A stretch of DNA of 64,000 bases, taken from Glycocaulis sp. (GTDB lineage: Bacteria; Pseudomonadota; Alphaproteobacteria; Caulobacterales; Maricaulaceae). Positions 1 to 64,000 of this stretch are shown here, piece after piece. Positions within the stretch are counted from its first letter, which is position 1; each line of letters opens with the position of its first letter. The stretch spans positions 1 through 64,000 of the forward strand of contig JAIUMI010000010.1 of NCBI GenBank assembly GCA_022565665.1, written 5' to 3'. Below the pieces are notes generated by a model. The model made no database searches, was not told where the DNA came from, and saw only the letters and a list, made by a program, of their open reading frames with translations. The translations under genes and the position numbers were made by a program.

Positions 1-3
1 CCC

Positions 4-47
4 GGCCCGGCTCGCTTGAGCTACGCGCAAGCTCCGCTCACCGGGCC
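4..47. repeat. Palindromic hairpin downstream of tadE-like gene
   Basis: Seven-base arms GGCCCGG (4-10) and CCGGGCC (41-47) enclose a second stem, GCTTG (14-18) with CAAGC (28-32). It lies about 80 bases past the stop of the minus-strand TadE-like gene. There is no U-run, so a simple intrinsic terminator is not supported; a REP-like palindrome is equally possible. The rest of 1-127 shows no gene. Confidence 0.35.
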
Positions 48-127
48 TTGACCAACCACATCAACCCAGAAAGAAAGGCGAACAGACTCTACTAACTCAC
101 GGCCCGGATCAGGGGGCTGGGTCACCA

Positions 128-556
128 TCAACGTACCCTCACCTTGTCGCTGACGGTGGAGTAATGGCTCATGAACACCCCGCCGATAGGGGCCTCTATT
201 GTGATGACCGCATAGGCCAGAGGCACGCTCTGGTCCGGGCACAGCAGATTGCATGACGCTTCTACTTCGCCGCACTCGCATATCCGCTCCACGCGCACCA
301 GAGCCTCTTCGGGGCGCGAGCTCCAGGCCTCTTCCACTATGGTTTGCGCGCGCTCCGGGACCGTGCCGCCAGCCATGAAATACTGGGTGCCAGAGCGGAT
401 GGCACCGGTCATGTCCGAGCGCTGGACCGCGATATGGGCGATATCGGTCGCCGCGACGATCAGCGCCAGCAGAAGCGGCGCAATAAGCGCAAACTCCACT
501 GCCGGGGCGCCGGACCGGTCAGAGGCAAACCTGCGGAGGAGGCGTGACATAGCCAT
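128..556 (-). CDS. TadE-like pilus assembly protein
   Basis: A 142-residue protein of the TadE/TadG (Flp pilus, tight adherence) group, minor pseudopilin-like proteins anchored in the inner membrane. A short basic N-terminus is followed by the prepilin-like string AVEFALIAPLLL, whose glutamate is typical of TadE, inside one membrane segment at about residues 17-38. The C-terminal part is periplasmic and has four cysteines in a short stretch (CECGEVEASCNLLC), which may form disulfides. The ATG at 556 is chosen because GGAG, overlapping the stop of the upstream tadG-like gene, sits about 9 bases before it. It is co-directional with that gene, so the two are probably cotranscribed. No other tad genes are visible here; the cluster may continue outside or be split. 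Confidence 0.8.
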   Translation of the reverse strand: MAMSRLLRRFASDRSGAPAVEFALIAPLLLALIVAATDIAHIAVQRSDMTGAIRSGTQYFMAGGTVPERAQTIVEEAWSSRPEEALVRVERICECGEVEASCNLLCPDQSVPLAYAVITIEAPIGGVFMSHYSTVSDKVRVR

Positions 557-562
557 GGCGGG

Positions 563-1807
563 CTACTCCACCAGCCGGACGAAGCCGGGCGTCTGGACCG
601 AGACCGAACCGGAGCGCGAGCAGTCGATGTTCAGGGACGAATTGCCGCTCATCTCCACGCGATGGGCGATGATGCGCATGCAGCCCTCACTGCCGGAAAA
701 GTTCCCGCGGATGTCGATTTCCTGGGAGGGAAAATAGAGCGCGCCTTTCAGGGCGCTTGCTGCGGTGCCGTTGAACTGCGCTGTCGTGGTGGGCGCATTG
801 TTGCGGTCGCCCCAGAAGAGCACGCCGGCATAGTCGCCGGTCTCCGGGGCGCTGAGAAAGATGTCGGCATTCCCGTTCATCTGAACGCTGGCGTTATTGG
901 TCAGGTAGATGGTGACATTCTCGCCGGTGATGCGCGCCCCGCCATTGAGACGGAAGGTGCCGCCATCGACGATATAGACGCCTGGCTCGAAGTGCACATC
1001 GCCATTGAACGTCATGCCATTACAATAGCGGCCCGGGGAGATGGTGCGCGGCCCGCTTCCGCCGCCCGGTGGAATATTGCGGCATCCGCTGCCAACAGGC
1101 GGATCAAGCCCGGCCAGCGGATCAAGCGCCGGGGGCAGATTGGTGCGCGGCTCAAGGCAATCGGCAAGGTCAAGCTGGCTGGAAATGTTCATGCCGCCCA
1201 CCGAGTTGGCGCACGAGGTGGCGACGCGGCCAGATCCCGTTACTGCGAGAGCATGGGTGTTGATCGAGTTCGACATCAGATCACAGCCGGTCAGCGTGAC
1301 ATCGGTCGAGCCGGTAAAGCGCAGCGATTCAGCGCCCGCCGGATCCAGCGCCAGAATGCAGGCGGGGCCGGGCTCGTCGAAGCGGGCCACGGCGCGCACC
1401 TCGAAGCTTACATCCCGGTCCAGAAACATGCGCGACAGATAGCGCGGGCGGGTCTGGCGGATGATCACCTCGACAGAGCGCATATTCTGGTTCGGCCCGC
1501 TCAGTGGCGGATTATTGACCTCGATACTGCCGAGATCGGCGCGGTAGCCATGACGATCCGCCTCACCAATGGCCGAGCTGGCGATCACTTCGGCAGGCTG
1601 CGCGCTGCGGGCCTCCACTGCGCCGGCAAAAGCGGCCACGTCGGCGCTCATCTGCGCCACGCGCTGCTGGAAGAACCAGTAACCCGTCTCCGCGCCCAGA
1701 CCCGCACCCGCAACGACCACGGGCGCGGTTATCGCCGCTATGATGGCGATCTGGCCGCGCCGGTCGCCAGCCAGTCTTTCCAATACTGAAGAAATACCCG
1801 GCAACAT
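563..1807 (-). CDS. TadG-like pilus assembly protein with beta-helix-like C-terminus
   Basis: About 414 residues. The N-terminus (RRGQIAIIAAITAPVVVAGAG, roughly residues 17-38) matches the TadG/TadE-like pilus-assembly signature with a single membrane anchor, followed by WFFQQRVAQMSADVAAFAGA, the usual post-anchor helix. From about residue 200 on, the sequence is rich in Gly, Asn and Thr with short alternating hydrophobic positions (FNGDVHFEPGVYIVDGG, RLNGGARITGENVTIYLT), which looks like a parallel beta-helix or polymer-like fold outside the membrane. The ATG at 1807 is preferred over 1813 because GGGGA is about 6 bases from it and only 1 base from the other. It is upstream of and co-directional with the tadE-like gene. 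Function in Tad pili is by family; the extracellular module is my reading. Confidence 0.75.
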   Translation of the reverse strand: MLPGISSVLERLAGDRRGQIAIIAAITAPVVVAGAGLGAETGYWFFQQRVAQMSADVAAFAGAVEARSAQPAEVIASSAIGEADRHGYRADLGSIEVNNPPLSGPNQNMRSVEVIIRQTRPRYLSRMFLDRDVSFEVRAVARFDEPGPACILALDPAGAESLRFTGSTDVTLTGCDLMSNSINTHALAVTGSGRVATSCANSVGGMNISSQLDLADCLEPRTNLPPALDPLAGLDPPVGSGCRNIPPGGGSGPRTISPGRYCNGMTFNGDVHFEPGVYIVDGGTFRLNGGARITGENVTIYLTNNASVQMNGNADIFLSAPETGDYAGVLFWGDRNNAPTTTAQFNGTAASALKGALYFPSQEIDIRGNFSGSEGCMRIIAHRVEMSGNSSLNIDCSRSGSVSVQTPGFVRLVE

Positions 1808-1813
1808 CGCCAT

Positions 1814-2257
1814 TCCCCGGTCGCAAGCGCTTAGAGGATATGGTGACGGGAATTAATGACATAAGAATGTTGTTGGTAAACAAATGGTAAATAATGTGTT
1901 TATGCTATAGTTAATAGGAATTCATTGTATGTGACATTGTTTTGCTTTTCTCTGTGCATGGCTTTTTCACCAATAATGGGGCTGAAAGTTGGTGCCGATG
2001 CCACTGGAATTACGGCGATGCGCCCGGAGAGCCGCTTGCCTGAACATCCAGCTGGGCTGGTCAGATGCGCCCAACCGCTGCGGGGTGCCTTCCCGCGGGC
2101 TGAGCCCATTCACGCCTCCTTGAAAGGGTGAACCAGAGGCGAAACACAGGTGGCAAACGCCATAATGCTTGATGTGCGGTGATATGGGTGGCTATTGCTT
2201 GTATGACCGGCTGAGCCGGGGGAGCGGGCTCACCATCGGGGACATGACATATCCAAC
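1814..2257. other. Gene-free divergent intergenic region, 444 bp
   Basis: This separates the minus-strand pilus genes from the plus-strand acyltransferase and presumably holds both promoters. The 1840-1980 part is AT-rich; 2030-2150 is GC-rich and can fold. A hairpin TGAGCC (2212-2217) with GGCTCA (2227-2232) lies just before the acyltransferase. Short open frames here have no convincing start or composition. I could not match it to a riboswitch class. Confidence 0.5.
1875..1891 (-). promoter_or_regulatory. Candidate CtrA-like box upstream of tadG-like gene
   Basis: Read on the minus strand, TTTACC-N5-TTTACC lies about 70 bases before the tadG-like start. The CtrA cell-cycle regulator of Caulobacter-type bacteria recognises TTAACC-N5-TTAACC, so each half differs at one position in the same place. 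The surrounding 1840-1930 stretch is unusually AT-rich for this genome. Treat as a weak candidate. Confidence 0.3.
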
Positions 2258-4402
2258 ATGGCGGCCGCTGCGCAATTCCGTCCGGACATTCAGGGCCTTC
2301 GCGCCCTCTCTGTCATTCTGGTACTGGTCTACCACGTTTTTCCCGCAGCGATGCCGGGCGGCTATGTGGGCGTGGACGTGTTCTTCGTCATTTCCGGCTT
2401 CCTGATCACCGGCATTCTCCTCAAGCAGGCCGAGTCTGATGGACGGATTGCGTTCCTGACCTTCTACATGCGCCGCCTGCGGCGTCTGGCGCCGGCCGCG
2501 ACGGTGACGCTGGCGGTGGCGGGCGCGGCCTCGCTCATCATCCTGCCCGAGCTTTACTGGCGCGATACGGCGTTCGAGATACTCGCCGCCGCCTTCTATG
2601 TCGAGAATTTCTACCTGTTTGGGCGTTCGGTCGATTATCTCGCCGAGGACAGCGCGCCGACCCTGTTCCAGCACTACTGGTCGCTTTCCATCGAGGAGCA
2701 GTTCTACATCGTCTGGCCGGCGCTGATCGCGCTGACCATATGGCTGGCACGCCGGGCCGGGCTGTCCCTGCGTCAGGGCATGATGGCGCTGTCCGGGGTG
2801 ATCGTTCTGGCATCCTTCACGGTATCGGCCGGTTTCACCGCCGATACGGAGGGCGCGTACTTCCTGACACATTTCCGGGTATGGGAACTGGCGCTGGGCG
2901 GGTTTCTGGCGGCGGGCCTGCCTTATCTCAGGCTGTCGGCCTTGATCCGCACCATGACGGGCTGGGCCGGTGCGGTGATGATTGTGGCCGCCGCCCTGAC
3001 ATTCAGCGCGCAGACCGTCTTTCCGGGATATGCCGCGCTATTGCCGGTGCTGGGGGCTGCGCTGCTGCTGGCCGCGGGCGGGCAGGGGGGCATGTCGGGG
3101 CTGGGCTGGCTCCTGTCCAACCGCGTGGCGCGCTTTATCGGCGACCGGTCCTACTCGATCTATCTTGTACACTGGCCGCTGGTGATATTCGCGCTGGCCC
3201 GCAATGACGGCGAGATAAGCCTTCTGACGGGGCTCGGCGTGATGGTGCTGTCCGTACTGTTCGCAGACCTGTCCTACCGTTTCGTGGAAACGCCTTTCCG
3301 CCAGCCGCGCCATCCGGTCGCTGCCGGTCTGGGCGGTGAGCCCGGCCCAGTGCCCGTGGCCGGACAGCAAGGTGCACGGGCGCGTCTCTCACTGGCCGGG
3401 CCGCTGGTGCTGCCGGCATGGACGTTCGGCATGTGCCTTGTTGCGGCGGCGGGCCTGCTCGGCGCATCGGCCATCAGGGAGGGCGAAGCGGTGCGCATGG
3501 AGGTGGATGCCTATCCCGGTGCGCGCGCCTTGCTTCATCCTGAACGTGTGCGGGCGCAGGAAGGGCTGGTGCCCGTGCCGCCGCTGGAGGGCGCGCGACG
3601 CGATAATGCAGCCGTCTATCGTGATCGCTGCCACCGCAATGCGTCGGCTACCGAGCCGCGCGCCTGTGTCTATGGCGTTGCCGATGGTGCCCGCACGGTT
3701 GTGCTGGTGGGCGATTCCACGGCGGCGCAATGGCTCCCCGCGCTGGAGACGGTGGCGGAGCGGCAGGGCTGGCGTGTGGTGTCCCACTCCAAATCGTCCT
3801 GCGGGCTCATCGGCGTGGCAATGCCGCGCAGGCGCGGCGAGTATGAGGCCTGCACCCAGTGGAACGCGGCCCTGCTGGACCAGTTGCTTTCCGAACCGCC
3901 CGATCTGGTGATCACCACCATGTCTCCGCGCTATTCCATGATGAATGCGCGCAATGAAACCGCGCGCCGCGCCAGGTTTGCGGACGGGCTGACACAGGTC
4001 TGGAACGCGCTGGCACAAGCCGGTGTGCCGGTGGCGGTGATCCGGCCCACGCCCGGCTTTGCCTTCGACGTGCTGGAATGCTACGCGGCCAATACCGGGG
4101 ATCCTCAAAGGTGCGGCGCCGAGCGGGGCGACGTGCTGCCGGTGGATGATGCGGTGAGTGCTGCCGTGCCACTAGCCAGCCGGGCTTATCTGCTCGATCT
4201 CAATGACGGGATTTGCTCGCCGGAGCGTTGCGAGGCGGTGGTGGGCAATGTGATCGTCTATCGCGACCGCCACCATCTGACGGCCACCTTCACCCGCACC
4301 CTGTCTGACGCATTCGAACAGCGTTTGCGGGCCATCGTGCAGGAAGATGCTGCGCGTCACGGGGTTGAAAACCGCCTGTTTGCCCCTGCGCTCGTTCAGT
4401 GA
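2258..4402 (+). CDS. Acyltransferase-3 / SGNH fused O-acetyltransferase
   Basis: A 714-residue polytopic membrane protein of the OafA/OatA type that O-acylates cell-surface glycans. Residues about 7-345 are the acyltransferase-3 domain: RPDIQGLRA at 8-16, the conserved His26 in [17 protein letters not shown], and [16 protein letters not shown]. Residues about 440-710 form an SGNH hydrolase-like domain with the nucleophile motif GDS (Ser487) and a C-terminal D-x-x-H (Asp670, His673). The two-domain layout and length match bacterial O-antigen or peptidoglycan acetyltransferases. The acceptor cannot be told from sequence. The gene stands alone and its 3' end overlaps the convergent dnaE2 by 7 bases. 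The start is the first ATG in frame; its ribosome site is weak (GGGGA about 14 bases away), so a nearby start is possible. Confidence 0.85.
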
Positions 4403-7400
4403 AAATCCCGGCTTCTGGGGATGACGCGTACATCGCGCGGATGGCGGGCGTGTGAGCGGTCCTTTGGCGGCGGGCCGCGCCGCGCCATGACGGGCCGGCG
4501 TACCTCGTCCATCGGGGCCATCGCGCCATCCAGCATCTCGCGCTGGGCATCCTCGCTCAAATAAAGCAGATCGCCGGAGCGATCCTCCAGCCTTTCCGCG
4601 ATGATGTGGGTGACATTGTCGGCACTCTGCACCCGGCCTGTCACGGAAAGGATGCGCGCGCCCATCACGACAGGGCGGAATTGCTCGGCGACCTTCTTCC
4701 AGACGATCAGGTTGGCGATGCCTGTCTCGTCCTCGATAGTGATGAAGAGCACGCCCTTGGCGGTGCCGGGTTTCTGGCGCACCAGCACCAGCCCGCCTGT
4801 ACGCACCCTGCGGCCCGTCGGCATGGCGCAGGCGGCCTGGGTGGTGAGGAAGCGGTCCTCGTTCCAGACGGGCCTCAGAAGCGCCATGGGATGGCTTTTG
4901 AGCGAGAGGCGCAGCGTCTGGTAGTCCTGCACCACATGCTCCGATAGCGGCATCTGCGGCAGCTCTGTGCGGCTCCTGTCCGCGCCATCGCCTGCCAGCG
5001 CCAGCAGCGGGGCAGGGGCCTCGACCGTCTCGCCGCGTATCGCCCACAGCGCCTCACGCCGGGAGAGGTTCAGCGAGGTGAAGGCATCGGCGCTCGCCAG
5101 CTTTTCCAGCGTCGCGCGCGGCAGACGCGTACGGGCGCGCAAATCAGCCGGGCTGGCATAGCCGCTCCCACGAAGGGCTGTCAGCCGGGCCATTTCCTCT
5201 TCTTTCAGGCCATCAATCTGGCGCAGGCCGAGGCGCAGCGCGAAGGGCCATTGGCCACTGCCCGCAGGCTCCAGAATGTTGTCCCAGGCCGAATGGTTCA
5301 CGTCGGCGGGGCGGATCTCCACCCCGTGCTCCTTCGCATCACGTACGATCTGGGCGGGTGCGTAGAAGCCCAGGGGCTGGGCGTTCAGGAGGGCGGCGGC
5401 AAACACCTCCGGATGGTGGCATTTGATCCATGAGGAGACATAGACCAGAAGCGCAAACGAGGCGGCATGGCTTTCGGGAAAGCCGTACTCGCCAAAGCCC
5501 TTGATCTGGTCAAAGCAGCGCGCGGCAAACTCCGGCTCATAGCCGCGCCGCACCATGCCGTGGACCATCTTCTCCTCATAATTGCGGATCGTGCCGACCC
5601 GGCGGAAGGTCGCCATGGCGCGGCGCAATCCATTGGCCTCCTCGGGCGTGAACTTGGCCGCATCAATGGCGATCTGCATGGCCTGTTCCTGAAAGAGCGG
5701 CACGCCGAGCGTGCGGTGGAGGATGCTTTCCAGCTCGTCGGCGGGGCCGTGTTCCGGCGCGGGCGAGGGATAGGTGACATCCTCAATACCTTTGCGGCGG
5801 CGCAGGTATGGATGGACCATATCGCCCTGGATGGGGCCGGGGCGCACAATGGCGACCTGAATGACGAGATCGTAGAAGGTCTTGGGCCGCAGGCGCGGCA
5901 GCATGTTCATCTGCGCGCGGCTTTCCACCTGAAACACGCCCAGACTGTCCGCCCGGCAGAGCATCTTGTAGGTGTCTTCATCGTCGGGCGGGATGCTGGC
6001 GAGGGTGTGGGTGATGCCCTTGTGCCGCTCGAGCAGGTCAAACGCCTTGCGGATGCAGGTCAGCATGCCTAACGCCAGCACATCCACCTTCATGATGCCC
6101 AGCGCATCGATATCGTCCTTGTCCCACTCGATGAAGGTGCGGTCCTCCATCGCGGCATTGCCTATTGGAACGGTCTCGGTCAGCAGGCCCTTTGTCAGCA
6201 CGAACCCGCCTACATGCTGGGAGAGATGGCGCGGAAAGCCGATAAGCTGGCGGGTCAGGATGATCGCGCGGCGGATCATCGGATTTTTCGGGTCGAGGCC
6301 TGCCTGTTCTATGTGCTTGTCCTCGATCGTGCGCCCCCACGAGCCCCAGACCGTGCCGGCAAGGGCTGCCGACACATCCTCGGTCAGGCCGAGCGCCTTG
6401 CACACTTCGCGCACGGCCGAGCGCGGGCGGTAGGAGATGACGGTGGCCGTGAGGCCCGCCCTGTGGCGGCCATAGCGCGCATAGACATACTGCATCACCT
6501 CCTCGCGCCGCTCGTGCTCGAAATCGACATCAATGTCGGGCGGTTCGCGGCGTTCCTTCGACAGGAAGCGCTCAAAGAGGAGGCTGCTTGTATTGGGGTC
6601 GACGCTCGTGACGCCAAGGCAGTAGCAGACAGCTGAATTGGCCGCAGAGCCGCGCCCCTGACAGAGGATTTCCTGCGCGCGCGCCCACGCCACAATGTCG
6701 TTCACGGTGAGGAAATAGGCCGCGTAGTCCAGCTCCGCGATGAGGGCGAGTTCCTTGATGAGCAGCGCCTTCACCTTGTCCGGCACGCCCTGCGGGTAGC
6801 GCCAGTCCGCGCCCTTCCAGGTGAGATATTCCAGATGGCTTTGCGGGGTGGAGCCGGGCGGCACCGGCTCGTCCGGATATTCATAGCGCAGCTCATCGAG
6901 GCTGAAAGTGCAGCGTGCGGCGATGGCTTGTGTGCGGGCGAGGGCGGCCTCGAAGCCTGCAAACAGCCGCGCCATCTCGGCGGGGCTTTTCAGATGCCGT
7001 TCGGCATGGGGCTGGAGGCGGAAGCCTGCCTCCTCGATGGTGCAGTGCTCGCGAATGCACGTCATCACATCCTGCAAGGGGCGCCGTTCCGGCGCGTGGT
7101 AGAGCACGTCATTGACGGCGACGATCGGCACGCCTGCGCGGGTCCCTATCGCGTCCAGCAGCGCAATCCGCTCCCTGTCCCGCCCCCGGTATCGCCACGC
7201 GGCGGCCAGCCAGACCCGCCCCGGCCAGCTCGCGCCCAAACGGGCCAGCACAGCCTCAAAGGCGGCATCAGGCTCTTCGGGCGGGATGATGATGAAGCAC
7301 TGGCCGTCGCTGGCCTCCATCACATCCTCAAGGGTCAGATGGCATTCGCCCTTGGGCGCTTTCATCTTGCCCTTGGAGATGAGCACAGAAAGGCGGCCAT

Positions 7401-7662
7401 AGGCGGCGCGGGTCTCCGGGTAGCAGAGAAGGCTCAGCCCGCACACAAGGTCCAGCCGCGTGCCGATGAGCAGTTTCAGCCCATGCTCTTTCGCCGCGAT
7501 ATGGGCGCGCACCACACCGGCGAGCGTATTGCGGTCCGCCACGCCAATGGCGGAGAGGCCCAGCGCCTTGGCCTGCTCCACCAGCTCGGCGGCATGGCTT
7601 GCCCCGCGCAGGAAGGAGAAATTCGTGGTGACCTGAAGTTCGGCGTAAGGGGTGGCGTTCAT
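4396..7662 (-). CDS. dnaE2: Error-prone DNA polymerase DnaE2 (ImuC)
   Basis: About 1088 residues, the normal length for the DnaE2/ImuC alternative Pol III alpha subunit that does translesion synthesis with ImuA and ImuB. The N-terminus is a PHP domain ([18 protein letters not shown]). The palm has the catalytic pair in [12 protein letters not shown] (about residues 375-377) and the third acidic residue in [10 protein letters not shown] (about 525). A helix-hairpin-helix region and a C-terminal OB fold ([12 protein letters not shown]) follow. The ATG at 7662 overlaps the imuB stop as ATGA, so translation is coupled; a GTG at 7677 would add five residues. It is the last gene of the SOS-controlled operon. 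Confidence 0.95.
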
Positions 7663-9218
7663 GGGAACAGCCCGCACACATACCAGCGCGGAGTGCCGCC
7701 GCGCTGGTCATCATAAAGCCCTTCGCGCATCAGCCAGTAGCGATGCCCGTCCTCATCCTCCACCCGGTAATAATCGCGGGCGCGCACGCCATCCGCCTTG
7801 CCCCGCCACCATTCCGGGCCGATCCGCTCCGGCCCGTCCGCACGCGCCACGCTGCGTGTCACCCGCCGCCAGGTGAAGCGGGCAGGCGGGCCATCGGGCA
7901 GGATCGCAATGGTCTCCACCGGCTCCGGCCGATCCAGCACGATGAGCGGACGCGGGCCGGTGCGATGAGAGGTTTTCGGCCATGGGGTGAGCGTGCCGGG
8001 AAAGGGCGTCAGTGCCTCGCTGCGGCCTGGCAGGTGGCTTTCATGGGCGGTGAAGATGGCGACCAGATCATCGCCCAGCCTTGCATTCAGCCGGTCGACC
8101 AGCGCGGCTGTCTCGGCCGGGTCTGCGCCCGGCAGGGCCGCACCATCGGGCAGGGGGGAGGCAATGGCTTCCAGCGGGCCGGTGCCATGGGCGGAAAGCG
8201 TCATCAGGTCGATGCCAAAGCCCGGATCCATCGCCTCAAGGCGCGGCGCGAAGAGCTTCGCGATAGCACGCCCGTCCCGCCCCGGCCGGGAGAGGGCAAG
8301 GCTCACGCTGGTGCGCGTGCCATCAGAGCGATAGCCGGTGAGGATGAAGCGCCGCGCGCCCTTGCCTGCCTCTTCCAGCTGGCGTGTCAGCTCGGTAAGC
8401 AGCCTGGAAAGCGTGTCCTCGATGCCGCCAAGACTGAGGAGCGGCTCAGGTCCTGAAATCCGCGCCGTGAAGCGCGCGGGGGCTTTCAGGGGGATGAGTG
8501 GTTCCGGGCGGACACCAAGCGCCTGATCGAGGCGTAACAGCACGTCCTGCGCCGCCTCGCGATTGCGGAAGCGGCGGGCAAGGGCGGTGCGCTCAATCGT
8601 GAAGAGCTGGCCGATGCGCGTCAGGCCGAAACGGCGCAAGACCTGCACCGTGCCGGCCTCCAGCCGCAGGGCAGAGATGGGTAGGGATGTCAGCGCCTCG
8701 CGGCTCCTGCCGGGCTCTGCCCGCATTACCGGTTCTGCGCCATACCGGGAAAGCGCCCACGCCGCGCCCGCGCTGTCAGCCATGCCAAGGCGGGGTGTGA
8801 GACCGAGAGCTTCCAGCGCGCGCTTCATCGCGGCCAGAAAGGCCTCTTCGCCGCCGAACAGGTGCGCGCAGCCCGTCACGTCGAGACGTATCCCGTCCGG
8901 CCCGTCCATGGCGGTGAGGGGAGAAAAACGCGTCATCCACAAGGTGAGGCGTTTCAGGGCCAGCGCGTCCGCCTCGCGGTCTAGCTCTTCGGCTACCAGT
9001 TCCGGCACGCGGGCGCGCGCATCGGTAAAGCGAAGGCCCGGCTCCAGCCCCAGCGCACGCGCAGCCTCGTTCACCGCCGCCAGCGTGCGGCCATGCAGGC
9101 AAGTCTCTGTCAGCACGAAGGGCGCGCCGTCCTCAACCGGCCAGGGCGTGGTGCGGGCGCGTTTCAGGCGCTCCATCGGCCAGTGCGGAAACCAGACGTA
9201 CACGAAGCGGCGCATCAT
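7659..9218 (-). CDS. imuB: ImuB, Y-family polymerase-like mutasome subunit
   Basis: A 519-residue Y-family-like protein (DinP/ImuB, YqjW group). It has the palm/finger/little-finger layout, but the N-terminal segment that carries the metal-binding aspartates in active Y polymerases reads [17 protein letters not shown] here. It is therefore presumably non-catalytic, as known for ImuB, and works as the hub joining the beta clamp, ImuA and DnaE2. The start has two adjacent ATGs (9218, 9215) preceded by GGAG. The start lies 86 bases inside the imuA reading frame, and the stop overlaps the dnaE2 start. Confidence 0.93.
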
Positions 9219-9852
9219 CCATCTCCATCAGGAATGTTTCTCCGGCCCGTTGCGGAAACGCGCGCGAGCGCTCCAGCGTCACCTGCCAGCGCGCGCGTCC
9301 CGGTGCGCGCGGATCAAACGGGTTGGGCGCAGAAGGCGCAGCCGCCACCCGCCAGCGATTATGTGCCGCGGTTGCCCCTTCAGTGCGCCATGAGCGCACA
9401 AGAATGACGGGCGTGGCGCTCGCCTCATGGGCGAGCGTCAGGCGCCGGGTGAAGGTGAAATCGGCTGTGTCCACCTCCGCAATGACGGCCCCGATGGCGC
9501 GCGAGCGGGCGGCCTCGTCGATCGCGCGCAGGGCCGCATTGTGATCGCGGGTTTCCACCAGCATCACCCGTCCAGGGTCTGCCCCCAGCGCGGCGAGCCC
9601 ACGCGCGCTGATCCGCCCCAGATCAAGGCGCTGGCGGCGCGTACGCACCCACAGCCAGCCTCCGTGGGGCCGCGTCTGCGCAAATCCCACCGCCAACCCC
9701 AGCGCGGCAGCCATGTCTGCAAAGGCGGCAGGCGCAATCTCGTGCACGCCCTCAAGCGGCTTTCCCAGCCTGTCCTCCAGACGCGCAGCCTCACCCTCCA
9801 CCTGGGGGGAGAGACGCTTCAGAGGCAGGTCTGTGAGGATAGCACGAGCCAT
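9133..9852 (-). CDS. imuA: ImuA, SOS mutasome accessory protein
   Basis: A 239-residue RecA/SulA-related protein of the ImuA group, first gene of imuA-imuB-dnaE2. Visible family features are the N-terminal helix region, the central GRISARGLAALGADPGRVMLVE and the strand AIGAVIAEVDTADF resembling a RecA-type core. No classical Walker A is seen, as expected for ImuA. ImuA is needed for damage-induced mutagenesis in Caulobacter-type bacteria. Position -10/-35 analysis places the likely transcription start on or next to the ATG (see SOS promoter), so the mRNA may be leaderless. The last 86 bases overlap imuB in another frame. Confidence 0.9.
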   Translation of the reverse strand: MARAILTDLPLKRLSPQVEGEAARLEDRLGKPLEGVHEIAPAAFADMAAALGLAVGFAQTRPHGGWLWVRTRRQRLDLGRISARGLAALGADPGRVMLVETRDHNAALRAIDEAARSRAIGAVIAEVDTADFTFTRRLTLAHEASATPVILVRSWRTEGATAAHNRWRVAAAPSAPNPFDPRAPGRARWQVTLERSRAFPQRAGETFLMEMDDAPLRVRLVSALADGAPETRPHHALAG

Positions 9853-9854
9853 AT

Positions 9855-9869
9855 GTTCTTATTTTGTTC
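9855..9869 (-). promoter_or_regulatory. LexA (SOS) box of the imuA operon
   Basis: GTTC (9855-9858), seven bases, GTTC (9866-9869): an exact match to the alphaproteobacterial LexA operator GTTC-N7-GTTC. It is 3 bases from the imuA ATG and covers the predicted -10 element, so LexA binding would block polymerase. Confidence 0.9.
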
Positions 9870-9886
9870 TTGCGACTAGGAGTCAA
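9858..9886 (-). promoter_or_regulatory. Sigma-70-type promoter of imuA
   Basis: On the minus strand TTGACT (9881-9886) is followed by a 17-base spacer and AATAAG (9858-9863). Counting six bases past the -10 puts the start of transcription at the A of the imuA ATG (9852). This predicts a leaderless transcript repressed directly by LexA. Confidence 0.65.
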
Positions 9887-9910
9887 GGGAATGATTCGGA
9901 GTACCTCTCT

Positions 9911-10003
9911 CCTCGTCATCCCCGCGCAGGCGGGGATCCAGAGATCATGGGGCTCAGGCGGTCGATGGGGCTCTGGGTTCCCGCCTGCGCGGGAACGACG
10001 AGG
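9911..10003. repeat. Paired REP-like inverted repeat (BIME-type)
   Basis: Outer arms CCTCGTC (9911-9917) and GACGAGG (9997-10003) enclose two hairpins built on CCCCGC..GCGGGG and CCCGC..GCGGG, with inner CCAGAG (9938-9943) facing CTCTGG (9971-9976). This is two REP units head to head. It lies between the imuA promoter and repeat copy R1. Confidence 0.7.
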
Positions 10004-10072
10004 GGAAGCCGGGATCTATAATATGCACCTCACGCGTTTCACCGGGAAAGCCGGTGCCCAGCATCTTTTCCC

Positions 10073-10260
10073 TGATGCTCCGCACATCCGTGCGTCGCTC
10101 CTCGCTAAAGCTGCGGGCGCGCGGTCGCGCTTGCGGCGCTGTGCGCCGGGGAGCTAGTCCGGCCCCGTCAGGGGCCACCAGGCCGAACGGCCGCCCGCGA
10201 CTGCCTGTGCCCGCGCAGGCGGGTATTCGCGGAACATCGCAACGCGGATGCGTTGCGGAA
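10073..10260 (+). repeat. Structured intergenic repeat, copy R1 (with nested insertion)
   Basis: This shares its first 44 bases, a 23-base core block and most of the rest with copy R3 at 60839. The left-end hairpin is CGCAC-ATCC-GTGCG (10081-10094); the right-end hairpin is an 8-bp stem with a GGAT loop (10238-10257). Compared with R3, about 22 extra bases containing a CCCGCGCAGGCGGG-like hairpin sit in the loop of the CCGCGA/TCGCGG stem (about 10204-10228). Short open frames through it look like repeat translation, not genes. Confidence 0.8.
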
Positions 10261-10272
10261 CTAAAGGGTGCC

Positions 10273-11295
10273 CTACCCCCGCGCCGCCTTCACCACCCGC
10301 GCCACGTCTTCCGCTTTTGTCTGCCAGCTGGTGACGAAGCGATAGCCGCCATGGGGCCAGGGGTAGAAGCCGGCATTGGCGGCATTGAGCGCATCGACGG
10401 CCTCTTGCGGCAGGTCGATGAAGACCTCATTGCCCTCCACCGGGTGGAGCAGTTTCGCGCCCGGAATGCTCGTAAAGCCTCCGGCCAGCTCGCTGGCCAT
10501 GGCGTTGGCGTGACCGGCAAGCTCCAGCCAGCGCCCGTTCTCCAGCCATGCCTCGAATTGGGCAGCGACATAGCGCGCTTTGGGCACCATGTGCCCGGCG
10601 CGTTTCTGGCGTGCACGCAAGGTCTGGAAACGGTCCATGACGGAGGGGAAGAGGATCACGGCCTCTGCGGCCAGCGCGCCGCCCTTGGTCGCGCCAAGGC
10701 TGAGCACATCCACGCCTGCGCGCCATGTGATGTCTGCCGGGTCGCATTTCAGGTGCGCCAACGCATTGGCAAAGCGTGCCCCGTCCATGTGGACGTGCAT
10801 CCCGCGCGCTTTTGCGAGGTTTGCCAGCGCTTTCACGGTCGCCACGTCATAGGTGGTACCGGACTCGGTGAGGTTGGAGAGGCTCAAGGTCGAGGGCGGG
10901 GTGGTATGCACAAAGTCTGACGGCCATTCGGCGAGTGCCGCTTCCAGCGTTTCAGGCGCCATGCGCGCATGTTCGCCATGCAGGGGCACCAGCTTGGCCC
11001 CGCCGGTGAAGAACTCCGGCGCGCCGCGCTCATCGCGGTGAATATGCGCCTCGTCATGGCAGAGGATCGCCGTGTCGCCGGGGGCCAGCACCGCCAGGGC
11101 GAGCGCGTTGGACGCCGTGCCGGACACGGTGAACACCAGCTCCAGATCGGTTGAAAATATCTCGCGCAGCTGCGCCTTCACCCGCGTCGAGACGGTGTCA
11201 TTGCCATAGCTGGCGGCGGCCCCGTCATTGGCGCGTACAAGCGCCTCCAGAAGGGCGGGATGGGCGGGGGCGGTGGTGTCGGACTGAAAGCTCAT
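10273..11295 (-). CDS. ltaE: Low-specificity threonine aldolase / beta-eliminating lyase
   Basis: A 340-residue PLP enzyme of fold type I (aromatic amino acid beta-eliminating lyase / threonine aldolase family) that cleaves threonine or allo-threonine to glycine and acetaldehyde. The PLP lysine is Lys204 in LGATKGGALAAE. HMDGARFANAL carries the aspartate that contacts the pyridine nitrogen. The N-terminal FQSDTTAPAHPA.LEA..RAN is the family opening (usually NDNTAP). Length is normal for the family. It is a single gene, divergent from the S9 peptidase. Substrate stereospecificity cannot be read from sequence. Confidence 0.85.
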   Translation of the reverse strand: MSFQSDTTAPAHPALLEALVRANDGAAASYGNDTVSTRVKAQLREIFSTDLELVFTVSGTASNALALAVLAPGDTAILCHDEAHIHRDERGAPEFFTGGAKLVPLHGEHARMAPETLEAALAEWPSDFVHTTPPSTLSLSNLTESGTTYDVATVKALANLAKARGMHVHMDGARFANALAHLKCDPADITWRAGVDVLSLGATKGGALAAEAVILFPSVMDRFQTLRARQKRAGHMVPKARYVAAQFEAWLENGRWLELAGHANAMASELAGGFTSIPGAKLLHPVEGNEVFIDLPQEAVDALNAANAGFYPWPHGGYRFVTSWQTKAEDVARVVKAARG

Positions 11296-11410
11296 GGGCG
11301 CGCACCTGACACGAGAAAAGGCGCGCGATCAACGCCTTGTGTATGTCCTTACGCTGGACAGGGGCGATGGCCGGGCTAGCATCTTCCGCCATCAAACAGG
11401 GGAGGCCATC

Positions 11411-13384
11411 ATGCGCCGTATCAGTTTCGTCTCCGCCGCACTCGCGGCCGGTATGCTTGCCAGCGCTCAGGCACAGCCGGGACCCGGCGAAGGGCCTGAT
11501 CCTGATCTGGAGGCCATCGAGCCGAGCGCGGAGCGCGTGAATGTGGGGCTGGCCGGTGAATACCCGGCCGATATCGCCCGCTATCTGCTGGCCAATGGCG
11601 TGCAGGGCGCGTCCATGTCCCCGCGCGGGGATTATGTGGCGGTGGCCTCGCTCATCACCGGCACGCGCCAGCTCTGGCTGGTGCCTGCTGCCGGTGGCCA
11701 GCCGCGCCAGATGACCTTCGGCAATGGCATCACCTTCTGGCGCTGGGCGCCGGACGGGCAGAGCCTCATCTATGGCGCGGACAATGACGGCAATGAGCAG
11801 GAAGCCTATTACCGTATCAGCCTGGATGGCCGCCGCGAGGAGCTGGTTCTGGCAGCACAGGCCGGCGCCTTCCGCGTGATGGGCGATGTGCTGCCCGACA
11901 ATAGCCGCATCGTCTTTGCTTCCACCGAGCGCAACGGGCTCGATTTCGACATTTATGTGCGTGATCTGGAGACCGGTGAGCAGACCATGGTGTTTGAAGG
12001 CGAATATGCCTTCTGGCCGCAATCGGTCTCGCCTGACGGCCGCTACCTCCTGATGAGCCAGCGTGTCGGGGAAGATTCCAACAATCTCTTCCTTGTCGAT
12101 CTGACAGGTGAAGAAGCGGTGCGCACGCTCTCTGAACCTGAGCGCCGTGCCAATACGGCTGATGGCGGGTTTGCGTGGACGCGTGATGGCGCTTCTGTCT
12201 ACCACGCCTCCAACGAGGACCGTGAATTTGCCGCCCTTGTCCACCGTGACATTGCCAGCAATGCGGTGGAGCTGATTTCTGCGCCCGATTTCGATGTGCA
12301 GAACGTGACGCTGTGCGGGCAGGGCGGGCGCTACCTGATCTGGACCACGAATGAGGACGGCTTCTTCCGCCTGCACGGGCGGGATCTGCGCGCCCGGCGT
12401 GATCTGCGTATCCCTGAACTGCCTGAGGGCGTCTACAGTGTCTCCTGCCCCGGTGAGAGCGCCTTTGCCTCGGTGACGGTCAATGGCTGGGCGACACCCG
12501 GCGAACTGATGGTCTGGGATATTGCCCGCGGTACGGCAAGCACCGTGTGGGCGGTGAACCTTGCCGGGCTGGACCCCGACCGTTTCGTGCGTCCGGAAAG
12601 CATCCGCATCACCGCGCGCGACGGGGTGGAACTGCAGGGGCTTCTCTACCTGCCGCGCGAGGATGCGCGTCAGGGCGATGGCCCGCCGCCGGTCGTGTTC
12701 GATGTGCATGGCGGGCCGACCGCCCAGTCCATGGCGAACTATACCGGGCCGATGCAATATCTGCTCAATCGCGGCATTGCCGTCTTCCGCCCGAATGTGC
12801 GCGGCTCGACCGGGTTCGGCCACACCTATGTGACGCTGGATGACCGGGAGAACCGGCTCGATTCCATCCGCGATCTGGTCGACATGCTCGCCTTCTTCCG
12901 TGAGGACGGGCGGGTCGACGCCTCGCGCGCGGCCGTGCGCGGGGGCAGCTATGGCGGCTATGCGGTCAATGCAGTGCTGGCCAACTTCCCCGGCGAGTTC
13001 ATCGCAGGGGTCTCACTCTATGGCGTGGCAGACTGGGTGACGGCACTGGAAGTGGCTTCGCCCGCGCTCAAGGCCTCCGACATCATCGAATATGGCGATA
13101 TCAACGAGCCGGAATGGCGCGAATTCTACGAGGTCAATTCACCCATCCGCCAGGCCGACCAGATTACCGTACCGGTCCTGTTCTCGCACGGTGTGATGGA
13201 CCCGCGCATCGACATTTTCGAGACTGAGGTACTGGTACGCACACTGCGCGCCAATGGCGTGGAGGCCCAATACATCCGCTTCCCCGATGAGGGGCATGGC
13301 TGGCGGCGTCTGTCCAATCAGCTCTTCTACTATCGCCGCGAGGCAGAATTCCTTGAGGCACAGCTGGGGCTGGCAGAAGAGTAA
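11411..13384 (+). CDS. Secreted S9-family peptidase (prolyl oligopeptidase-like)
   Basis: About 657 residues. The chosen ATG opens a signal peptide (MRRISFVSAALAAGMLASAQA) and has GGGGAGG just upstream; an in-frame start at 11294 would bury it. Residues about 50-400 are a WD40-like beta-propeller (repeats such as SPRGDYVAVAS, SPDGRYLLMSQ). Residues about 430-650 are an alpha/beta hydrolase with the S9 triad: Ser513 in RGGSYGG, Asp597 in VMDPRID and His629 in DEGHGW. It probably acts on short peptides in the periplasm. Alone and divergent from ltaE. Confidence 0.88.
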   Translation: MRRISFVSAALAAGMLASAQAQPGPGEGPDPDLEAIEPSAERVNVGLAGEYPADIARYLLANGVQGASMSPRGDYVAVASLITGTRQLWLVPAAGGQPRQMTFGNGITFWRWAPDGQSLIYGADNDGNEQEAYYRISLDGRREELVLAAQAGAFRVMGDVLPDNSRIVFASTERNGLDFDIYVRDLETGEQTMVFEGEYAFWPQSVSPDGRYLLMSQRVGEDSNNLFLVDLTGEEAVRTLSEPERRANTADGGFAWTRDGASVYHASNEDREFAALVHRDIASNAVELISAPDFDVQNVTLCGQGGRYLIWTTNEDGFFRLHGRDLRARRDLRIPELPEGVYSVSCPGESAFASVTVNGWATPGELMVWDIARGTASTVWAVNLAGLDPDRFVRPESIRITARDGVELQGLLYLPREDARQGDGPPPVVFDVHGGPTAQSMANYTGPMQYLLNRGIAVFRPNVRGSTGFGHTYVTLDDRENRLDSIRDLVDMLAFFREDGRVDASRAAVRGGSYGGYAVNAVLANFPGEFIAGVSLYGVADWVTALEVASPALKASDIIEYGDINEPEWREFYEVNSPIRQADQITVPVLFSHGVMDPRIDIFETEVLVRTLRANGVEAQYIRFPDEGHGWRRLSNQLFYYRREAEFLEAQLGLAEE

Positions 13385-13410
13385 GAACGGGGAAAAGGCA
13401 GGTGGCGGTG

Positions 13411-14133
13411 TCAGGCCGCTGCCTGCTTCCTTGCGTACATGGCCGCGTCGGCCTCGGCCATGGCGCTTTCCGCGCTGATGCCGCTGGTCAGGCCGTGAAC
13501 GCCCCAGGCGGCCTTGAGCGAAAGCTCAAGCCCCTCATGGCGAATAACGGTGGCGGCGATGGCGGCGGCCAGTTCCTCTGCCTTGCGTTCAGCCTGTTCC
13601 GGGGCGGTCAGCACCAGCACCACGCCGAACTCGTCTCCACCGAGCCGGCCAACGGCATCGGTATCGCGTACATGACTCACCAACACGTCTGCGACGGCTT
13701 GCAGGGCGGCATCGCCGGCGGCGTGGCCGTGTGTGTCATTGATCGCCTTGAAGCCATTGAGATCGAGATAGACGAGGGCTGAGGGCGCATCATGGCGCTC
13801 GGCCAGCGACAGTGCCTTCGATACTTCGCGCAGGAAGGCGCGCCGGTTCAGCACGGGCAGCAACACGTCGCGGTCGGCAAGCTCTTCCAGATCGCGGACC
13901 TTGGCGCGCAGGGCTTCAGTCTCGCGGCGCAACTGGTCCACCTCTCCCATCAGGGTGAGGAGCGCGCGCTGTACATTCGGGGTCAGTTCGGCTTCCGGCA
14001 CGCCCATGATGGAGGCGGTGTCGCCCGTACGGGCTGCGGCGCCAGACGCGCCTGTCTGACGGGTGCGCTCGGTGCGCGACGGTCCGGATACGCTGCTGGT
14101 CGCGCCTAATGGGCCGCCCGGTTGAATGCGCAT
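13411..14133 (-). CDS. GGDEF-domain diguanylate cyclase
   Basis: 240 residues with no membrane segment. Residues 1-50 are Ser/Thr/Gly-rich and low complexity. About 55-90 form a coiled coil ([19 protein letters not shown]), likely for dimerisation. Residues about 90-238 are a GGDEF domain with [10 protein letters not shown], the phosphate-binding [17 protein letters not shown] and the intact catalytic GGDEF at 165-169. An RxxD product-inhibition site (Arg156-Asp159) lies exactly five residues before the signature. An active, feedback-inhibited c-di-GMP synthase is therefore expected. No sensor domain is fused, so the input is unknown. It is divergent from purE. Confidence 0.88.
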
Positions 14134-14286
14134 CTCCCCGCTCCTTGCCTTGCCGATTCAACCGTGAAGTCTCGCCAAACGTGGTTAACAAAGGCTCAAG
14201 CGGGACGGCCTCTGCGATCCGGCTTGACGCGCAAACGCTTATGGCTAGGCTCGCGCGCTTCCTTTTCACCGGGGGCTAAGACCACC

Positions 14287-14796
14287 ATGGCTGGCGACAC
14301 CGCATTTCCCGATCCCTCACCGCCTGTTGCGGTCATCATGGGCTCGCGTTCCGACTGGCCGACCATGCAGCACGCCACCGAGGTGCTGGACGCGCTGGGC
14401 GTCGCCCATGATGCGCGAGTGATCTCGGCCCACCGCACCCCGGACCGGATGGTGGAATTCACCAAAAGCGCCAGGGCGCGCGGCGTGAAGGTGATTATCG
14501 CAGGGGCGGGGGGCGCGGCCCATCTGCCGGGCATGATCGCCTCGCTGACCAGCCTGCCCGTGCTGGGCGTGCCGGTTAAGTCCAAAGCGCTCAAAGGGCT
14601 CGACAGCCTGCTCTCCATCGTCCAGATGCCCGGCGGCATTCCGGTCGGCACGCTGGCAATTGGCGAGGCCGGGGCGAAGAATGCCGGCCTTCTGGCCGCA
14701 TCCATTCTCGCGCTTTCCGATGAGGGCGTTGCCAGCCGCCTGGACGCGTATCGCGCCCGCCAGAGCGATGCCATCCCCCATAGCGTAGAGGACTAG
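14287..14796 (+). CDS. purE: 5-(carboxyamino)imidazole ribonucleotide mutase PurE
   Basis: 169 residues, class I PurE, converting N5-CAIR to CAIR in purine synthesis in the cytosol. The signatures are present in order: [22 protein letters not shown] and [16 protein letters not shown], then [19 protein letters not shown]. The ATG at 14287 fits the family N-terminus; earlier in-frame codons extend into the promoter region. PurK follows 10 bases downstream, the usual purEK operon. Confidence 0.95.
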
Positions 14797-14806
14797 GCAG
14801 GCTGCC

Positions 14807-15874
14807 ATGCTGAAGCCCGGCTCGCGCATCGGTATTCTGGGCGGCGGCCAGCTGGGGCGCATGCTCGCCATGAGCGCGGCCCGCCTCGGCTTTGACGTCC
14901 ACATCTTCACGCCTGAAGACAACAGCCCCGCTGCACGCGTGGCTGCGGCCACCATCGTCGCGCCGTATGAAGATCTGTCCGCGGTGGCGCGCTTTGCCGC
15001 GGGCGTGGACGTCATCACCTACGAGTTTGAAAACGTGCCGGTGGAAACCGCGCAGGCCGCCGCAGAAAATGCGCCGCTGCGGCCTGGGGTGAAGGCGCTG
15101 GAAGTCTGTCAGGACAGGGTCGCCGAAAAGAGCTTCGTCAATGTGGCGGGGCTGGAAACCACGCTCTGGCGCGCCGTTACCACAGAAGACGAGGCCGAGG
15201 CGGCCATTGTGGCTCTGGGTGTCCCGGCGATCCTGAAAACCTGCCGGCTTGGCTATGACGGCAAGGGCCAGCAGGTGATCCGCGAAGCCTCTGCCGCGCG
15301 CGGTGCGTTCGCCGCGCTGGGCGGCGTGCCCTGCATTCTGGAAGCCTTTGCGCCTTTCGAGAGGGAAGTCTCGGTGGTGGCGGCACGCGGTGTGGACGGC
15401 GCGGTTGCCGCCTACCCGCTGGTCGAGAACCATCATGAAGGCGGGATATTGCGCACCACGATAGCGCCTGCGCCGGGCGCCGATGCGCTGGCGGATGAGG
15501 CCCTGCGCATTGCCACAGGCGTGCTTGCAGGCCTTGATTATGTGGGCGTGCTGGCGGTGGAGCTGTTCGCGATGGGCGATGGCCGCCTGCTGGTCAACGA
15601 GATCGCCCCGCGCGTCCACAATACTGGCCACTGGACGATGGATGCCTGCGCATTCAGCCAGTTCGAGCAGCATATCCGCGCAGTTGCCGGCTGGCCGCTG
15701 GGCGACCCGTCCCCGCACTCTGCCGCGCGTATGGAAAACCTGATCGGGGCCGATGCGCTGCGCTGGCAGGAACTGGCGTCAGAGCCGGGCGCGTGCGTCC
15801 ACCTCTATGGCAAGGGCGAAGCGCGCGAAGGCCGCAAGATGGGCCATGTAAACCGGCTCTCACCGCTCCCCTGA
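14807..15874 (+). CDS. purK: N5-carboxyaminoimidazole ribonucleotide synthase PurK
   Basis: 355 residues, an ATP-grasp enzyme making N5-CAIR from AIR, bicarbonate and ATP, which PurE then uses. The N-terminal nucleotide-binding motif GILGGGQLGRMLA is followed by YEFENVP, the ATP-grasp core (LKTCRLGYDGKGQQVI) and the metal/ATP region NEIAPRVHNTGHWT. Length is normal. The last 15 bases overlap the convergent gene at 15860. Confidence 0.95.
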   Translation: MLKPGSRIGILGGGQLGRMLAMSAARLGFDVHIFTPEDNSPAARVAAATIVAPYEDLSAVARFAAGVDVITYEFENVPVETAQAAAENAPLRPGVKALEVCQDRVAEKSFVNVAGLETTLWRAVTTEDEAEAAIVALGVPAILKTCRLGYDGKGQQVIREASAARGAFAALGGVPCILEAFAPFEREVSVVAARGVDGAVAAYPLVENHHEGGILRTTIAPAPGADALADEALRIATGVLAGLDYVGVLAVELFAMGDGRLLVNEIAPRVHNTGHWTMDACAFSQFEQHIRAVAGWPLGDPSPHSAARMENLIGADALRWQELASEPGACVHLYGKGEAREGRKMGHVNRLSPLP

Positions 15875-16948
15875 CGGGTCACGCGCACGTTGCGGCGTGA
15901 TCGGGCCGCTAATGCCCAGATGATCGGTACGGCTTGCCCGGTCGCGGTCCATGGCGCGGGTGATCGCAGGCGTGTTGACGGTCTCGCGATGAGCTTGCCG
16001 GAAGTGATGGCGGATCAGTTCCAGCGTGGACGGGCTTGCCCCCATCTGCATCAGTTCGAACTCTGCGCGCGACATGTTTTCCAGGAATTGCGGCATGTCC
16101 CGGCTCATCGCGCGGATGCGGTAAATGGCGAGCTCCGCCTGCGCTGGGTTGGGCTCATCGCCGCAATTGCCCGCCTCTCGCATGCCCTCGCCGGAGGCAA
16201 GGCAGAACACTTCGGTCAGCACGGCGCGTACCCCGCCATCCAGATTGCCTGTCATGAAATCTTCCGGGCGCAGCCGTGTGTCCGCGCGGGAAGCGATATC
16301 GGCGAAGGTGAGGCGGCGCGCGGTTGGCCGCACGGCCTCTTCTTCCGGCGGCTGGATGGTATCTACCGGGCGGTCGGGCGCCACCGGGCCGGACGGTGGA
16401 GGCGGGGCTGGGCGCGAAGCAGGCGGAGGCGCGGAAGGGGCGGGCGCTTCCCGCGCCGGCGCAGTAACGATGCTGGCCGCGCTCTCATCGGTTTCGGCCG
16501 GGCGCGGGGCGGGTTCCTGCTCGGGCTCGGCGGGCGCCTCATCGGTGATGTCTTCAGGGTCTGGCGCCTCGTCAGGGGCAGCCTCTTCGGCTTCATCGCC
16601 ATCGTCTGGCAGATCGACGTCTTCGCTGTCGTCTGCGCTGCCGCGCCCCCCGTCCTCGCCGTCAGCGTCGCCAGGCTGGCCTGCCTGCGCACCGTCATCC
16701 AGACGGTCGGCCAGCAGCGGCATGTTCAACGGCAGATCGCTCTCCGCGTCCGCTGCGCTGACCGTGTAGAAGCGTATCTCGACACTCTGCCCGGTGGTCT
16801 CGAAGCGCTCCATGCGTTCGGGTGGCATGACGGCAATGGCGGCGAGCGCCGACACATGCAGCATGGCCGCAACGCCATAAGCGCCCAGCCTTGCCGGGCC
16901 GGGCGCGTGTCCGCTATCGCGCTGCTTGGCTGGAATATGAGCCGTCAC
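15860..16948 (-). CDS. TonB-like anchored protein with acidic/proline-rich linker, unknown function
   Basis: 362 residues. There is one membrane segment near the N-terminus (about 22-42: AYGVAAMLHVSALAAIAVM). Residues about 80-210 are a long low-complexity region, first Asp/Glu-rich and then Pro/Ala-rich (PPPASRPAPPPPSGP), as in TonB-type linkers that span the periplasm. The C-terminal 140 residues are folded, with two cysteines (EVFCLAS, GNCGDE) and helices such as MSRAEFELMQMGASPSTLELI. I see no TonB C-terminal signature, so it should not be called TonB. It overlaps the end of purK by 15 bases. Function unknown. Confidence 0.7.
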   Translation of the reverse strand: MTAHIPAKQRDSGHAPGPARLGAYGVAAMLHVSALAAIAVMPPERMERFETTGQSVEIRFYTVSAADAESDLPLNMPLLADRLDDGAQAGQPGDADGEDGGRGSADDSEDVDLPDDGDEAEEAAPDEAPDPEDITDEAPAEPEQEPAPRPAETDESAASIVTAPAREAPAPSAPPPASRPAPPPPSGPVAPDRPVDTIQPPEEEAVRPTARRLTFADIASRADTRLRPEDFMTGNLDGGVRAVLTEVFCLASGEGMREAGNCGDEPNPAQAELAIYRIRAMSRDMPQFLENMSRAEFELMQMGASPSTLELIRHHFRQAHRETVNTPAITRAMDRDRASRTDHLGISGPITPQRARDPSGER

Positions 16949-17008
16949 GGCGTCCAGACATGGCCGCTAAGCCCGCACGCTTCAAATTAAATCGGCAGCA
17001 AAGGGGCG

Positions 17009-17176
17009 TTAGCGCTCTACGCTGTCAGCGATGAACAGACGCGGAGAGGCAGAGCTGGCAAGGCCTGATACCTGGATGAGGGCGAGGCAGCCGGCAAACA
17101 TCACCGCGGCCAGCGCCATGGCAATCACGCTCACCGGACGCCCCGGACGGCCTTGCGGCGCGGAATAATCAGCCAT
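17009..17176 (-). CDS. Small single-span membrane protein
   Basis: 55 residues from the ATG at 17176 (MADYSAPQGRPGRPVS), with one strong membrane helix (VIAMALAAVMFAGCLALIQVSG) at about residues 18-40. A longer frame starts at 17239, but the upstream part looks non-coding. It lies about 60 bases upstream of the previous minus-strand gene and may share its transcript. No family recognised. Confidence 0.5.
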   Translation of the reverse strand: MADYSAPQGRPGRPVSVIAMALAAVMFAGCLALIQVSGLASSASPRLFIADSVER

Positions 17177-17365
17177 GACATGCCTCCCTCGAAACGGTGC
17201 CGGTTTTGCGGCACCGGCGTTCACGTGAATGAACGCCATATGAACACTGTCCTCTCTCTTCTGGCCGTTCCCGGGTCCGAATTCGGGCGGACTTGCGGCG
17301 AATTGCGGCGTAAATCAGGCGCATGATCAGCGCTGCACTGCAACGCGTATTGAAGATCAGGGTAA

Positions 17366-18634
<1,269 letters not shown>

Positions 18635-18636
18635 CT

Positions 18637-18655
18637 ATAGATACACTCTATCTAT
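18637..18655 (+). promoter_or_regulatory. Candidate OxyR-type operator upstream of dps
   Basis: The perfect palindrome ATAGATA-CACTC-TATCTAT contains ATAG-N7-CTAT (18637-18651), the half-site pattern of OxyR, a LysR-type peroxide sensor. It lies about 20 bases upstream of a -35-like element for dps. The assignment to OxyR is inference. Confidence 0.5.
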
Positions 18656-18673
18656 GTGGTTTTTGCATTCCAG

Positions 18674-18703
18674 TTGGATTGGAACCGGTAGCTCCCATAT
18701 AAG
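18674..18703 (+). promoter_or_regulatory. Putative dps promoter
   Basis: TTGGAT (18674-18679), an 18-base spacer and TATAAG (18698-18703). The -35 is poor, as is common for activator-dependent promoters, and the palindrome at 18637 is placed where an activator would sit. Confidence 0.45.
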
Positions 18704-18763
18704 TTGGGGTAATCGACGGGCCCCCCTTTACGGCGGGGCGCGACCGGATTCAAGGAGTTGTCC

Positions 18764-19231
18764 ATGCAGATCAATATGGGACTGAGCCAGGCGCAGCGCG
18801 AGGAAATGGCCGAAGCCGTGACGCGCCTTCTGGCCGACACCTATGCGCTCTATTTCAAGACCCATGCCTATCACTGGAACGTGACGGGGCCGCGTTTTCA
18901 CGACCTCCACGCCATGTTCGAGACTCAGTACACCGAGATGTGGACGGCGACCGACGATATTGCCGAACGCATCCGCGCGCTGGGCGTGATGGCCCCGATC
19001 TCCTATGACGAGATCACCTCGTCCGCCTCGATCCGGCCTGATGACAAGACGCCGAAAGCCGACGCAATGGTCGCCAATCTTCTGGCCGGCCATGAGACGG
19101 TGGTGCGAACGGCGCGCGCCGCCCTGGAGCTGGCCAACACCCATGGCGATGAGGCAACGGCGGATATTGTAGCGCCGCGCGTGACCGCACACGAGAAGAT
19201 GGCCTGGATGCTGCGCGCGACGCTGGGGTAG
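18764..19231 (+). CDS. dps: Dps-family DNA-protecting ferritin-like protein
   Basis: 155 residues, a member of the Dps mini-ferritin family that oxidises and stores iron and protects DNA from peroxide as a dodecamer. The ferroxidase ligands are spread over KTHAYHWNVTGPRFHDLH (residues about 31-48), MFETQYTEMWTATDDIAERI supplies the D-x3-E ligands, and HEKMAWMLRATLG closes the protein. The ATG at 18764 has AAGGAG six bases before it; an upstream TTG is in frame but less likely. The upstream palindrome suggests peroxide control. Confidence 0.93.
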   Translation: MQINMGLSQAQREEMAEAVTRLLADTYALYFKTHAYHWNVTGPRFHDLHAMFETQYTEMWTATDDIAERIRALGVMAPISYDEITSSASIRPDDKTPKADAMVANLLAGHETVVRTARAALELANTHGDEATADIVAPRVTAHEKMAWMLRATLG

Positions 19232-19236
19232 GGAAA

Positions 19237-19344
19237 TTTGATCCCTCGTCCTTCGAGACGGCCTCTGGCCTCCTCAGGATGAGGGATCAAACGCTACGCC
19301 CTCATCCTGAGGGCGAGCGAAGCGAGCGTCTCGAAGGATAAAGG
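19237..19344. repeat. Inverted pair of REP-like repeats after dps
   Basis: Unit 1 (19237-19291) has perfect 11-base arms TTTGATCCCTC and GAGGGATCAAA. Unit 2 (about 19296-19344) is the same TCCTTCGAGACG..CTCAGGATGAGG consensus in the opposite direction. This CTCATCCTGAGG type is widespread in alphaproteobacteria. Lying between convergent genes, it could also help end both transcripts. Confidence 0.8.
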
Positions 19345-19356
19345 CCAGCTCCCCCC

Positions 19357-20427
19357 TCAAGCCTTCTCCGCGATTGTCCAGGCGTATTCGGCCATCGGCT
19401 CGACCAGCGCCCCAAGTTCCTTGGCCCGCTCGTTGGAGGCATTGCCCTGCAGCGCGCGCGCATAGACGCCCTGCGCGATGCCCGCCAGGCGGAAGATGTT
19501 GTAGGCGATATAGAAATCGAGTTTGGGGATGCCGCTGCGCCCGGTACGTTCGCAATAGGCCGCCACGTATTCTTCTTCCGTCGGGATGCCGAGCGCTTTG
19601 AGGTCCACACCCAGAAAACCGGACCGGATATCCTTGGGCGTGCGCCATTGCATGAGCTGGTAGGTGAAATCCGCGAGCGGATCGCCGAGCGTTGAGAGCT
19701 CCCAGTCCAGCACCGCGATAACGCGCGGCTCTGCCGGGTGGAAGATCATGTTGTCGAGGCGGTAATCGCCATGGACGACGCTGGTGCGTTCCTGTTCGGG
19801 CGCGTTGGCGGGCAGCCACTCGATCAGCCGGTCCATGGCCGGAATGGCGCGGGTTTCAGCCGCCTTGTACTGCTTGGTCCAGCGCCCGATCTGGCGCTCG
19901 AAATAGTTTCCGGGCTTGCCGTAATCGGTAAGGCCCGCCTTTTCCAGATCGACCGAGTGAAGCTGGGCCAGCGCGGCGTTGGACGCGTCATAGATCGCGC
20001 GGCGTTCTGACGGCTCCATGCCCGGCAGATAGGCGTCCCAGAAGATGCGTCCTTGCACGAATTCCATCACATAGAAGGCCGTGCCGATCACCTCCGGGTC
20101 CTCGCACAGGCCGAACATAAGCGGCGCGGGGAAGCCCTGCTCACCCAGCGCCTTCATCACCCGGTATTCGCGCTCCACCGCGTGGGCGGAGGGCAGAAGC
20201 ACGCCCGGTGGCTTGCGGCGCAGCACGTACTGGCGGCCGGGCGTTACCAGCTTGTAAGTCGGGTTGGACTGGCCGCCCCGGAACTGGCTGATCTCCAGCG
20301 GTCCGGCATAGCCGTCCACATGGGTCTTCATCCAGGTCTCTAGCGCCTTTTCGTCAAAGCGCAGGGCGTCCGCGACGGACTTGGTGCCGGAAAACTGGGC
20401 GTCGAGTTCGGATTGTGTGTCGCTCAT
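19357..20427 (-). CDS. APH-family phosphotransferase (ACAD10/11-like)
   Basis: 356 residues of the aminoglycoside phosphotransferase / choline kinase fold. The catalytic loop is VVHGDYRLDNMIFHP (Brenner HxDxxxxN type), followed by the metal-binding VLDWELSTLGDPLADF. The N-terminal FRGGQSNPTYKLVTPGRQYVLRR matches the group found with acyl-CoA dehydrogenases (ACAD10/11), thought to phosphorylate hydroxyacyl-CoA. Here no acyl-CoA dehydrogenase is adjacent; the neighbour is a periplasmic amidohydrolase whose end overlaps this start by 4 bases. Antibiotic resistance is not suggested. Confidence 0.83.
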   Translation of the reverse strand: MSDTQSELDAQFSGTKSVADALRFDEKALETWMKTHVDGYAGPLEISQFRGGQSNPTYKLVTPGRQYVLRRKPPGVLLPSAHAVEREYRVMKALGEQGFPAPLMFGLCEDPEVIGTAFYVMEFVQGRIFWDAYLPGMEPSERRAIYDASNAALAQLHSVDLEKAGLTDYGKPGNYFERQIGRWTKQYKAAETRAIPAMDRLIEWLPANAPEQERTSVVHGDYRLDNMIFHPAEPRVIAVLDWELSTLGDPLADFTYQLMQWRTPKDIRSGFLGVDLKALGIPTEEEYVAAYCERTGRSGIPKLDFYIAYNIFRLAGIAQGVYARALQGNASNERAKELGALVEPMAEYAWTIAEKA

Positions 20428-21725
20428 GGCGCCTTGTGTATCACGCCTGCGGCCATGACAAAGTCCACATTCCAGAGCTCGGAGATATTTTCCAGCGGAT
20501 TGCCGCTCACTGCGATGATGTCGGCGTGAAAGCCGGGCGCGATGCGGCCGATTTCGTTCTCCAGCTGCAGATGTTCCGCCGCATTGACCGTGGCGGCAAT
20601 CAGGGCCTCGGCCGGGCTCATCCCGGCCTGCACCATCAGCTCGAACTCGCGGGCATTGTCGCCATGCGCGCTGACCCCGGAATCGGTGCCGAAGGCCACG
20701 CGCACCCCGCCGCGATGGGCGCGCGAAAGCATGTCGACCATTTGCGGACCGACCTGCAGCGCCTTGGCGCGCTGGAAGGGCGTCATCCAGGGCGCACCGG
20801 CCTCGGCCTCCAGCGTCACGAACTCGCCTGCCATGACGGTGGGGACGAGGAAGGCGCCGGAGCGGCGGAAATGGCGGATGGATTCGTTATCAAGGAAGGT
20901 GCCGTGCTCGATGGAATGCCCGCCTGCGGCGAGGAAGGCATTCACGCCGGTCACGCCATGGGCGTGGGCGGTAACGCGCCGGCCCATCATTTCGGCGGCC
21001 TGCACGATGGCGCGCAGCTCATCATCCATGAACTGCACCTCAAGACCTGCTGCCGTGTTCGACAGCACCCCGCCCGTGGCGGTGATCTTGATGGTGTCGA
21101 CACCGGCCTGAACAAGCGCACGCACTGCGCGGGCGCAGTCTGACGGGCCATTGCACGCGCCGGGGCTCGCAAAGTTCTGCACCACGCGCTGGTTATAGCC
21201 GTTGATATCGCCATGTCCGCCGGTCGGCGTGATGGAGGGGCCGGCCACGCGCATGCGCGGGCCCACCGCATCGCCGCGGCGGATGGCATCGCGCAGGGCG
21301 AGGATCGCTTCGAGATCCCCGCCCACATCCTGCACGGTGGTAAAGCCCGCCATCAGTGTGGTGCGGGCATGGCGCGCGCCGATAAAGGCGCGGTCGGCGC
21401 TGGACAGGGTGAAGGGCTGCAGGCGGCTGTCGGGGCCACGCTGGGAGAGCAGATGGACGTGGGAATCGATCAGGCCCGGCAGCACGTAGTGACCGGAAAG
21501 GTCGGTGATCTCTGCGCCCTCGCGGGTGACGAAACCGTCCTCAACCCCCTCGATCCGGCCATTACGCACGATGATCGAAACTTGAGAGCGGACCCGCTCA
21601 CCGGGCACTGCAATCAGATGACCGGCATGGATGATGGTGACGCTGTCGGCATTGTCCGCCTCTTGCGCAAAGGCGGTTCCCACCAGCGCCAGTGCCGCCA
21701 CAAAGGCGGTAAAAATCCCGGTCAT
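20424..21725 (-). CDS. Secreted amidohydrolase (imidazolonepropionase-like)
   Basis: 433 residues with a signal peptide (FTAFVAALALVGTAFA, cleaved about residue 20). It is a metal-dependent hydrolase of the amidohydrolase superfamily: the H-x-H of LIDSHVHLL, later histidines in AHAHGV and GGHSIEHGTFLD, and the catalytic aspartate in AFGTDSGVSAHGDN. This subgroup includes Xaa-Pro/Xaa-Arg dipeptidases and related enzymes; the substrate is not known. It forms a two-gene transcript with the phosphotransferase (4-base overlap) and is divergent from HPPD. Confidence 0.83.
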   Translation of the reverse strand: MTGIFTAFVAALALVGTAFAQEADNADSVTIIHAGHLIAVPGERVRSQVSIIVRNGRIEGVEDGFVTREGAEITDLSGHYVLPGLIDSHVHLLSQRGPDSRLQPFTLSSADRAFIGARHARTTLMAGFTTVQDVGGDLEAILALRDAIRRGDAVGPRMRVAGPSITPTGGHGDINGYNQRVVQNFASPGACNGPSDCARAVRALVQAGVDTIKITATGGVLSNTAAGLEVQFMDDELRAIVQAAEMMGRRVTAHAHGVTGVNAFLAAGGHSIEHGTFLDNESIRHFRRSGAFLVPTVMAGEFVTLEAEAGAPWMTPFQRAKALQVGPQMVDMLSRAHRGGVRVAFGTDSGVSAHGDNAREFELMVQAGMSPAEALIAATVNAAEHLQLENEIGRIAPGFHADIIAVSGNPLENISELWNVDFVMAAGVIHKAP

Positions 21726-21955
21726 GTCTGCCTCCCCATGTGGTCTGTTTGTTGCGCGCTATTTCGGCGGCGGGGAGCGGGCCTGTCAAATATGTGATAA
21801 CATTACACCCCTTCTCCGGGGCACACCAAATTAGTTGCAAATGATACTAATTTCCGGCACAAAGGATGAGAGTTCGCTGGACGGGCAGGGCGTACAAGCC
21901 TTTGCGCGCCGCACCGGACCGGTGTCCAACCCCCGATATTGCAAGGAGCCCTGCC

Positions 21956-23023
21956 ATGGCTGACCTGTTCGAGAATCCGCTGGGAACCGATGGTTTCGAG
22001 TTCGTCGAGTATACGAGCCCGGAGCCGGAGAAGCTGGACAAGCTGTTCACGCTGCTGGGTTTCGTTGCCGTGGCCAGGCACAAGACGCGCGACATCGTGC
22101 GCTATGCACAAGGCGATATCACTTTCCTCGTCAATCGCGAGAAGACCGGCCAGGCAGCCGATTTCCGCGCCGAGCATGGCCCCTCTGCCAATGCGATGGC
22201 CTTCCGGGTGCGTGACGCGAAGAAGGCCTATGAAGAGGCCATCAAGCGCGGCGCAGAACCCTATGGCACGCCGCTCTGGGGCGATGATCAGAGCCTGCCG
22301 GCGATCAAGGGCATTGGCGGTTCGGTGCTCTATCTGGTCGACCAGTATGGCGACAGCAATATCTATGATGAGAGCTTTGAGCCGATCCCCGGCGCCAAGC
22401 CGAATGGGGTTGGCCTGGAAGTGCTCGACCATCTGACCCACAATGTCTTCATGGGCCGGATGGACCACTGGGCGGGCTTTTACGAGCGCGTCTTCAACTT
22501 CCGCGAAATCCGCTATTTCGACATCAAGGGCGCCCATACGGGCCTCCTCTCGCGTGCCATGACCGGCCCGTGCGGCAAGCTGCGCATCCCCTTGAATGAA
22601 AGCTCGGACGACAAGTCCCAGATCGCGGAATATCTGCGCGAGTATAATGGCGAGGGCATCCAGCACATCGCCCTGACCACGAGCGATATCTACACCACGA
22701 TCGAGAAGCTGCGCGCCGCTGGTGTGGAGTTCCAGTCCACCCCGCCCACCTATTACGAGCTTGTTGACGAGCGCGTGCCGGGACACGGGGAAGACCTTGA
22801 GCGTCTGAAAAAGAACTCCATACTGGTCGACGGGGACCCGGAGAACGGGCAGGGCCTGCTCCTGCAGATCTTCACCACGACCAATATCGGACCGATCTTC
22901 TTCGAGATCATCCAGCGCAAGGGCAATGAGGGCTTTGGCGAAGGCAATTTCAAGGCGCTGTTTGAATCGATCGAGCTCGATCAGATCCGCCGCGGCGTGC
23001 TCAAGCCCGACGCGGCCGAGTAG
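21956..23023 (+). CDS. hppD: 4-hydroxyphenylpyruvate dioxygenase
   Basis: 355 residues, the Fe(II) enzyme converting 4-hydroxyphenylpyruvate to homogentisate in tyrosine breakdown. There are two VOC-type halves. The iron ligands are visible in the C-terminal half: His159 (VLDHLTHNVF), His237 (GIQHIALTTSDI) and Glu317 (FFEIIQRKGNEGFGEGN). AAGGAG sits 7 bases before the ATG at 21956; an upstream in-frame start at 21866 would add a non-homologous stretch. A MarR regulator follows 6 bases downstream. The later pathway genes are not in this window. Confidence 0.95.
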   Translation: MADLFENPLGTDGFEFVEYTSPEPEKLDKLFTLLGFVAVARHKTRDIVRYAQGDITFLVNREKTGQAADFRAEHGPSANAMAFRVRDAKKAYEEAIKRGAEPYGTPLWGDDQSLPAIKGIGGSVLYLVDQYGDSNIYDESFEPIPGAKPNGVGLEVLDHLTHNVFMGRMDHWAGFYERVFNFREIRYFDIKGAHTGLLSRAMTGPCGKLRIPLNESSDDKSQIAEYLREYNGEGIQHIALTTSDIYTTIEKLRAAGVEFQSTPPTYYELVDERVPGHGEDLERLKKNSILVDGDPENGQGLLLQIFTTTNIGPIFFEIIQRKGNEGFGEGNFKALFESIELDQIRRGVLKPDAAE

Positions 23024-23029
23024 GCGGTC

Positions 23030-23515
23030 ATGACGGGGCGGGCGAACCGGGCGGACCTGCCGCCCGCCCTCATACTTTCAGACTATCTGCCCTACCGGCT
23101 CTCGGTCGTCTCCAACAAGGCGTCCGGGCTGATTGCGCGCGCCTATCAGGCCCGCTTCGGTCTTTCCATCTGGGAATGGCGGGTGATCGCGGTGCTGGGC
23201 GGCGGCGAGGCGATCACCGCGCAGGCCATCTGCGAAGCCACCGCCATGGACAAGGTAACGGTCAGCCGGGCCTTGCGCGCGCTCGCCGAGCGCTCACTGG
23301 TCCAGCGCCGCCCCAGCCCCACCGACAAGCGCGCCGCTCTGGTCTCGCTCACCGGTGATGGCCGGGCGATCTATGAAGAGATCGCCCCGCTGGCGCTGGA
23401 ATGGGAGCGCTCTCTGCTGGAAGGCTTCAGCCGCGAAGAGGCAGAGCAGCTCTCCCGTCTGCTGGAAAGGCTGGAGGCCCAGGCCGATGTGCTTGGCAGG
23501 GGTGAGCCTCTTTAA
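23030..23515 (+). CDS. MarR-family transcriptional regulator
   Basis: 161 residues with a central winged helix (about 50-115). The recognition helix region is ITAQAICEATAMDKVTVSRALRAL in two parts, and the wing is QRRPSPTDKRAALVSLT, with the usual D-K-R. Starting 6 bases after HPPD, it is very likely coexpressed and may control tyrosine or aromatic catabolism through a small aromatic ligand (inference from linkage). Its end overlaps the convergent antiporter gene by 4 bases. Confidence 0.88.
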   Translation: MTGRANRADLPPALILSDYLPYRLSVVSNKASGLIARAYQARFGLSIWEWRVIAVLGGGEAITAQAICEATAMDKVTVSRALRALAERSLVQRRPSPTDKRAALVSLTGDGRAIYEEIAPLALEWERSLLEGFSREEAEQLSRLLERLEAQADVLGRGEPL

Positions 23516-25257
23516 ATCCCCTTCGTTTCCTCGATCAGCCTCTGGTCATCGCTGTCTTCGGGGGTTTCGATCCGGGCCGGCTCGGGCGCTTCGGTGGTGA
23601 TGAGTTCCACGGCCTGATCGGCGGCGTCCTGGAAGGGGAAGAGGATAAGGTCTGCGCCCGCCTCTTTCAGCCGCTCCAGCGCTGCGCCGCGCTGGCTGGT
23701 GACGGCGATCTTGCCCTCATAACCATGCTTGCGCAGGGTGGTAATCATCGGGATGCGCGTGTCCTCGTGGGTGAGGCCGGTATCATGGTCTGACGTCGTG
23801 GAGATCACCCATTTCACGCGGTTGAGCGGCAGATGGGTCAGAAACTCCTGATCGGTCAGGTCGCCATAGACCGCATCCAGCCCGCGCTCGCGCCATAGCC
23901 GCACCGCCGAGGGATTGAAGTCCACGCCCAGCGTCGAGACGCCCCGGTTGATAAGGCGCTGTGCGATGGCCCCGCCATAGCGGCCCAGCCCGAACAGGAT
24001 CACGTCATGATGCTTGCGGGCATCTTCCCCGCCATCCTCTGTCTCCGCATGGTTGATATTGCGCCGTTCGAACGGGGAGAGCAGCGGCTCCACCAGCGGA
24101 TAGAGCCGGTGGGAATAGGTGATCATGTAGGTGGAGGCGGCAATCGTGATCAGGCCCACCAGCGTAACAAGGCCCAGCGCCTCGTCATTGACGTGACCGA
24201 TGGTCAGGCCCATCGCCATGAAGACGAGCGAGAACTCGCTGATCTGGGCGACGGTGAGGCCTGCCAGGAAGCCGGTGCGCTTGCGATAGCCCATCACCCC
24301 CATGATGATCACCACGATCAGCGGATTACCGATCAGCACGAAGGCGGAGAAGACCGCGGCGGCGGGGATGTTGTCGCCCAACAGTCCCAGATCGAGCCGT
24401 GAGCCGAGCCCGATGAAGAAGAAGAGCAGGAGGAAGTCGCGCAAAGGGGCCAGCCGCGCCGAGATGGCTTCCCGGTAAGGCGTGGAGGCGAGCGCGACGC
24501 CGGCCAAGAGGCCGCCCAGCTCCTTGCCCAGCCCGAATATGTCACCCAGCGCGGCGAACATCGCGGCCAGCGCAATGCCGAACGAGATCAGCAATTCGGG
24601 CGAGCGCGCGAGAATGGCGGTCAGCGGATTGGCGATATAGCGGATGAAGACGATCACGGCGGCGACCATCGCGATGCCGGCGACCAGCACCATCAGAAGG
24701 TCGGCGACGCCGCTGTCTTCCGCTCCGCCAATGCCGATGGCCGAGAGCACGATCATGGCCAGCACCACCACGATGTCCTGCACGATCAGAAAGCCCAGCG
24801 CGATGCGGCCATGCAGGGAGTCGATCTCGCGCTTGTCGGAGAGCAGCTTCACGATGATGATCGTGGAGGAGAAGGTCAGCGCCACCGCGATATAGATGCT
24901 GGTGATGGGATCAAAGCCCAGCGCGATGGCGATGAAAAAGCCGATGATCGAGGTGAAGGCGACCTGTCCCAGCCCGGTCGCGAGCGATACCAGCCCCAGC
25001 GACTGGATCAGCTTCACATCCAGCTTTATGCCGACCAGAAACAGCAGGAGCGCGATGCCGAGCTGGGAGAGCAGGTCGATATGCTCGCTGGAATGGACGA
25101 TATCCAGCCCCGCCGGGCCGACCGCGATGCCCACAATGATGAAGCTCACGATCAGGGGCTGGCGCAGCATATGGCCGACCAGGCCGATACCGGCTGCGAT
25201 CACCAGCAGCAGGGCGATCTCGTAAAAGACCGACTCGGTAATCAGCTCTGCCATCAT
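23512..25257 (-). CDS. CPA2 cation:proton antiporter with TrkA-N domain (KefB/YbaL-like)
   Basis: 581 residues. Residues about 5-390 are 12 predicted membrane segments of the monovalent cation:proton antiporter-2 family (FLVGIKLDVKLIQSLG, LIVQDIVVVLAMIVL with the transport aspartate, GLGKELGGLLAGVALA). Residues about 415-540 are a Rossmann TrkA-N/RCK domain (HDVILFGLGRYGGAIAQRL, GxGxxG). It probably exports K+ or Na+ under NAD(H)-linked control; ion specificity is unresolved. Two ATGs (25257, 25254) follow GGGAGCGGGG. Single gene. Confidence 0.87.
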   Translation of the reverse strand: MMAELITESVFYEIALLLVIAAGIGLVGHMLRQPLIVSFIIVGIAVGPAGLDIVHSSEHIDLLSQLGIALLLFLVGIKLDVKLIQSLGLVSLATGLGQVAFTSIIGFFIAIALGFDPITSIYIAVALTFSSTIIIVKLLSDKREIDSLHGRIALGFLIVQDIVVVLAMIVLSAIGIGGAEDSGVADLLMVLVAGIAMVAAVIVFIRYIANPLTAILARSPELLISFGIALAAMFAALGDIFGLGKELGGLLAGVALASTPYREAISARLAPLRDFLLLFFFIGLGSRLDLGLLGDNIPAAAVFSAFVLIGNPLIVVIIMGVMGYRKRTGFLAGLTVAQISEFSLVFMAMGLTIGHVNDEALGLVTLVGLITIAASTYMITYSHRLYPLVEPLLSPFERRNINHAETEDGGEDARKHHDVILFGLGRYGGAIAQRLINRGVSTLGVDFNPSAVRLWRERGLDAVYGDLTDQEFLTHLPLNRVKWVISTTSDHDTGLTHEDTRIPMITTLRKHGYEGKIAVTSQRGAALERLKEAGADLILFPFQDAADQAVELITTEAPEPARIETPEDSDDQRLIEETKGI

Positions 25258-25350
25258 GCCCCGCTCCCGCAGACCGCTGCCCGGCGCCGAATCGCACCGG
25301 TTTTACAGTGTCATGGGCAGGCGCGGCATCCAAGCCGTGCTGGCGTGGTT

Positions 25351-25863
25351 TCAGCCGGTGGCGGCGATCAGCGAGCGGGCATCATAGGCATTGGCCGTGT
25401 CTGACGCATCGCCGGAGCGGGCGATGATCTCCAGGCTCACGATCGTGCGCCGTTCCTGGCCGGGGCTGATGCCGACGCCAAGGCCGACCCCACTGGAGCG
25501 ATAGCCGCGCGACCCGACGGCAGTGCCGACCGAGCCGCCGACACGCACCGGGCCGGAGCCGCTGCCAGTGGTTTCGACCCGGCGGTCAACGAGCTCGAAC
25601 CAGTCATAGCCGCTTTCCAGCGTCAGCTCTGCGGCCCGGCGCAGGGCCAGGCGCTCGGCATGGGCGGTGGTCACGTCCGGTCCGGCGGTGAAGGTCACGC
25701 GCCAGCGGTTCTGCTCGATGCGCAAGGAATCATAGCCCAGCGCCCGGCCAGGCTGGCCGGCGGCGGGGCCATAGACGGTCTGGCTGGGCGAGCAGGCGGC
25801 CAGCATGCCAAGGCTGGCGGCGATAAGCGCGGAGCGCAGAAACAGGCGGTGTGTCATGGGCAT
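25351..25863 (-). CDS. CC0125/CC1285-family lipoprotein
   Basis: 170 residues with a lipoprotein signal (SALIAASLGMLAACSP, lipobox LAAC, Cys about residue 24). The mature part has the family core: RALGYDSLRIEQNRWRVTF, then AERLALRRAAELTLESGYDW and FELVDRRVE, followed by a Gly/Ser-rich section. The family is common in Caulobacterales and relatives and has no assigned function. Expressed alone, 93 bases before the antiporter start. Confidence 0.82.
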   Translation of the reverse strand: MPMTHRLFLRSALIAASLGMLAACSPSQTVYGPAAGQPGRALGYDSLRIEQNRWRVTFTAGPDVTTAHAERLALRRAAELTLESGYDWFELVDRRVETTGSGSGPVRVGGSVGTAVGSRGYRSSGVGLGVGISPGQERRTIVSLEIIARSGDASDTANAYDARSLIAATG

Positions 25864-25911
25864 CCTCGTACGTGGTGTCCCTCAGGGGCCATCATAGCCC
25901 TGTTTTAGGGA

Positions 25912-26397
25912 TTACGCTTCCCCCGCCTGAACGGTTTCGTTTGCGCCCGGCTGTTCATAACCGAACGCGCCGATGATCCAGCCGCCCAGAAAGCCGGCGA
26001 TAAAGCCGCAAGGCAGGGTGGCCAGCAGCACGAAGGCATCGGGATCAATGCCGGTATCATCGCCAAGGCGGCCAATGAGGAAGAACAGGAAGGCAAAGAC
26101 AAGGCCGGTAATGCCCAGCGTGATGCCCATCTGCACTGGCGAGCGCCATTTCATGAAATGGGCGATGGCCCAGCCCACAAGCATGGCCGGTCCGCCGAGC
26201 ACATAGCTCACCATCACAGCGACGATCACCGCAGGGATCATCCCTATCATCAGCACCAGCATGGTCTCATCGAGGCCCTGCTCAGGCAGGAGCGGCAGGG
26301 TGATGGCCAGCCAGACCAGCGCGCCGCCGACGACGCCGGCAAGGGCAGGCGCGGCAAGCAGGGCGAGAATAAGCGGAACCTTGCGTGTCTTGAGCAT
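25912..26397 (-). CDS. Four-helix membrane protein, unknown function
   Basis: 161 residues with about four membrane segments (VPLILALLAAPALAGVVGG, TMLVLMIGMIPAVIVAVMVS, TLGITGLVFAFLFFLI, LPCGFIAGFLGGWIIGAFG). It starts 3 bases after the stop of the similar-sized membrane gene upstream, so the pair is cotranscribed and may be an old tandem duplication (both end with a Gly-rich helix). No family recognised. Confidence 0.7.
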   Translation of the reverse strand: MLKTRKVPLILALLAAPALAGVVGGALVWLAITLPLLPEQGLDETMLVLMIGMIPAVIVAVMVSYVLGGPAMLVGWAIAHFMKWRSPVQMGITLGITGLVFAFLFFLIGRLGDDTGIDPDAFVLLATLPCGFIAGFLGGWIIGAFGYEQPGANETVQAGEA

Positions 26398-26400
26398 GGG

Positions 26401-26883
26401 TCAGCGGCTCCCGCTGGACAGGGAACGGAATACAAGGCCGCCTGCCGCGCCGGCGGTAAGGCCGATGAGGGGCAGGGCAAGGCTCACGAGGCCGTCGGAC
26501 ACCGCCATTTCGCCCAGAGGCTGACCACCGGTCAGCGCGCTTTCCAGATCAGCGCCGTACAGCCGGTATAGATGCACGATCATCCCCGCCAGCCCTGTCG
26601 CACTCCCGCTAAGCAGCGCCGTAAACCCGCCCCACAGGCCGAGGCCGCGCAGGATCATCCACAAGGGTATGAAAACGATAATCGTTGCCGGATAGGCAAA
26701 CATCAGTCCGGAAAACCAGACGCTGGCGGACAGTTCGAGATAGGCGTTCAGCGGCACATCGGCTGCGGCCGGATCGGTCAGCTGTATATGGGCGATCAGC
26801 CCGGCCACGGCGACCGCGGCGGCCAGCGCCGGTGCGACTATAAAGGCAGCAAGCACGCCTGTGGGAAGGGCGCTCCGGCTCAT
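26401..26883 (-). CDS. Four-helix membrane protein, unknown function
   Basis: 160 residues with about four membrane segments (GVLAAFIVAPALAAAVAVAG, GLMFAYPATIIVFIPLWMIL, WGGFTALLSGSATGLAGM, LIGLTAGAAGGLVFRSL). First gene of a two-gene set with the following membrane protein. The topology and the closing Gly-rich helix resemble its neighbour. No function assigned. Confidence 0.7.
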   Translation of the reverse strand: MSRSALPTGVLAAFIVAPALAAAVAVAGLIAHIQLTDPAAADVPLNAYLELSASVWFSGLMFAYPATIIVFIPLWMILRGLGLWGGFTALLSGSATGLAGMIVHLYRLYGADLESALTGGQPLGEMAVSDGLVSLALPLIGLTAGAAGGLVFRSLSSGSR

Positions 26884-26963
26884 GGCCGGGCTCCATCGGA
26901 AAACTTGGTCATCCCCTGTCAGCCCTTTTCGTTTGTCCCTCGTCCGGACAGCATCTTAGCGGC

Positions 26964-27188
26964 TCAGGCGCGCGCTTGCACGTATTGCAGGGCCCAGATC
27001 CGGCAGGCGCTGGCGAGCCCGTGCTGATCGGCACGGACGGCGCGGGCTTCATCGATCTCGGCAACAAGGCTGGCGAGCGAGCGTCCCTCGGCCTCGGCGG
27101 CTGCATCCATCACCGCCCAGAATTCCGCCTCCAGTGCGAGGCTGGTGCGGTGTCCGGCAAGGGAGAGGGATCGCTTGAGCATGCTCAT
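26964..27188 (-). CDS. Ribbon-helix-helix domain protein
   Basis: 74 residues, almost entirely one ribbon-helix-helix domain: strand KRSLSLAGHRTSLALE, helix EFWAVMDAAAEAEG, helix SLASLVAEIDEARA. It resembles the RHH_4 group of small alphaproteobacterial DNA-binding proteins. Its ATG overlaps the stop of the DUF486 gene as ATGA, implying coupled translation, since no clear ribosome site is seen. A much longer frame upstream in the same register crosses the DUF486 gene and the lysR terminator and is not real. Confidence 0.72.
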   Translation of the reverse strand: MSMLKRSLSLAGHRTSLALEAEFWAVMDAAAEAEGRSLASLVAEIDEARAVRADQHGLASACRIWALQYVQARA

Positions 27189-27538
27189 CGTTTCAGGAGG
27201 ATCACGGCTGCGCCCGCCGCGATCAAGCCAAATCCGATCAGATGGCGGATCGTCACCGGTTCCTTGAGATAGAGGGCCGCAAACGCGACGAACACGGTCA
27301 GCGTGATCACTTCCTGCATGGTTTTCAGCTGGGCCGCCGAATAGACCGAATGGCCCAGCCGGTTGGCGGGAACGGCCATCGTGTATTCGATCAGGGCGAT
27401 CATCCAGCTGAAGAATATGACGATGAGAATGGGCGTCGTCTTGAAGCGCAGATGCCCGTACCAGGCCAGCGTCATGAAGATGTTCGAACCGATCAGCAGC
27501 AGGACCGGCAATACGTGTGGCCAGGAAATGGTGGGCAT
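27185..27538 (-). CDS. DUF486 / DMT-like small membrane protein
   Basis: 117 residues with four membrane helices: VLPVLLLIGSNIFMTLAWYG, IFFSWMIALIEYTMAVPANR, VITLTVFVAFAALYL and IGFGLIAAGAAVIL. SNIFMTLAWYGHL and the NRLGHSVYSAAQLKTMQEVI block are the DUF486 signature, a family related to small drug/metabolite transporters with unknown substrate. The start at 27538 matches family length; a longer frame begins at 27604. Coupled to the RHH gene. Confidence 0.82.
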   Translation of the reverse strand: MPTISWPHVLPVLLLIGSNIFMTLAWYGHLRFKTTPILIVIFFSWMIALIEYTMAVPANRLGHSVYSAAQLKTMQEVITLTVFVAFAALYLKEPVTIRHLIGFGLIAAGAAVILLKR

Positions 27539-27601
27539 GGGAGAGGTCCGCAAAGACTGGATGGCGCGCAATTGCGCCAACATGGCGTGGCCTGTCCAGC
27601 G

Positions 27602-27641
27602 CAAAAAAAGAGCCGGACGGCGAAATCGCTCTGTCCGGCTC
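27602..27641 (-). terminator. Strong intrinsic terminator downstream of lysR
   Basis: On the minus strand GAGCCGGAC, a 14-base loop and GTCCGGCTC are followed by seven U's. The 9-bp perfect stem and U-run make it the clearest terminator here. It lies about 180 bases past the lysR stop and 64 bases before the DUF486 start, so it ends the trxB-ABC-lysR transcript or a small RNA in the gap. Confidence 0.9.
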
Positions 27642-27819
27642 AGTCTTGCATATCCGTTCGGGGAGGAGACGGTATGCGAAAAGGAAACGGCGTTGCCGCT
27701 CGCTGGGAGATATGTGCCTTACGCACGGCCACGACAAGTCGTTCCCACGAATAGCAGCTATGCAAAAATGCAATATGACCGGTTTGTAACGATCCCGTGA
27801 CGCAGGGCTGGATACCGCT

Positions 27820-28728
27820 CTACTGCGCCGTCTCGTTCTGCCAGAGCCGGACCTGTTCCAGCAGGAATTCGCGGAAGGCGGCAATGCGCCGTGAGCCCTT
27901 AAGTTCCTCGGGGTAAACCAGATATACCTCGAACGGCGGGCCGTCGATATCCGGCAGCACGCGGATCAGGGCCGGGTTTTCCCGCGCCACATAGTCGGGC
28001 AGGCCGCACAGGCCGAATCCGGCTTCCGCCGCCCGCATCATCGCCTTGATCGTGTTGGCCTCGATAATCGGGGTGCGCGGCGAAGTGCCGCTCTCCTGGC
28101 CGATCGTCAGCTGCCAGTTCAGATTGGGGATGGGCGCGAGATGCTTCGGCCCGTAGGCGATGAACTGATGGCCGCGGTCGAGATCGGCCAGCGTCTGCGG
28201 CGTGCCATGCTGATCAAGATACTCGCGCGAGGCATAGAGATGCTGCTCCACATCCATCAGCCGGCGCTGCACCAGATCGTTCTGTGTGGAAGACCAGGGC
28301 CGGATCGCGATATCGGCTTCGAGGCCCGCCAGATCCAGCTCGTGATCGGCCAGCAGCAAGCGCAGGCGGATTTTGGGATATTGCGCGAAAAAACCCTTCA
28401 GGCGCGGGACCAGCCAGATGGACCCGAAGGCAGTCGGCGCGGTTATGCGCAGTGAGCCGGTAGGCTTGTCGCGGCTGTCCTGCACGCGCGCTTCGGCGAC
28501 CGCAACGCGGTTAGAGATTTCCTTGGCCGCGTCGAAGAGGAGCCGTCCCGGCTCGGTCAGGAGCAGGCCGCGCGCATGGCGGTGAAACAGCTTGATGTCC
28601 AGCTCGCCTTCCAGCGCCGTGATCTGGCGGCTTACGGCAGACTGCGACATGCCAAGGCTTTCCGCGGCCCCGGTCAGCGACCCGGCCTCGGCAGCGGCGT
28701 GAAAGGTTTTGAGCTTGTCCCAATCCAT
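27820..28728 (-). CDS. LysR-family transcriptional regulator
   Basis: 302 residues. The N-terminal winged helix-turn-helix spans residues 1-60 (WDKLKTFHAAAEAGSLTGAA, SQSAVSRQITALE). A periplasmic-binding-like effector domain follows (about 90-295), starting at GSLRITAPTAFGSIWLVPRL. It lies 33 bases beyond the ABC permease on the same strand. A LysR gene near trxB is a familiar alphaproteobacterial arrangement, but the ligand and targets are unknown. Confidence 0.88.
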   Translation of the reverse strand: MDWDKLKTFHAAAEAGSLTGAAESLGMSQSAVSRQITALEGELDIKLFHRHARGLLLTEPGRLLFDAAKEISNRVAVAEARVQDSRDKPTGSLRITAPTAFGSIWLVPRLKGFFAQYPKIRLRLLLADHELDLAGLEADIAIRPWSSTQNDLVQRRLMDVEQHLYASREYLDQHGTPQTLADLDRGHQFIAYGPKHLAPIPNLNWQLTIGQESGTSPRTPIIEANTIKAMMRAAEAGFGLCGLPDYVARENPALIRVLPDIDGPPFEVYLVYPEELKGSRRIAAFREFLLEQVRLWQNETAQ

Positions 28729-28761
28729 GGCGGGTGACGTTAGAGAGGTTCGCTCCGTTCG

Positions 28762-30021
28762 TCAGGTGCGAATTGTCATCCCGTCTGCCAGTGAATTGCG
28801 GAAAGCCGCCCAGGCCGGAATGAAGCCGAGAATGGCCGATGCGCCGGTCACCAGGCCGATCAGGGAGAGATCGAACAGTCCAGGCAGGGTCTCGGTCAGA
28901 TGCACGCCATATTGCTGTTCGAGCACGGGCGCGCCTGCGGCCAGAACGCCATAGGTGAGGCCCGTCCCGATCACTGCGCCGGTAAAGGCCAGAAGCGCGC
29001 TTTCGCTGACCATGAGCGTGAAGATATGGCCCGGCCGTGCGCCCAGCGCGCGCAGTATCGCCATTTCGCGGCGCCGCTCATTGAGGCTCGTCAGGATGGC
29101 GGTGAGGATGCAGATCAGGCCCATCAGCACCACGAAGGCGGCCACGGCGGCGAGCGTGCGCTCGGCCACGCCCACCACGCTCCAGAGCTGGGACAGGGCA
29201 ACGCCCGGAATGATCGCCTGCAACGGCTCCACCCGGTAGGTGTTGATCTGGCGTTGCAGGCGCAGGGCCGCGACCGGGGTTTCCAGTCCGACGAGGAAGG
29301 CCGTGATCTGGTCCGGCGACAGATCCATCGCCAGCAATTCTTCCACTGACAATGTGGTGCCCGCTCCGGTCGGGCCTTCCAGATGGATTGCCTCGATCGC
29401 TTCAAGGCTGACAAAGACGGAGCGGTCCACCGGCGTGCCGGTGGGGCTGAGTATGCCGACAATCTCGAACGGGTTGTTGTCATGTTCGACAAAGCTCACC
29501 CGGCCTGTGCCATGGGCGACGACGATCTCCTGACCGAGTGAATAGCCAAGCTCGCGCGCAACGCTCGCCCCGATCACGGTGTCGAACAGAGCGTCCAGCG
29601 GGCGGCCTTCGGCAAATTCCAGCTGGCGCCGTCCGGCATAGCGGTAATGCTCGAAATAGCGGTTATCGGTGCCCACCACACGGAAACCGGCATGGGAATC
29701 ACCCAGAGAGATCGGCACCGTCCACGCCACGCCCGGCGCGTTGGCGATCTGCTGATAGGTTTCCCAGGTGATGTTGTTGGTCGCGTCCCCGATATGGAAG
29801 ATCGAGTAGAGCAACAGGTTCACCGGGCTGGAGCGTGCGCCGACGATCAGGTCGGTGCCGGAGATCGTGTTCTCAAAGCTCGCCCGCGCACCATGGCGCA
29901 CCTTCTCCACGCCGAGGAACAGCGTCATCGCGATGGCGACGGTCAGGATGGTCAGAAGCGCCGTTCCGCGCCGGTTTGCAATCGAGCGGATAGCGAGCGA
30001 GAGAATCGGAAAGCGGGTCAT
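28762..30021 (-). CDS. ABC transporter permease, FtsX/MacB type
   Basis: 419 residues. One N-terminal membrane segment (RGTALLTILTVAIAMTLFLG), a large periplasmic MacB-core-like domain (about 45-275), then three membrane segments with an FtsX domain (LAAVAAFVVLMGLICILTAIL, MVSESALLAFTGAVIGTGL, SLIGLVTGASAILGFIPAW). This type uses ATP to do mechanical work on periplasmic lipids, lipoproteins or peptides (LolCDE/MacB class). It overlaps the ATPase gene by 4 bases. Substrate unknown. Confidence 0.87.
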   Translation of the reverse strand: MTRFPILSLAIRSIANRRGTALLTILTVAIAMTLFLGVEKVRHGARASFENTISGTDLIVGARSSPVNLLLYSIFHIGDATNNITWETYQQIANAPGVAWTVPISLGDSHAGFRVVGTDNRYFEHYRYAGRRQLEFAEGRPLDALFDTVIGASVARELGYSLGQEIVVAHGTGRVSFVEHDNNPFEIVGILSPTGTPVDRSVFVSLEAIEAIHLEGPTGAGTTLSVEELLAMDLSPDQITAFLVGLETPVAALRLQRQINTYRVEPLQAIIPGVALSQLWSVVGVAERTLAAVAAFVVLMGLICILTAILTSLNERRREMAILRALGARPGHIFTLMVSESALLAFTGAVIGTGLTYGVLAAGAPVLEQQYGVHLTETLPGLFDLSLIGLVTGASAILGFIPAWAAFRNSLADGMTIRT

Positions 30022-30719
30022 GTGGCCGCTCCGTTCATCTGCGACAGGTCAAGCGCGCGGTCAAACCGGTCCGCGAGGCTGCCATCATGGCTGACGAAGA
30101 GAAGCGCCGCGCCGCTGGCCGTGCATTCCTCGATCAGCAGCGACAGGAAGGCATCGCGCGCATCGGCATCGAGCGCCGAGGTCGGTTCGTCCGCCAGTAC
30201 GAGGCCCGGCTTGCCGATAAGGGCGCGGGCGGCGGCCACCCGCTGCTGCTGGCCTACCGAGAGGGCGGTAGGCGGGCTGGACCAGTAACGATCCGGATCG
30301 AGCTGCAGGCGCGCCATCAGGCGGCGCGCTTCTTTCTCCGCGCCGCCGGCTTCTGCGCAGGCCTTGCGGCGGCGGGCCGAAAACCGTGTGGGCAGCATCA
30401 CGTTCGCGCCGGCCGGCATGTAGGGCAGGAGGTTGAACATCTGGAAGATGACGCCCAACCGTTCGGCGCGGAACGCATCGCGCTTGCCGCCAGAAAGGGT
30501 GGAGACGGGGCTGCCCAGCACGTCGATACGCCCTTCATCCGGCGTCATCACGCCCGCGATCAGGCCGAGAAGGGTGGACTTGCCGGACCCGCTTGCGCCT
30601 TTCAGGAAGACACGCTCGCCTGCCTCGACCCGGAACTCGTCCAGATCCAGCACGACCGGGGCGGAGCGCTTATAGGCAAAACGCACGCCCTCAAGCGATA
30701 TGGCAGGTGCTTGGTTCAC
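30018..30719 (-). CDS. ABC transporter ATP-binding protein, MacB/LolD type
   Basis: 233 residues with Walker A GASGSGKST (about 38-46), the Q-loop region IFQMFNLLPYM, ABC signature LSVGQQQRVAAARAL and Walker B PGLVLADEPTSALD. It is the ATPase of the FtsX-type permease that follows. Four-base overlaps at both ends join it to trxB before and the permease after, so the three genes are translated from one message. Confidence 0.92.
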   Translation of the reverse strand: MNQAPAISLEGVRFAYKRSAPVVLDLDEFRVEAGERVFLKGASGSGKSTLLGLIAGVMTPDEGRIDVLGSPVSTLSGGKRDAFRAERLGVIFQMFNLLPYMPAGANVMLPTRFSARRRKACAEAGGAEKEARRLMARLQLDPDRYWSSPPTALSVGQQQRVAAARALIGKPGLVLADEPTSALDADARDAFLSLLIEECTASGAALLFVSHDGSLADRFDRALDLSQMNGAAT

Positions 30720-31705
30720 GCTGCGTCGGATTTGGCCGCTTTGCCGGCGCTGGCGGCGTGGTGCTCGGCTTCAGCGAGCCAGCGCTCGGCTTCGAGCGCC
30801 GCCATGCAGCCCATGCCCGCAGCCGTGACGGCCTGGCGGTAGATATCATCGGTCACATCACCTGCAGCGAAGACGCCGGGAATGGAGGTCGCGGTAGAGT
30901 CGGGCTCCGTAACCAGATAGCCGCCCTCCTTCATCTCCAGCTGGCCTTCGAACAGCGAGGTGGCGGGCGCGTGGCCAATGGCAACGAACACACCGTCGCA
31001 GGCCAGCTTGGTCTCTTCGCCGGTCTTGATGTTCTTCACCCGAACGCCGGTAACGCCCGGCACCTCGCCCTCGGCGAGGATCTCTTCCACCACGCTGTCC
31101 CAGATCACCTCGATCTTTTCATTATCGAACAGGCGCGCCTGCGCGATCTTTTCCGCGCGCAAGGCGTCGCGGCGGTGGATCAGGGTCACCTTGCTGGCAA
31201 AGCGGGTAAGGAAGAGGGCTTCCTCCACGGCCGTATTGCCGCCGCCAACCACCACGACTTCCTTGCCGCGATAGAAAAACCCGTCACAGGTCGCGCACGC
31301 CGAAACACCAAAGCCTTGCAATTGCTGCTCGCTCTCAAGGCCCAGCCATTTGGCGCTGGCCCCGGTCGCGATGATCACGGTGTCGGCAGTGTAGACCGTG
31401 CCGCTATCGCCTTTCAGGGTGAAGGGTCGCTTGGAGAGATCGGCTTCGGTGATGATGTCGGCGATGATTTCCGCGCCGACATGTTCGGCCTGCGCCTTCA
31501 TCTGCTCCATCAGCCAGGGGCCTTCGATGACGCTGGCAAAGCCTGGATAGTTTTCCACCTCATGGGTGATGGTCAGCTGGCCGCCCGGCTGCAGACCGGC
31601 AATCACCAGCGGGGACAGCATGGCCCGCGCGGCATAGATCGCAGCCGTGTAGCCGGCCGAACCGGACCCGATGATGACGACTTTGGAATGGCGGGTCTGG
31701 CTCAT
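30716..31705 (-). CDS. trxB: Thioredoxin-disulfide reductase
   Basis: 329 residues, FAD/NADPH enzyme reducing thioredoxin in the cytosol. FAD-binding IIGSGSAGYTAAIYAARA is at the N-terminus, the redox-active CATC at Cys137/Cys140, NADPH-binding VVVGGGNTAVEEALFLT after it, and the C-terminal FAD motif GVFAAGDVTDDIYRQAVTAAG. It heads an overlapping operon with an ABC transporter and is followed by lysR. Confidence 0.95.
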   Translation of the reverse strand: MSQTRHSKVVIIGSGSAGYTAAIYAARAMLSPLVIAGLQPGGQLTITHEVENYPGFASVIEGPWLMEQMKAQAEHVGAEIIADIITEADLSKRPFTLKGDSGTVYTADTVIIATGASAKWLGLESEQQLQGFGVSACATCDGFFYRGKEVVVVGGGNTAVEEALFLTRFASKVTLIHRRDALRAEKIAQARLFDNEKIEVIWDSVVEEILAEGEVPGVTGVRVKNIKTGEETKLACDGVFVAIGHAPATSLFEGQLEMKEGGYLVTEPDSTATSIPGVFAAGDVTDDIYRQAVTAAGMGCMAALEAERWLAEAEHHAASAGKAAKSDAA

Positions 31706-31766
31706 GGCGGGCGGTGTCCTCTTGGGTATCGCGTTATGGGCAGGTTCGTGCGGGGATAATGAAAGG

Positions 31767-32270
31767 TTACTGTGCGGATTCGGCGTTGTCCGTCTCGCCT
31801 AGCAGGCGGTCCAGCCAGCCTTCGTGCCAGTCAAGGCCGGGATAGGCGTCGTCAATCTGGTCGCGTGCGATCTCGCCTGCGCGGATACGGGCTGCGGCAT
31901 GAATGTGGGACGCGCGCACGGCCCCGCCGCACATCAGCACGACCGGCCCATCGGCTTCAGACAGGATATGCGCGACCGTATCAGTTGCTTCCGCACCGGT
32001 GGAAAACCAGACCGGAACATGGGCATAGATCATCCCGCTATCGGTGACGCTGGCAGCGAAATCAAAGCCGAGCGCTTCCATTTCCGCTTCGGTCAGCAGA
32101 TTGATGACGGTGGTCTGGCCGTCACGGGCCCAGGAACTGGCAGAGCTGGCATCGGGCCGCGCTTCAAAGCGCACATCGTCGTGGACCGGCGTCATCTGAC
32201 CTTCCTGCGCCAGCGCGGCGGGCGAAAGGCAGGCGGCAAGGAGGGTGCTGGCAAGGATCGGGCGGAGCAT
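31767..32270 (-). CDS. Secreted DUF442-like phosphatase/rhodanese-fold protein
   Basis: 167 residues from the ATG at 32270, which has GGGAGA upstream and opens a signal peptide (MLRPILASTLLAACLSPAALA). The mature part resembles DUF442-type phosphatases: TVINLLTEAEMEALGFD early, then VPVWF and the loop LMCGGAVRASHI in place of the usual C-R-S-G-x-R. A Cys and an Arg four residues later are kept, so activity is possible but unproven. A longer frame starts at 32303. Substrate unknown. Confidence 0.6.
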   Translation of the reverse strand: MLRPILASTLLAACLSPAALAQEGQMTPVHDDVRFEARPDASSASSWARDGQTTVINLLTEAEMEALGFDFAASVTDSGMIYAHVPVWFSTGAEATDTVAHILSEADGPVVLMCGGAVRASHIHAAARIRAGEIARDQIDDAYPGLDWHEGWLDRLLGETDNAESAQ

Positions 32271-32308
32271 GGCTGTCTCCCGTTTGGCGGGCATGAGTAT
32301 CAAGCCTG

Positions 32309-33262
32309 TCAGATGTCACCTTTGCGGGCCATGATTTCAAGCACGCCCTGCGCCGCCCTCTCGGTTTCGTGAAGTGGCTCATAGGTCCAGCTGTCCAGCC
32401 GTCCCAGCCAGGGCCGCACGCTGCCATGGGCTTCCAGCGCACTGTAGAGCCGGGCAAACTTGCCGGGCTTGCCGTCCAGCTTCAGCCGGTAGACAGGCGT
32501 TCCCGTAGCGGCGGCTTCGGTGAGCATGTTGGTGGAGTCTTCGGTAACGAAAATCCAGTCCGCCCCGCCCAGAAACGCGAAATAGGGGTTGGGCCCGTCT
32601 CCGGTGTGCAGCCACACTCCCTCATCGTCCGCAAACGCCTCCAGAAGGGCCGCTGAGAGCCGTTCCGGGGTCCGCCTGGACGTTGTGACCATCAGACCGA
32701 GACCGCGTTTCCTGAGGCTTCTGAGCAGGTTTAGAAGCGCATCGCCCGTATCGTCCGTCAGGCGGTGGTGTCTGGATTCCCCGCCGATCAGCACCGCCGC
32801 GCGCGGGGCGGGCAGGCCGGCTATTTTGCCGGCAAAGCTGCGCTCGGCCTCGTCCAGCCTTTCGCGCGTCACCCGGTTGGGAGAGCCTATGGTGGAAAGC
32901 CCGTTCTTCGCCCGCATCCGGTCATGCTCCGGCGCAATGATGAGATCAAAGCGGTGATGGGCGGTTTTGGGGTCCTGCACATAGACAAACAAGGCGTTGG
33001 GGAAGGCGCGGCGATGTTCGGACGCGGCGCGCACGGCCGCCATGCCGCACCCGATCCATATATCCGGCGCGATGGGGCCGGGGTCGGGCAGTTCGCCGGT
33101 GCGCGGCACCTGAACGGGAAGGATACGAAGCGGGATGTGGCGCGACAGGGCCTCGGCGAGGCCCAGCACCTGGTTTTCCATGCCGCGCCTGCCGTCGGTG
33201 ACTACGAAGCAGGCGCGTTCAGGTGTGCGGGCAGGGCGGCCTGGTTCGCCAGCCCCTGCCAT
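32309..33262 (-). CDS. ELM1-like nucleotide-diphospho-sugar-type glycosyltransferase-fold protein
   Basis: About 317 residues of the bacterial family annotated as mitochondrial fission ELM1-like. The opening FVVTDGRRGMENQVLGLAEAL and the middle APRAAVLIGGESRHHRLTDD, with VTEDSTNMLTEAAATGTPVY near the end, match the family and suggest a GT-B-like fold. Its bacterial role is not established; envelope glycolipid chemistry is a guess. The ATG at 33262 follows greA's stop with GGAA in range; an ATG at 33274 would overlap greA by 10 bases. Confidence 0.78.
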   Translation of the reverse strand: MAGAGEPGRPARTPERACFVVTDGRRGMENQVLGLAEALSRHIPLRILPVQVPRTGELPDPGPIAPDIWIGCGMAAVRAASEHRRAFPNALFVYVQDPKTAHHRFDLIIAPEHDRMRAKNGLSTIGSPNRVTRERLDEAERSFAGKIAGLPAPRAAVLIGGESRHHRLTDDTGDALLNLLRSLRKRGLGLMVTTSRRTPERLSAALLEAFADDEGVWLHTGDGPNPYFAFLGGADWIFVTEDSTNMLTEAAATGTPVYRLKLDGKPGKFARLYSALEAHGSVRPWLGRLDSWTYEPLHETERAAQGVLEIMARKGDI

Positions 33263-33264
33263 GC

Positions 33265-33738
33265 CTATTTCCATTCCACTTTGAGAATTTCGTAGGTCTT
33301 CAGCCCGCCCGGCGCGTTCACCTCCACGACATCGCCCGTTTCCTTGTTGATCAGGGCACGCGCAATGGGGGAGGAGACGGAAATCTTGCCTGATTTCACG
33401 TCGGCCTCGTCCTCGCCGACGATCTTGTAGGTGGCCTCGGCCTCGGTGTCCTCGTCCACCACGGTAACGGTGGCGCCGAACTTCACCTGCTCACCCGACA
33501 TGCGGGACACATCAATAATCTGCGCGCGGGCAAGCTTGTCCTCAAGCTCGACCACCCGGCCTTCAATCCAGCTCTGGCGCTCCTTGGCCGCGTGATATTC
33601 CGCGTTCTCAGACAGATCGCCATGGTCGCGCGCCTCGGAGATCGCCTGGATCACCGCGGGACGTTCAACCGATTTGAGATGCTTCAATTCATCGTCGAGG
33701 GCCCGGTGACCCTCGGCGGTCATAGGGATTTTTTGCAT
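33265..33738 (-). CDS. greA: Transcription elongation factor GreA
   Basis: 157 residues, normal length. The N-terminal coiled coil carries the acidic tip for stimulating RNA polymerase cleavage ([21 protein letters not shown], residues about 34-54). The C-terminal FKBP-like domain ends with [23 protein letters not shown]. The start is the ATG at 33738 ([10 protein letters not shown]); an upstream in-frame codon at 33783 is unlikely. Directly upstream of the ELM1-like gene on the same strand. Confidence 0.95.
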
Positions 33739-33826
33739 AGGGAAGGACTCGTTTCTTTTTCCGCCTGCGAGCGTAAGACCCAAATGAGCCCGCTATCAAG
33801 CGTTCTGTGCGTTCATGGGGAACGGC

Positions 33827-36800
33827 CTAATAACGATAGGATTGCAGGGCGCGCGGTTCAAGCTCTCCTGCATCGATCGCGGCGATGGCCTTCACGGCGG
33901 CCCGGCTGGCAGAAGCGGTCGTGTAGCAGGGCACTTTCAGCTCCAGCGCGGTGCGGCGGATGGAGTAGGAGTCGATCTGGCTCTGGCGGCCTTCGGTCGT
34001 GTTGAAGATGAGCTGGACCTCGCCATTCTTGATCGCGTCCACAATGTGCGGGCGGCCTTCAAACACCTTGTTGATCCGGGTCACCGGCACACCGGCATCG
34101 GCCAGCGTCTTTGCCGTGCCGCCGGTGGCAAGGATCGACAGCCCCAGCTCGGTCAGCTGGCGGCAGGGCTCGATCATCTGCGCCTTGTCGGATTCTTTCA
34201 GCGACACGAAGACCGTGCCCGAACGCGGCAGACGCACGCCTGCGCCCAGCTGCGCCTTGGCGAAGGCCGCTTCAAAGCGCATGTCGATACCCATCACCTC
34301 GCCGGTGGAGCGCATTTCCGGGCCAAGCACCGGATCCACGCCGGGGAAGCGGGCAAACGGCATCACCGCTTCCTTCACGGCGACGTGCTCAGGCGTGTCG
34401 TTCCAGACCTTGAAGCTGGACAGTTTCTCGCCCGCCATCACCTTGGCCGCGATAGCCGCAATCGGTGTGCCGATCGCCTTGGCGACGAAGGGCACGGTGC
34501 GGCTGGCGCGCGGATTGACTTCCAGAACGAAAATCTCCCCGTCCTTCACCGCGTATTGCACGTTCATCAGACCCTTCACGCCGATGGCCTTTGCCAGCGC
34601 TTCGGTTTCCCGGCGCAACTCGGCAATGGTCTCCTGGGGCAGGGAATGGGGCGGGATGGAGCAGGCGCTGTCGCCCGAATGCACCCCGGCTTCCTCGATA
34701 TGCTCCATGACGCCGGCGATGCGCACTTCCTCGCCATCGCATACCGCATCGACATCCACCTCCGACGCGTCGGTCAGATAGCGGTCGAGCAGAAGCGGGC
34801 TGTCGCCGGAAACGTGAACGGCGGCGCGGATATAGCGTTCAAGGCTTTCCTGATCGCGCACGATCTCCATGGCCCGGCCGCCGAGCACGAAGGAGGGACG
34901 CAGCACGAGCGGGAAGCCCAGCTCCTTGGCGCGTTCCAGCGCTTCGTCTTCAGAGCGTACGATGGCATTGGGCGGCTGTCGCAGATCCAGCTTGTCCAGC
35001 AGCGCCTTGAAGCGCTCGCGGTCTTCGGCCAGATCGATCGCGTCCGGGGTGGTGCCAAGGATCGGGATGCCGGCCTTTTCCAGTGCGCTGGCAAGCTTCA
35101 GCGGGGTCTGCCCGCCATACTGCACGACGACGCCCAGAAGCGTGCCATTGGCGCGCTCTGTTTCGATCAGTTCGAGCACATCCTCGTCGGTCAGCGGCTC
35201 GAAATAGAGCCGGTCGGCCGTGTCGTAATCGGTGGAGACGGTTTCCGGGTTGCAGTTCACCATGATGGACTCAATGCCCATCTCGGCGAACGCGAACGCG
35301 GCGTGGCAGCAGCAATAGTCAAACTCGATGCCCTGACCGATCCGGTTCGGCCCGCCGCCGAGGATGATTGCCTTCTTCGCCCCGGTGGGGCGGCTCTCGC
35401 ACCCGCCGGTCTCGTAGCTGGAATACATGTAGGCGGTGGGGGTGGCGAACTCGGCGGCGCAGGTGTCCACGCGCTTGTAGACCGGGCGAACACCCAGGGC
35501 GCGGCGCGCCTCGCACACCTTGGCTTCGCGCTGCTTTGTCAGCTGGGCAAGGCGCTTGTCGGAAAAGCCCATCGCTTTAAGGCGGCGGAAGCCTTGCGCA
35601 TCGCCGGGCAGGCCCAGCGTCTGTACCTCTTCCTCCACATGCACGATCTCCTCGATCTGGCGCAGGAACCAGGGCTCGTAGGAACAGGCGGCGTTCACCT
35701 CATCAACGCTCAGTCCCTCGCGGAAGGCCTGCGCGATGACCAGCAGCCGGTCAGGGGAGGGACGTGACAGCCCGGCCAGAATGGCCTGACGGCGGCCTTC
35801 GGGACTGTCTGCGGTCTCGACCCCCTCGATCTCGATCTCGTCAAACCCGCACAGGCCCGTCTCCAGGCTGCGCAGCGCCTTCTGCATGCCTTCCTGGAAG
35901 GTGCGGCCCATGGCCATGGCTTCACCCACCGACTTCATGGAGGTGGTCAGCAGGGCCTCGGCGCCGGGATATTTCTCGAACGCGAAGCGCGGGATCTTGG
36001 TGACTACATAGTCGATGGACGGCTCGAAGCTCGCAGGCGTCGCTCCGCCGGTAATGTCGTTGTCGATCTCGTCAAGCGTGTAGCCGACCGCCAGCTTGGC
36101 CGCGACCTTGGCGATGGGAAAGCCGGTGGCTTTCGAGGCCAGCGCAGACGAGCGCGAGACGCGCGGGTTCATCTCGATGACGACCATGCGGCCGTCGGCC
36201 GGGTTCACCGCGAACTGCACGTTCGAGCCGCCGGTTTCCACGCCGATCTCGCGCAGCACCGCAATCGAGGCGGTACGCATGCGCTGGTATTCCTTGTCGG
36301 TCAGCGTCAGGGCCGGGGCGACGGTGATGGAATCGCCCGTGTGCACGCCCATCGGGTCGATATTCTCGATGGAGCAGATGATGATGCAGTTATCCGCCCG
36401 GTCGCGGACCACTTCCATCTCGAACTCTTTCCAGCCGAGCACGCTTTCTTCCACCAGCACTTCATCAACCGGGGACGCAGCGAGACCAGACGCGACGATC
36501 TCGCGGTATTCTTCCACGTTGAAGGCGATGCCGCCGCCCGTGCCGCCGAGCGTGAAGGACGGGCGGATGACAGCCGGCAGGCCCAGCTCCTCCAGAACGG
36601 TTTCGGCTTCGACGAGGGAGTGGACGGTACGCGATTTCGGGCTTTCAAGGCCAATCTTGTCCATCGCGTCGCGGAAGCGCTGACGGTTTTCCGCCTTGTC
36701 GATGACGTCGGCCTTTGCGCCGATCATCTCCACACCGAACAGTTCCAGCACGCCGCGCTTTTCCAGCTCCAGCGCACAGTTGAGCGCGGTCTGCCCGCCC

Positions 36801-37069
36801 ATGGTGGGAAGCAGCGCATCGGGGCGCTCCTTCTCGATCACCTTGGCGACCATTTCCGGCGTGATCGGCTCGATATAGGTGGCGTCGGCCAGGCCCGGAT
36901 CGGTCATGATAGTGGCCGGGTTGGAGTTCACCAGAATGACCCGGTAGCCCTCTTCTTTCAGGGCCTTGACCGCCTGTACGCCCGAATAGTCGAACTCGCA
37001 GGCCTGACCGATGACGATAGGGCCGGCACCGATGATGAGGATGGAGCTGATATCGGTGCGTCTGGGCAT
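33827..37069 (-). CDS. carB: Carbamoyl-phosphate synthase large subunit
   Basis: About 1080 residues, full length. Two ATP-grasp halves make carboxyphosphate and then carbamoyl phosphate. The first half opens with [20 protein letters not shown] and holds [14 protein letters not shown]; the second has [20 protein letters not shown] and [15 protein letters not shown]-terminal MGS-like allosteric domain (about 945-1075) closes it. The ATG at 37069 matches the family ([13 protein letters not shown]); a frame from 37123 is longer. CarA lies 4 kb upstream on the same strand, separated by two unrelated genes. Confidence 0.96.
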
Positions 37070-37203
37070 CAGGGGTTCCGTTCTTCTCGCGCGCGCATCC
37101 GCGCCGCCGGGCTTGTGGGGCAAGCCCGGGCGCGGATCGACTCTGATTACATGCTAGAAGCGGGTGTTAGCGCCAATTTGCTCCCGTGGCGAGGGGGTAG
37201 GTG

Positions 37204-38793
37204 TCACCCAAGTGACAAATCCCGCCAGAGCTGGGGCTGTAGGTTCGCATCGCGGCGGCGCACACGCGGCGAGATCATCCAGAAGGCGCGCTCATGCAGC
37301 AGAGGCACATTGCACTGATATTCGAGAAACACCGCCTCGGCCTCGCGCTGCACCGCGACGCGTTCAGAACGCGAGACAAGCCCGCGCGCTTCCTCCATCA
37401 GCTCGGCAAAGCGCTCCCGGCCCGGCCCGGACCAGCCCGTGTCGTCCGCAAATCCGCCCGGGGCAAAGGGTTCCAGCATGAAGTCCGGCTCGGCCTTGAG
37501 GCCCCGGTTGAAAAAGCCCAGCGTCATGTCGAAATGCGCGCCCGCGACGGCCTGGTTTATGTCGTGCGGGTAGGAGGCGAGGATATCGATCTGGAAGCCG
37601 GCACTGCGCAGATCATCGGCAATCGCAATGGCCACGCGCTCGCGCGCACCGGAAGCGACCCGGAACTGCAGCCGCAGCGGATTGCCCGCGCCGTAGCCGG
37701 CCTCCTCCAGAAGTGCGCGCGCCGCGTCAGGATCCGGCGCCGGCACGATGGGCCCGGTCGACTCTTCAAGCGTTTCAGCCTGGATCACATGGAGGGTCGG
37801 CGAGGCCTCTCCGCTGAAGAAATTGTCGGCAAGGAATTGCCGGTCCACGGCCAGAGAGAGCGCGCGGCGCACCCGCACATCGCCGAGGCCGGGTTTGCGG
37901 TGATTGAGCTTGAGATAGGTGAGGATAGGCGCATCAAACGCGTGCAGCCGGTCGCCAATCTCGCGCTTTAAGAAGCCGATCTGTTCGGCGGGCGGCCGGT
38001 CGGCCAGATCGAGATCGCCAGAGCGGAACAGGCGCGCGCGCGTCGCCTCGTCTTCCACCACATCAATGCGGACATGGGGTATGGAAACGCCCGAGGCCGC
38101 GTGGAAGTGCGGATTGCGTTCCAGGAAGTATGTCAGCGCGCTGGCCTGGCGCAGAACATAGGGGCCGGCGCTGACCCAGTTTTCCGCGCGCACCCATCGG
38201 TCGCCCAGTGCTTCGACGACGTGGCGGGGCAGCGGATAGAACTCGCGCATCAGCACGGGGAAGGCGCCTACCGGCGTATCCAGCTCGAAGATGACCGTGC
38301 GCTCGTCCGGCGCGTGCACGCCGATATCGCTGGCCGCGGCCCTGCCCGCCAGCGCATCGCGCGCACCGCGTACGGCAAAGAAATCGCCCAGATTGGCAAA
38401 GCCGGTGCGCGGATCGACAGCGCGCTGCGCGGTCCACACCACATCGTCTGCGGTGAGCGGCTCGCCGTCAGACCATTTGAGATCCGGCGCGAGGCGGAAG
38501 CGCCATGTCCGTCCGTCATCAGATCGCCAGCTCTGGGCCAGCCCCGGCGCCAGCCCGCCAGACGGGCTGTACTCGGTCAGCGGGGCGTGCAGCTGCTTGT
38601 AGAGCAGGGCGGAGGTGGCGAACTGGCCTTTCAGCGGATCGAGGCTGTCCGGCTCATTGTCGATGGCGACGCGCAACAGGCCGGAAACATCCTCTCCGCG
38701 CTGCCCGCAGGCAGACAGTGCGAACAGGCCTGCGCTGCCGGTCAGGACGGTGCGGCGGGTCGGGCGGGCGAGGGGGACGATATGCGGGCTCAT
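37204..38793 (-). CDS. Peptide-type ABC substrate-binding lipoprotein (SBP_bac_5)
   Basis: About 529 residues. The N-terminus PTRRTVLTGSAGLFALSACG combines a twin-arginine motif with a lipobox (LSAC), indicating Tat export and lipid anchoring. The mature protein is a family 5 solute-binding protein: FATSALLYKQLHAPLTEYS, WSDGEPLTADDVVWTAQRAV, LNHRKPGLGDVRVRRALSLA and a C-terminal EYQCNVPLLHERAFWMI. These bind oligopeptides, nickel or similar ligands. No permease or ATPase gene is nearby, so its partner is elsewhere or absent. The start is set at the ATG at 38793. Confidence 0.85.
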   Translation of the reverse strand: MSPHIVPLARPTRRTVLTGSAGLFALSACGQRGEDVSGLLRVAIDNEPDSLDPLKGQFATSALLYKQLHAPLTEYSPSGGLAPGLAQSWRSDDGRTWRFRLAPDLKWSDGEPLTADDVVWTAQRAVDPRTGFANLGDFFAVRGARDALAGRAAASDIGVHAPDERTVIFELDTPVGAFPVLMREFYPLPRHVVEALGDRWVRAENWVSAGPYVLRQASALTYFLERNPHFHAASGVSIPHVRIDVVEDEATRARLFRSGDLDLADRPPAEQIGFLKREIGDRLHAFDAPILTYLKLNHRKPGLGDVRVRRALSLAVDRQFLADNFFSGEASPTLHVIQAETLEESTGPIVPAPDPDAARALLEEAGYGAGNPLRLQFRVASGARERVAIAIADDLRSAGFQIDILASYPHDINQAVAGAHFDMTLGFFNRGLKAEPDFMLEPFAPGGFADDTGWSGPGRERFAELMEEARGLVSRSERVAVQREAEAVFLEYQCNVPLLHERAFWMISPRVRRRDANLQPQLWRDLSLG

Positions 38794-38832
38794 GGCCCGC
38801 ACTCTTAACCTGCCATCACCGGCTGGCAATCC

Positions 38833-41151
38833 TTACCAGCGTGCACGCAAGGCGGCCCAGCCCAGGGCTTCGGGCTCGGCATTGGCCAGATGGCCCGGCT
38901 CACGCGTTACCCGCGCGGCGAGCGTGGCGTCCACGCGGTCGGTAAGCGGGCGCCGCCAGGCCGCTTCCAGCGATATCTCCCGGCCCGACGGGCTGAGCGA
39001 GGCATGGCGGCGCTCATAGCTCACCCTGTCTTCGCGGTCGACCTGTACCGGCACGCGTGCCGATACCTGTCCGCGTTCCACACGCAAGGGCTGGGCGAGG
39101 GTAAATCCGAAGCGTCCGCCCGCCAGCGGCCGGTCAATCCCGGCGCTCCACGCGCTGGCCTCCATGGCCTGTTCCAGGGTCAGCGCTGCGGGCATGCTGA
39201 ACTCGCCGGTGACGTATTCCACGCGCGCTGCGCCGCGCCAGCCCAGTGGCAGCCCGCCGGACCAGAGCGCGGCGGTAAAGCGCGTATCGGCTGCGTCCTC
39301 GCCGCCAAACCGGCTGGCCAGCCCGCCGCCCATCACCGAGCCGGTCTCCTGCCCGGTGCCGGTTTCAAGCCCGAAGGTCTGACCGGTCAGGGCCCCCTGT
39401 CGCATCGTGTAGGTGAGGGCGACAGAGTTGAAGGCGCCGGTTTCACCGGATGAAGAGCGCATGTGGAAAGCGACCGGCCCGAAATCATAGCTGGCCGCAA
39501 CCCATTCGCGGGAGCCTGCAAACCGGGCAACCGCGCCGGAGAACAGGGTTTCGGACAATACCGAGACGCCCGCGCCGCCCGTGGGCGAGGGCGAGGAGAA
39601 GCCGCGCCCGGCTTCCACGCTGAGGCCCCCCTGACGGAAGGCGAAGGACATGTCCGGATTGGACTGGTACCAGTCCTGCGGCAGGTTGCGCAGCAGGTGC
39701 GGCGGCTGCCAGTTCATGCGCAGATTGATCGTGGCCGGTCCCACCTCGGTGCGCGAGGCGCGCGCCAGGCTGGACGCCGCGGCGCTTTCCATCGCCGCAA
39801 GGGCGCTGCTGGGCAGGGCCGATGGCTGATCGGAATTGAGATGGAAGGGGCGGCGATAGCCGTCGCGCATGATGGCGTCCTCCAGCATCCCGCTTCTCCA
39901 CAACCAGTCGCCATAAGGGCCGGTGGGCATGGATAAAAGCAGATCCAGCGGCACCGCTTCGGCGCTGCCAAAGCGCATGCTGGTACTGCCGACCGGCTGG
40001 AACGCAGCGGCCAGATCGATAAGACCGCGGCCGTATACGCTATCAATTCCCGGATCACCCAAATCCAGTGCCGTGTCGAACAGGATCTGAAGCGCCTCAT
40101 TTCCCTGCAGGTTGGGGAAAGCATCCAGTAGCAGGGCAAGAGCGCCGGCTACATGCGGCGCGGCAAAGCTTGTGCCCGAATAAAGGACAAGCTGCGGATT
40201 GCCGTCATCATCATCAAGGAAGGGCGTCAGGATGCGCCGGCCCGGCGCCATCAGGAATGTCTCGCCGGCATTGCCCGCACGATTGGAGAAGCTGGTAATG
40301 ACGGTCTCGTCCGGAGAACAGTTTTCACCGCCGCCGGGGCATTGCACGGCGCCCACAGCGACCACAAACCCTTGCGCATCCGGCGTATTGGCAAAGTTGG
40401 CCGGGAAGTTGGGCTGGTCGCCCGTGCCGTCGGTCTCCTCACCGCTATTGCCCGCAGAGACAACGATGAAAATACCTGCGTTCACTGCCCGGCGCATGGC
40501 TGCGAAGGTCTGGCTGAACGCGTCATTGCTGCCGATATCGCGGCCCAGTGACAGATTGATCACCCGGGCATTATGGCTGATCGCATAGTCGATGGACGCT
40601 GCGATATTGCTGTCCGAATAGCGGCAGCCGCCATCATCGGGATCGTCATCCTCGCACGTCCCAGGTGTATCTGCGCGGATAGCCAGAATGGTGCTCTGGA
40701 ACGCGACGCCGTGACCGCCACGGTCGTTCTTGTTGGCCGCGACGACACCGGCGACACCGGTGCCATGCCCGTCAATATCCTCCAGCTCGCCGCGCGAACC
40801 GACGATGTCCGTACTTTCAGGAGACAATCGCCCGATCAACTCGGGATGAGACTGGTTCACCCCGGTATCGACCACGGCCACCACGATACCCTGCCCGGTC
40901 GCGCCGGCCGCATAGGCCGTCGACGCATTGATCAGCCGCAGCCCGTACTGGCGGTTATACTCTGCTGTCTCGAAGTCTGACGGATTGCCCGGCGGCGGCG
41001 GCGGCGGCGGTGGGGGAGGCGGCGGTGGTGGTGGTGGTGGTGGTGGCGCAGGGGTAACCGTGGGGCCTCCGCCGCCTCCGCCGCCACAACCGGTAACGCC
41101 AAGAGCCAGTACGGTGAAAACGGAAACCAGAAGCGCGCTGCGCCGGATCAT
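38833..41151 (-). CDS. S8 (subtilisin-like) lipoprotein peptidase with polyproline linker and barrel-like C-terminus
   Basis: About 772 residues. Signal peptide with lipobox VTGC, then a Gly run and a run of 19 prolines. Residues about 60-390 are a subtilase domain: Asp in VAVVDTGVNQSHPEL, His in DIDGHGTGVAGVVA and Ser in YSGTSFAAPHVAGALALLL. The last about 370 residues contain repeated amphipathic beta segments and end in ALRARW, like an outer-membrane barrel or autotransporter-type domain, though I cannot assign a family. The ATG at 41151 has GGGA about 7 bases upstream; a TTG two codons earlier is also open. It probably processes proteins at the cell surface or periplasm. Confidence 0.8.
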   Translation of the reverse strand: MIRRSALLVSVFTVLALGVTGCGGGGGGGPTVTPAPPPPPPPPPPPPPPPPPPPGNPSDFETAEYNRQYGLRLINASTAYAAGATGQGIVVAVVDTGVNQSHPELIGRLSPESTDIVGSRGELEDIDGHGTGVAGVVAANKNDRGGHGVAFQSTILAIRADTPGTCEDDDPDDGGCRYSDSNIAASIDYAISHNARVINLSLGRDIGSNDAFSQTFAAMRRAVNAGIFIVVSAGNSGEETDGTGDQPNFPANFANTPDAQGFVVAVGAVQCPGGGENCSPDETVITSFSNRAGNAGETFLMAPGRRILTPFLDDDDGNPQLVLYSGTSFAAPHVAGALALLLDAFPNLQGNEALQILFDTALDLGDPGIDSVYGRGLIDLAAAFQPVGSTSMRFGSAEAVPLDLLLSMPTGPYGDWLWRSGMLEDAIMRDGYRRPFHLNSDQPSALPSSALAAMESAAASSLARASRTEVGPATINLRMNWQPPHLLRNLPQDWYQSNPDMSFAFRQGGLSVEAGRGFSSPSPTGGAGVSVLSETLFSGAVARFAGSREWVAASYDFGPVAFHMRSSSGETGAFNSVALTYTMRQGALTGQTFGLETGTGQETGSVMGGGLASRFGGEDAADTRFTAALWSGGLPLGWRGAARVEYVTGEFSMPAALTLEQAMEASAWSAGIDRPLAGGRFGFTLAQPLRVERGQVSARVPVQVDREDRVSYERRHASLSPSGREISLEAAWRRPLTDRVDATLAARVTREPGHLANAEPEALGWAALRARW
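40990..41046. repeat. Triplet microsatellite encoding polyproline
   Basis: Nineteen consecutive triplets, mostly CGG (seven then two) and TGG (eight in total) on the plus strand, read CCG/CCA proline codons on the minus strand within the S8 peptidase gene. Length change by slippage would keep frame in steps of three and alter the linker length. Confidence 0.85.
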
Positions 41152-41255
41152 GGGCAATCCCTCTCATCATACGCGTCGTCTGTCCCTTGAGAGGAAGATT
41201 AACGCGCAACGCCGGAAATGAAAATCAGCTTCGGCGCAGAGGGGTTAAATCGGTG

Positions 41256-42458
41256 TCAATCCGACAGGCGGGCGACGAACTCATCGAACACGGCAAAGGA
41301 GTCCTGCGGTCCCGGGCTGGCCTCAGGGTGATGCTGGACCGACATGACGGGGTGGTCGTTCAGGCGAAAGCCGCAATTGGTGCCGTCAAACAGCGACACA
41401 TGCGTCTCTTCGGCATTGTCTGGCAGGCTGTCGCGGTCCACGGCGAAACCATGATTCATCGACACGATCTCCACCTGTCCGGAGAGCAGGTTCTTCACCG
41501 GATGGTTCGCGCCATGATGGCCGTGGGGCATCTTCACCGTCTTTGCGCCGATCGCCAGCGCCAGCATCTGGTGGCCAAGGCAGATGCCAAGCGTGGGAAT
41601 ACCCGCCTCAATCACGGCGCGAATGGTGGCAAGGGCGTATTCGCCCGTGGCAGCCGGATCACCGGGACCGTTCGAGACCACGACACCGGCCGGATTGAGC
41701 GCCAGTACCTCGCTGGCGGGCATATTGCCCGGCACGACCCGCACCCGTGCGCCTGCGCCTGCGAGACGGCGTAATATGTTGGCCTTCACACCGTAATCGA
41801 GCACGACCACCAGCGGGCCGTCCTTGGGGCCTGCGCCCGGCCCGTCCGGCCAGGCCCAGTCCGCTTCGGTCCAGTCACTGGCCGCTTCGCCCAGCACCTG
41901 ACCGGCCAGTTCCGTGCCTTCCATGGCGGGTGCGTCAGCCGCGAGCGCCTTGAGGGCTTCAATGTCCAGCCGGCCGTCCGGCGCATGGACGATAGCAGCG
42001 ATAGGCATGCCCTGTTCGCGGATACGCGCGGTCAGGGCGCGGGTGTCCACGCCGGTCACGGCCACGATGCCGCGCGCGGCCAGCCATTCTGAAAAGCTCT
42101 GCTCGGCACGCCAGTTCGCAGGCGGTGTGATAGGAGCTCTGGAGACCATGCCGACTGCGGCCTTGCGCGCCCGGTCGCTGGCGGCTTCCTCGTCCTGCCG
42201 GTTGGCACCGACATTGCCGATATGGGGGAAGGTGAAGCATACGATCTGGGCCGCATAGGACGGATCGGCGAGAATTTCCTGGTGGCCGGTCATGGCGGTG
42301 TTGAAGCACAGCTCGCCGGTGGCCACGCCGGAGGCGCCCGCGCCCATTCCGGGGATTACCGTGCCGTCGCGCAGCACTATCGCGCCGGTTGCACCTTCAA
42401 GAGGGGTGTCTTTCCAAGGGCTTATGGCGGGCGCTTGATTCTCGGTGATTTCCGGCAT
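41256..42458 (-). CDS. carA: Carbamoyl-phosphate synthase small subunit
   Basis: 400 residues, the glutaminase subunit feeding ammonia to CarB. The N-terminal CPSase-specific domain has GELCFNTAMTGHQEILADPS; the C-terminal class I amidotransferase has the nucleophile Cys293 in LGICLGHQMLALA and the H-x-E in HHPEASPGP. The ATG at 42458 (MPEITENQAP) gives normal length; a longer frame starts at 42596. Same strand as carB but not adjacent. Confidence 0.95.
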   Translation of the reverse strand: MPEITENQAPAISPWKDTPLEGATGAIVLRDGTVIPGMGAGASGVATGELCFNTAMTGHQEILADPSYAAQIVCFTFPHIGNVGANRQDEEAASDRARKAAVGMVSRAPITPPANWRAEQSFSEWLAARGIVAVTGVDTRALTARIREQGMPIAAIVHAPDGRLDIEALKALAADAPAMEGTELAGQVLGEAASDWTEADWAWPDGPGAGPKDGPLVVVLDYGVKANILRRLAGAGARVRVVPGNMPASEVLALNPAGVVVSNGPGDPAATGEYALATIRAVIEAGIPTLGICLGHQMLALAIGAKTVKMPHGHHGANHPVKNLLSGQVEIVSMNHGFAVDRDSLPDNAEETHVSLFDGTNCGFRLNDHPVMSVQHHPEASPGPQDSFAVFDEFVARLSD

Positions 42459-42519
42459 ATCTGACACTCCGACAAGCGCTGGGTGCGCCGCAGCAAAGGG
42501 GTTGCGGGCAAACGCGCGG

Positions 42520-42548
42520 ACGGTATGTGAGCCGCACCAATACGTCAA
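42520..42548 (-). promoter_or_regulatory. Putative carA promoter
   Basis: Minus-strand TTGACG (42543-42548), 17-base spacer and TACCGT (42520-42525). This would give a 5' leader of about 55 bases to the carA ATG. The -10 match is modest. Confidence 0.4.
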
Positions 42549-42587
42549 GCACGCTGGAAGCTGCAAAAGCATCACAAAATCAAAGGG

Positions 42588-42616
42588 TTGGCGCATATAT
42601 GTGCAACCCGTACACT
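42588..42616 (+). promoter_or_regulatory. Putative promoter of the yqeY gene, near-leaderless
   Basis: TTGGCG (42588-42593), 17-base spacer and TACACT (42611-42616). The expected start of transcription is about 42622-42624, only 3-5 bases before the ATG at 42627, and no Shine-Dalgarno sequence is seen, so the message would be essentially leaderless. Confidence 0.45.
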
Positions 42617-42626
42617 TGGGTGAACC

Positions 42627-43094
42627 ATGTCGCTACGCGACCGAATTACTGAAGACCTGAAATCGGCCATGCGGGCCAAGGACGCGCTGCGCCTGAGCAC
42701 GCTGCGCCTTGTGCAGGCCGCCATCAAGGATCGTGACATCGCTGCGCGCGCCGAGGACCGGTGCGATGGCTGCGAGGAGAGCGAAATCCTCGCCCTGCTG
42801 CAGAAGCTGGTGAAACAGCGCGAGGAAAGCGCGGCCACGTATGAGAATGCGGGGCGACTTGATCTGGCCGAGCGCGAGCAGGCCGAGGCCGATATCGTGC
42901 GCACCTATCTGCCCACGCCGATGGATGAGACCGAGATTGAAGAGGCGGCTGAAACCGTCGTTGAAGAGCTGGGCGCCACCGGCCTGAAGGATATGGGCAA
43001 GTGCATGGGCGCGCTGAAACGGCGCTATACCGGCCGCATGGACTTCTCCAAGGCGGGCGAGACGGTGAAGACGCTGCTGCAAAGCCGCGCCTGA
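42627..43094 (+). CDS. GatB/YqeY domain protein
   Basis: 155 residues, the stand-alone YqeY family sharing the tRNA-binding tail domain of GatB. MSLRDRITEDLKSAMRAKDA and LSTLRLVQAAIKDRDIAAR open it; RTYLPTPMDETEIEEAAET and LKDMGKCMGALKRRYTGRMD close it, all family landmarks. In many bacteria it sits just before dnaG and rpoD, as here. Its cellular role is not established; a link to tRNA amidation is possible. Confidence 0.9.
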   Translation: MSLRDRITEDLKSAMRAKDALRLSTLRLVQAAIKDRDIAARAEDRCDGCEESEILALLQKLVKQREESAATYENAGRLDLAEREQAEADIVRTYLPTPMDETEIEEAAETVVEELGATGLKDMGKCMGALKRRYTGRMDFSKAGETVKTLLQSRA

Positions 43095-43111
43095 GGCGTG
43101 GGCGGGCAGTC

Positions 43112-43519
43112 ATGAATACGCGTCTGGGCGCAGTGACGCTTGTCGTGCGTGACTATGACGAGGCCATCGATTTTTTTGTGAACAGGCTCGGCTTCACGCT
43201 GGAGAGCGATGAATCGCTGGGCGTCGGCAAGCGCTGGGTGATTGTGGCGCCGTCCGGAGCCGGGCAGGGCGGTTGCCGCCTTTTGCTGGCGCGGGCCGTG
43301 ACCTCCAGCCAGCGCGCTGCGATCGGTGCGCAAACAGGTGGGCGCGTCTTCCTGTTTTTGGAGACGGATGATTTTGACCGCGATTATCAGCGTTTCCGCA
43401 TCAATGGCGTCGTGTTCCGAGAGACGCCGCGCGACGAAGACTATGGCCGCGTGGCGGTGTTCGAGGACATTTGTGGGAATCTCTGGGATCTGATCGAGCC
43501 GCGCACCGCAGCACGCTAG
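43112..43519 (+). CDS. VOC-family (glyoxalase-like) protein
   Basis: 135 residues forming one vicinal-oxygen-chelate fold with the two beta-alpha-beta-beta-beta repeats. VTLVVRDYDEAIDFFVNRLGFTLE in parts marks the first, and FLETDDFDRDYQRF to FEDICGNLWDLIEP the second; the closing glutamate (LIEP) is a usual metal ligand. The first repeat lacks an obvious metal histidine, so binding is uncertain. Start set at the ATG at 43112. It lies between yqeY and dnaG on the same strand and may share their transcript. Confidence 0.78.
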   Translation: MNTRLGAVTLVVRDYDEAIDFFVNRLGFTLESDESLGVGKRWVIVAPSGAGQGGCRLLLARAVTSSQRAAIGAQTGGRVFLFLETDDFDRDYQRFRINGVVFRETPRDEDYGRVAVFEDICGNLWDLIEPRTAAR

Positions 43520-43553
43520 TGCCAGCTCCAGGTAAATCTGCCAATCTGCATTC

Positions 43554-45380
43554 ATGGCCCTGCCCGACGGATTCCTTGACGAGTTGAAATCGCGCATAAC
43601 CCTGTCTGACCTTGTCGGACGGAGCGTGGCCCTGCGCCGGCAGGGGCGCGAGTTCGCCGGGCTTTCTCCATTCAAGAAGGAGCGCACGCCCTCTTTTTTC
43701 GTCAATGATGACAAGGGCTTCTATCACTGCTTTTCCAGCCAGAAACATGGCGATGCGATCTCCTGGCTGGAGGAAACGCAAGGGCTGAGCTTTATCGAGG
43801 CGGTGGAGGTGCTCGCCGCCGAAGCGGGCATGACCATGCCTGCGCCGGACCCGGAAGCGGCAAAAAAGGACGCCCGGCGCAAGGAGCTGGTGGAGTGGAA
43901 TGCGCTCGCTCAAGCCTTCTTCGCCCGCCAGCTTCACACCGGCGAGGGTAGCCAGGCGCGCGAATATCTCGAAGGGCGCGGGCTCGGCCCGGAAGACTGG
44001 AACCGTTTCGGGCTGGGCTATGCGCCGGACCGGCGCACCGCGCTGAAGGACTATCTCGTCAATGAGGGCGCGCGGGTTGAAGAGCTTGTCGAGGTAGGGC
44101 TGCTGATCGCGCCGGAGGATGGCGGGGCGGCCTATGACCGCTTCCGCGGGCGCATCATGTTCCCGATTGCCGATCCGCGCGGGCGGCTGGTGGCGTTTGG
44201 CGGGCGGGCCCTGTCCAAAGAGGTGCGCGCCAAATACCTCAACTCCCCGGAAACACCACTCTTCCACAAGGGTCACACCCTCTACCGCTATCCCGAGGCA
44301 CGCGCGGCGGCCTCGGCGCCGGACGGCAATATCCGCGGTCTCGTCGTGGCTGAGGGCTATATGGATGTGATCGCGCTGGCGCGTGCCGGCATCGACCATG
44401 GCGTAGCCCCGCTGGGCACAGCCCTGACAGAAGATCAGATACGCCTTTTGTGGCGGGCCGGGCCGGAGCCCGTGATCTGCTTGGATGGTGACAGCGCGGG
44501 CCAGCGCGCGGCGGGCCTGGCCGCAGAGCGCGCTCTGCCCCTGCTGGAGCCGGGCAGGACGCTGCGCTTTGTCTTCCTGCCAGACGGGCAGGACCCCGAC
44601 GATGTGCTGCGCGCCAAGGGGGCGGAGGCCCTGCGCAAGCTGATCGCGGAGAACCGCCCGCTGGTGGATATGCTGTGGGAACGCGAATTTGCGCTTGAGC
44701 CGCTGGACGACCCTGACCGGCGGGCCGGATTCCGCCGCCGCCTGCGCGCGCTGGCCGCGAAAATCGCTGATCCGGACGTGAAGGCGGAATACCGCGCCGA
44801 GTTCGACCGGCGCCTGACGGAAGCCTTCGGGCGCAAATCATCGCGTGAGCCCTGGCGCGGGCGGCGGCGCAGTGATGACGGTCTGCCCGAGGGCGGGCCG
44901 ATGCCGGAGACCCGCAAGCTGGCCGGCTCGGCGCGCACGGCGCCCGCGGTGCGTCACCTTCTTCTGGCCGTTCTGGAATGGCCGGCACTGGCCCATAATG
45001 AGGCGGAAACGCTGGCCGAGCTGGATTGTGGTCCGCTTGACAGCCTGCGTGACGCTATTCTAGACGCATGTTCTTCTGGCCTAGCTGTGGAAAAGGACAG
45101 GCTCCGGGCCGAGTTGTCGCGCGCGGGCCATCACGCCACGATCACAAGGCTGGAAACGGAATTGAGGCCCATGCTGGCCGTCATGGGGGGGGAAGCAGCA
45201 GATCAGCCGGCACGACAGGATGCTTGGCGGGCGCTTGCGGCTTCCTATATGGAGAGAAGCAGTCGGTTGCGCAGCCGCAGTGAAGCGCGCCAGCTGGAAA
45301 GCGAAGCACTGGCGCGCGGGGACAGTGAAAGCGTGCGCCAGCTGATTGCGGGATACAAGGCCAGCCGCCGGCGCCGATAG
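43554..45380 (+). CDS. dnaG: DNA primase DnaG
   Basis: 608 residues, the primase that makes RNA primers at the replication fork. Residues 1-95 are the zinc-binding-domain region, but of the four expected ligands three are replaced: Ser38 (SPFK), Lys41 and Ser62, leaving Cys59 (YHCFSS). Degenerate zinc sites occur in alphaproteobacterial DnaG, so this is probably lineage-typical. The TOPRIM core (about 255-340) is intact: VVAEGYMDVIALA and VICLDGDSAGQRAA. The C-terminal helicase-binding domain (about 460-600) is present. It sits 70 bases before rpoD in the conserved dnaG-rpoD order. Confidence 0.95.
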   Translation: MALPDGFLDELKSRITLSDLVGRSVALRRQGREFAGLSPFKKERTPSFFVNDDKGFYHCFSSQKHGDAISWLEETQGLSFIEAVEVLAAEAGMTMPAPDPEAAKKDARRKELVEWNALAQAFFARQLHTGEGSQAREYLEGRGLGPEDWNRFGLGYAPDRRTALKDYLVNEGARVEELVEVGLLIAPEDGGAAYDRFRGRIMFPIADPRGRLVAFGGRALSKEVRAKYLNSPETPLFHKGHTLYRYPEARAAASAPDGNIRGLVVAEGYMDVIALARAGIDHGVAPLGTALTEDQIRLLWRAGPEPVICLDGDSAGQRAAGLAAERALPLLEPGRTLRFVFLPDGQDPDDVLRAKGAEALRKLIAENRPLVDMLWEREFALEPLDDPDRRAGFRRRLRALAAKIADPDVKAEYRAEFDRRLTEAFGRKSSREPWRGRRRSDDGLPEGGPMPETRKLAGSARTAPAVRHLLLAVLEWPALAHNEAETLAELDCGPLDSLRDAILDACSSGLAVEKDRLRAELSRAGHHATITRLETELRPMLAVMGGEAADQPARQDAWRALAASYMERSSRLRSRSEARQLESEALARGDSESVRQLIAGYKASRRRR

Positions 45381-45449
45381 CGCTGCGCGGGTTTAATCAT
45401 TTGTGATGCGGGGTCCCGGCGGAACGCATCAAGGGAGTTCAAGTCAGGC

Positions 45450-47483
45450 ATGACCAAAGCAGCGACCGAGACGGCCGAAGCGGCCCCGGAAAATCAGGAC
45501 GGCCCGCTTCTCGATCTCAATGACCTGTCGGTCAAGGCGATGGTGAAAACCGCCAAGAAGCGCGGCTATGTCACCCATGACGAGCTGAACAAGGTGCTCC
45601 CGTCCGAGGAGTTCACCTCCGAGCAGATCGAGGACGTGCTCGCCCAGCTCTCCGAAATGGGCATCACCGTGGTCGATAACGAGGAAGACGTCGAGGACGC
45701 TGACGCCAATGCGGGCGAAAGCAGTGAGGACGAGGAGGAGGAAGGCCGCACGCGTGCCGTCGCCGCCAAGTCGAAAAGCGCTGTCGCCGGCCAGAACACC
45801 ACCTCTGCCCAGGACCGTACCGATGATCCGGTGCGCATGTATCTGCGCGAAATGGGCTCGGTGGAGCTGCTCTCGCGCGAGGGCGAGATCGCGATTGCCA
45901 AGCGCATCGAGGCGGGCCGTAATGCGATGATCCGGGGGCTTTGCGAAAGCCCGCTGACGTTTGAAGCCATCATGGTCTGGCGCGAAGAGCTGCAGTCCGG
46001 CCAGGTGCTGCTGCGCGATATCATCGATCTGGATGCCACCTATGGCGGCGTGCGCGAGGACCATTCCGAAACCGGCGCGCCTGATGCGGGCCGCGGCCCG
46101 GCCGCCAATATCCGCCCCGCCACCCGCACCCCGTCGGACGAGGATGAGGAAAAGTCTGGCGAAGAAGGCGAAGCGGCGGCCTCTGGTGAGGAAGAGGACG
46201 ATGATGATGAGGGCGCAAACCTCTCCCTCGCGGCGATGGAAGCGGAATTGCGCGAAGGCGTCATGGAGACGCTGGACGCGGTAGCGGGCGATTTCACTAC
46301 TTTCCGCAAGCTGCAGGACAAGCTGGTTGGCCTGCGCATGGAAGGCAAGGACCTCTCCAAGAAGGACCGCGAGACCTATGAGGGTGTACGCGAGTCCATC
46401 GTGGCCAACCTCAACTCGCTCAATCTCAACAACGCCCGGATCGAGGCGCTGGTCGAACAGCTGGATGCCATCAACAAGCGTCTTGTCGTGCTGGAGGGCA
46501 AGCTGTTGCGCTCAGCCGAGGCGCATGGTGTGCCGCGTCACGAGTTCATGAGCGCCTATCAGGGCCATGAGCTGGACCCGAACTGGCTTGATGGGTGGAA
46601 GGACAAGTCCGCCGCCTGGAAGAAGTTTGCCGAGCGTGAAGAAAGGGAAGCCGCACAGATCCGCGAGCAGATCTCTGATCTTGCTCAGGAATCCGGCGTG
46701 CCGATCGACGATTTCCGCCGCATCGTCGCCACTGTTCAGAAAGGCGCGCGCGAGGCGCGTATCGCCAAGAAGGAAATGGTGGAGGCCAATCTGCGCCTCG
46801 TCATCTCCATCGCCAAGAAATACACCAATCGCGGTCTGCAATTCCTGGATCTGATCCAGGAGGGCAATATCGGCCTCATGAAGGCGGTCGACAAGTTCGA
46901 GTACCGCCGCGGCTACAAATTCTCCACCTATGCCACCTGGTGGATCCGGCAGGCCATTACCCGCTCCATCGCGGACCAGGCCCGCACGATCCGTATTCCG
47001 GTGCATATGATCGAGACGATCAACAAGATCGTGCGCACCAGCCGCCAGATGCTCCACGAGATCGGCCGCGAGCCGACGCCTGAGGAGCTGGCTGAAAAGC
47101 TCTCCATGCCGCTGGAAAAAGTGCGCAAGGTGATGAAGATCGCCAAGGAGCCGATCTCCCTTGAAACGCCGATTGGCGATGAGGAGGATTCCCACCTCGG
47201 CGATTTCATCGAGGACAAGAATGCGGTCCTGCCCATCGATGCGGCGATCCATTCCAACCTGCGCGAGACCACCACGCTGGTGCTCGCCAGCCTCACTCCG
47301 CGTGAGGAGCGTGTGCTGCGCATGCGCTTCGGGATCGGCATGAATACCGATCACACGCTCGAAGAGGTCGGCCAGCAATTCTCGGTGACGCGCGAGCGTA
47401 TCCGCCAGATCGAGGCTAAAGCGCTGCGCAAGCTGAAACACCCCAGCCGCAGCCGCAAACTCAGAAGCTTCCTGGATAGCTAG
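45450..47483 (+). CDS. rpoD: Primary sigma factor RpoD (sigma-70)
   Basis: 677 residues. Region 1.1 at the N-terminus is followed by region 1.2 ([20 protein letters not shown]), a long acidic non-conserved insert (about 200-260, with a run of Asp/Glu), region 2 ([20 protein letters not shown] and [19 protein letters not shown]), region 3 and region 4.2 ([20 protein letters not shown]). Length and regions are those of an alphaproteobacterial housekeeping sigma. AAGGGAG precedes the ATG. It probably shares a transcript with dnaG. Confidence 0.97.
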
Positions 47484-47534
47484 CAGGGCAATGTAGGGGG
47501 CAGGCACCCAACTCCCCCTCTTCACCTGTCTGAA

Positions 47535-47563
47535 TTGACAATTTGCCCCCCTTGCAGCATAAG
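47535..47563 (+). promoter_or_regulatory. rpsD promoter
   Basis: A perfect -35 TTGACA (47535-47540), a 17-base spacer and CATAAG (47558-47563). The expected transcript starts near 47570, giving a 5' leader of about 130 bases before rpsD. Confidence 0.6.
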
Positions 47564-47569
47564 CCGCGC

Positions 47570-47699
47570 TTCCCTCGCGCTGGGGCTGGAATACGGCCCT
47601 GTTCTGTAAACCACGGGACGATGCGTGAACCGCCGTGTTTCAAAGCGGCTGGCCTTGCGGGGGAGCCAGTTGCCGGGCCGCGTCACAAAAGAGAGAACC
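47570..47699 (+). other. Long structured rpsD 5' leader (possible autoregulatory RNA)
   Basis: About 130 untranslated bases lie between the predicted promoter and the rpsD ATG. They can form CCGC/GCGG and CTGGC/GCCAG hairpins (the latter with an 11-base loop) just upstream of GAGAGAACC and the start. S4 represses its own synthesis in other bacteria by binding leader RNA, so an S4-responsive element is plausible but unproven. Confidence 0.35.
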
Positions 47700-48317
47700 A
47701 TGTCGAAGCGTCATTCGCAGAAATACAAAATTGACCGCCGTATGGGCGAAAACATCTGGGGCCGTCCGAAGTCTCCGGTGAACACCCGCTCCTACGGCCC
47801 CGGCCAGCACGGCCAGCGCCGCAAGGGCAAGATGAGCGACTTTGGCCTCCAGCTGATGGCCAAGCAGAAGCTCAAGGGCTATTACGGCAACATCACCGAG
47901 AAGCAGTTCTCGCGCATCTATGATGAAGCCCAGCGCCGCCGCGGCAACACCGCGGAGAACCTGATCGGCCTGCTGGAAAGCCGTCTGGATGCCGTGGTCT
48001 ACCGCGCCAAGTTCGTGCCGACCGTCTTTGCCGCGCGCCAGTTCGTCAATCACGGCCACGTGCTGGTGAACGGCAAGCGCGTCAACATTGCCTCCTACCA
48101 GGTAAAGCCCGGTGACGTGGTCGAAGTGCGCCAGAAGTCGCGCAACATGGCCCTCGTGCTCGAGGCTCTCGACAGCCCGGAGCGCGACGTGCCGGACTAT
48201 ATCGATCTTGACGCCAAGGCGATGAAAGCCACCTACACCCGGATCCCGGAATTCTCCGATGTGCCGTATCCGGTGAAGATGGAACCGAACCTCGTGGTCG
48301 AATTCTACGCGTCGTAA
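47700..48317 (+). CDS. rpsD: 30S ribosomal protein S4
   Basis: 205 residues, a primary 16S rRNA-binding protein. It starts [20 protein letters not shown] and has the S4 RNA-binding domain (about 95-155: [34 protein letters not shown]). The zinc-binding cysteines found near the N-terminus in some S4 proteins are absent, as usual for this group. Encoded alone with its own promoter and terminator, not in the alpha operon. Confidence 0.97.
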
Positions 48318-48345
48318 GACGCCTCTTCGATCATCGGAATGCGAA

Positions 48346-48374
48346 AACCCGCCAGCCCCGCTGGCGGGTTTTTT
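48346..48374 (+). terminator. Intrinsic terminator of rpsD
   Basis: A perfect 10-bp stem AACCCGCCAG (48346-48355) and CTGGCGGGTT (48361-48370), with a CCCCG loop and a U-run. It lies about 30 bases past the rpsD stop and just before the convergent end of xth. Confidence 0.93.
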
Positions 48375-48394
48375 GTTGGCGTTTTGCCCTGCCG

Positions 48395-49186
48395 TTACAG
48401 CGCGAAGCTACCCACCACCGGCACGTGGTCCGAGGCTTTTTCCCTGCCGCGCACATCCTTGTGGATCTCGACTGATTTCAGCCTGTCCGCGGCCTGCGGC
48501 GAGCACAGGAGATGGTCGATGCGGATGCCGTGATTTTTCGGCCAGGCGCCTGCCTGATAGTCCCAGAAGGTGTACTGGTCGGCCCGCCCGTCACAATGCT
48601 GGAAGGCTTCCGTATAGCCCAGCCACAACAGCGCGAAGAAGGCATCGCGGCTGTCGGGGCGGATCAGGGCATCGCCCTCCCACGCGGCCGGGTCATGCAC
48701 GTCCACATCGCGCGGGATGATGTTGTAATCACCCGCCAGCACCAGCGGCTCCTCATAGGCCAGCAGACCCTTCGCATGGGCGCGCAGACGTTCCATCCAG
48801 GCGAGCTTGTAATCATGCTTGGGGCCGGGGGCGGGGTTGCCGTTGGGCAGGTAGATGCTGGCCACGCGCACAGGGCCATTGGGCGCGCCGATCACCGCCT
48901 CGATATAGCGGGCCTGCTCGTCGCTCTCATCGCCGGGCAGGGCGCGCTGCGCCACCTCCTCGATGGGGAAGCGCGAGAGCAGGGCGACGCCATTATAGCT
49001 CTTCTGGCCCACCGTCTCGACATTATAGCCGAGCGCCTCGATTTCCTCGCGCGGAAAGGCCTCGTCCACGCATTTGATCTCCTGCAGGCAGGCAATGTCG
49101 GGCTTCGCTTCGCCCAGCCATTCCAGCACGTTGGGCAGGCGGGCCTTGATGGAATTCACGTTCCACGTCGCGATGGAGAGAGTCAT
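48395..49186 (-). CDS. xth: Exodeoxyribonuclease III
   Basis: 263 residues of the AP endonuclease/exonuclease III family that repairs abasic sites and trims 3' ends. Catalytic segments in order: ATWNVNSIKARL, CLQEIKCVDEAF (metal Glu), GDYNIIPRDVDVHDP, and GIRIDHLLCSPQ followed by EKASDHVPVVGSF (final Asp-His). Length is normal. Convergent with rpsD. Confidence 0.95.
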   Translation of the reverse strand: MTLSIATWNVNSIKARLPNVLEWLGEAKPDIACLQEIKCVDEAFPREEIEALGYNVETVGQKSYNGVALLSRFPIEEVAQRALPGDESDEQARYIEAVIGAPNGPVRVASIYLPNGNPAPGPKHDYKLAWMERLRAHAKGLLAYEEPLVLAGDYNIIPRDVDVHDPAAWEGDALIRPDSRDAFFALLWLGYTEAFQHCDGRADQYTFWDYQAGAWPKNHGIRIDHLLCSPQAADRLKSVEIHKDVRGREKASDHVPVVGSFAL

Positions 49187-49237
49187 GCTAGTATGCGCTT
49201 TCGCGCCTTCGGGCGCCGCTGGGAGGGAGGCAGAGGG

Positions 49238-49624
49238 ATGCGTGGCGAGGGCGTCAGGGCGCAGGGCCGCGAACGCCGTACCCCCTTTCTAGCAGGCCCC
49301 ACCCTGCTGCTGGCAAGCCTGAGTTCAGCGGGACTCGGCTTTTACGGCCTGACCCTGTGGCCGCAAGCGCGCCTGCTGCTGGCTACGGCGCAGGCAGAAG
49401 GGGCGCATCCCTACGCGCTGATCGCCGCTCAGGCCCTGCTCATGGCCGGGCCGTGGATCGCGCTTGCCTCGGTGCTGATCGGCTGGCCGGTGTTTTTCAC
49501 GCGGCGGCCGGGCGCGGGCGTAATGTGGGTCTTCCTGCCGCCGGTGATCTGGGTCTGCGCGGTGATGGCGTATCTCGCGGTCACCACCATGTTCTGCGAC
49601 GGGCTGGTGACCTGCGGGGTGTGA
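49238..49624 (+). CDS. Small membrane protein, unknown function
   Basis: 128 residues from the ATG at 49238, which has GGGAGG about 10 bases upstream. About three membrane helices: LLLASLSSAGLGFYGLTLW, YALIAAQALLMAGPWIALAS and GVMWVFLPPVIWVCAVMAYL. Two cysteines near the end (MFCDGLVTCGV). A longer frame in the same register runs back across xth and is not real. No family recognised. Confidence 0.65.
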   Translation: MRGEGVRAQGRERRTPFLAGPTLLLASLSSAGLGFYGLTLWPQARLLLATAQAEGAHPYALIAAQALLMAGPWIALASVLIGWPVFFTRRPGAGVMWVFLPPVIWVCAVMAYLAVTTMFCDGLVTCGV

Positions 49625-49640
49625 GGGGTTCGCCGTTTCA

Positions 49641-49654
49641 CCGGCGTTCGCCGG
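49641..49654. repeat. Short REP-like hairpin between convergent genes
   Basis: CCGGC-GTTC-GCCGG followed by AAAAACGAAGGAG. The same layout (CCGG..GCCGGG then AAAACGAG) recurs at about 59132-59154 before aceB, suggesting a small repeat family. Confidence 0.5.
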
Positions 49655-49676
49655 AAAAACGAAGGAGAAGGATTCC

Positions 49677-50348
49677 CTAAAACCCCTCAAACTCCGCGAT
49701 CTCGTCGATCCCGGCCCGGCGTGAGCGCAGCTGGTTCACCTTGGCGGATGTGTCGGCATACCCCAGCGCCATGCCGCAATAGACGATCTCGGGCGCTTCG
49801 ACGCCGAGCGCGCCTGCCACGGTCTTGCTGTGCGGCGTCCAGGCTTCCTGCATGCAGGAAGCCAGGCCGCGCGCCTCTGCCGCGAGGCAGATACTCATCA
49901 TGAACATGCCCAGATGCGCCCACTGATTGGGGTTCATGCGCTCATCGATGAGGAAGAAGAGGCCCACCGGCGCGCCGAAGAACTGATAGTTCGCCATCAG
50001 GTGCGCCAGACGCGCGCCCTTGTCCTCGCGCGGTATGCCCAGAAGCGCATACATGTCCTCGCCCACCTGATAGCGGCGCGAGCGATAGGGCTCCCACAGG
50101 CTTTCGGGGTAAACGGGAAAATCCGCCTCATTGGTGAAGGGATCGGTGGCCAGCTTTGCCTGCACCGCGTCGATGACGCGCTGGCGCGCCTCGCCGGCCA
50201 CCACTTTCACCCGCCAGGGCTGGAGATTGCCGCCCGAAGCCGCCCAGCGTGCCTCATCCAGAATGGCGCGCACCTCCGCCTCGCTGACGGGCGTGTCCAG
50301 AAACGCGCGCGTGGAGATGCGCTGCTTCAAGGCGGTGGCAACGTCCAT
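49677..50348 (-). CDS. Nitroreductase-family flavoprotein
   Basis: 223 residues, an FMN-dependent NAD(P)H oxidoreductase fold. The N-terminal FMN site LKQRISTRAFLDTPVSEAEV with ARWAASGGNLQPWRVKVV, the middle HLGMFMMSICLAAEARGL and the late EIVYCGMALGYADTS are family landmarks. The natural substrate is unknown. The ATG at 50348 has GGGGGAAG nearby. It follows erpA by about 22 bases on the same strand. Confidence 0.87.
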   Translation of the reverse strand: MDVATALKQRISTRAFLDTPVSEAEVRAILDEARWAASGGNLQPWRVKVVAGEARQRVIDAVQAKLATDPFTNEADFPVYPESLWEPYRSRRYQVGEDMYALLGIPREDKGARLAHLMANYQFFGAPVGLFFLIDERMNPNQWAHLGMFMMSICLAAEARGLASCMQEAWTPHSKTVAGALGVEAPEIVYCGMALGYADTSAKVNQLRSRRAGIDEIAEFEGF

Positions 50349-50370
50349 GAACTTCCCCCGGATCAATATG

Positions 50371-50700
50371 TCAGATGGAAAAGCTGGTCCCGCACCCGCA
50401 CGCGGCCGTGGCGTTGGGATTTGTGATCCTGAAGGCGGCGCCGATCAGCTCGTCAGCGTAATCGAGCTCGGACCCGGCGAGGAAATCCATGCTCATCGGG
50501 TCGACCAGCACGGTCGCGCCGTCGCGCTCGATCGCGAGATCGTCCTCTGCGCGCGCGGTTTCCAGATCGAACTTGTAGGAAAAACCCGAACAGCCGCCGC
50601 CCACGACCGATACGCGTAAATACTGCGCGCCCTGGCTCGCCAGGATCGTATTGATCTGCCGCGCGGCATTTTCAGACAGGGTAAGCGGGATCTCGCTCAT
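50371..50700 (-). CDS. erpA: Iron-sulfur cluster insertion protein ErpA (A-type carrier)
   Basis: 109 residues of the HesB/IscA/ErpA family that delivers Fe-S clusters to apoproteins. The three conserved cysteines are present: one in VVGGGCSGFSYKF and two in the C-terminal CGCGTSFSI. In many alphaproteobacteria erpA lies divergent from dgt, as here. ErpA versus IscA is judged mainly from this context. Confidence 0.9.
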   Translation of the reverse strand: MSEIPLTLSENAARQINTILASQGAQYLRVSVVGGGCSGFSYKFDLETARAEDDLAIERDGATVLVDPMSMDFLAGSELDYADELIGAAFRITNPNATAACGCGTSFSI

Positions 50701-50788
50701 GGGCAGTGCGGTTCCAGACAGGACAACTCTCCGATATATGGACGTATTGCCTGCAGGAATAAAGGCTGGCCGATGAGGAAACAGGAAA

Positions 50789-51964
50789 ATGGCTTTTGAA
50801 CGCGCGCCCTATGCCTGCGATCCGGCCCGTTCGCGCGGGCGTCATTTTCCCGAAGCCGAAAGCGCCACCCGCACGCCCTTCCAGCGCGACCGCGACCGCA
50901 TCATCCATTCCAGTGCGTTCCGTCGGCTGAAGGAGAAGACGCAGGTCTTCGTCGCCCATGAGGGCGATCATTACCGCACGCGCCTGACCCATTCGCTGGA
51001 GGTGGCGCAGATTGCCCGCACGTTGGCGCGCGCGCTGCAGGTGGACGAAGACCTCGCCGAGGCCGCAGCCCTTGCTCACGATCTCGGCCATCCCCCGTTT
51101 GGCCATTCCGGCGAGGATGGGTTGGCCGAAGCGATGGCGGGTTTTGGCGGGTTTGACCACAACGCCCAGACGCTGCGCGTGATCACGCGGCTGGAGCGGC
51201 GCTATCCGCGCTTTGACGGGCTGAACCTGGCCTGGGAGACGCTGGAAGGCGTCGTGAAGCATAACGGCCCGCTGATGAAGAAGGGCGATGATCCGGCGAG
51301 CCTGCCCTGGGGCTTTACCGCCTATGAGGACTGGGAGGCGCTGGAGCTGCACACCCACTCATCGGTGGAGGCGCAGATCGCGGCCCTGTCGGATGATATC
51401 GCCTACAATAATCACGATATCGATGACGGGCTGAGGGCGGGCATACTGAAACTCGACGAGGTGATGGCCCTGCCGCTGGCCGGCGAGGTGTTTGCCGGCG
51501 TGCGGGCCGAATATCCCGATATCGGAACCAGCCTGATGATCCATGAGGCCGTGCGCCGTCTGATCGGGCTGATGGTCAATGACGTGCTGGATGAAACTCG
51601 CGCGCGGATCGCGGCCTCGGGCGTGAAATCGGCAGAAGATGTGCGCGCGCTCGACCATGCGCTGGTCGCGTTTTCAGAGCCGATGATGGAGAAGCTCTCG
51701 GCGGTGCGGCGCTTCCTCTACGCAAACATGTATCTGCAATACAAGGTGAAACGGGCCAAGGAGAAGGGCAAGCGCATCGTGCGCGACCTGTTCGCGGCCT
51801 TCCTTGAGGATCCTGCCTTGTTGCCGACCGAGTTCCAGCACCAGGCCGATGCTGCATCCAGCCCGGTGACGGCGCGTGTGGTGTGCGATTACATTGCCGG
51901 GATGACGGACCGCTACGCGATTGACGAGCACCGCAAGCTTTTTCATGTGGAAGCCTGGCGCTGA
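50789..51964 (+). CDS. dgt: Deoxyguanosinetriphosphate triphosphohydrolase-like protein
   Basis: 391 residues, the short dNTPase form of the HD-domain family that cleaves dNTPs to nucleoside and triphosphate. Metal ligands are visible in [19 protein letters not shown] and [18 protein letters not shown], then [20 protein letters not shown] and [23 protein letters not shown] precedes the ATG. In related genomes argS follows; here a SPOR protein follows instead. Confidence 0.92.
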
Positions 51965-52055
51965 TTGCAGGCGCGGCGCTTCACATCTTGATACTCTGTT
52001 AACGAACAGCGCGCGCTACTGATTCGCGCCAAGCCATACTGGATACAGGATCAAC

Positions 52056-52880
52056 ATGTCCGCCAGGGACCGGTACAGCCAGAGCTATTCGCCTGCCGAT
52101 GACGATTTCGACACGTTCGATGCGCGTGAGGACGGACATGGCCGGCGCGGGCCGATCCTGCTGCTGGCCGCTGCCGTGGTGCTGGTCCTGTTCCTCGGCG
52201 TGGTGTGGAGCGCGTATAATCTGGGCGTGCGCGAGCGCAATACCGCCCCCATCCTCACCGCCGACAGCCAGCCCTGGCGCGTGGCCCCCACCGATCCGGG
52301 CGGCGTCGAAACTCCCGGCCAGGACATTGAGGCCTACCGCCTGCGTGAGCGCGAGCAGGCACGCGTTGAAACGGCAGAAATCGATGCGACGGTGCGTCCG
52401 GGGCCGGAAGAGCCGGTGTCGGCGCCGGAGCGCCCGCCCCTGACGGTGGAGACCGAAGATACTGACCGGCTGGAACGGCCCCGCGGCAGCGAGCCTGCTG
52501 ACGAGCCGGAGACCGCGCCTGAGCCTGCGCCCGAACCGGCGCGCGAGCGTGAGACGGAGCCGGTGCAGCGGGCCGAAGCACCGGCCGAGCAGCCCGCCGC
52601 ATCGCGTCCTGCTCCTGCGGCCAGCGCCAGCGGCAATTTCGTGGTCCAGATCGCCGCCTTCCGCACTATCGAGGAAGCCGAGGAGGCGTGGATCGCCTTC
52701 ATCGCGCGCTTTCCCGATCTGGCGGGCGGGCGCAGCCCCTCCATCGTGGAGGCCAATCTGGGTGCGCGCGGCATTTATCACCGCCTGCGCATTGCCGGGT
52801 TCGAGACGCGCGATGAAGCCTCGCGCTATTGCCAGACCCTGTCCTCGCGCGGGCAGGACTGCCTGGTGGCCGCAAGGTGA
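52056..52880 (+). CDS. SPOR-domain cell-envelope protein
   Basis: 274 residues. One membrane helix (about 30-50: ILLLAAAVVLVLFLGVVWSA), then a long charged, Pro/Glu-rich linker (about 75-185), and a SPOR domain (about 188-272: FVVQIAAFRTIEEAEEAWIA, RLRIAGFETRDEASRYCQTL). SPOR domains bind glycan strands stripped of stem peptides at division septa, so septal localisation is likely. Its stop overlaps the GTG of nagZ (GTGA). Confidence 0.87.
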   Translation: MSARDRYSQSYSPADDDFDTFDAREDGHGRRGPILLLAAAVVLVLFLGVVWSAYNLGVRERNTAPILTADSQPWRVAPTDPGGVETPGQDIEAYRLREREQARVETAEIDATVRPGPEEPVSAPERPPLTVETEDTDRLERPRGSEPADEPETAPEPAPEPARERETEPVQRAEAPAEQPAASRPAPAASASGNFVVQIAAFRTIEEAEEAWIAFIARFPDLAGGRSPSIVEANLGARGIYHRLRIAGFETRDEASRYCQTLSSRGQDCLVAAR

Positions 52881-53911
52881 GCGCAAGCGCCGCGATATAT
52901 GGCGTTTCCGGCGAGGTGCTGACACCCGACGAGAAAGCTTTCCTGCGCGATGCGAACCCCTGGGGCTTCATACTCTTTGGGCGCAATATCGACCGGCCCA
53001 AACAGATCGTGCGCCTCGTCAATGATCTGCGCGACTGCGTGGGTTGGGATGCACCCGTTTTCCTTGATCAGGAAGGCGGACGGGTGCAGCGCCTGAAAGC
53101 CCCCACATGGCGCGCCGCGTCGCCTGCAGCGCGCTTTGGCGAGCTGTGGGACCGGGAACCGGAACTGGCGCTGGAGGCTGTACGCCTCAATCACCGGCTG
53201 CTCGCGCAGGAGTTGCGTGATCTGGGCATTGATTGCGACTGCGCGCCGGTGGTGGACCTCGCTATTCCCGGCGCAGACGCAGTGATTGGCGACCGTGCCT
53301 TCCACGCCGAACCCGGCTCCGTCGCCGAGATGGCGCGCGCGGCGCTGGCGGGGCTGAAGGATCAGGGCGTGGCCGGCGTCATCAAGCATATTCCCGGCCA
53401 TGGCCGCGCCGATGCTGACAGCCATTTCGCCCTGCCCGTTGTGCGCGAGGACCACGAGACCCTGCACAACACAGACTTTGCGGCCTTCCGGGGCGTGGCT
53501 GACGCTGCGCCCATGGCGATGACGGCCCATGTCACCTTCACCGCCATTGACCCTGAAAACTGCGCCACCCTGTCAAAGGATGTGATCGCGCAGATCATCC
53601 GCGGGGAGATGGCCTTTGACGGCCTTCTGATGAGCGATGATCTCTCCATGAAGGCGCTGGACGGTACGCTGCGCCAGCGCGGGGAGCGTGCGCTCAGTGC
53701 GGGTTGCGACATGCTGCTCCACTGCAATGGCGAGCGCGCCGAAATGGTGGAGGTCGCCCATGCCGCCATCAGTCTCTCCGGCAAGGCGCTGGAGCGGGCC
53801 AAAGCCGCAGAAGAGGCGCGCGGGACGCCGGCCGGTCTGGACGTGGCCGCCACCAATGACGCCATGGCGCGCTGCTTTGCAGAAGCCGGGCTGGAGGCAC
53901 CCGCGCCATGA
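52877..53911 (+). CDS. nagZ: Beta-N-acetylhexosaminidase NagZ
   Basis: 344 residues from a GTG start that overlaps the previous stop as GTGA; a longer frame from 52829 would run far into the SPOR gene. It is a family 3 glycoside hydrolase that removes GlcNAc from 1,6-anhydroMurNAc peptides in cytosolic wall recycling. Motifs: FLDQEGGRVQRLK, GVIKHIPGHGRADADSH (the flexible-loop Asp-His pair) and MSDDLSMKAL (nucleophile Asp). It overlaps scpA by 4 bases. Confidence 0.93.
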   Translation: MSASAAIYGVSGEVLTPDEKAFLRDANPWGFILFGRNIDRPKQIVRLVNDLRDCVGWDAPVFLDQEGGRVQRLKAPTWRAASPAARFGELWDREPELALEAVRLNHRLLAQELRDLGIDCDCAPVVDLAIPGADAVIGDRAFHAEPGSVAEMARAALAGLKDQGVAGVIKHIPGHGRADADSHFALPVVREDHETLHNTDFAAFRGVADAAPMAMTAHVTFTAIDPENCATLSKDVIAQIIRGEMAFDGLLMSDDLSMKALDGTLRQRGERALSAGCDMLLHCNGERAEMVEVAHAAISLSGKALERAKAAEEARGTPAGLDVAATNDAMARCFAEAGLEAPAP

Positions 53912-54714
53912 GCGATCTGTTCGAGGAAGATGTCCGCTTTGAAGCGGCGGGGGACGCCGACGAGACGGGCAATGCCCTGATCCTGGAGCTGGATGGCTGG
54001 GAAGGCCCGCTGCACCTGCTCTTGCATCTGGCGCGCAAGAACAAGGTGGATCTGGCCAAGATTTCCATTCTGGCCCTGGCCGAGCAATATCTGATCTTCA
54101 TCGAGGCGGCGCGAGAAAAGCGGCTGGATATCGCAGCGGAATATCTCGTCATGGCGGCCTGGCTCGCCTATCTGAAATCGCGCCTGCTCCTGCCCAAGCC
54201 CCGGCCTGACACCGATGAGCCGGAGCCGGAAATGATGGCGGCTGCGCTTGCCTTCCGCCTGATGCGGCTCGATGCGATGCGCGCAGGGGGAGAAGCGCTT
54301 TATGACAGACATCTCCTGAAGCGTGACGTGTTCACGCGCGGCGCGCCCGAAGGTGTGCGCTCCATCCGTGCACCGCAATATGAGGCGAGCCTGTTCGACC
54401 TGCTCAAGGCCTATGCAGGCACGCGCGAGAAATACGCCTTCTCCACCTACCGGCCTGAAACGCCGCGCGTCTATTCGCTGGAAGCGGCCCGGGCGCGGCT
54501 CAGCATACTGGCCAAGCGCCTGACGGGGTGGGAGCGGCTGGACGCGCTGATCCCGGGTGAGGGCGAGCTGGGGCCGGATGCCCCGCCACCGGAATCCCTG
54601 ATGGCATCCTCACTTCTGGCGGCGCTGGAAATCACCAAGGATGGCGAGGCGTCCCTGCGGCAGGACGAAACCTATGGGCCCGTCTGGATGCGCGGTCAGG
54701 AGGGCCGGCCATGA
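53908..54714 (+). CDS. scpA: Segregation and condensation protein ScpA
   Basis: 268 residues, the kleisin that bridges SMC heads with ScpB in the bacterial condensin. The N-terminal helix region ELDGWEGPLHLLLHLARKNK and DLAKISILALAEQYLIFIEA is the family signature; YLVMAAWLAYLKSRLLLPKP follows. The C-terminal winged helix ends with EITKDGEASLRQDETYGPVW. ATGA-type overlaps join it to nagZ and scpB. Confidence 0.93.
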   Translation: MSDLFEEDVRFEAAGDADETGNALILELDGWEGPLHLLLHLARKNKVDLAKISILALAEQYLIFIEAAREKRLDIAAEYLVMAAWLAYLKSRLLLPKPRPDTDEPEPEMMAAALAFRLMRLDAMRAGGEALYDRHLLKRDVFTRGAPEGVRSIRAPQYEASLFDLLKAYAGTREKYAFSTYRPETPRVYSLEAARARLSILAKRLTGWERLDALIPGEGELGPDAPPPESLMASSLLAALEITKDGEASLRQDETYGPVWMRGQEGRP

Positions 54715-55457
54715 GCGATCCGATAGCCGAGGCGATTGCCCGCCTGCGCGCCCGCCAGGGCCCGCAAGACGGCGATGGCGTGTCCGGCCCGCACGAGATC
54801 GCCGAGCCGTCAGAACGCGCCCTGCGTATGGCCGAAGCGCTGCTGTTTGCCGCCTCTGAACCGCTGGATGCCGAGACGCTGGCCGCGCGCCTTCCGGCCG
54901 GCACCGATATTCCCGCCACCGTCGCCGCCCTGCAAAAGCGCTATGAGAATGCAGGGGTCCGTGTCAGCGAGGTAGGCGGGCGCTGGCGGTTTGAAACCGC
55001 GCCTGATCTTGCCCATCTGCTCGCGGAAGTGCGCGAGGAACCGAAAAAGCTCTCCCAGGCCGCGCTGGAGACGCTCTCCATCATCGCCTATCACCAGCCG
55101 GTCACGCGCGCCGAGATCGAGGAGATACGCGGCGTGGCCGTTTCCAAGGGCACGATCGACCTGTTGTTCGAGCTGAAATGGATACGCCTGCGCGGCCGCC
55201 GCCGCAGCCCCGGCCGGCCTGTCACTTTCGGTACGACGGACGCGTTCCTTGAGTATTTCGGCCTTGCTGCGATCACCGACCTGCCGGGGCTGGGCGATCT
55301 CAAGGCAGCCGGGCTGCTATCATCGCGCCTGCCGGCCAATTTCGACATTCCAGACCCGGCCCGCCTTGCCGACAATGAAGACCCGCTGGACGATGGCGAG
55401 GAGGCCCGCTTCCACCTCGACTTCCTTGAAGGGGCCGAGGACGGGCGGGAGGAATAG
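54711..55457 (+). CDS. scpB: Segregation and condensation protein ScpB
   Basis: 248 residues with two winged-helix domains (about 38-200). ALRMAEALLFAASEPLDAE, QAALETLSIIAYHQPVTRAE and IEEIRGVAVSKGTIDLLFEL are family blocks, and FGTTDAFLEYFGLAAITDLP closes the core. A short acidic tail follows. Partner of ScpA, overlapping its end by 4 bases. The scpB end is 8 bases from the convergent regulator. Confidence 0.93.
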   Translation: MSDPIAEAIARLRARQGPQDGDGVSGPHEIAEPSERALRMAEALLFAASEPLDAETLAARLPAGTDIPATVAALQKRYENAGVRVSEVGGRWRFETAPDLAHLLAEVREEPKKLSQAALETLSIIAYHQPVTRAEIEEIRGVAVSKGTIDLLFELKWIRLRGRRRSPGRPVTFGTTDAFLEYFGLAAITDLPGLGDLKAAGLLSSRLPANFDIPDPARLADNEDPLDDGEEARFHLDFLEGAEDGREE

Positions 55458-55465
55458 GGCGCGCC

Positions 55466-56869
55466 TCACCCGAAGCTGAACGGGCTGGCACCGCGCACAT
55501 GGGTGTCAAAGCGCAAGGAGCGCTGCAATGGCGGGAAGGCGCGTTCGGCGCAGTCAGCCCGCTCGCACAGACGGCAGGACAGGCCGATTCCCGAAGGGGT
55601 ATCCTGCGGCGCGGCGTAGCCCAACCGGTGGGCCTCCTTCATCTCGCAGCCCAGCGCCACAACCGATAGGCTAGCCGTACCGCCGGGCAGGATGCGCTCC
55701 ACCGCGCGCGCGATGGAGAGATATTGCGACCCGTCGGTCAGTTCGACCGCCTGCACATGCACCCGCTCGGGCATGCGCAGCGCATCATGCAGCCGCCAGC
55801 GCACGCAGCTCCCCCCTGACCGGGCAAACGGGATCACCCCGCCGCCAAACCGCTTGGTGATATTACCGGCTGCATCGGTCTTCATCATGAAGAAGGGTAC
55901 GCCGCGGCGCGCCGGACGGTTCAGCGTGGTGAAGCGATGGCAGACCTGTTCAAAGCTCGCCCCGAAGCGCCGGGCCAGAAGATCAATGTCATAGCGGCTG
56001 GCTTCTGCCGCCTCGAAAACCCGGTCATAGGGCATGAGCAGGGCCGCCGCCGTGTAGCTCGCCAGGCTCGCCCGGTAGAGCCGGGCCGCCGCCGGATCGG
56101 GGAAGGCGGCACGCGCGACCTGCGCATCCAGCGCCTCGGCGCAATCGAGCAGCACGACAGCCGTCGCGGTGTGGAAGAGGCGGGCAGGCGCGGAGAGGCG
56201 CTCGGCCAGCAGGAGCTTGCGGGCGTGGAAATCGAACCGGCGCTGCGCCCCGCCCATCACTTCGTCATCATAGGTGCGTATCGCCGCGCCGTGCTGGCTG
56301 CGCAGCCAGAGGGCAAGACCGGCCTCGGCCCCTTCCTCGTCCAGCCTGGCGGACGCACGCAAGCGGCTGGCTGCCTCCTCCAGCGCGGGGAAATGGTTCT
56401 GCGCATTGTCCAGCGCATCGCGCACCGCCTCCAGCGCGGAATAGACCTGCCCGCCTGCCCCGTCACCCAGCCGTGCGGCTAGATCAGCCGTGGCGGCCTG
56501 CGTCTCCCGGTAAGCCAGATATAGCCGGGCAAAGCCCTCAGCCGCGCGCGGGTGGGCATCAGCCAGCTCGCGTATGTCGCGCGCATCCAGCTCCGCGCCC
56601 TTCAGCACCGGGTCGGAGAGCGCCTCTGTCAGATCGGTGACAAGCTGGCGGTCGGCTTCACTGGCAAAGGCGCGCACGTCGATGTCGTATTGCTCGGCCA
56701 GCGCCAGCAGGACGCGCGCGGTGAGCGGGCGCTGATTGCGCTCCAGCAGCGTCAGGTAGCTGGCGGAAATGCCAAGGCTGGCCGCAAACTCGCCCTGCGA
56801 CTGCCCCAGCTCCCGGCGCAGACGGCGCAGGCGCGCGCCCGCAAACAGCTTGCCCTGCGTCTCTTCCAT
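55466..56869 (-). CDS. XRE-type regulator of acetate/short-chain acyl metabolism (ScfR/RamB-like)
   Basis: 467 residues. N-terminal HTH_XRE at about 10-65 (RLRRLRRELGQSQGEFAASL, ISASYLTLLERNQRPLTARV). The central part includes an IrrE-like metallopeptidase-type region without an obvious HExxH, and the C-terminal DUF2083-type domain carries paired cysteines (LSCRLCERADCAERAFPP). Such proteins control glyoxylate and propionate genes (RamB, PrpR-like, ScfR). It is divergent from aceA with a two-copy inverted motif between them, which strongly suggests it controls aceA and itself. Confidence 0.85.
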   Translation of the reverse strand: MEETQGKLFAGARLRRLRRELGQSQGEFAASLGISASYLTLLERNQRPLTARVLLALAEQYDIDVRAFASEADRQLVTDLTEALSDPVLKGAELDARDIRELADAHPRAAEGFARLYLAYRETQAATADLAARLGDGAGGQVYSALEAVRDALDNAQNHFPALEEAASRLRASARLDEEGAEAGLALWLRSQHGAAIRTYDDEVMGGAQRRFDFHARKLLLAERLSAPARLFHTATAVVLLDCAEALDAQVARAAFPDPAAARLYRASLASYTAAALLMPYDRVFEAAEASRYDIDLLARRFGASFEQVCHRFTTLNRPARRGVPFFMMKTDAAGNITKRFGGGVIPFARSGGSCVRWRLHDALRMPERVHVQAVELTDGSQYLSIARAVERILPGGTASLSVVALGCEMKEAHRLGYAAPQDTPSGIGLSCRLCERADCAERAFPPLQRSLRFDTHVRGASPFSFG

Positions 56870-56891
56870 GGCGGCGTCTCCGGTACAATTT

Positions 56892-56937
56892 GTATGAAAT
56901 TTACATAATCACAGACTTAGGTATACAGATTTCATAC
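56892..56937. promoter_or_regulatory. Inverted pair of 15-base motifs between regulator and aceA
   Basis: GTATGAAAT (56892-56900) and ATTTCATAC (56929-56937) are exact inverted repeats 28 bases apart. Extended to 15 bases (56892-56906 and 56923-56937) the copies agree at 12 positions when one is inverted. Likely operator for the adjacent XRE regulator. Confidence 0.6.
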
Positions 56938-56994
56938 AGCCCTGCCTCATTTCACAGCTGAAAACTCTCCCCCGTTCCCACATGCATTGTAAAA

Positions 56995-57018
56995 CCCTCA
57001 CAAGTTTCTTGATGAGGG
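56995..57018 (+). promoter_or_regulatory. Hairpin overlapping the aceA ribosome site
   Basis: CCCTCA (56995-57000) can pair with TGAGGG (57013-57018), whose end overlaps the GGGAGG ribosome site before the ATG at 57028. Six base pairs with a 12-base loop; it may damp translation, but this is only a fold suggestion. Confidence 0.3.
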
Positions 57019-57027
57019 AGGTCAGCC

Positions 57028-58323
57028 ATGACCACATTCTACGATCTCGTTCCCGCCGCTGCTCCTGGCCGCTTTGACGGCATTGAGCGCAATTACACCG
57101 CCGAAGAGGTGATCAAGCTGCGCGGCTCCGTGCAGGTCAGCCATACGCTCGCCGAGCGCGGTGCGGCCCGCCTGTGGCAGCTCCTCAAGACCGAGCCCTA
57201 CATCAATGCGCTGGGCGCTCTTTCGGGCAATCAGGCCATGCAGATGGTGCGCGCAGGGCTGAAAGCCATCTACCTCTCCGGCTGGCAGGTGGCGGCGGAC
57301 GCCAACACCGCAGGGGCGATGTATCCCGACCAGTCGCTCTACCCGGCCAATTCCGCGCCGGAGCTGGCCCGCAAGATCAACCGCACGCTCCAGCGCGCTG
57401 ACCAGATCGAAGTTGCCGAGACCGGCAAGGCGAGCCGCGACTGGTTTGCCCCCATTGTGGCCGATGCCGAGGCCGGCTTTGGCGGCACGCTGAACTGCTT
57501 TGAGATCATGAAGGCCTTCATCGAGGCGGGTGCGGCAGGCGTCCACTTCGAGGATCAGGTGGCAGCCGAGAAGAAGTGCGGGCATCTGGGCGGCAAGGTG
57601 CTGATCCCGACGAGCCAGCACGAGCGCAACCTGAATGCCGCGCGCCTCGCGGCTGATATTATGGGGGTGCCGACCATCACGGTCGCGCGTACCGATGCAG
57701 AGAGCGCGACCCTCATCAACTCCGATATTGATGAACGCGATCACGAGTTCATCGATTTCGATGCGGGCCGCACGGCGGAAGGCTTCTTCCGGCTGAAAAA
57801 GGGCGTCGGCGTCGAGCACTGCATCAAGCGCGGCCTTGCTTACGCGAAGGTGGCTGACCTCCTCTGGTGGGAGACCTCCAAGCCCAATCTGGAGGAGGCA
57901 AAGCGCTTTGCCGAAGCCATCCAGAAAGCCTATCCTGGCAAGATGATGGCCTATAACTGCTCGCCTTCCTTCAACTGGGAAAAGAACCTCGACAAGGCCA
58001 CCATCGAGACCTACCAGCGCGAGCTGGGCGCTATGGGCTACAAGTTCCAGTTCGTGACGCTCGCCGGCTTCCACCAGCTCAATTTCGGCATGTTCGAGCT
58101 CGCCCGCGGCTATCGCGATCGCGGCATGGGCGCGTATTCGGAGCTGCAACAGGCCGAGTTCGCCGCCGAGAAGGATGGCTACACCGCCACGCGCCACCAG
58201 CGCGAGGTTGGCACCGGCTATTTCGATCTCGTCAACCTCACCCTGTCGGGCGGGGAAGCCACCACCACGGCCATGGGCGAGAGCACCGAAACCGACCAGT
58301 TCAAGGCAACGGCGGCGGAGTAG
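57028..58323 (+). CDS. aceA: Isocitrate lyase
   Basis: 431 residues, the glyoxylate-shunt enzyme splitting isocitrate into glyoxylate and succinate. The catalytic KKCGH has Cys184; [20 protein letters not shown] and GVHFEDQ hold the metal site; YNCSPSFNW is the second substrate loop. GGGAGG precedes the ATG. It faces its presumed regulator and is followed by an RraA-fold gene and aceB. Confidence 0.97.
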
Positions 58324-58392
58324 CGAAAAGCTGTCATGGCCCGGCCGAGCGCGAGCGAGGTCCGGGCCACCCATGCCTGAGAGGTAAAATTT

Positions 58393-58460
58393 CGGGCCGC
58401 AAGGGCGACCGCCCGCCCGCGATTTTTCGCGGAACATCGCAATGCGGATGCGTTGCGGAG
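58393..58460 (+). repeat. Structured intergenic repeat, partial copy R2 (right end)
   Basis: It has only the right part of the family: CCCGCGA/TCGCGG hairpin, GGAACATCGCAATGCGGATG and GCGTTGCGG. The terminal stem has one G-U pair compared with R1/R3. REP-like ATGGGTCCCC..GGATGAC (58471-58506) follows it. Confidence 0.7.
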
Positions 58461-58525
58461 CTAAAGAGGAATGGGTCCCCCGGACCGCTACGCGGCCGGA
58501 GGATGACACTGAGGTAAGAGCTCAC

Positions 58526-59002
58526 ATGCCCCACACCGCAGACCTCTGCGACACTTATCCTGACCAGGTGCAGGTGATGGCCCCGCTTTTCACCCATTTT
58601 GGCGGGCGGCAGGTGTTCTCTGGCGCCGCCGAAACGATCCTCGCCTATGAGGACAATTCGCGGGTGCGTGAGGTTCTGGCCGAGCCCGGTGAGGGCCGGG
58701 TGCTGGTCATTGATGGCGGGGCGAGCCTTGCCCGCTCGATGGTCGGGGGAGACCTCGCGAAGCTGGCGGCGGGGAATGGCTGGGCGGGGATTATTGTCCA
58801 CGGCGCGGTGCGCGACGTACACGAGCTGGAGGCCGAACCGCTTGGCGTGCTGGCGCTGGGGCTCATCCCGCGCAAGACCGACAAGCGCGGGCTTGGCACG
58901 CGCGGCGTCACCTTGCGCTTTGCGGGCGTCACCATTGCGCGCGGCACATGGGTCCATGCCGACCGGGACGGGGTTGTGGTATCGGCAGGGGAGTTGGTGT
59001 GA
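58526..59002 (+). CDS. RraA-fold protein, likely HMG/CHA-type aldolase or oxaloacetate decarboxylase
   Basis: 158 residues, similar throughout to E. coli RraA (RNase E inhibitor): ADLCDTYPDQVQVMAPLFTH, RVLVIDGGASLARSMVGGD, GWAGIIVHGAVRDVHELEAE. Unlike E. coli RraA, which has R-Q, it keeps the aldolase-type pattern G-x20-R-D-x2-E (Gly75, Arg96, Asp97, Glu100) known from 4-hydroxy-4-methyl-2-oxoglutarate aldolases, which also decarboxylate oxaloacetate. Its position between isocitrate lyase and malate synthase favours a role in C4/C3 acid metabolism, but RNase E regulation cannot be excluded. Start set at the ATG at 58526. Confidence 0.75.
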   Translation: MPHTADLCDTYPDQVQVMAPLFTHFGGRQVFSGAAETILAYEDNSRVREVLAEPGEGRVLVIDGGASLARSMVGGDLAKLAAGNGWAGIIVHGAVRDVHELEAEPLGVLALGLIPRKTDKRGLGTRGVTLRFAGVTIARGTWVHADRDGVVVSAGELV

Positions 59003-59037
59003 ATGCCCGGGCACGGGGACTACCACGCTCAGGCTTC

Positions 59038-59118
59038 CCGGGCCGCATAGCGGCCCGCAAGCGCGACCGCGCGCCCGAGCTAATGCGAGGAGCGAAGCCC
59101 GGATGGGCTGAGCATCAC
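59038..59118 (-). repeat. Structured intergenic repeat, degenerate copy R5
   Basis: Read on the minus strand, the left-end block (GTGATGCTC.., then GGAGCG-like GCTCCTCGC.. sequence) is recognisable with several changes; a GGGCCGC/GCGGCCC hairpin lies next to it. Only one end is kept. It and R2 flank the RraA-fold gene. Confidence 0.55.
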
Positions 59119-59172
59119 TAAAAGACTGGATCCCGGCTTGCGCCGGGAAAACGAGTAAAAAAGGAAATGCAC

Positions 59173-60780
<1,608 letters not shown>

Positions 60781-60793
60781 TGTCTGCCCCGCT

Positions 60794-61054
60794 CGTCATC
60801 CTCGGGCCGCGTAGCGGTCCCGGGGACCCATCTATTGGTGATGCTCCGCACATCCGTGCGTCGCTCCTCGCTAAAGCTGCGGACGCGCGGTCGCGCTTGC
60901 GGCGCTATCGCGCCGCGGAGCCAGTTCGCCCCCGTCAGGGGGCACCAGGCCGAACGGCCGCCCGCGACTTTTCGCGGAACATCGCAACGCGGATGCGTTG
61001 CGGAAACCAACGAGGAATGGGTTCCCCGGATGGCTATCGCCACCGGGGAATGAC
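60794..61054 (+). repeat. Structured intergenic repeat, full copy R3 with REP-like flanks
   Basis: The core unit is 60839-61005. The left hairpin CGCAC-ATCC-GTGCG is at 60847-60860, the right 8-bp stem with GGAT loop at 60983-61002, and CCGCGA-CTTT-TCGCGG just before it. Outside, CGTCATCC..GGACCCAT (60794-60831) and ATGGGT..GAATGACG (61017-61054) form inverted REP-like arms, so the whole 60794-61054 block resembles a non-autonomous inverted-repeat element. It fills the gene-free gap after aceB (60781-61130). Confidence 0.78.
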
Positions 61055-61130
61055 GCTGGAAGACGCCCGAACAGGCACCCCGCCGATTTCCCCCTAAACT
61101 CTTGTCCCGCTTCGCGCTAAGCTTGCCGGC

Positions 61131-61478
61131 ATGAACCGGCTTGAACCCCTGATTCGATACCGCGCCTGGCTGATTTCGGCCGGGGTCTTCATCCTGTTTG
61201 CCATCTGGGCGGCGCATCTCTCGCCCTGGAGCGCAGGCGCGCTGGAAGCCCGGCTGGAAGCGCGGGCGCAAGCCGCGCTGGAGCGCGTGGGTGAGGCCGG
61301 ATGGGCGGAAATTTCCATGTCGGGACAGCGCCTTGTGCTGAGCGGCGAACCGCCCTCGGATGCTGCGCGGGAGCGCGCCTTGCGCGCAGTGCGTCAGGCC
61401 GACTGGGCTGGCGGGATGGTAGCCGGCGGGATCACGCGCGTCGTTGATGCGACGCCAGGCGAAAATGGAGACGAATAG
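61131..61478 (+). CDS. Membrane-anchored BON-like protein
   Basis: 115 residues. One membrane helix (about 11-32: AWLISAGVFILFAIWAAHLS). Residues about 45-105 resemble a BON-type or OmpA-linked domain (WAEISMSGQRLVLSGEPPSD, RALRAVRQADW), with the Gly in LSGEPPS typical. The OmpA domain that often follows such a module is absent, so it may be a shortened form. It ends 3 bases before the next gene, indicating one transcript. Function unknown. Confidence 0.62.
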   Translation: MNRLEPLIRYRAWLISAGVFILFAIWAAHLSPWSAGALEARLEARAQAALERVGEAGWAEISMSGQRLVLSGEPPSDAARERALRAVRQADWAGGMVAGGITRVVDATPGENGDE

Positions 61479-61481
61479 ATC

Positions 61482-61973
61482 ATGATGTGGCTGGTCTGGC
61501 AGATGTGGGTGCTGCTCCTGCTCGCGGCGATTGTCGGCGGGATCGCCGGATGGGTGCTGCGCGCGCATGAGGTGAAAATGCCGCTACGACTGCCCGGACG
61601 GGCGGCGCCGTCTCCGGCCTCCGACCCTATCCCCGGCCGCCCGGCGCGTGACACTTCTGCCACACTGGAAAAGCAGGGTGAAAAACCTGTTTCCGGGGGG
61701 GCAAAACCCCCTGTTCCGGAGGGCAAGACAGCCGCGCCAGCGCCGTCAAAACCTGTCGCTTCCAAAGCCGCCACTGCCGATGACTTATCCCGCATAAAAG
61801 GGCTGGGTCCGAAGGCCGTGGAGGCGTTGAAGGCCGAAGGCGTCACGCAGTTTGCGCAGATCGCGGCCTGGAAAAAGGACGATATCAACCGCTTTGACGC
61901 GGCGCTCAATGCGCGTGGCCGCATCGCCCGTGAAGACTGGGTGGGGCAGGCAAAAAAGCTGGCGGCTGAGTAG
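61482..61973 (+). CDS. Membrane-anchored helix-hairpin-helix protein
   Basis: 163 residues. One N-terminal membrane helix (about 2-27: WQMWVLLLLAAIVGGIAGWV), a Pro/Ala/Lys-rich linker, and a C-terminal HhH domain (about 100-160: DLSRIKGLGPKAVEALKAEG) like those in flap-endonuclease-like predicted 5' nucleases. No nuclease residues are evident, so the HhH probably binds nucleic acid or protein. Cotranscribed with the BON-like gene. Confidence 0.68.
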   Translation: MMWLVWQMWVLLLLAAIVGGIAGWVLRAHEVKMPLRLPGRAAPSPASDPIPGRPARDTSATLEKQGEKPVSGGAKPPVPEGKTAAPAPSKPVASKAATADDLSRIKGLGPKAVEALKAEGVTQFAQIAAWKKDDINRFDAALNARGRIAREDWVGQAKKLAAE

Positions 61974-61992
61974 GTTGGCGGATCTGCGCCGC

Positions 61993-62970
61993 CTAGTCGT
62001 GGGCGCGTGAACTCCAGGCTTTGAGCGCCCGCTCTGCCGCCTCACTGGCCGGAAGGCGGCCTTCGGCGACATCTTTTTCAAGGCCCGGCAGCACGGCGCG
62101 CACGCGCGGATCGGCGCGAAACTTGTCCAGCACATCGGCCTCGATCATGGCGTTGAGCCAGCGCACCTGCTGGTCGCGCCGGCGTTCGCTGAGCGCGTCC
62201 GCGTCTGAAAGCGCCTTGCGATGGGCGAGTACGGTTTCCCAAAGCTTTTCAATGCCTTCTCCGGTGAGCGCCGAGCCGGTCAGCACGATGGGCGACCAGT
62301 GCGGCGAGGCGGGCGCGAGCAGGTGCAGGGCGGTCTGCAGGTCGCGCGCGGCCTTCTGCGCGCGCTTAAGATTCTCCCCGTCCGCCTTGTTTACAAACAG
62401 GATTTCGGCGTGCTCCAACAGGCCCTTCTTGATGCCCTGCAGCTCGTCTCCGGCACCGGGCAGCATGAGTGCGACAAAGCAGTCACACATATGGGCAATT
62501 TCGGTCTCTGACTGGCCAACCCCGACTGTCTCAATGATTACAACATCATAGCCCGCCGCCTCGCAGAGAAGCAGGCTTTCGCGCGTCTTCTTCGTCACCC
62601 CGCCGAGCGTCCCCGCCGAGGGGGAGGGGCGGATGAAGGCGTGGGGGTCGGTTGTCAGCCGCCCCATGCGGGTTTTATCCCCCAGTATTGAACCCTTCGT
62701 GCGGGTGGAGGAGGGATCGACCGCCAGCACCGCCACGCGCTTGCCCTGGCCGGTGAGATAGGTGCCGATCGCCTCGATAAGCGTTGATTTTCCGGCCCCT
62801 GGCACGCCCGTCAGCCCGATGCGGATCGCGCCGCCGGTCTTTTCCATGACTTGGGTGATGAGCGCGCGGGCGGCCTCGCGGTGGTCGGTGCGGGTGGATT
62901 CCACAAGGGTTATCCCCCGCGCCAGCGCGGCCCTGCCCCCCGCCATCAATCGTGTCGCCAGCTCATTCAT
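61993..62970 (-). CDS. meaB: Methylmalonyl-CoA mutase-associated GTPase MeaB
   Basis: 325 residues, the G3E-type GTPase that protects and reactivates methylmalonyl-CoA mutase. Walker A is [10 protein letters not shown], switch regions are seen in [13 protein letters not shown], and the base-specific motif is NKADGEN. The C-terminal dimer arm ([18 protein letters not shown]) is present. No mutase genes are in the window. Confidence 0.92.
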
Positions 62971-63057
62971 GGCCTGAGGCTTAAGCGATTTCTGCCCGCA
63001 GGCAAGGCGCGGTGCTAGACTAGGCGGCAGGCCAATGATTCAGGGCAGGGAGACACC

Positions 63058-63414
63058 ATGCACAAGGACGTTCAAGCGCTTGTAGATTATGCGCTTTCCC
63101 TTCCCGGCGCGACCGAGCACCACCCCTGGGGCGATATCGCCATCAAGGTCAAGGGCAAGAGCTTCGCCTTCCTTTCCGGCGGGCGGTCCGGCACGGGCTG
63201 CGCCATCACGGCAAAGCTACCCGAGTCCGGACAAGCCGTTCTCTCCGTTCACGAATTTGCCTCGCCCGCGGGCTATAACCTGGGCAAGTCGGGCTGGGTG
63301 TTTGCCGAGTTTCCCGAAGGCGAGGACGCCCCGGTGGAGCTTCTGAAGGGGTGGATAGATGAAAGCTATCGCGCCATCGCGCCGAAGCCCAAGCGCGTGA
63401 AGAAGGCGGGCTAG
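63058..63414 (+). CDS. MmcQ/YjbR-family protein
   Basis: 118 residues, small CyaY-like fold family. ALSLPGATEHHPWGDIAIKV opens it, GYNLGKSGWVFAEFPEG and LKGWIDESYRAIAPKPKRV close it, as in YjbR proteins. Often annotated as DNA-binding on structural grounds, but the function is not proven. CAGGGAG precedes the ATG. Divergent from meaB. Confidence 0.83.
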   Translation: MHKDVQALVDYALSLPGATEHHPWGDIAIKVKGKSFAFLSGGRSGTGCAITAKLPESGQAVLSVHEFASPAGYNLGKSGWVFAEFPEGEDAPVELLKGWIDESYRAIAPKPKRVKKAG

Positions 63415-63495
63415 GCACCTGTCAGGCTTTGTCAGTTGGCATTGCGCCGGGCGCGGCGCAGCCTGTTGCGAGCCCCAAGTGACAGGAGGATAGCC

Positions 63496-63810
63496 ATGCT
63501 TGCCCTGATCCTTGCCAGCCTTGTGGCGGCGCAGGACACCCCGATGGATGAGGTTGATCTCAACATCTATTGCAATGCCCAGGCAGGGGTCATCATGCAG
63601 TATGATGATCCGGATTTCTTTGCCGAGGATTTGATGATCAGCACCGGCGAATGGATTGAAAACGCTATTGAATCCGGCGCGACGACCCGCGATCATGTCT
63701 ATGACAGGCAAGCGGCTCTGTTTGAGGATAACCAGCCATTGATACTGGCCGGCGACGTGGCTGCGCTGGAAGCGCGCTTCGCGCCCTGCCGGGAGGCGTT
63801 CGGGGGGTAG
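63496..63810 (+). CDS. Small secreted protein, unknown function
   Basis: 104 residues from the ATG at 63496, which has AGGAGG about 7 bases upstream. A short signal peptide (MLALILASLVAA) precedes an acidic mature part with two cysteines (IYCNAQAG, APCREAFGG) that could pair. A longer frame from 63436 lacks a ribosome site. No family recognised. Confidence 0.62.
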   Translation: MLALILASLVAAQDTPMDEVDLNIYCNAQAGVIMQYDDPDFFAEDLMISTGEWIENAIESGATTRDHVYDRQAALFEDNQPLILAGDVAALEARFAPCREAFGG

Positions 63811-63821
63811 GGGCTGCTTTT

Positions 63822-63963
63822 TTCCGCAACGCATCCGCGTTGCGATGTTCCGCGAAAAGTCGCGGGCGCGCGTTCGCGCTTTTCGGGCCGCTTTGCGGCC
63901 CGCAAGGCCGACCGGCCGCCGGGCACTTTTGCCCGCAGCGACGCACGGATGTGCGGAGCATCA
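63822..63963 (-). repeat. Structured intergenic repeat, copy R4 (different core)
   Basis: On the minus strand its first about 27 bases and last about 45 bases match R3, but the middle is different, with its own GGGCCGC/GCGGCCC and GCGGGCA/TGCCCG hairpins. The right stem (63825-63844) and left stem CGCAC/GTGCG (63942-63955) keep the ATCC/GGAT loops. It is bordered by short T and A runs. Confidence 0.78.
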
Positions 63964-63976
63964 CAAAAAAATCAAC

Positions 63977-64000
63977 AAAAAACCCCGCTGTCGCCAGCGG
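63977..64000 (-). terminator. Intrinsic terminator of a gene beyond the window (minus strand)
   Basis: CCGCTG (63985-63990), four-base loop and CAGCGG (63995-64000); on the minus strand the stem continues with CCCC-GGGG-adjacent bases and six U's from 63982 to 63977. It would end a minus-strand transcript coming from outside the window. Confidence 0.65.

Follow-up and report, generated by a model that had tools for sequence, protein, structure and literature searches.

Hairpin-row repeats in Glycocaulis genomes resemble bacterial palindromic repeats and carry loop inversions and loop-nested hairpins

The intergenic repeats in a 64,000-nucleotide stretch of DNA from Glycocaulis sp., a member of an aquatic genus (the stretch is hereafter the window), belong to a family in which each element is a row of hairpins, and this family is probably a non-autonomous, REP/BIME-like DNA repeat that has been shaped by template switching and by exchange between copies. 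The element looks like a more complex new variant of the known bacterial palindromic repeats and not like an RNA gene. Where changes in a stem compensate each other, selection for an RNA structure is the usual interpretation. Here, a repeat with strong covariation also revealed loop inversions, stem swaps and loop-nested hairpins, which are the footprints of a mutation process, and such a process can create covariation by itself. The family provides dozens of natural replicates per genome for testing this mutation process and a RAYT-free origin of complex palindromic repeats.

Copies, architecture and distribution

The genome containing the window comprises 31 contigs with a total of 2.74 Mb. 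A preliminary description had placed copies at R1, R3 and R4 and partial copies at 58393 and 59038, and covariance models located all five as claimed (Table 1). In the two half copies, the models spanned 58421-58466 (+), corresponding to the right end and part of the middle, and 59084-59123 (-), corresponding to the left end and part of the middle. The repeats in the window go beyond chance, as evident from the 50 pieces that blastn with R1 found in the same genome (E ≤ 1e-3) and from the single-stranded DNA folds, which gave z values of -2.6, -3.4 and -3.7 for R1, R3 and R4, respectively; R3 and R4 folded into rows of hairpins.

Table 1. Positions of the repeat copies in the window and of the parts of R1
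Feature	Position	Strand	Description	Basis
R1	about 10067..10266	+	full copy; order: left-end hairpin, TCCTCGC..AGC block, GCGC-GGTC-GCGC, GGCGC-TGT-GCGCC, GGCCCC-GTCA-GGGGCC, GGCC-GAAC-GGCC, CCGCGA stem with nested hairpin, right-end hairpin	covariance models, blastn, DNA fold
R1 left-end hairpin	10081..10094	+	CGCAC-ATCC-GTGCG	sequence, DNA fold
R1 CCGCGA/TCGCGG hairpin	10195..10232	+	loop filled by a 23-nt nested hairpin	sequence, DNA fold
R1 nested hairpin	10203..10225	+	23 nt, in the CCGCGA/TCGCGG loop	comparison of R1 with R3 and R4
R1 right-end hairpin	10238..10257	+	GGAT loop, 8-bp stem	sequence, DNA fold
Right-half copy	58390..58466	+	within an element of another palindromic family	
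Left-half copy	59038..59123	-	orthologous-site copies in G001, G002, G003 and G005	
R3	60833..61011	+	full copy, no nested insert	covariance models, fold
R4	63816..63969	-	full copy, second architecture	covariance models, fold

The two end hairpins were found as the preliminary description had drawn them, whereas the conserved ends reach further out than it had proposed: conservation stops abruptly at TTTT on the left and at AAAA on the right (57 right ends and 34 left ends). From the outside to the inside, each end consists of a T-run, a short block and a hairpin with an ATCC loop, and the right end is the inverted version of this arrangement. The third stem of the preliminary description, CCGCGA/TCGCGG, is present as well; the hairpin nested in its loop in R1 is missing from R3 and R4. 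Judged by eye, this nested hairpin is a variant form of the hairpin TCCCCG..CGGGGACAGG considered below, although it did not match the exact pattern.

Between TTTT and AAAA, the element is a row of about four to eight hairpins with loops of mostly 3-4 nt, and the middle between the ends is variable. Comparison of 36 distinct full copies (113-192 bases as cut) revealed two main architectures, the first with the stems GCGC, GGCGC, GGCCCC and GGCC and the second with the stems GGGCA, GGCC, GGCCGC and GCGC. R4 contains the hairpins GGGCA-AAAG-TGCCC, GGCC-GGTC-GGCC, GGGCCGC-AAA-GCGGCCC and GCGC-GAAC-GCGC. The inner part varied in order and orientation among the full copies, and its modules were freely inverted or lost. 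In copies where both GCGC/GGCC hairpins were recognised, the first had mostly a GGTC or GTTC loop and the last mostly a GAAC or GACC loop, independent of which stem was present. The preliminary description had no means of seeing the loop inversions, the 22-24-nt hairpins nested in loops or the exchange of modules among copies. A short form shared by three loci of Glycocaulis albus (L072, L074 and L084) resembles what a deletion between two nested hairpins of 23 nt would leave; both hairpins are retained at L168 in G001, and the deletion product seems to have spread.

The search set contained 61 genomes, namely six genus genomes (the window's own, G000, and the congeners G001-G005, with Glycocaulis presumably taken in a broad sense) and 55 relatives from outside the genus. 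Many further copies had been anticipated, and the right-end covariance model found 27 right ends in G000, 44 in G001, 36 in G002, 33 in G003, 17 in G005 and one in G004, with one marginal match among the 55 relatives. This model was built from 38 sequences and used with strict filters, by which weak matches were possibly lost; 64 sequence windows had been reduced by reading to 57 element ends, of which 38 were modelled and 19, including four with nested inserts, were excluded. The left-end model (43 sequences) found 27, 31, 28, 22 and 12 left ends in G000, G001, G002, G003 and G005, respectively, none in G004, and one to nine in each of nine of the 55 relatives, two of the nine being marginal. 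Blastn with R3 gave pieces in 16 of the 61 genomes, including ten outside the genus in which mostly the left part was matched. An exact 30-base right-end pattern matched 16 stretches in a scan of 84,980 species genomes, which possibly did not include records of or near the window's own genome; all 16 belonged to three named organisms, Glycocaulis albus, Oceanicaulis sp. HLUCCA04 and Alkalicaulis satelles. Copies were also contained in two IMG/VR contigs listed as viral (L086 and L087), which are probably fragments of a host chromosome because they align to the chromosomal loci L017 and L041.

Three other palindromic families were seen by eye in the intergenic space of the window, and more were seen in relatives. 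Palindromic repeats other than the present family occupy positions 9918-9999, 10034-10060, 58332-58375 with 58468-58510, and 60793-60831 with 61013-61052. R3 is flanked on each side by one half of such an element, and the 58390 copy likewise lies between two halves. R1 adjoins one half-palindrome, the other half of which is kept in G002 and G003 and absent in the window genome. At 57028-60780, the genes for isocitrate lyase, an RraA-like protein and malate synthase all run in the same direction, and both gaps between them contain half copies of the repeat.

Paired stem changes, loop inversions and nested hairpins

The end stems change in pairs, and the end loops are mostly constant. Compensating stem changes, for which the preliminary description had proposed a test, were found. 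At the right end, 98.5% of 266 cells were paired, and 36 both-side changes were found compared with 15.2 in shuffles; there were essentially two stem alleles, and the measures based on counts of pairs or types stayed within the shuffled range (equalled or surpassed in 365 and 500 of the 500 shuffles). At the left end, where the rows had been preselected for having a stem, 36 both-side changes compared with 9.5 in shuffles, and eight different stems were counted; the number of pair types was unremarkable, being reached in 62 of 500 shuffles. A stem-blind anchor found a perfect stem at 43 of 56 left-end sites, and the 13 failures included, by reading, about five non-element sites and three sites with a nested insert.

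The kissing or cruciform pairing of the two complementary end loops suggested earlier was not supported. In all seven informative copies, one loop departed from ATCC/GGAT and the loop of the other, intact end did not follow; the remaining 33 of the 40 copies were uninformative, comprising 30 with ATCC/GGAT and three with an insert-carrying right loop. The complementarity of ATCC and GGAT results from the two ends being inverted relatives. The observation made in the preliminary description was confirmed, and its interpretation was partly supported.

Orthologous sites revealed how individual copies have changed. A copy is present at the R4 site in G005, and it differs from R4 by one paired change, an AAA versus TTT loop and one loop base. 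At the L011 site, the stem CGCAC/GTGCG and loop TTT of G003 correspond to AGCCC/GGGCT and AAA in G001, again with one loop base changed; additionally, comparison by eye of G001 with G003 revealed a 24-nt hairpin cleanly inserted between GG and AT (GG^AT) of the right-end loop, G005 had a one-base variant of this loop, and the element was in the opposite orientation in one comparison. The loops were AAA versus TTT at L168/L204 (G001 and G003) and TAT versus ATA at L080/L159 (G002 and G003). The central 3-nt loop was therefore exactly inverted at four of the eight comparable sites, defined as those at which both species keep the central GGCCGC stem (seven from a systematic pair scan collapsed by hand, with L161/L163 added). 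Loop inversion at half of the sites is not the rule. Three other sites differed by one base (the 59038 half copy, the L131/L132 relic and L075/L215), and the loops at L161/L163 were identical; all four of the three-base differences were exact inversions. By eye, the stem swap between AGCCC/GGGCT and CGCAC/GTGCG was seen at four orthologous sites, and one A:T to G:C paired change was seen between orthologous copies. The entire internal make-up differed at L015/L081 and L003/L070, and presence, absence and rearranged variants were found between species at the same intergenic sites.

The 22-24-nt hairpin TCCCCG-N-CGGGGACAGG occurred 54 times in five genus genomes and was absent from G004, and its backward control pattern did not occur in the genus genomes. 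When 299 genomes sampled from the order were scanned, the hairpin was present in 15, ten of them outside the genus with one to five occurrences each; since the control pattern was also present, once each, in 11 of the 299, most matches outside the genus may be due to chance. The insertion points were ringed by a stem of at least 6 bp in 46 of the 54 cases, compared with 99 of 1080 random points in the same loci. Outside the genus, the host stem measured 9 at L251, 6 at L250 and 3-5 at the other fetched sites. By reading, the inserts sit in at least six types of host hairpin; three types belong to the repeat family and three do not, and one of those outside the family was seen once. The number of insertion events is lower than 54, because host and insert have spread together. 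The orthologous pairs L131/L132 and L127/L128 revealed precise insertion without duplication, which may alternatively represent precise excision in the other species.

These findings speak for the preferred reading of a REP/BIME-like repeat shaped by template switching and exchange. Hairpins would form when the region becomes single-stranded during replication, and a polymerase switching template between arms or strands would make the arms match and invert the loops, so that one event could produce several paired changes together. Exchange between copies would swap whole hairpin modules, and single-stranded hairpin pieces might be captured in loops. The uncompensated stem changes GGCC to AGCC (L168), AACGC to AACAC (L080) and GGGCC to GAGCC (L109) count against this reading, as do the four comparable sites at which the central loop is not inverted. 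Stem swaps that involve only a few alleles may also reflect simple copy-to-copy exchange without template switching, and functional constraint may act on the copies.

A more far-reaching possibility, which we put forward tentatively, is that TCCCCG-N-CGGGGACAGG is itself mobile and among the smallest mobile elements known, entering single-stranded hairpin loops without target duplication. The repeats would then have been built by repeated hairpin capture and template-switch inversion with no dedicated transposase.

It is unlikely that the family is only an old one homogenised by gene conversion, with neither mobility nor a special mutation process. A small set of stem alleles does appear repeatedly, both at separate sites and at the two ends; the nested-insert variants have spread with their hosts, and conversion from an opposite-orientation copy could also supply an inverted loop. 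However, a central loop that is exactly inverted at four orthologous sites, together with inserts in the loops of six or more types of host hairpin, calls for more than like-for-like conversion.

Mobility and gene context

No transposition event was seen, which counts against the preferred reading, as does the lack of a clean empty site in the compared relatives. The search for such a site with a defined junction covered the sites of the window and nine further loci found by their flanks, five of which were aligned; no junction was fixed because most of the corresponding sites in relatives are occupied by palindromes of other families. The intergenic sites at L096-L135 (G001, G002, G003 and G005) were slot-like, and the same gap often held a different palindromic family in each species. 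At the R1 site in G001 (L098; G001:C1:1147200-1149000), a palindrome (TCCCGACTT...GTCGGGA) is interrupted within its loop region by about 1.2 kb of AT-rich, foreign-looking DNA, which is again a case of a hairpin loop as target.

The Y1/RAYT transposase domain (PF01797), looked for as the preliminary description had proposed, was found in none of the six genus genomes by a search that was limited to the Y1 type and was positive in five of 14 control genomes. Target-site duplications were not in excess among 39 copies, for which the longest shared word averaged 3.95 compared with 3.91 after shuffling (218 of 500 shuffles as high). Among the 31 left ends of G001 and the 43 of 44 right ends listed, 18 left ends had their right end 55-260 bp away, 12 lacked one within 8 kb and one was paired at 7.2 kb. 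The latter pair was rejected as an autonomous element, as its five scanned ORFs were housekeeping genes (an oxidoreductase, RNase E/G, Maf, UPF0262 and EPSP synthase), and no autonomous element was found among these pairs. Additionally, the GTAG or GTGG tetranucleotide that PMC6006769 places 0-2 nt 5' of the hairpin foot of a REP was absent: the consensus feet on the two strands were CATC and TTCC at the right end and GCTC and GCGA at the left end, and shifting the feet by 1-2 nt still yielded neither tetranucleotide.

These four results, namely the missing domain, the feet, the lack of a duplication signal and the lack of an autonomous element among the G001 ends listed, argue against REPINs moved by a RAYT/TnpA-REP transposase since lost from the sampled genomes and against a MITE of a classical transposon. 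The inverted hairpin ends around a spacer, the intergenic location and the high copy number are in line with such an origin, and other members of the order do have Y1 transposases (matches at E ≤ 1e-3 in 11 of the 61 genomes); we consider this origin improbable. Under the preferred reading, new sites would most likely be reached by a process that acts on single strands and needs no resident Y1 transposase, or with the help of a transposase that is lost or unknown.

The hairpin rows have collected chiefly on the downstream side of genes. Among 63 right ends in intergenic DNA, 30 lay between convergent, 26 between co-directional and seven between divergent genes, compared with 18, 64 and 18 of 100 background gene pairs in the 8-kb loci; these counts refer to fetched loci only and to a crude gene caller, which placed three more right ends inside ORFs. 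An intrinsic terminator would have a T-run after its hairpin, whereas at the ends of the element T precedes and A follows on either strand. The gene context and the orientation counts given below are easier to reconcile with a DNA element whose presence downstream of genes is tolerated than with an RNA made from one strand. A structured RNA family, whose transcribed copies would act as RNA (in processing, stability or protein binding) with stems kept by selection, is in our view quite improbable: the strong paired changes, the conserved end loops, the RNA folds of R3 (z = -4.3 and -4.8 for the two strands) and the bias to the 3' side of genes favour it, but the elements were oriented with co-directional genes in 15 cases and against them in 11, without a clear bias, the two strands of R3 fold about equally well, the non-Watson-Crick pairs of the right hairpin were, by reading and in tiny number, near symmetric (three G.T, two A.C and two others), the inner modules are freely inverted or lost, and Rfam gave no match above the gathering threshold over the whole window; the preliminary description had not recognised the repeat as a named REP or MITE class.

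Comparison with known repeat systems

The family was not named in the openly licensed literature searched, which also yielded no match for repeats of Glycocaulis genomes or for bacterial spacer inversion; both are weak negatives. The element resembles REP, REPIN and BIME sequences and probably behaves like them. As described in PMC3116915 and PMC6006769, these are intergenic, high-copy, non-autonomous and mosaic, with inverted end hairpins around a short spacer, and the Glycocaulis element is likewise short, palindromic and intergenic, is present in many copies per genome and has two inverted hairpins around a spacer. It was not filed as a REP because the two defining tests failed, namely those for the foot tetranucleotide and for a cognate transposase. 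In further contrast to these repeats, it has a row of hairpins instead of two, loops that invert and hairpins nested in loops.

Intergenic hairpin arrays are also formed by the GC clusters of yeast mitochondria, which merge and shuffle, and by the repetitive hairpin-forming elements of sponge mitochondria (PMC4478555, PMC2800124). In those organellar clusters the stems are conserved and the loops vary, whereas the bacterial Glycocaulis element keeps its end loops and varies its end stems pairwise. The small dispersed repeats of cyanobacteria are a further parallel and are of very small size. Likened to them by description only, the Glycocaulis family stands out for the insertion of hairpins into the loops of other hairpins.

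The template-switch footprints described for yeast inverted repeats and rRNA (PMC8604942, PMC8794818) include arm matching, multiple paired changes and exact inversion of the spacer or loop, all of which have counterparts here. Those footprints represent separate events in yeast genes and rRNA, whereas the Glycocaulis footprints recur within one repeat family.
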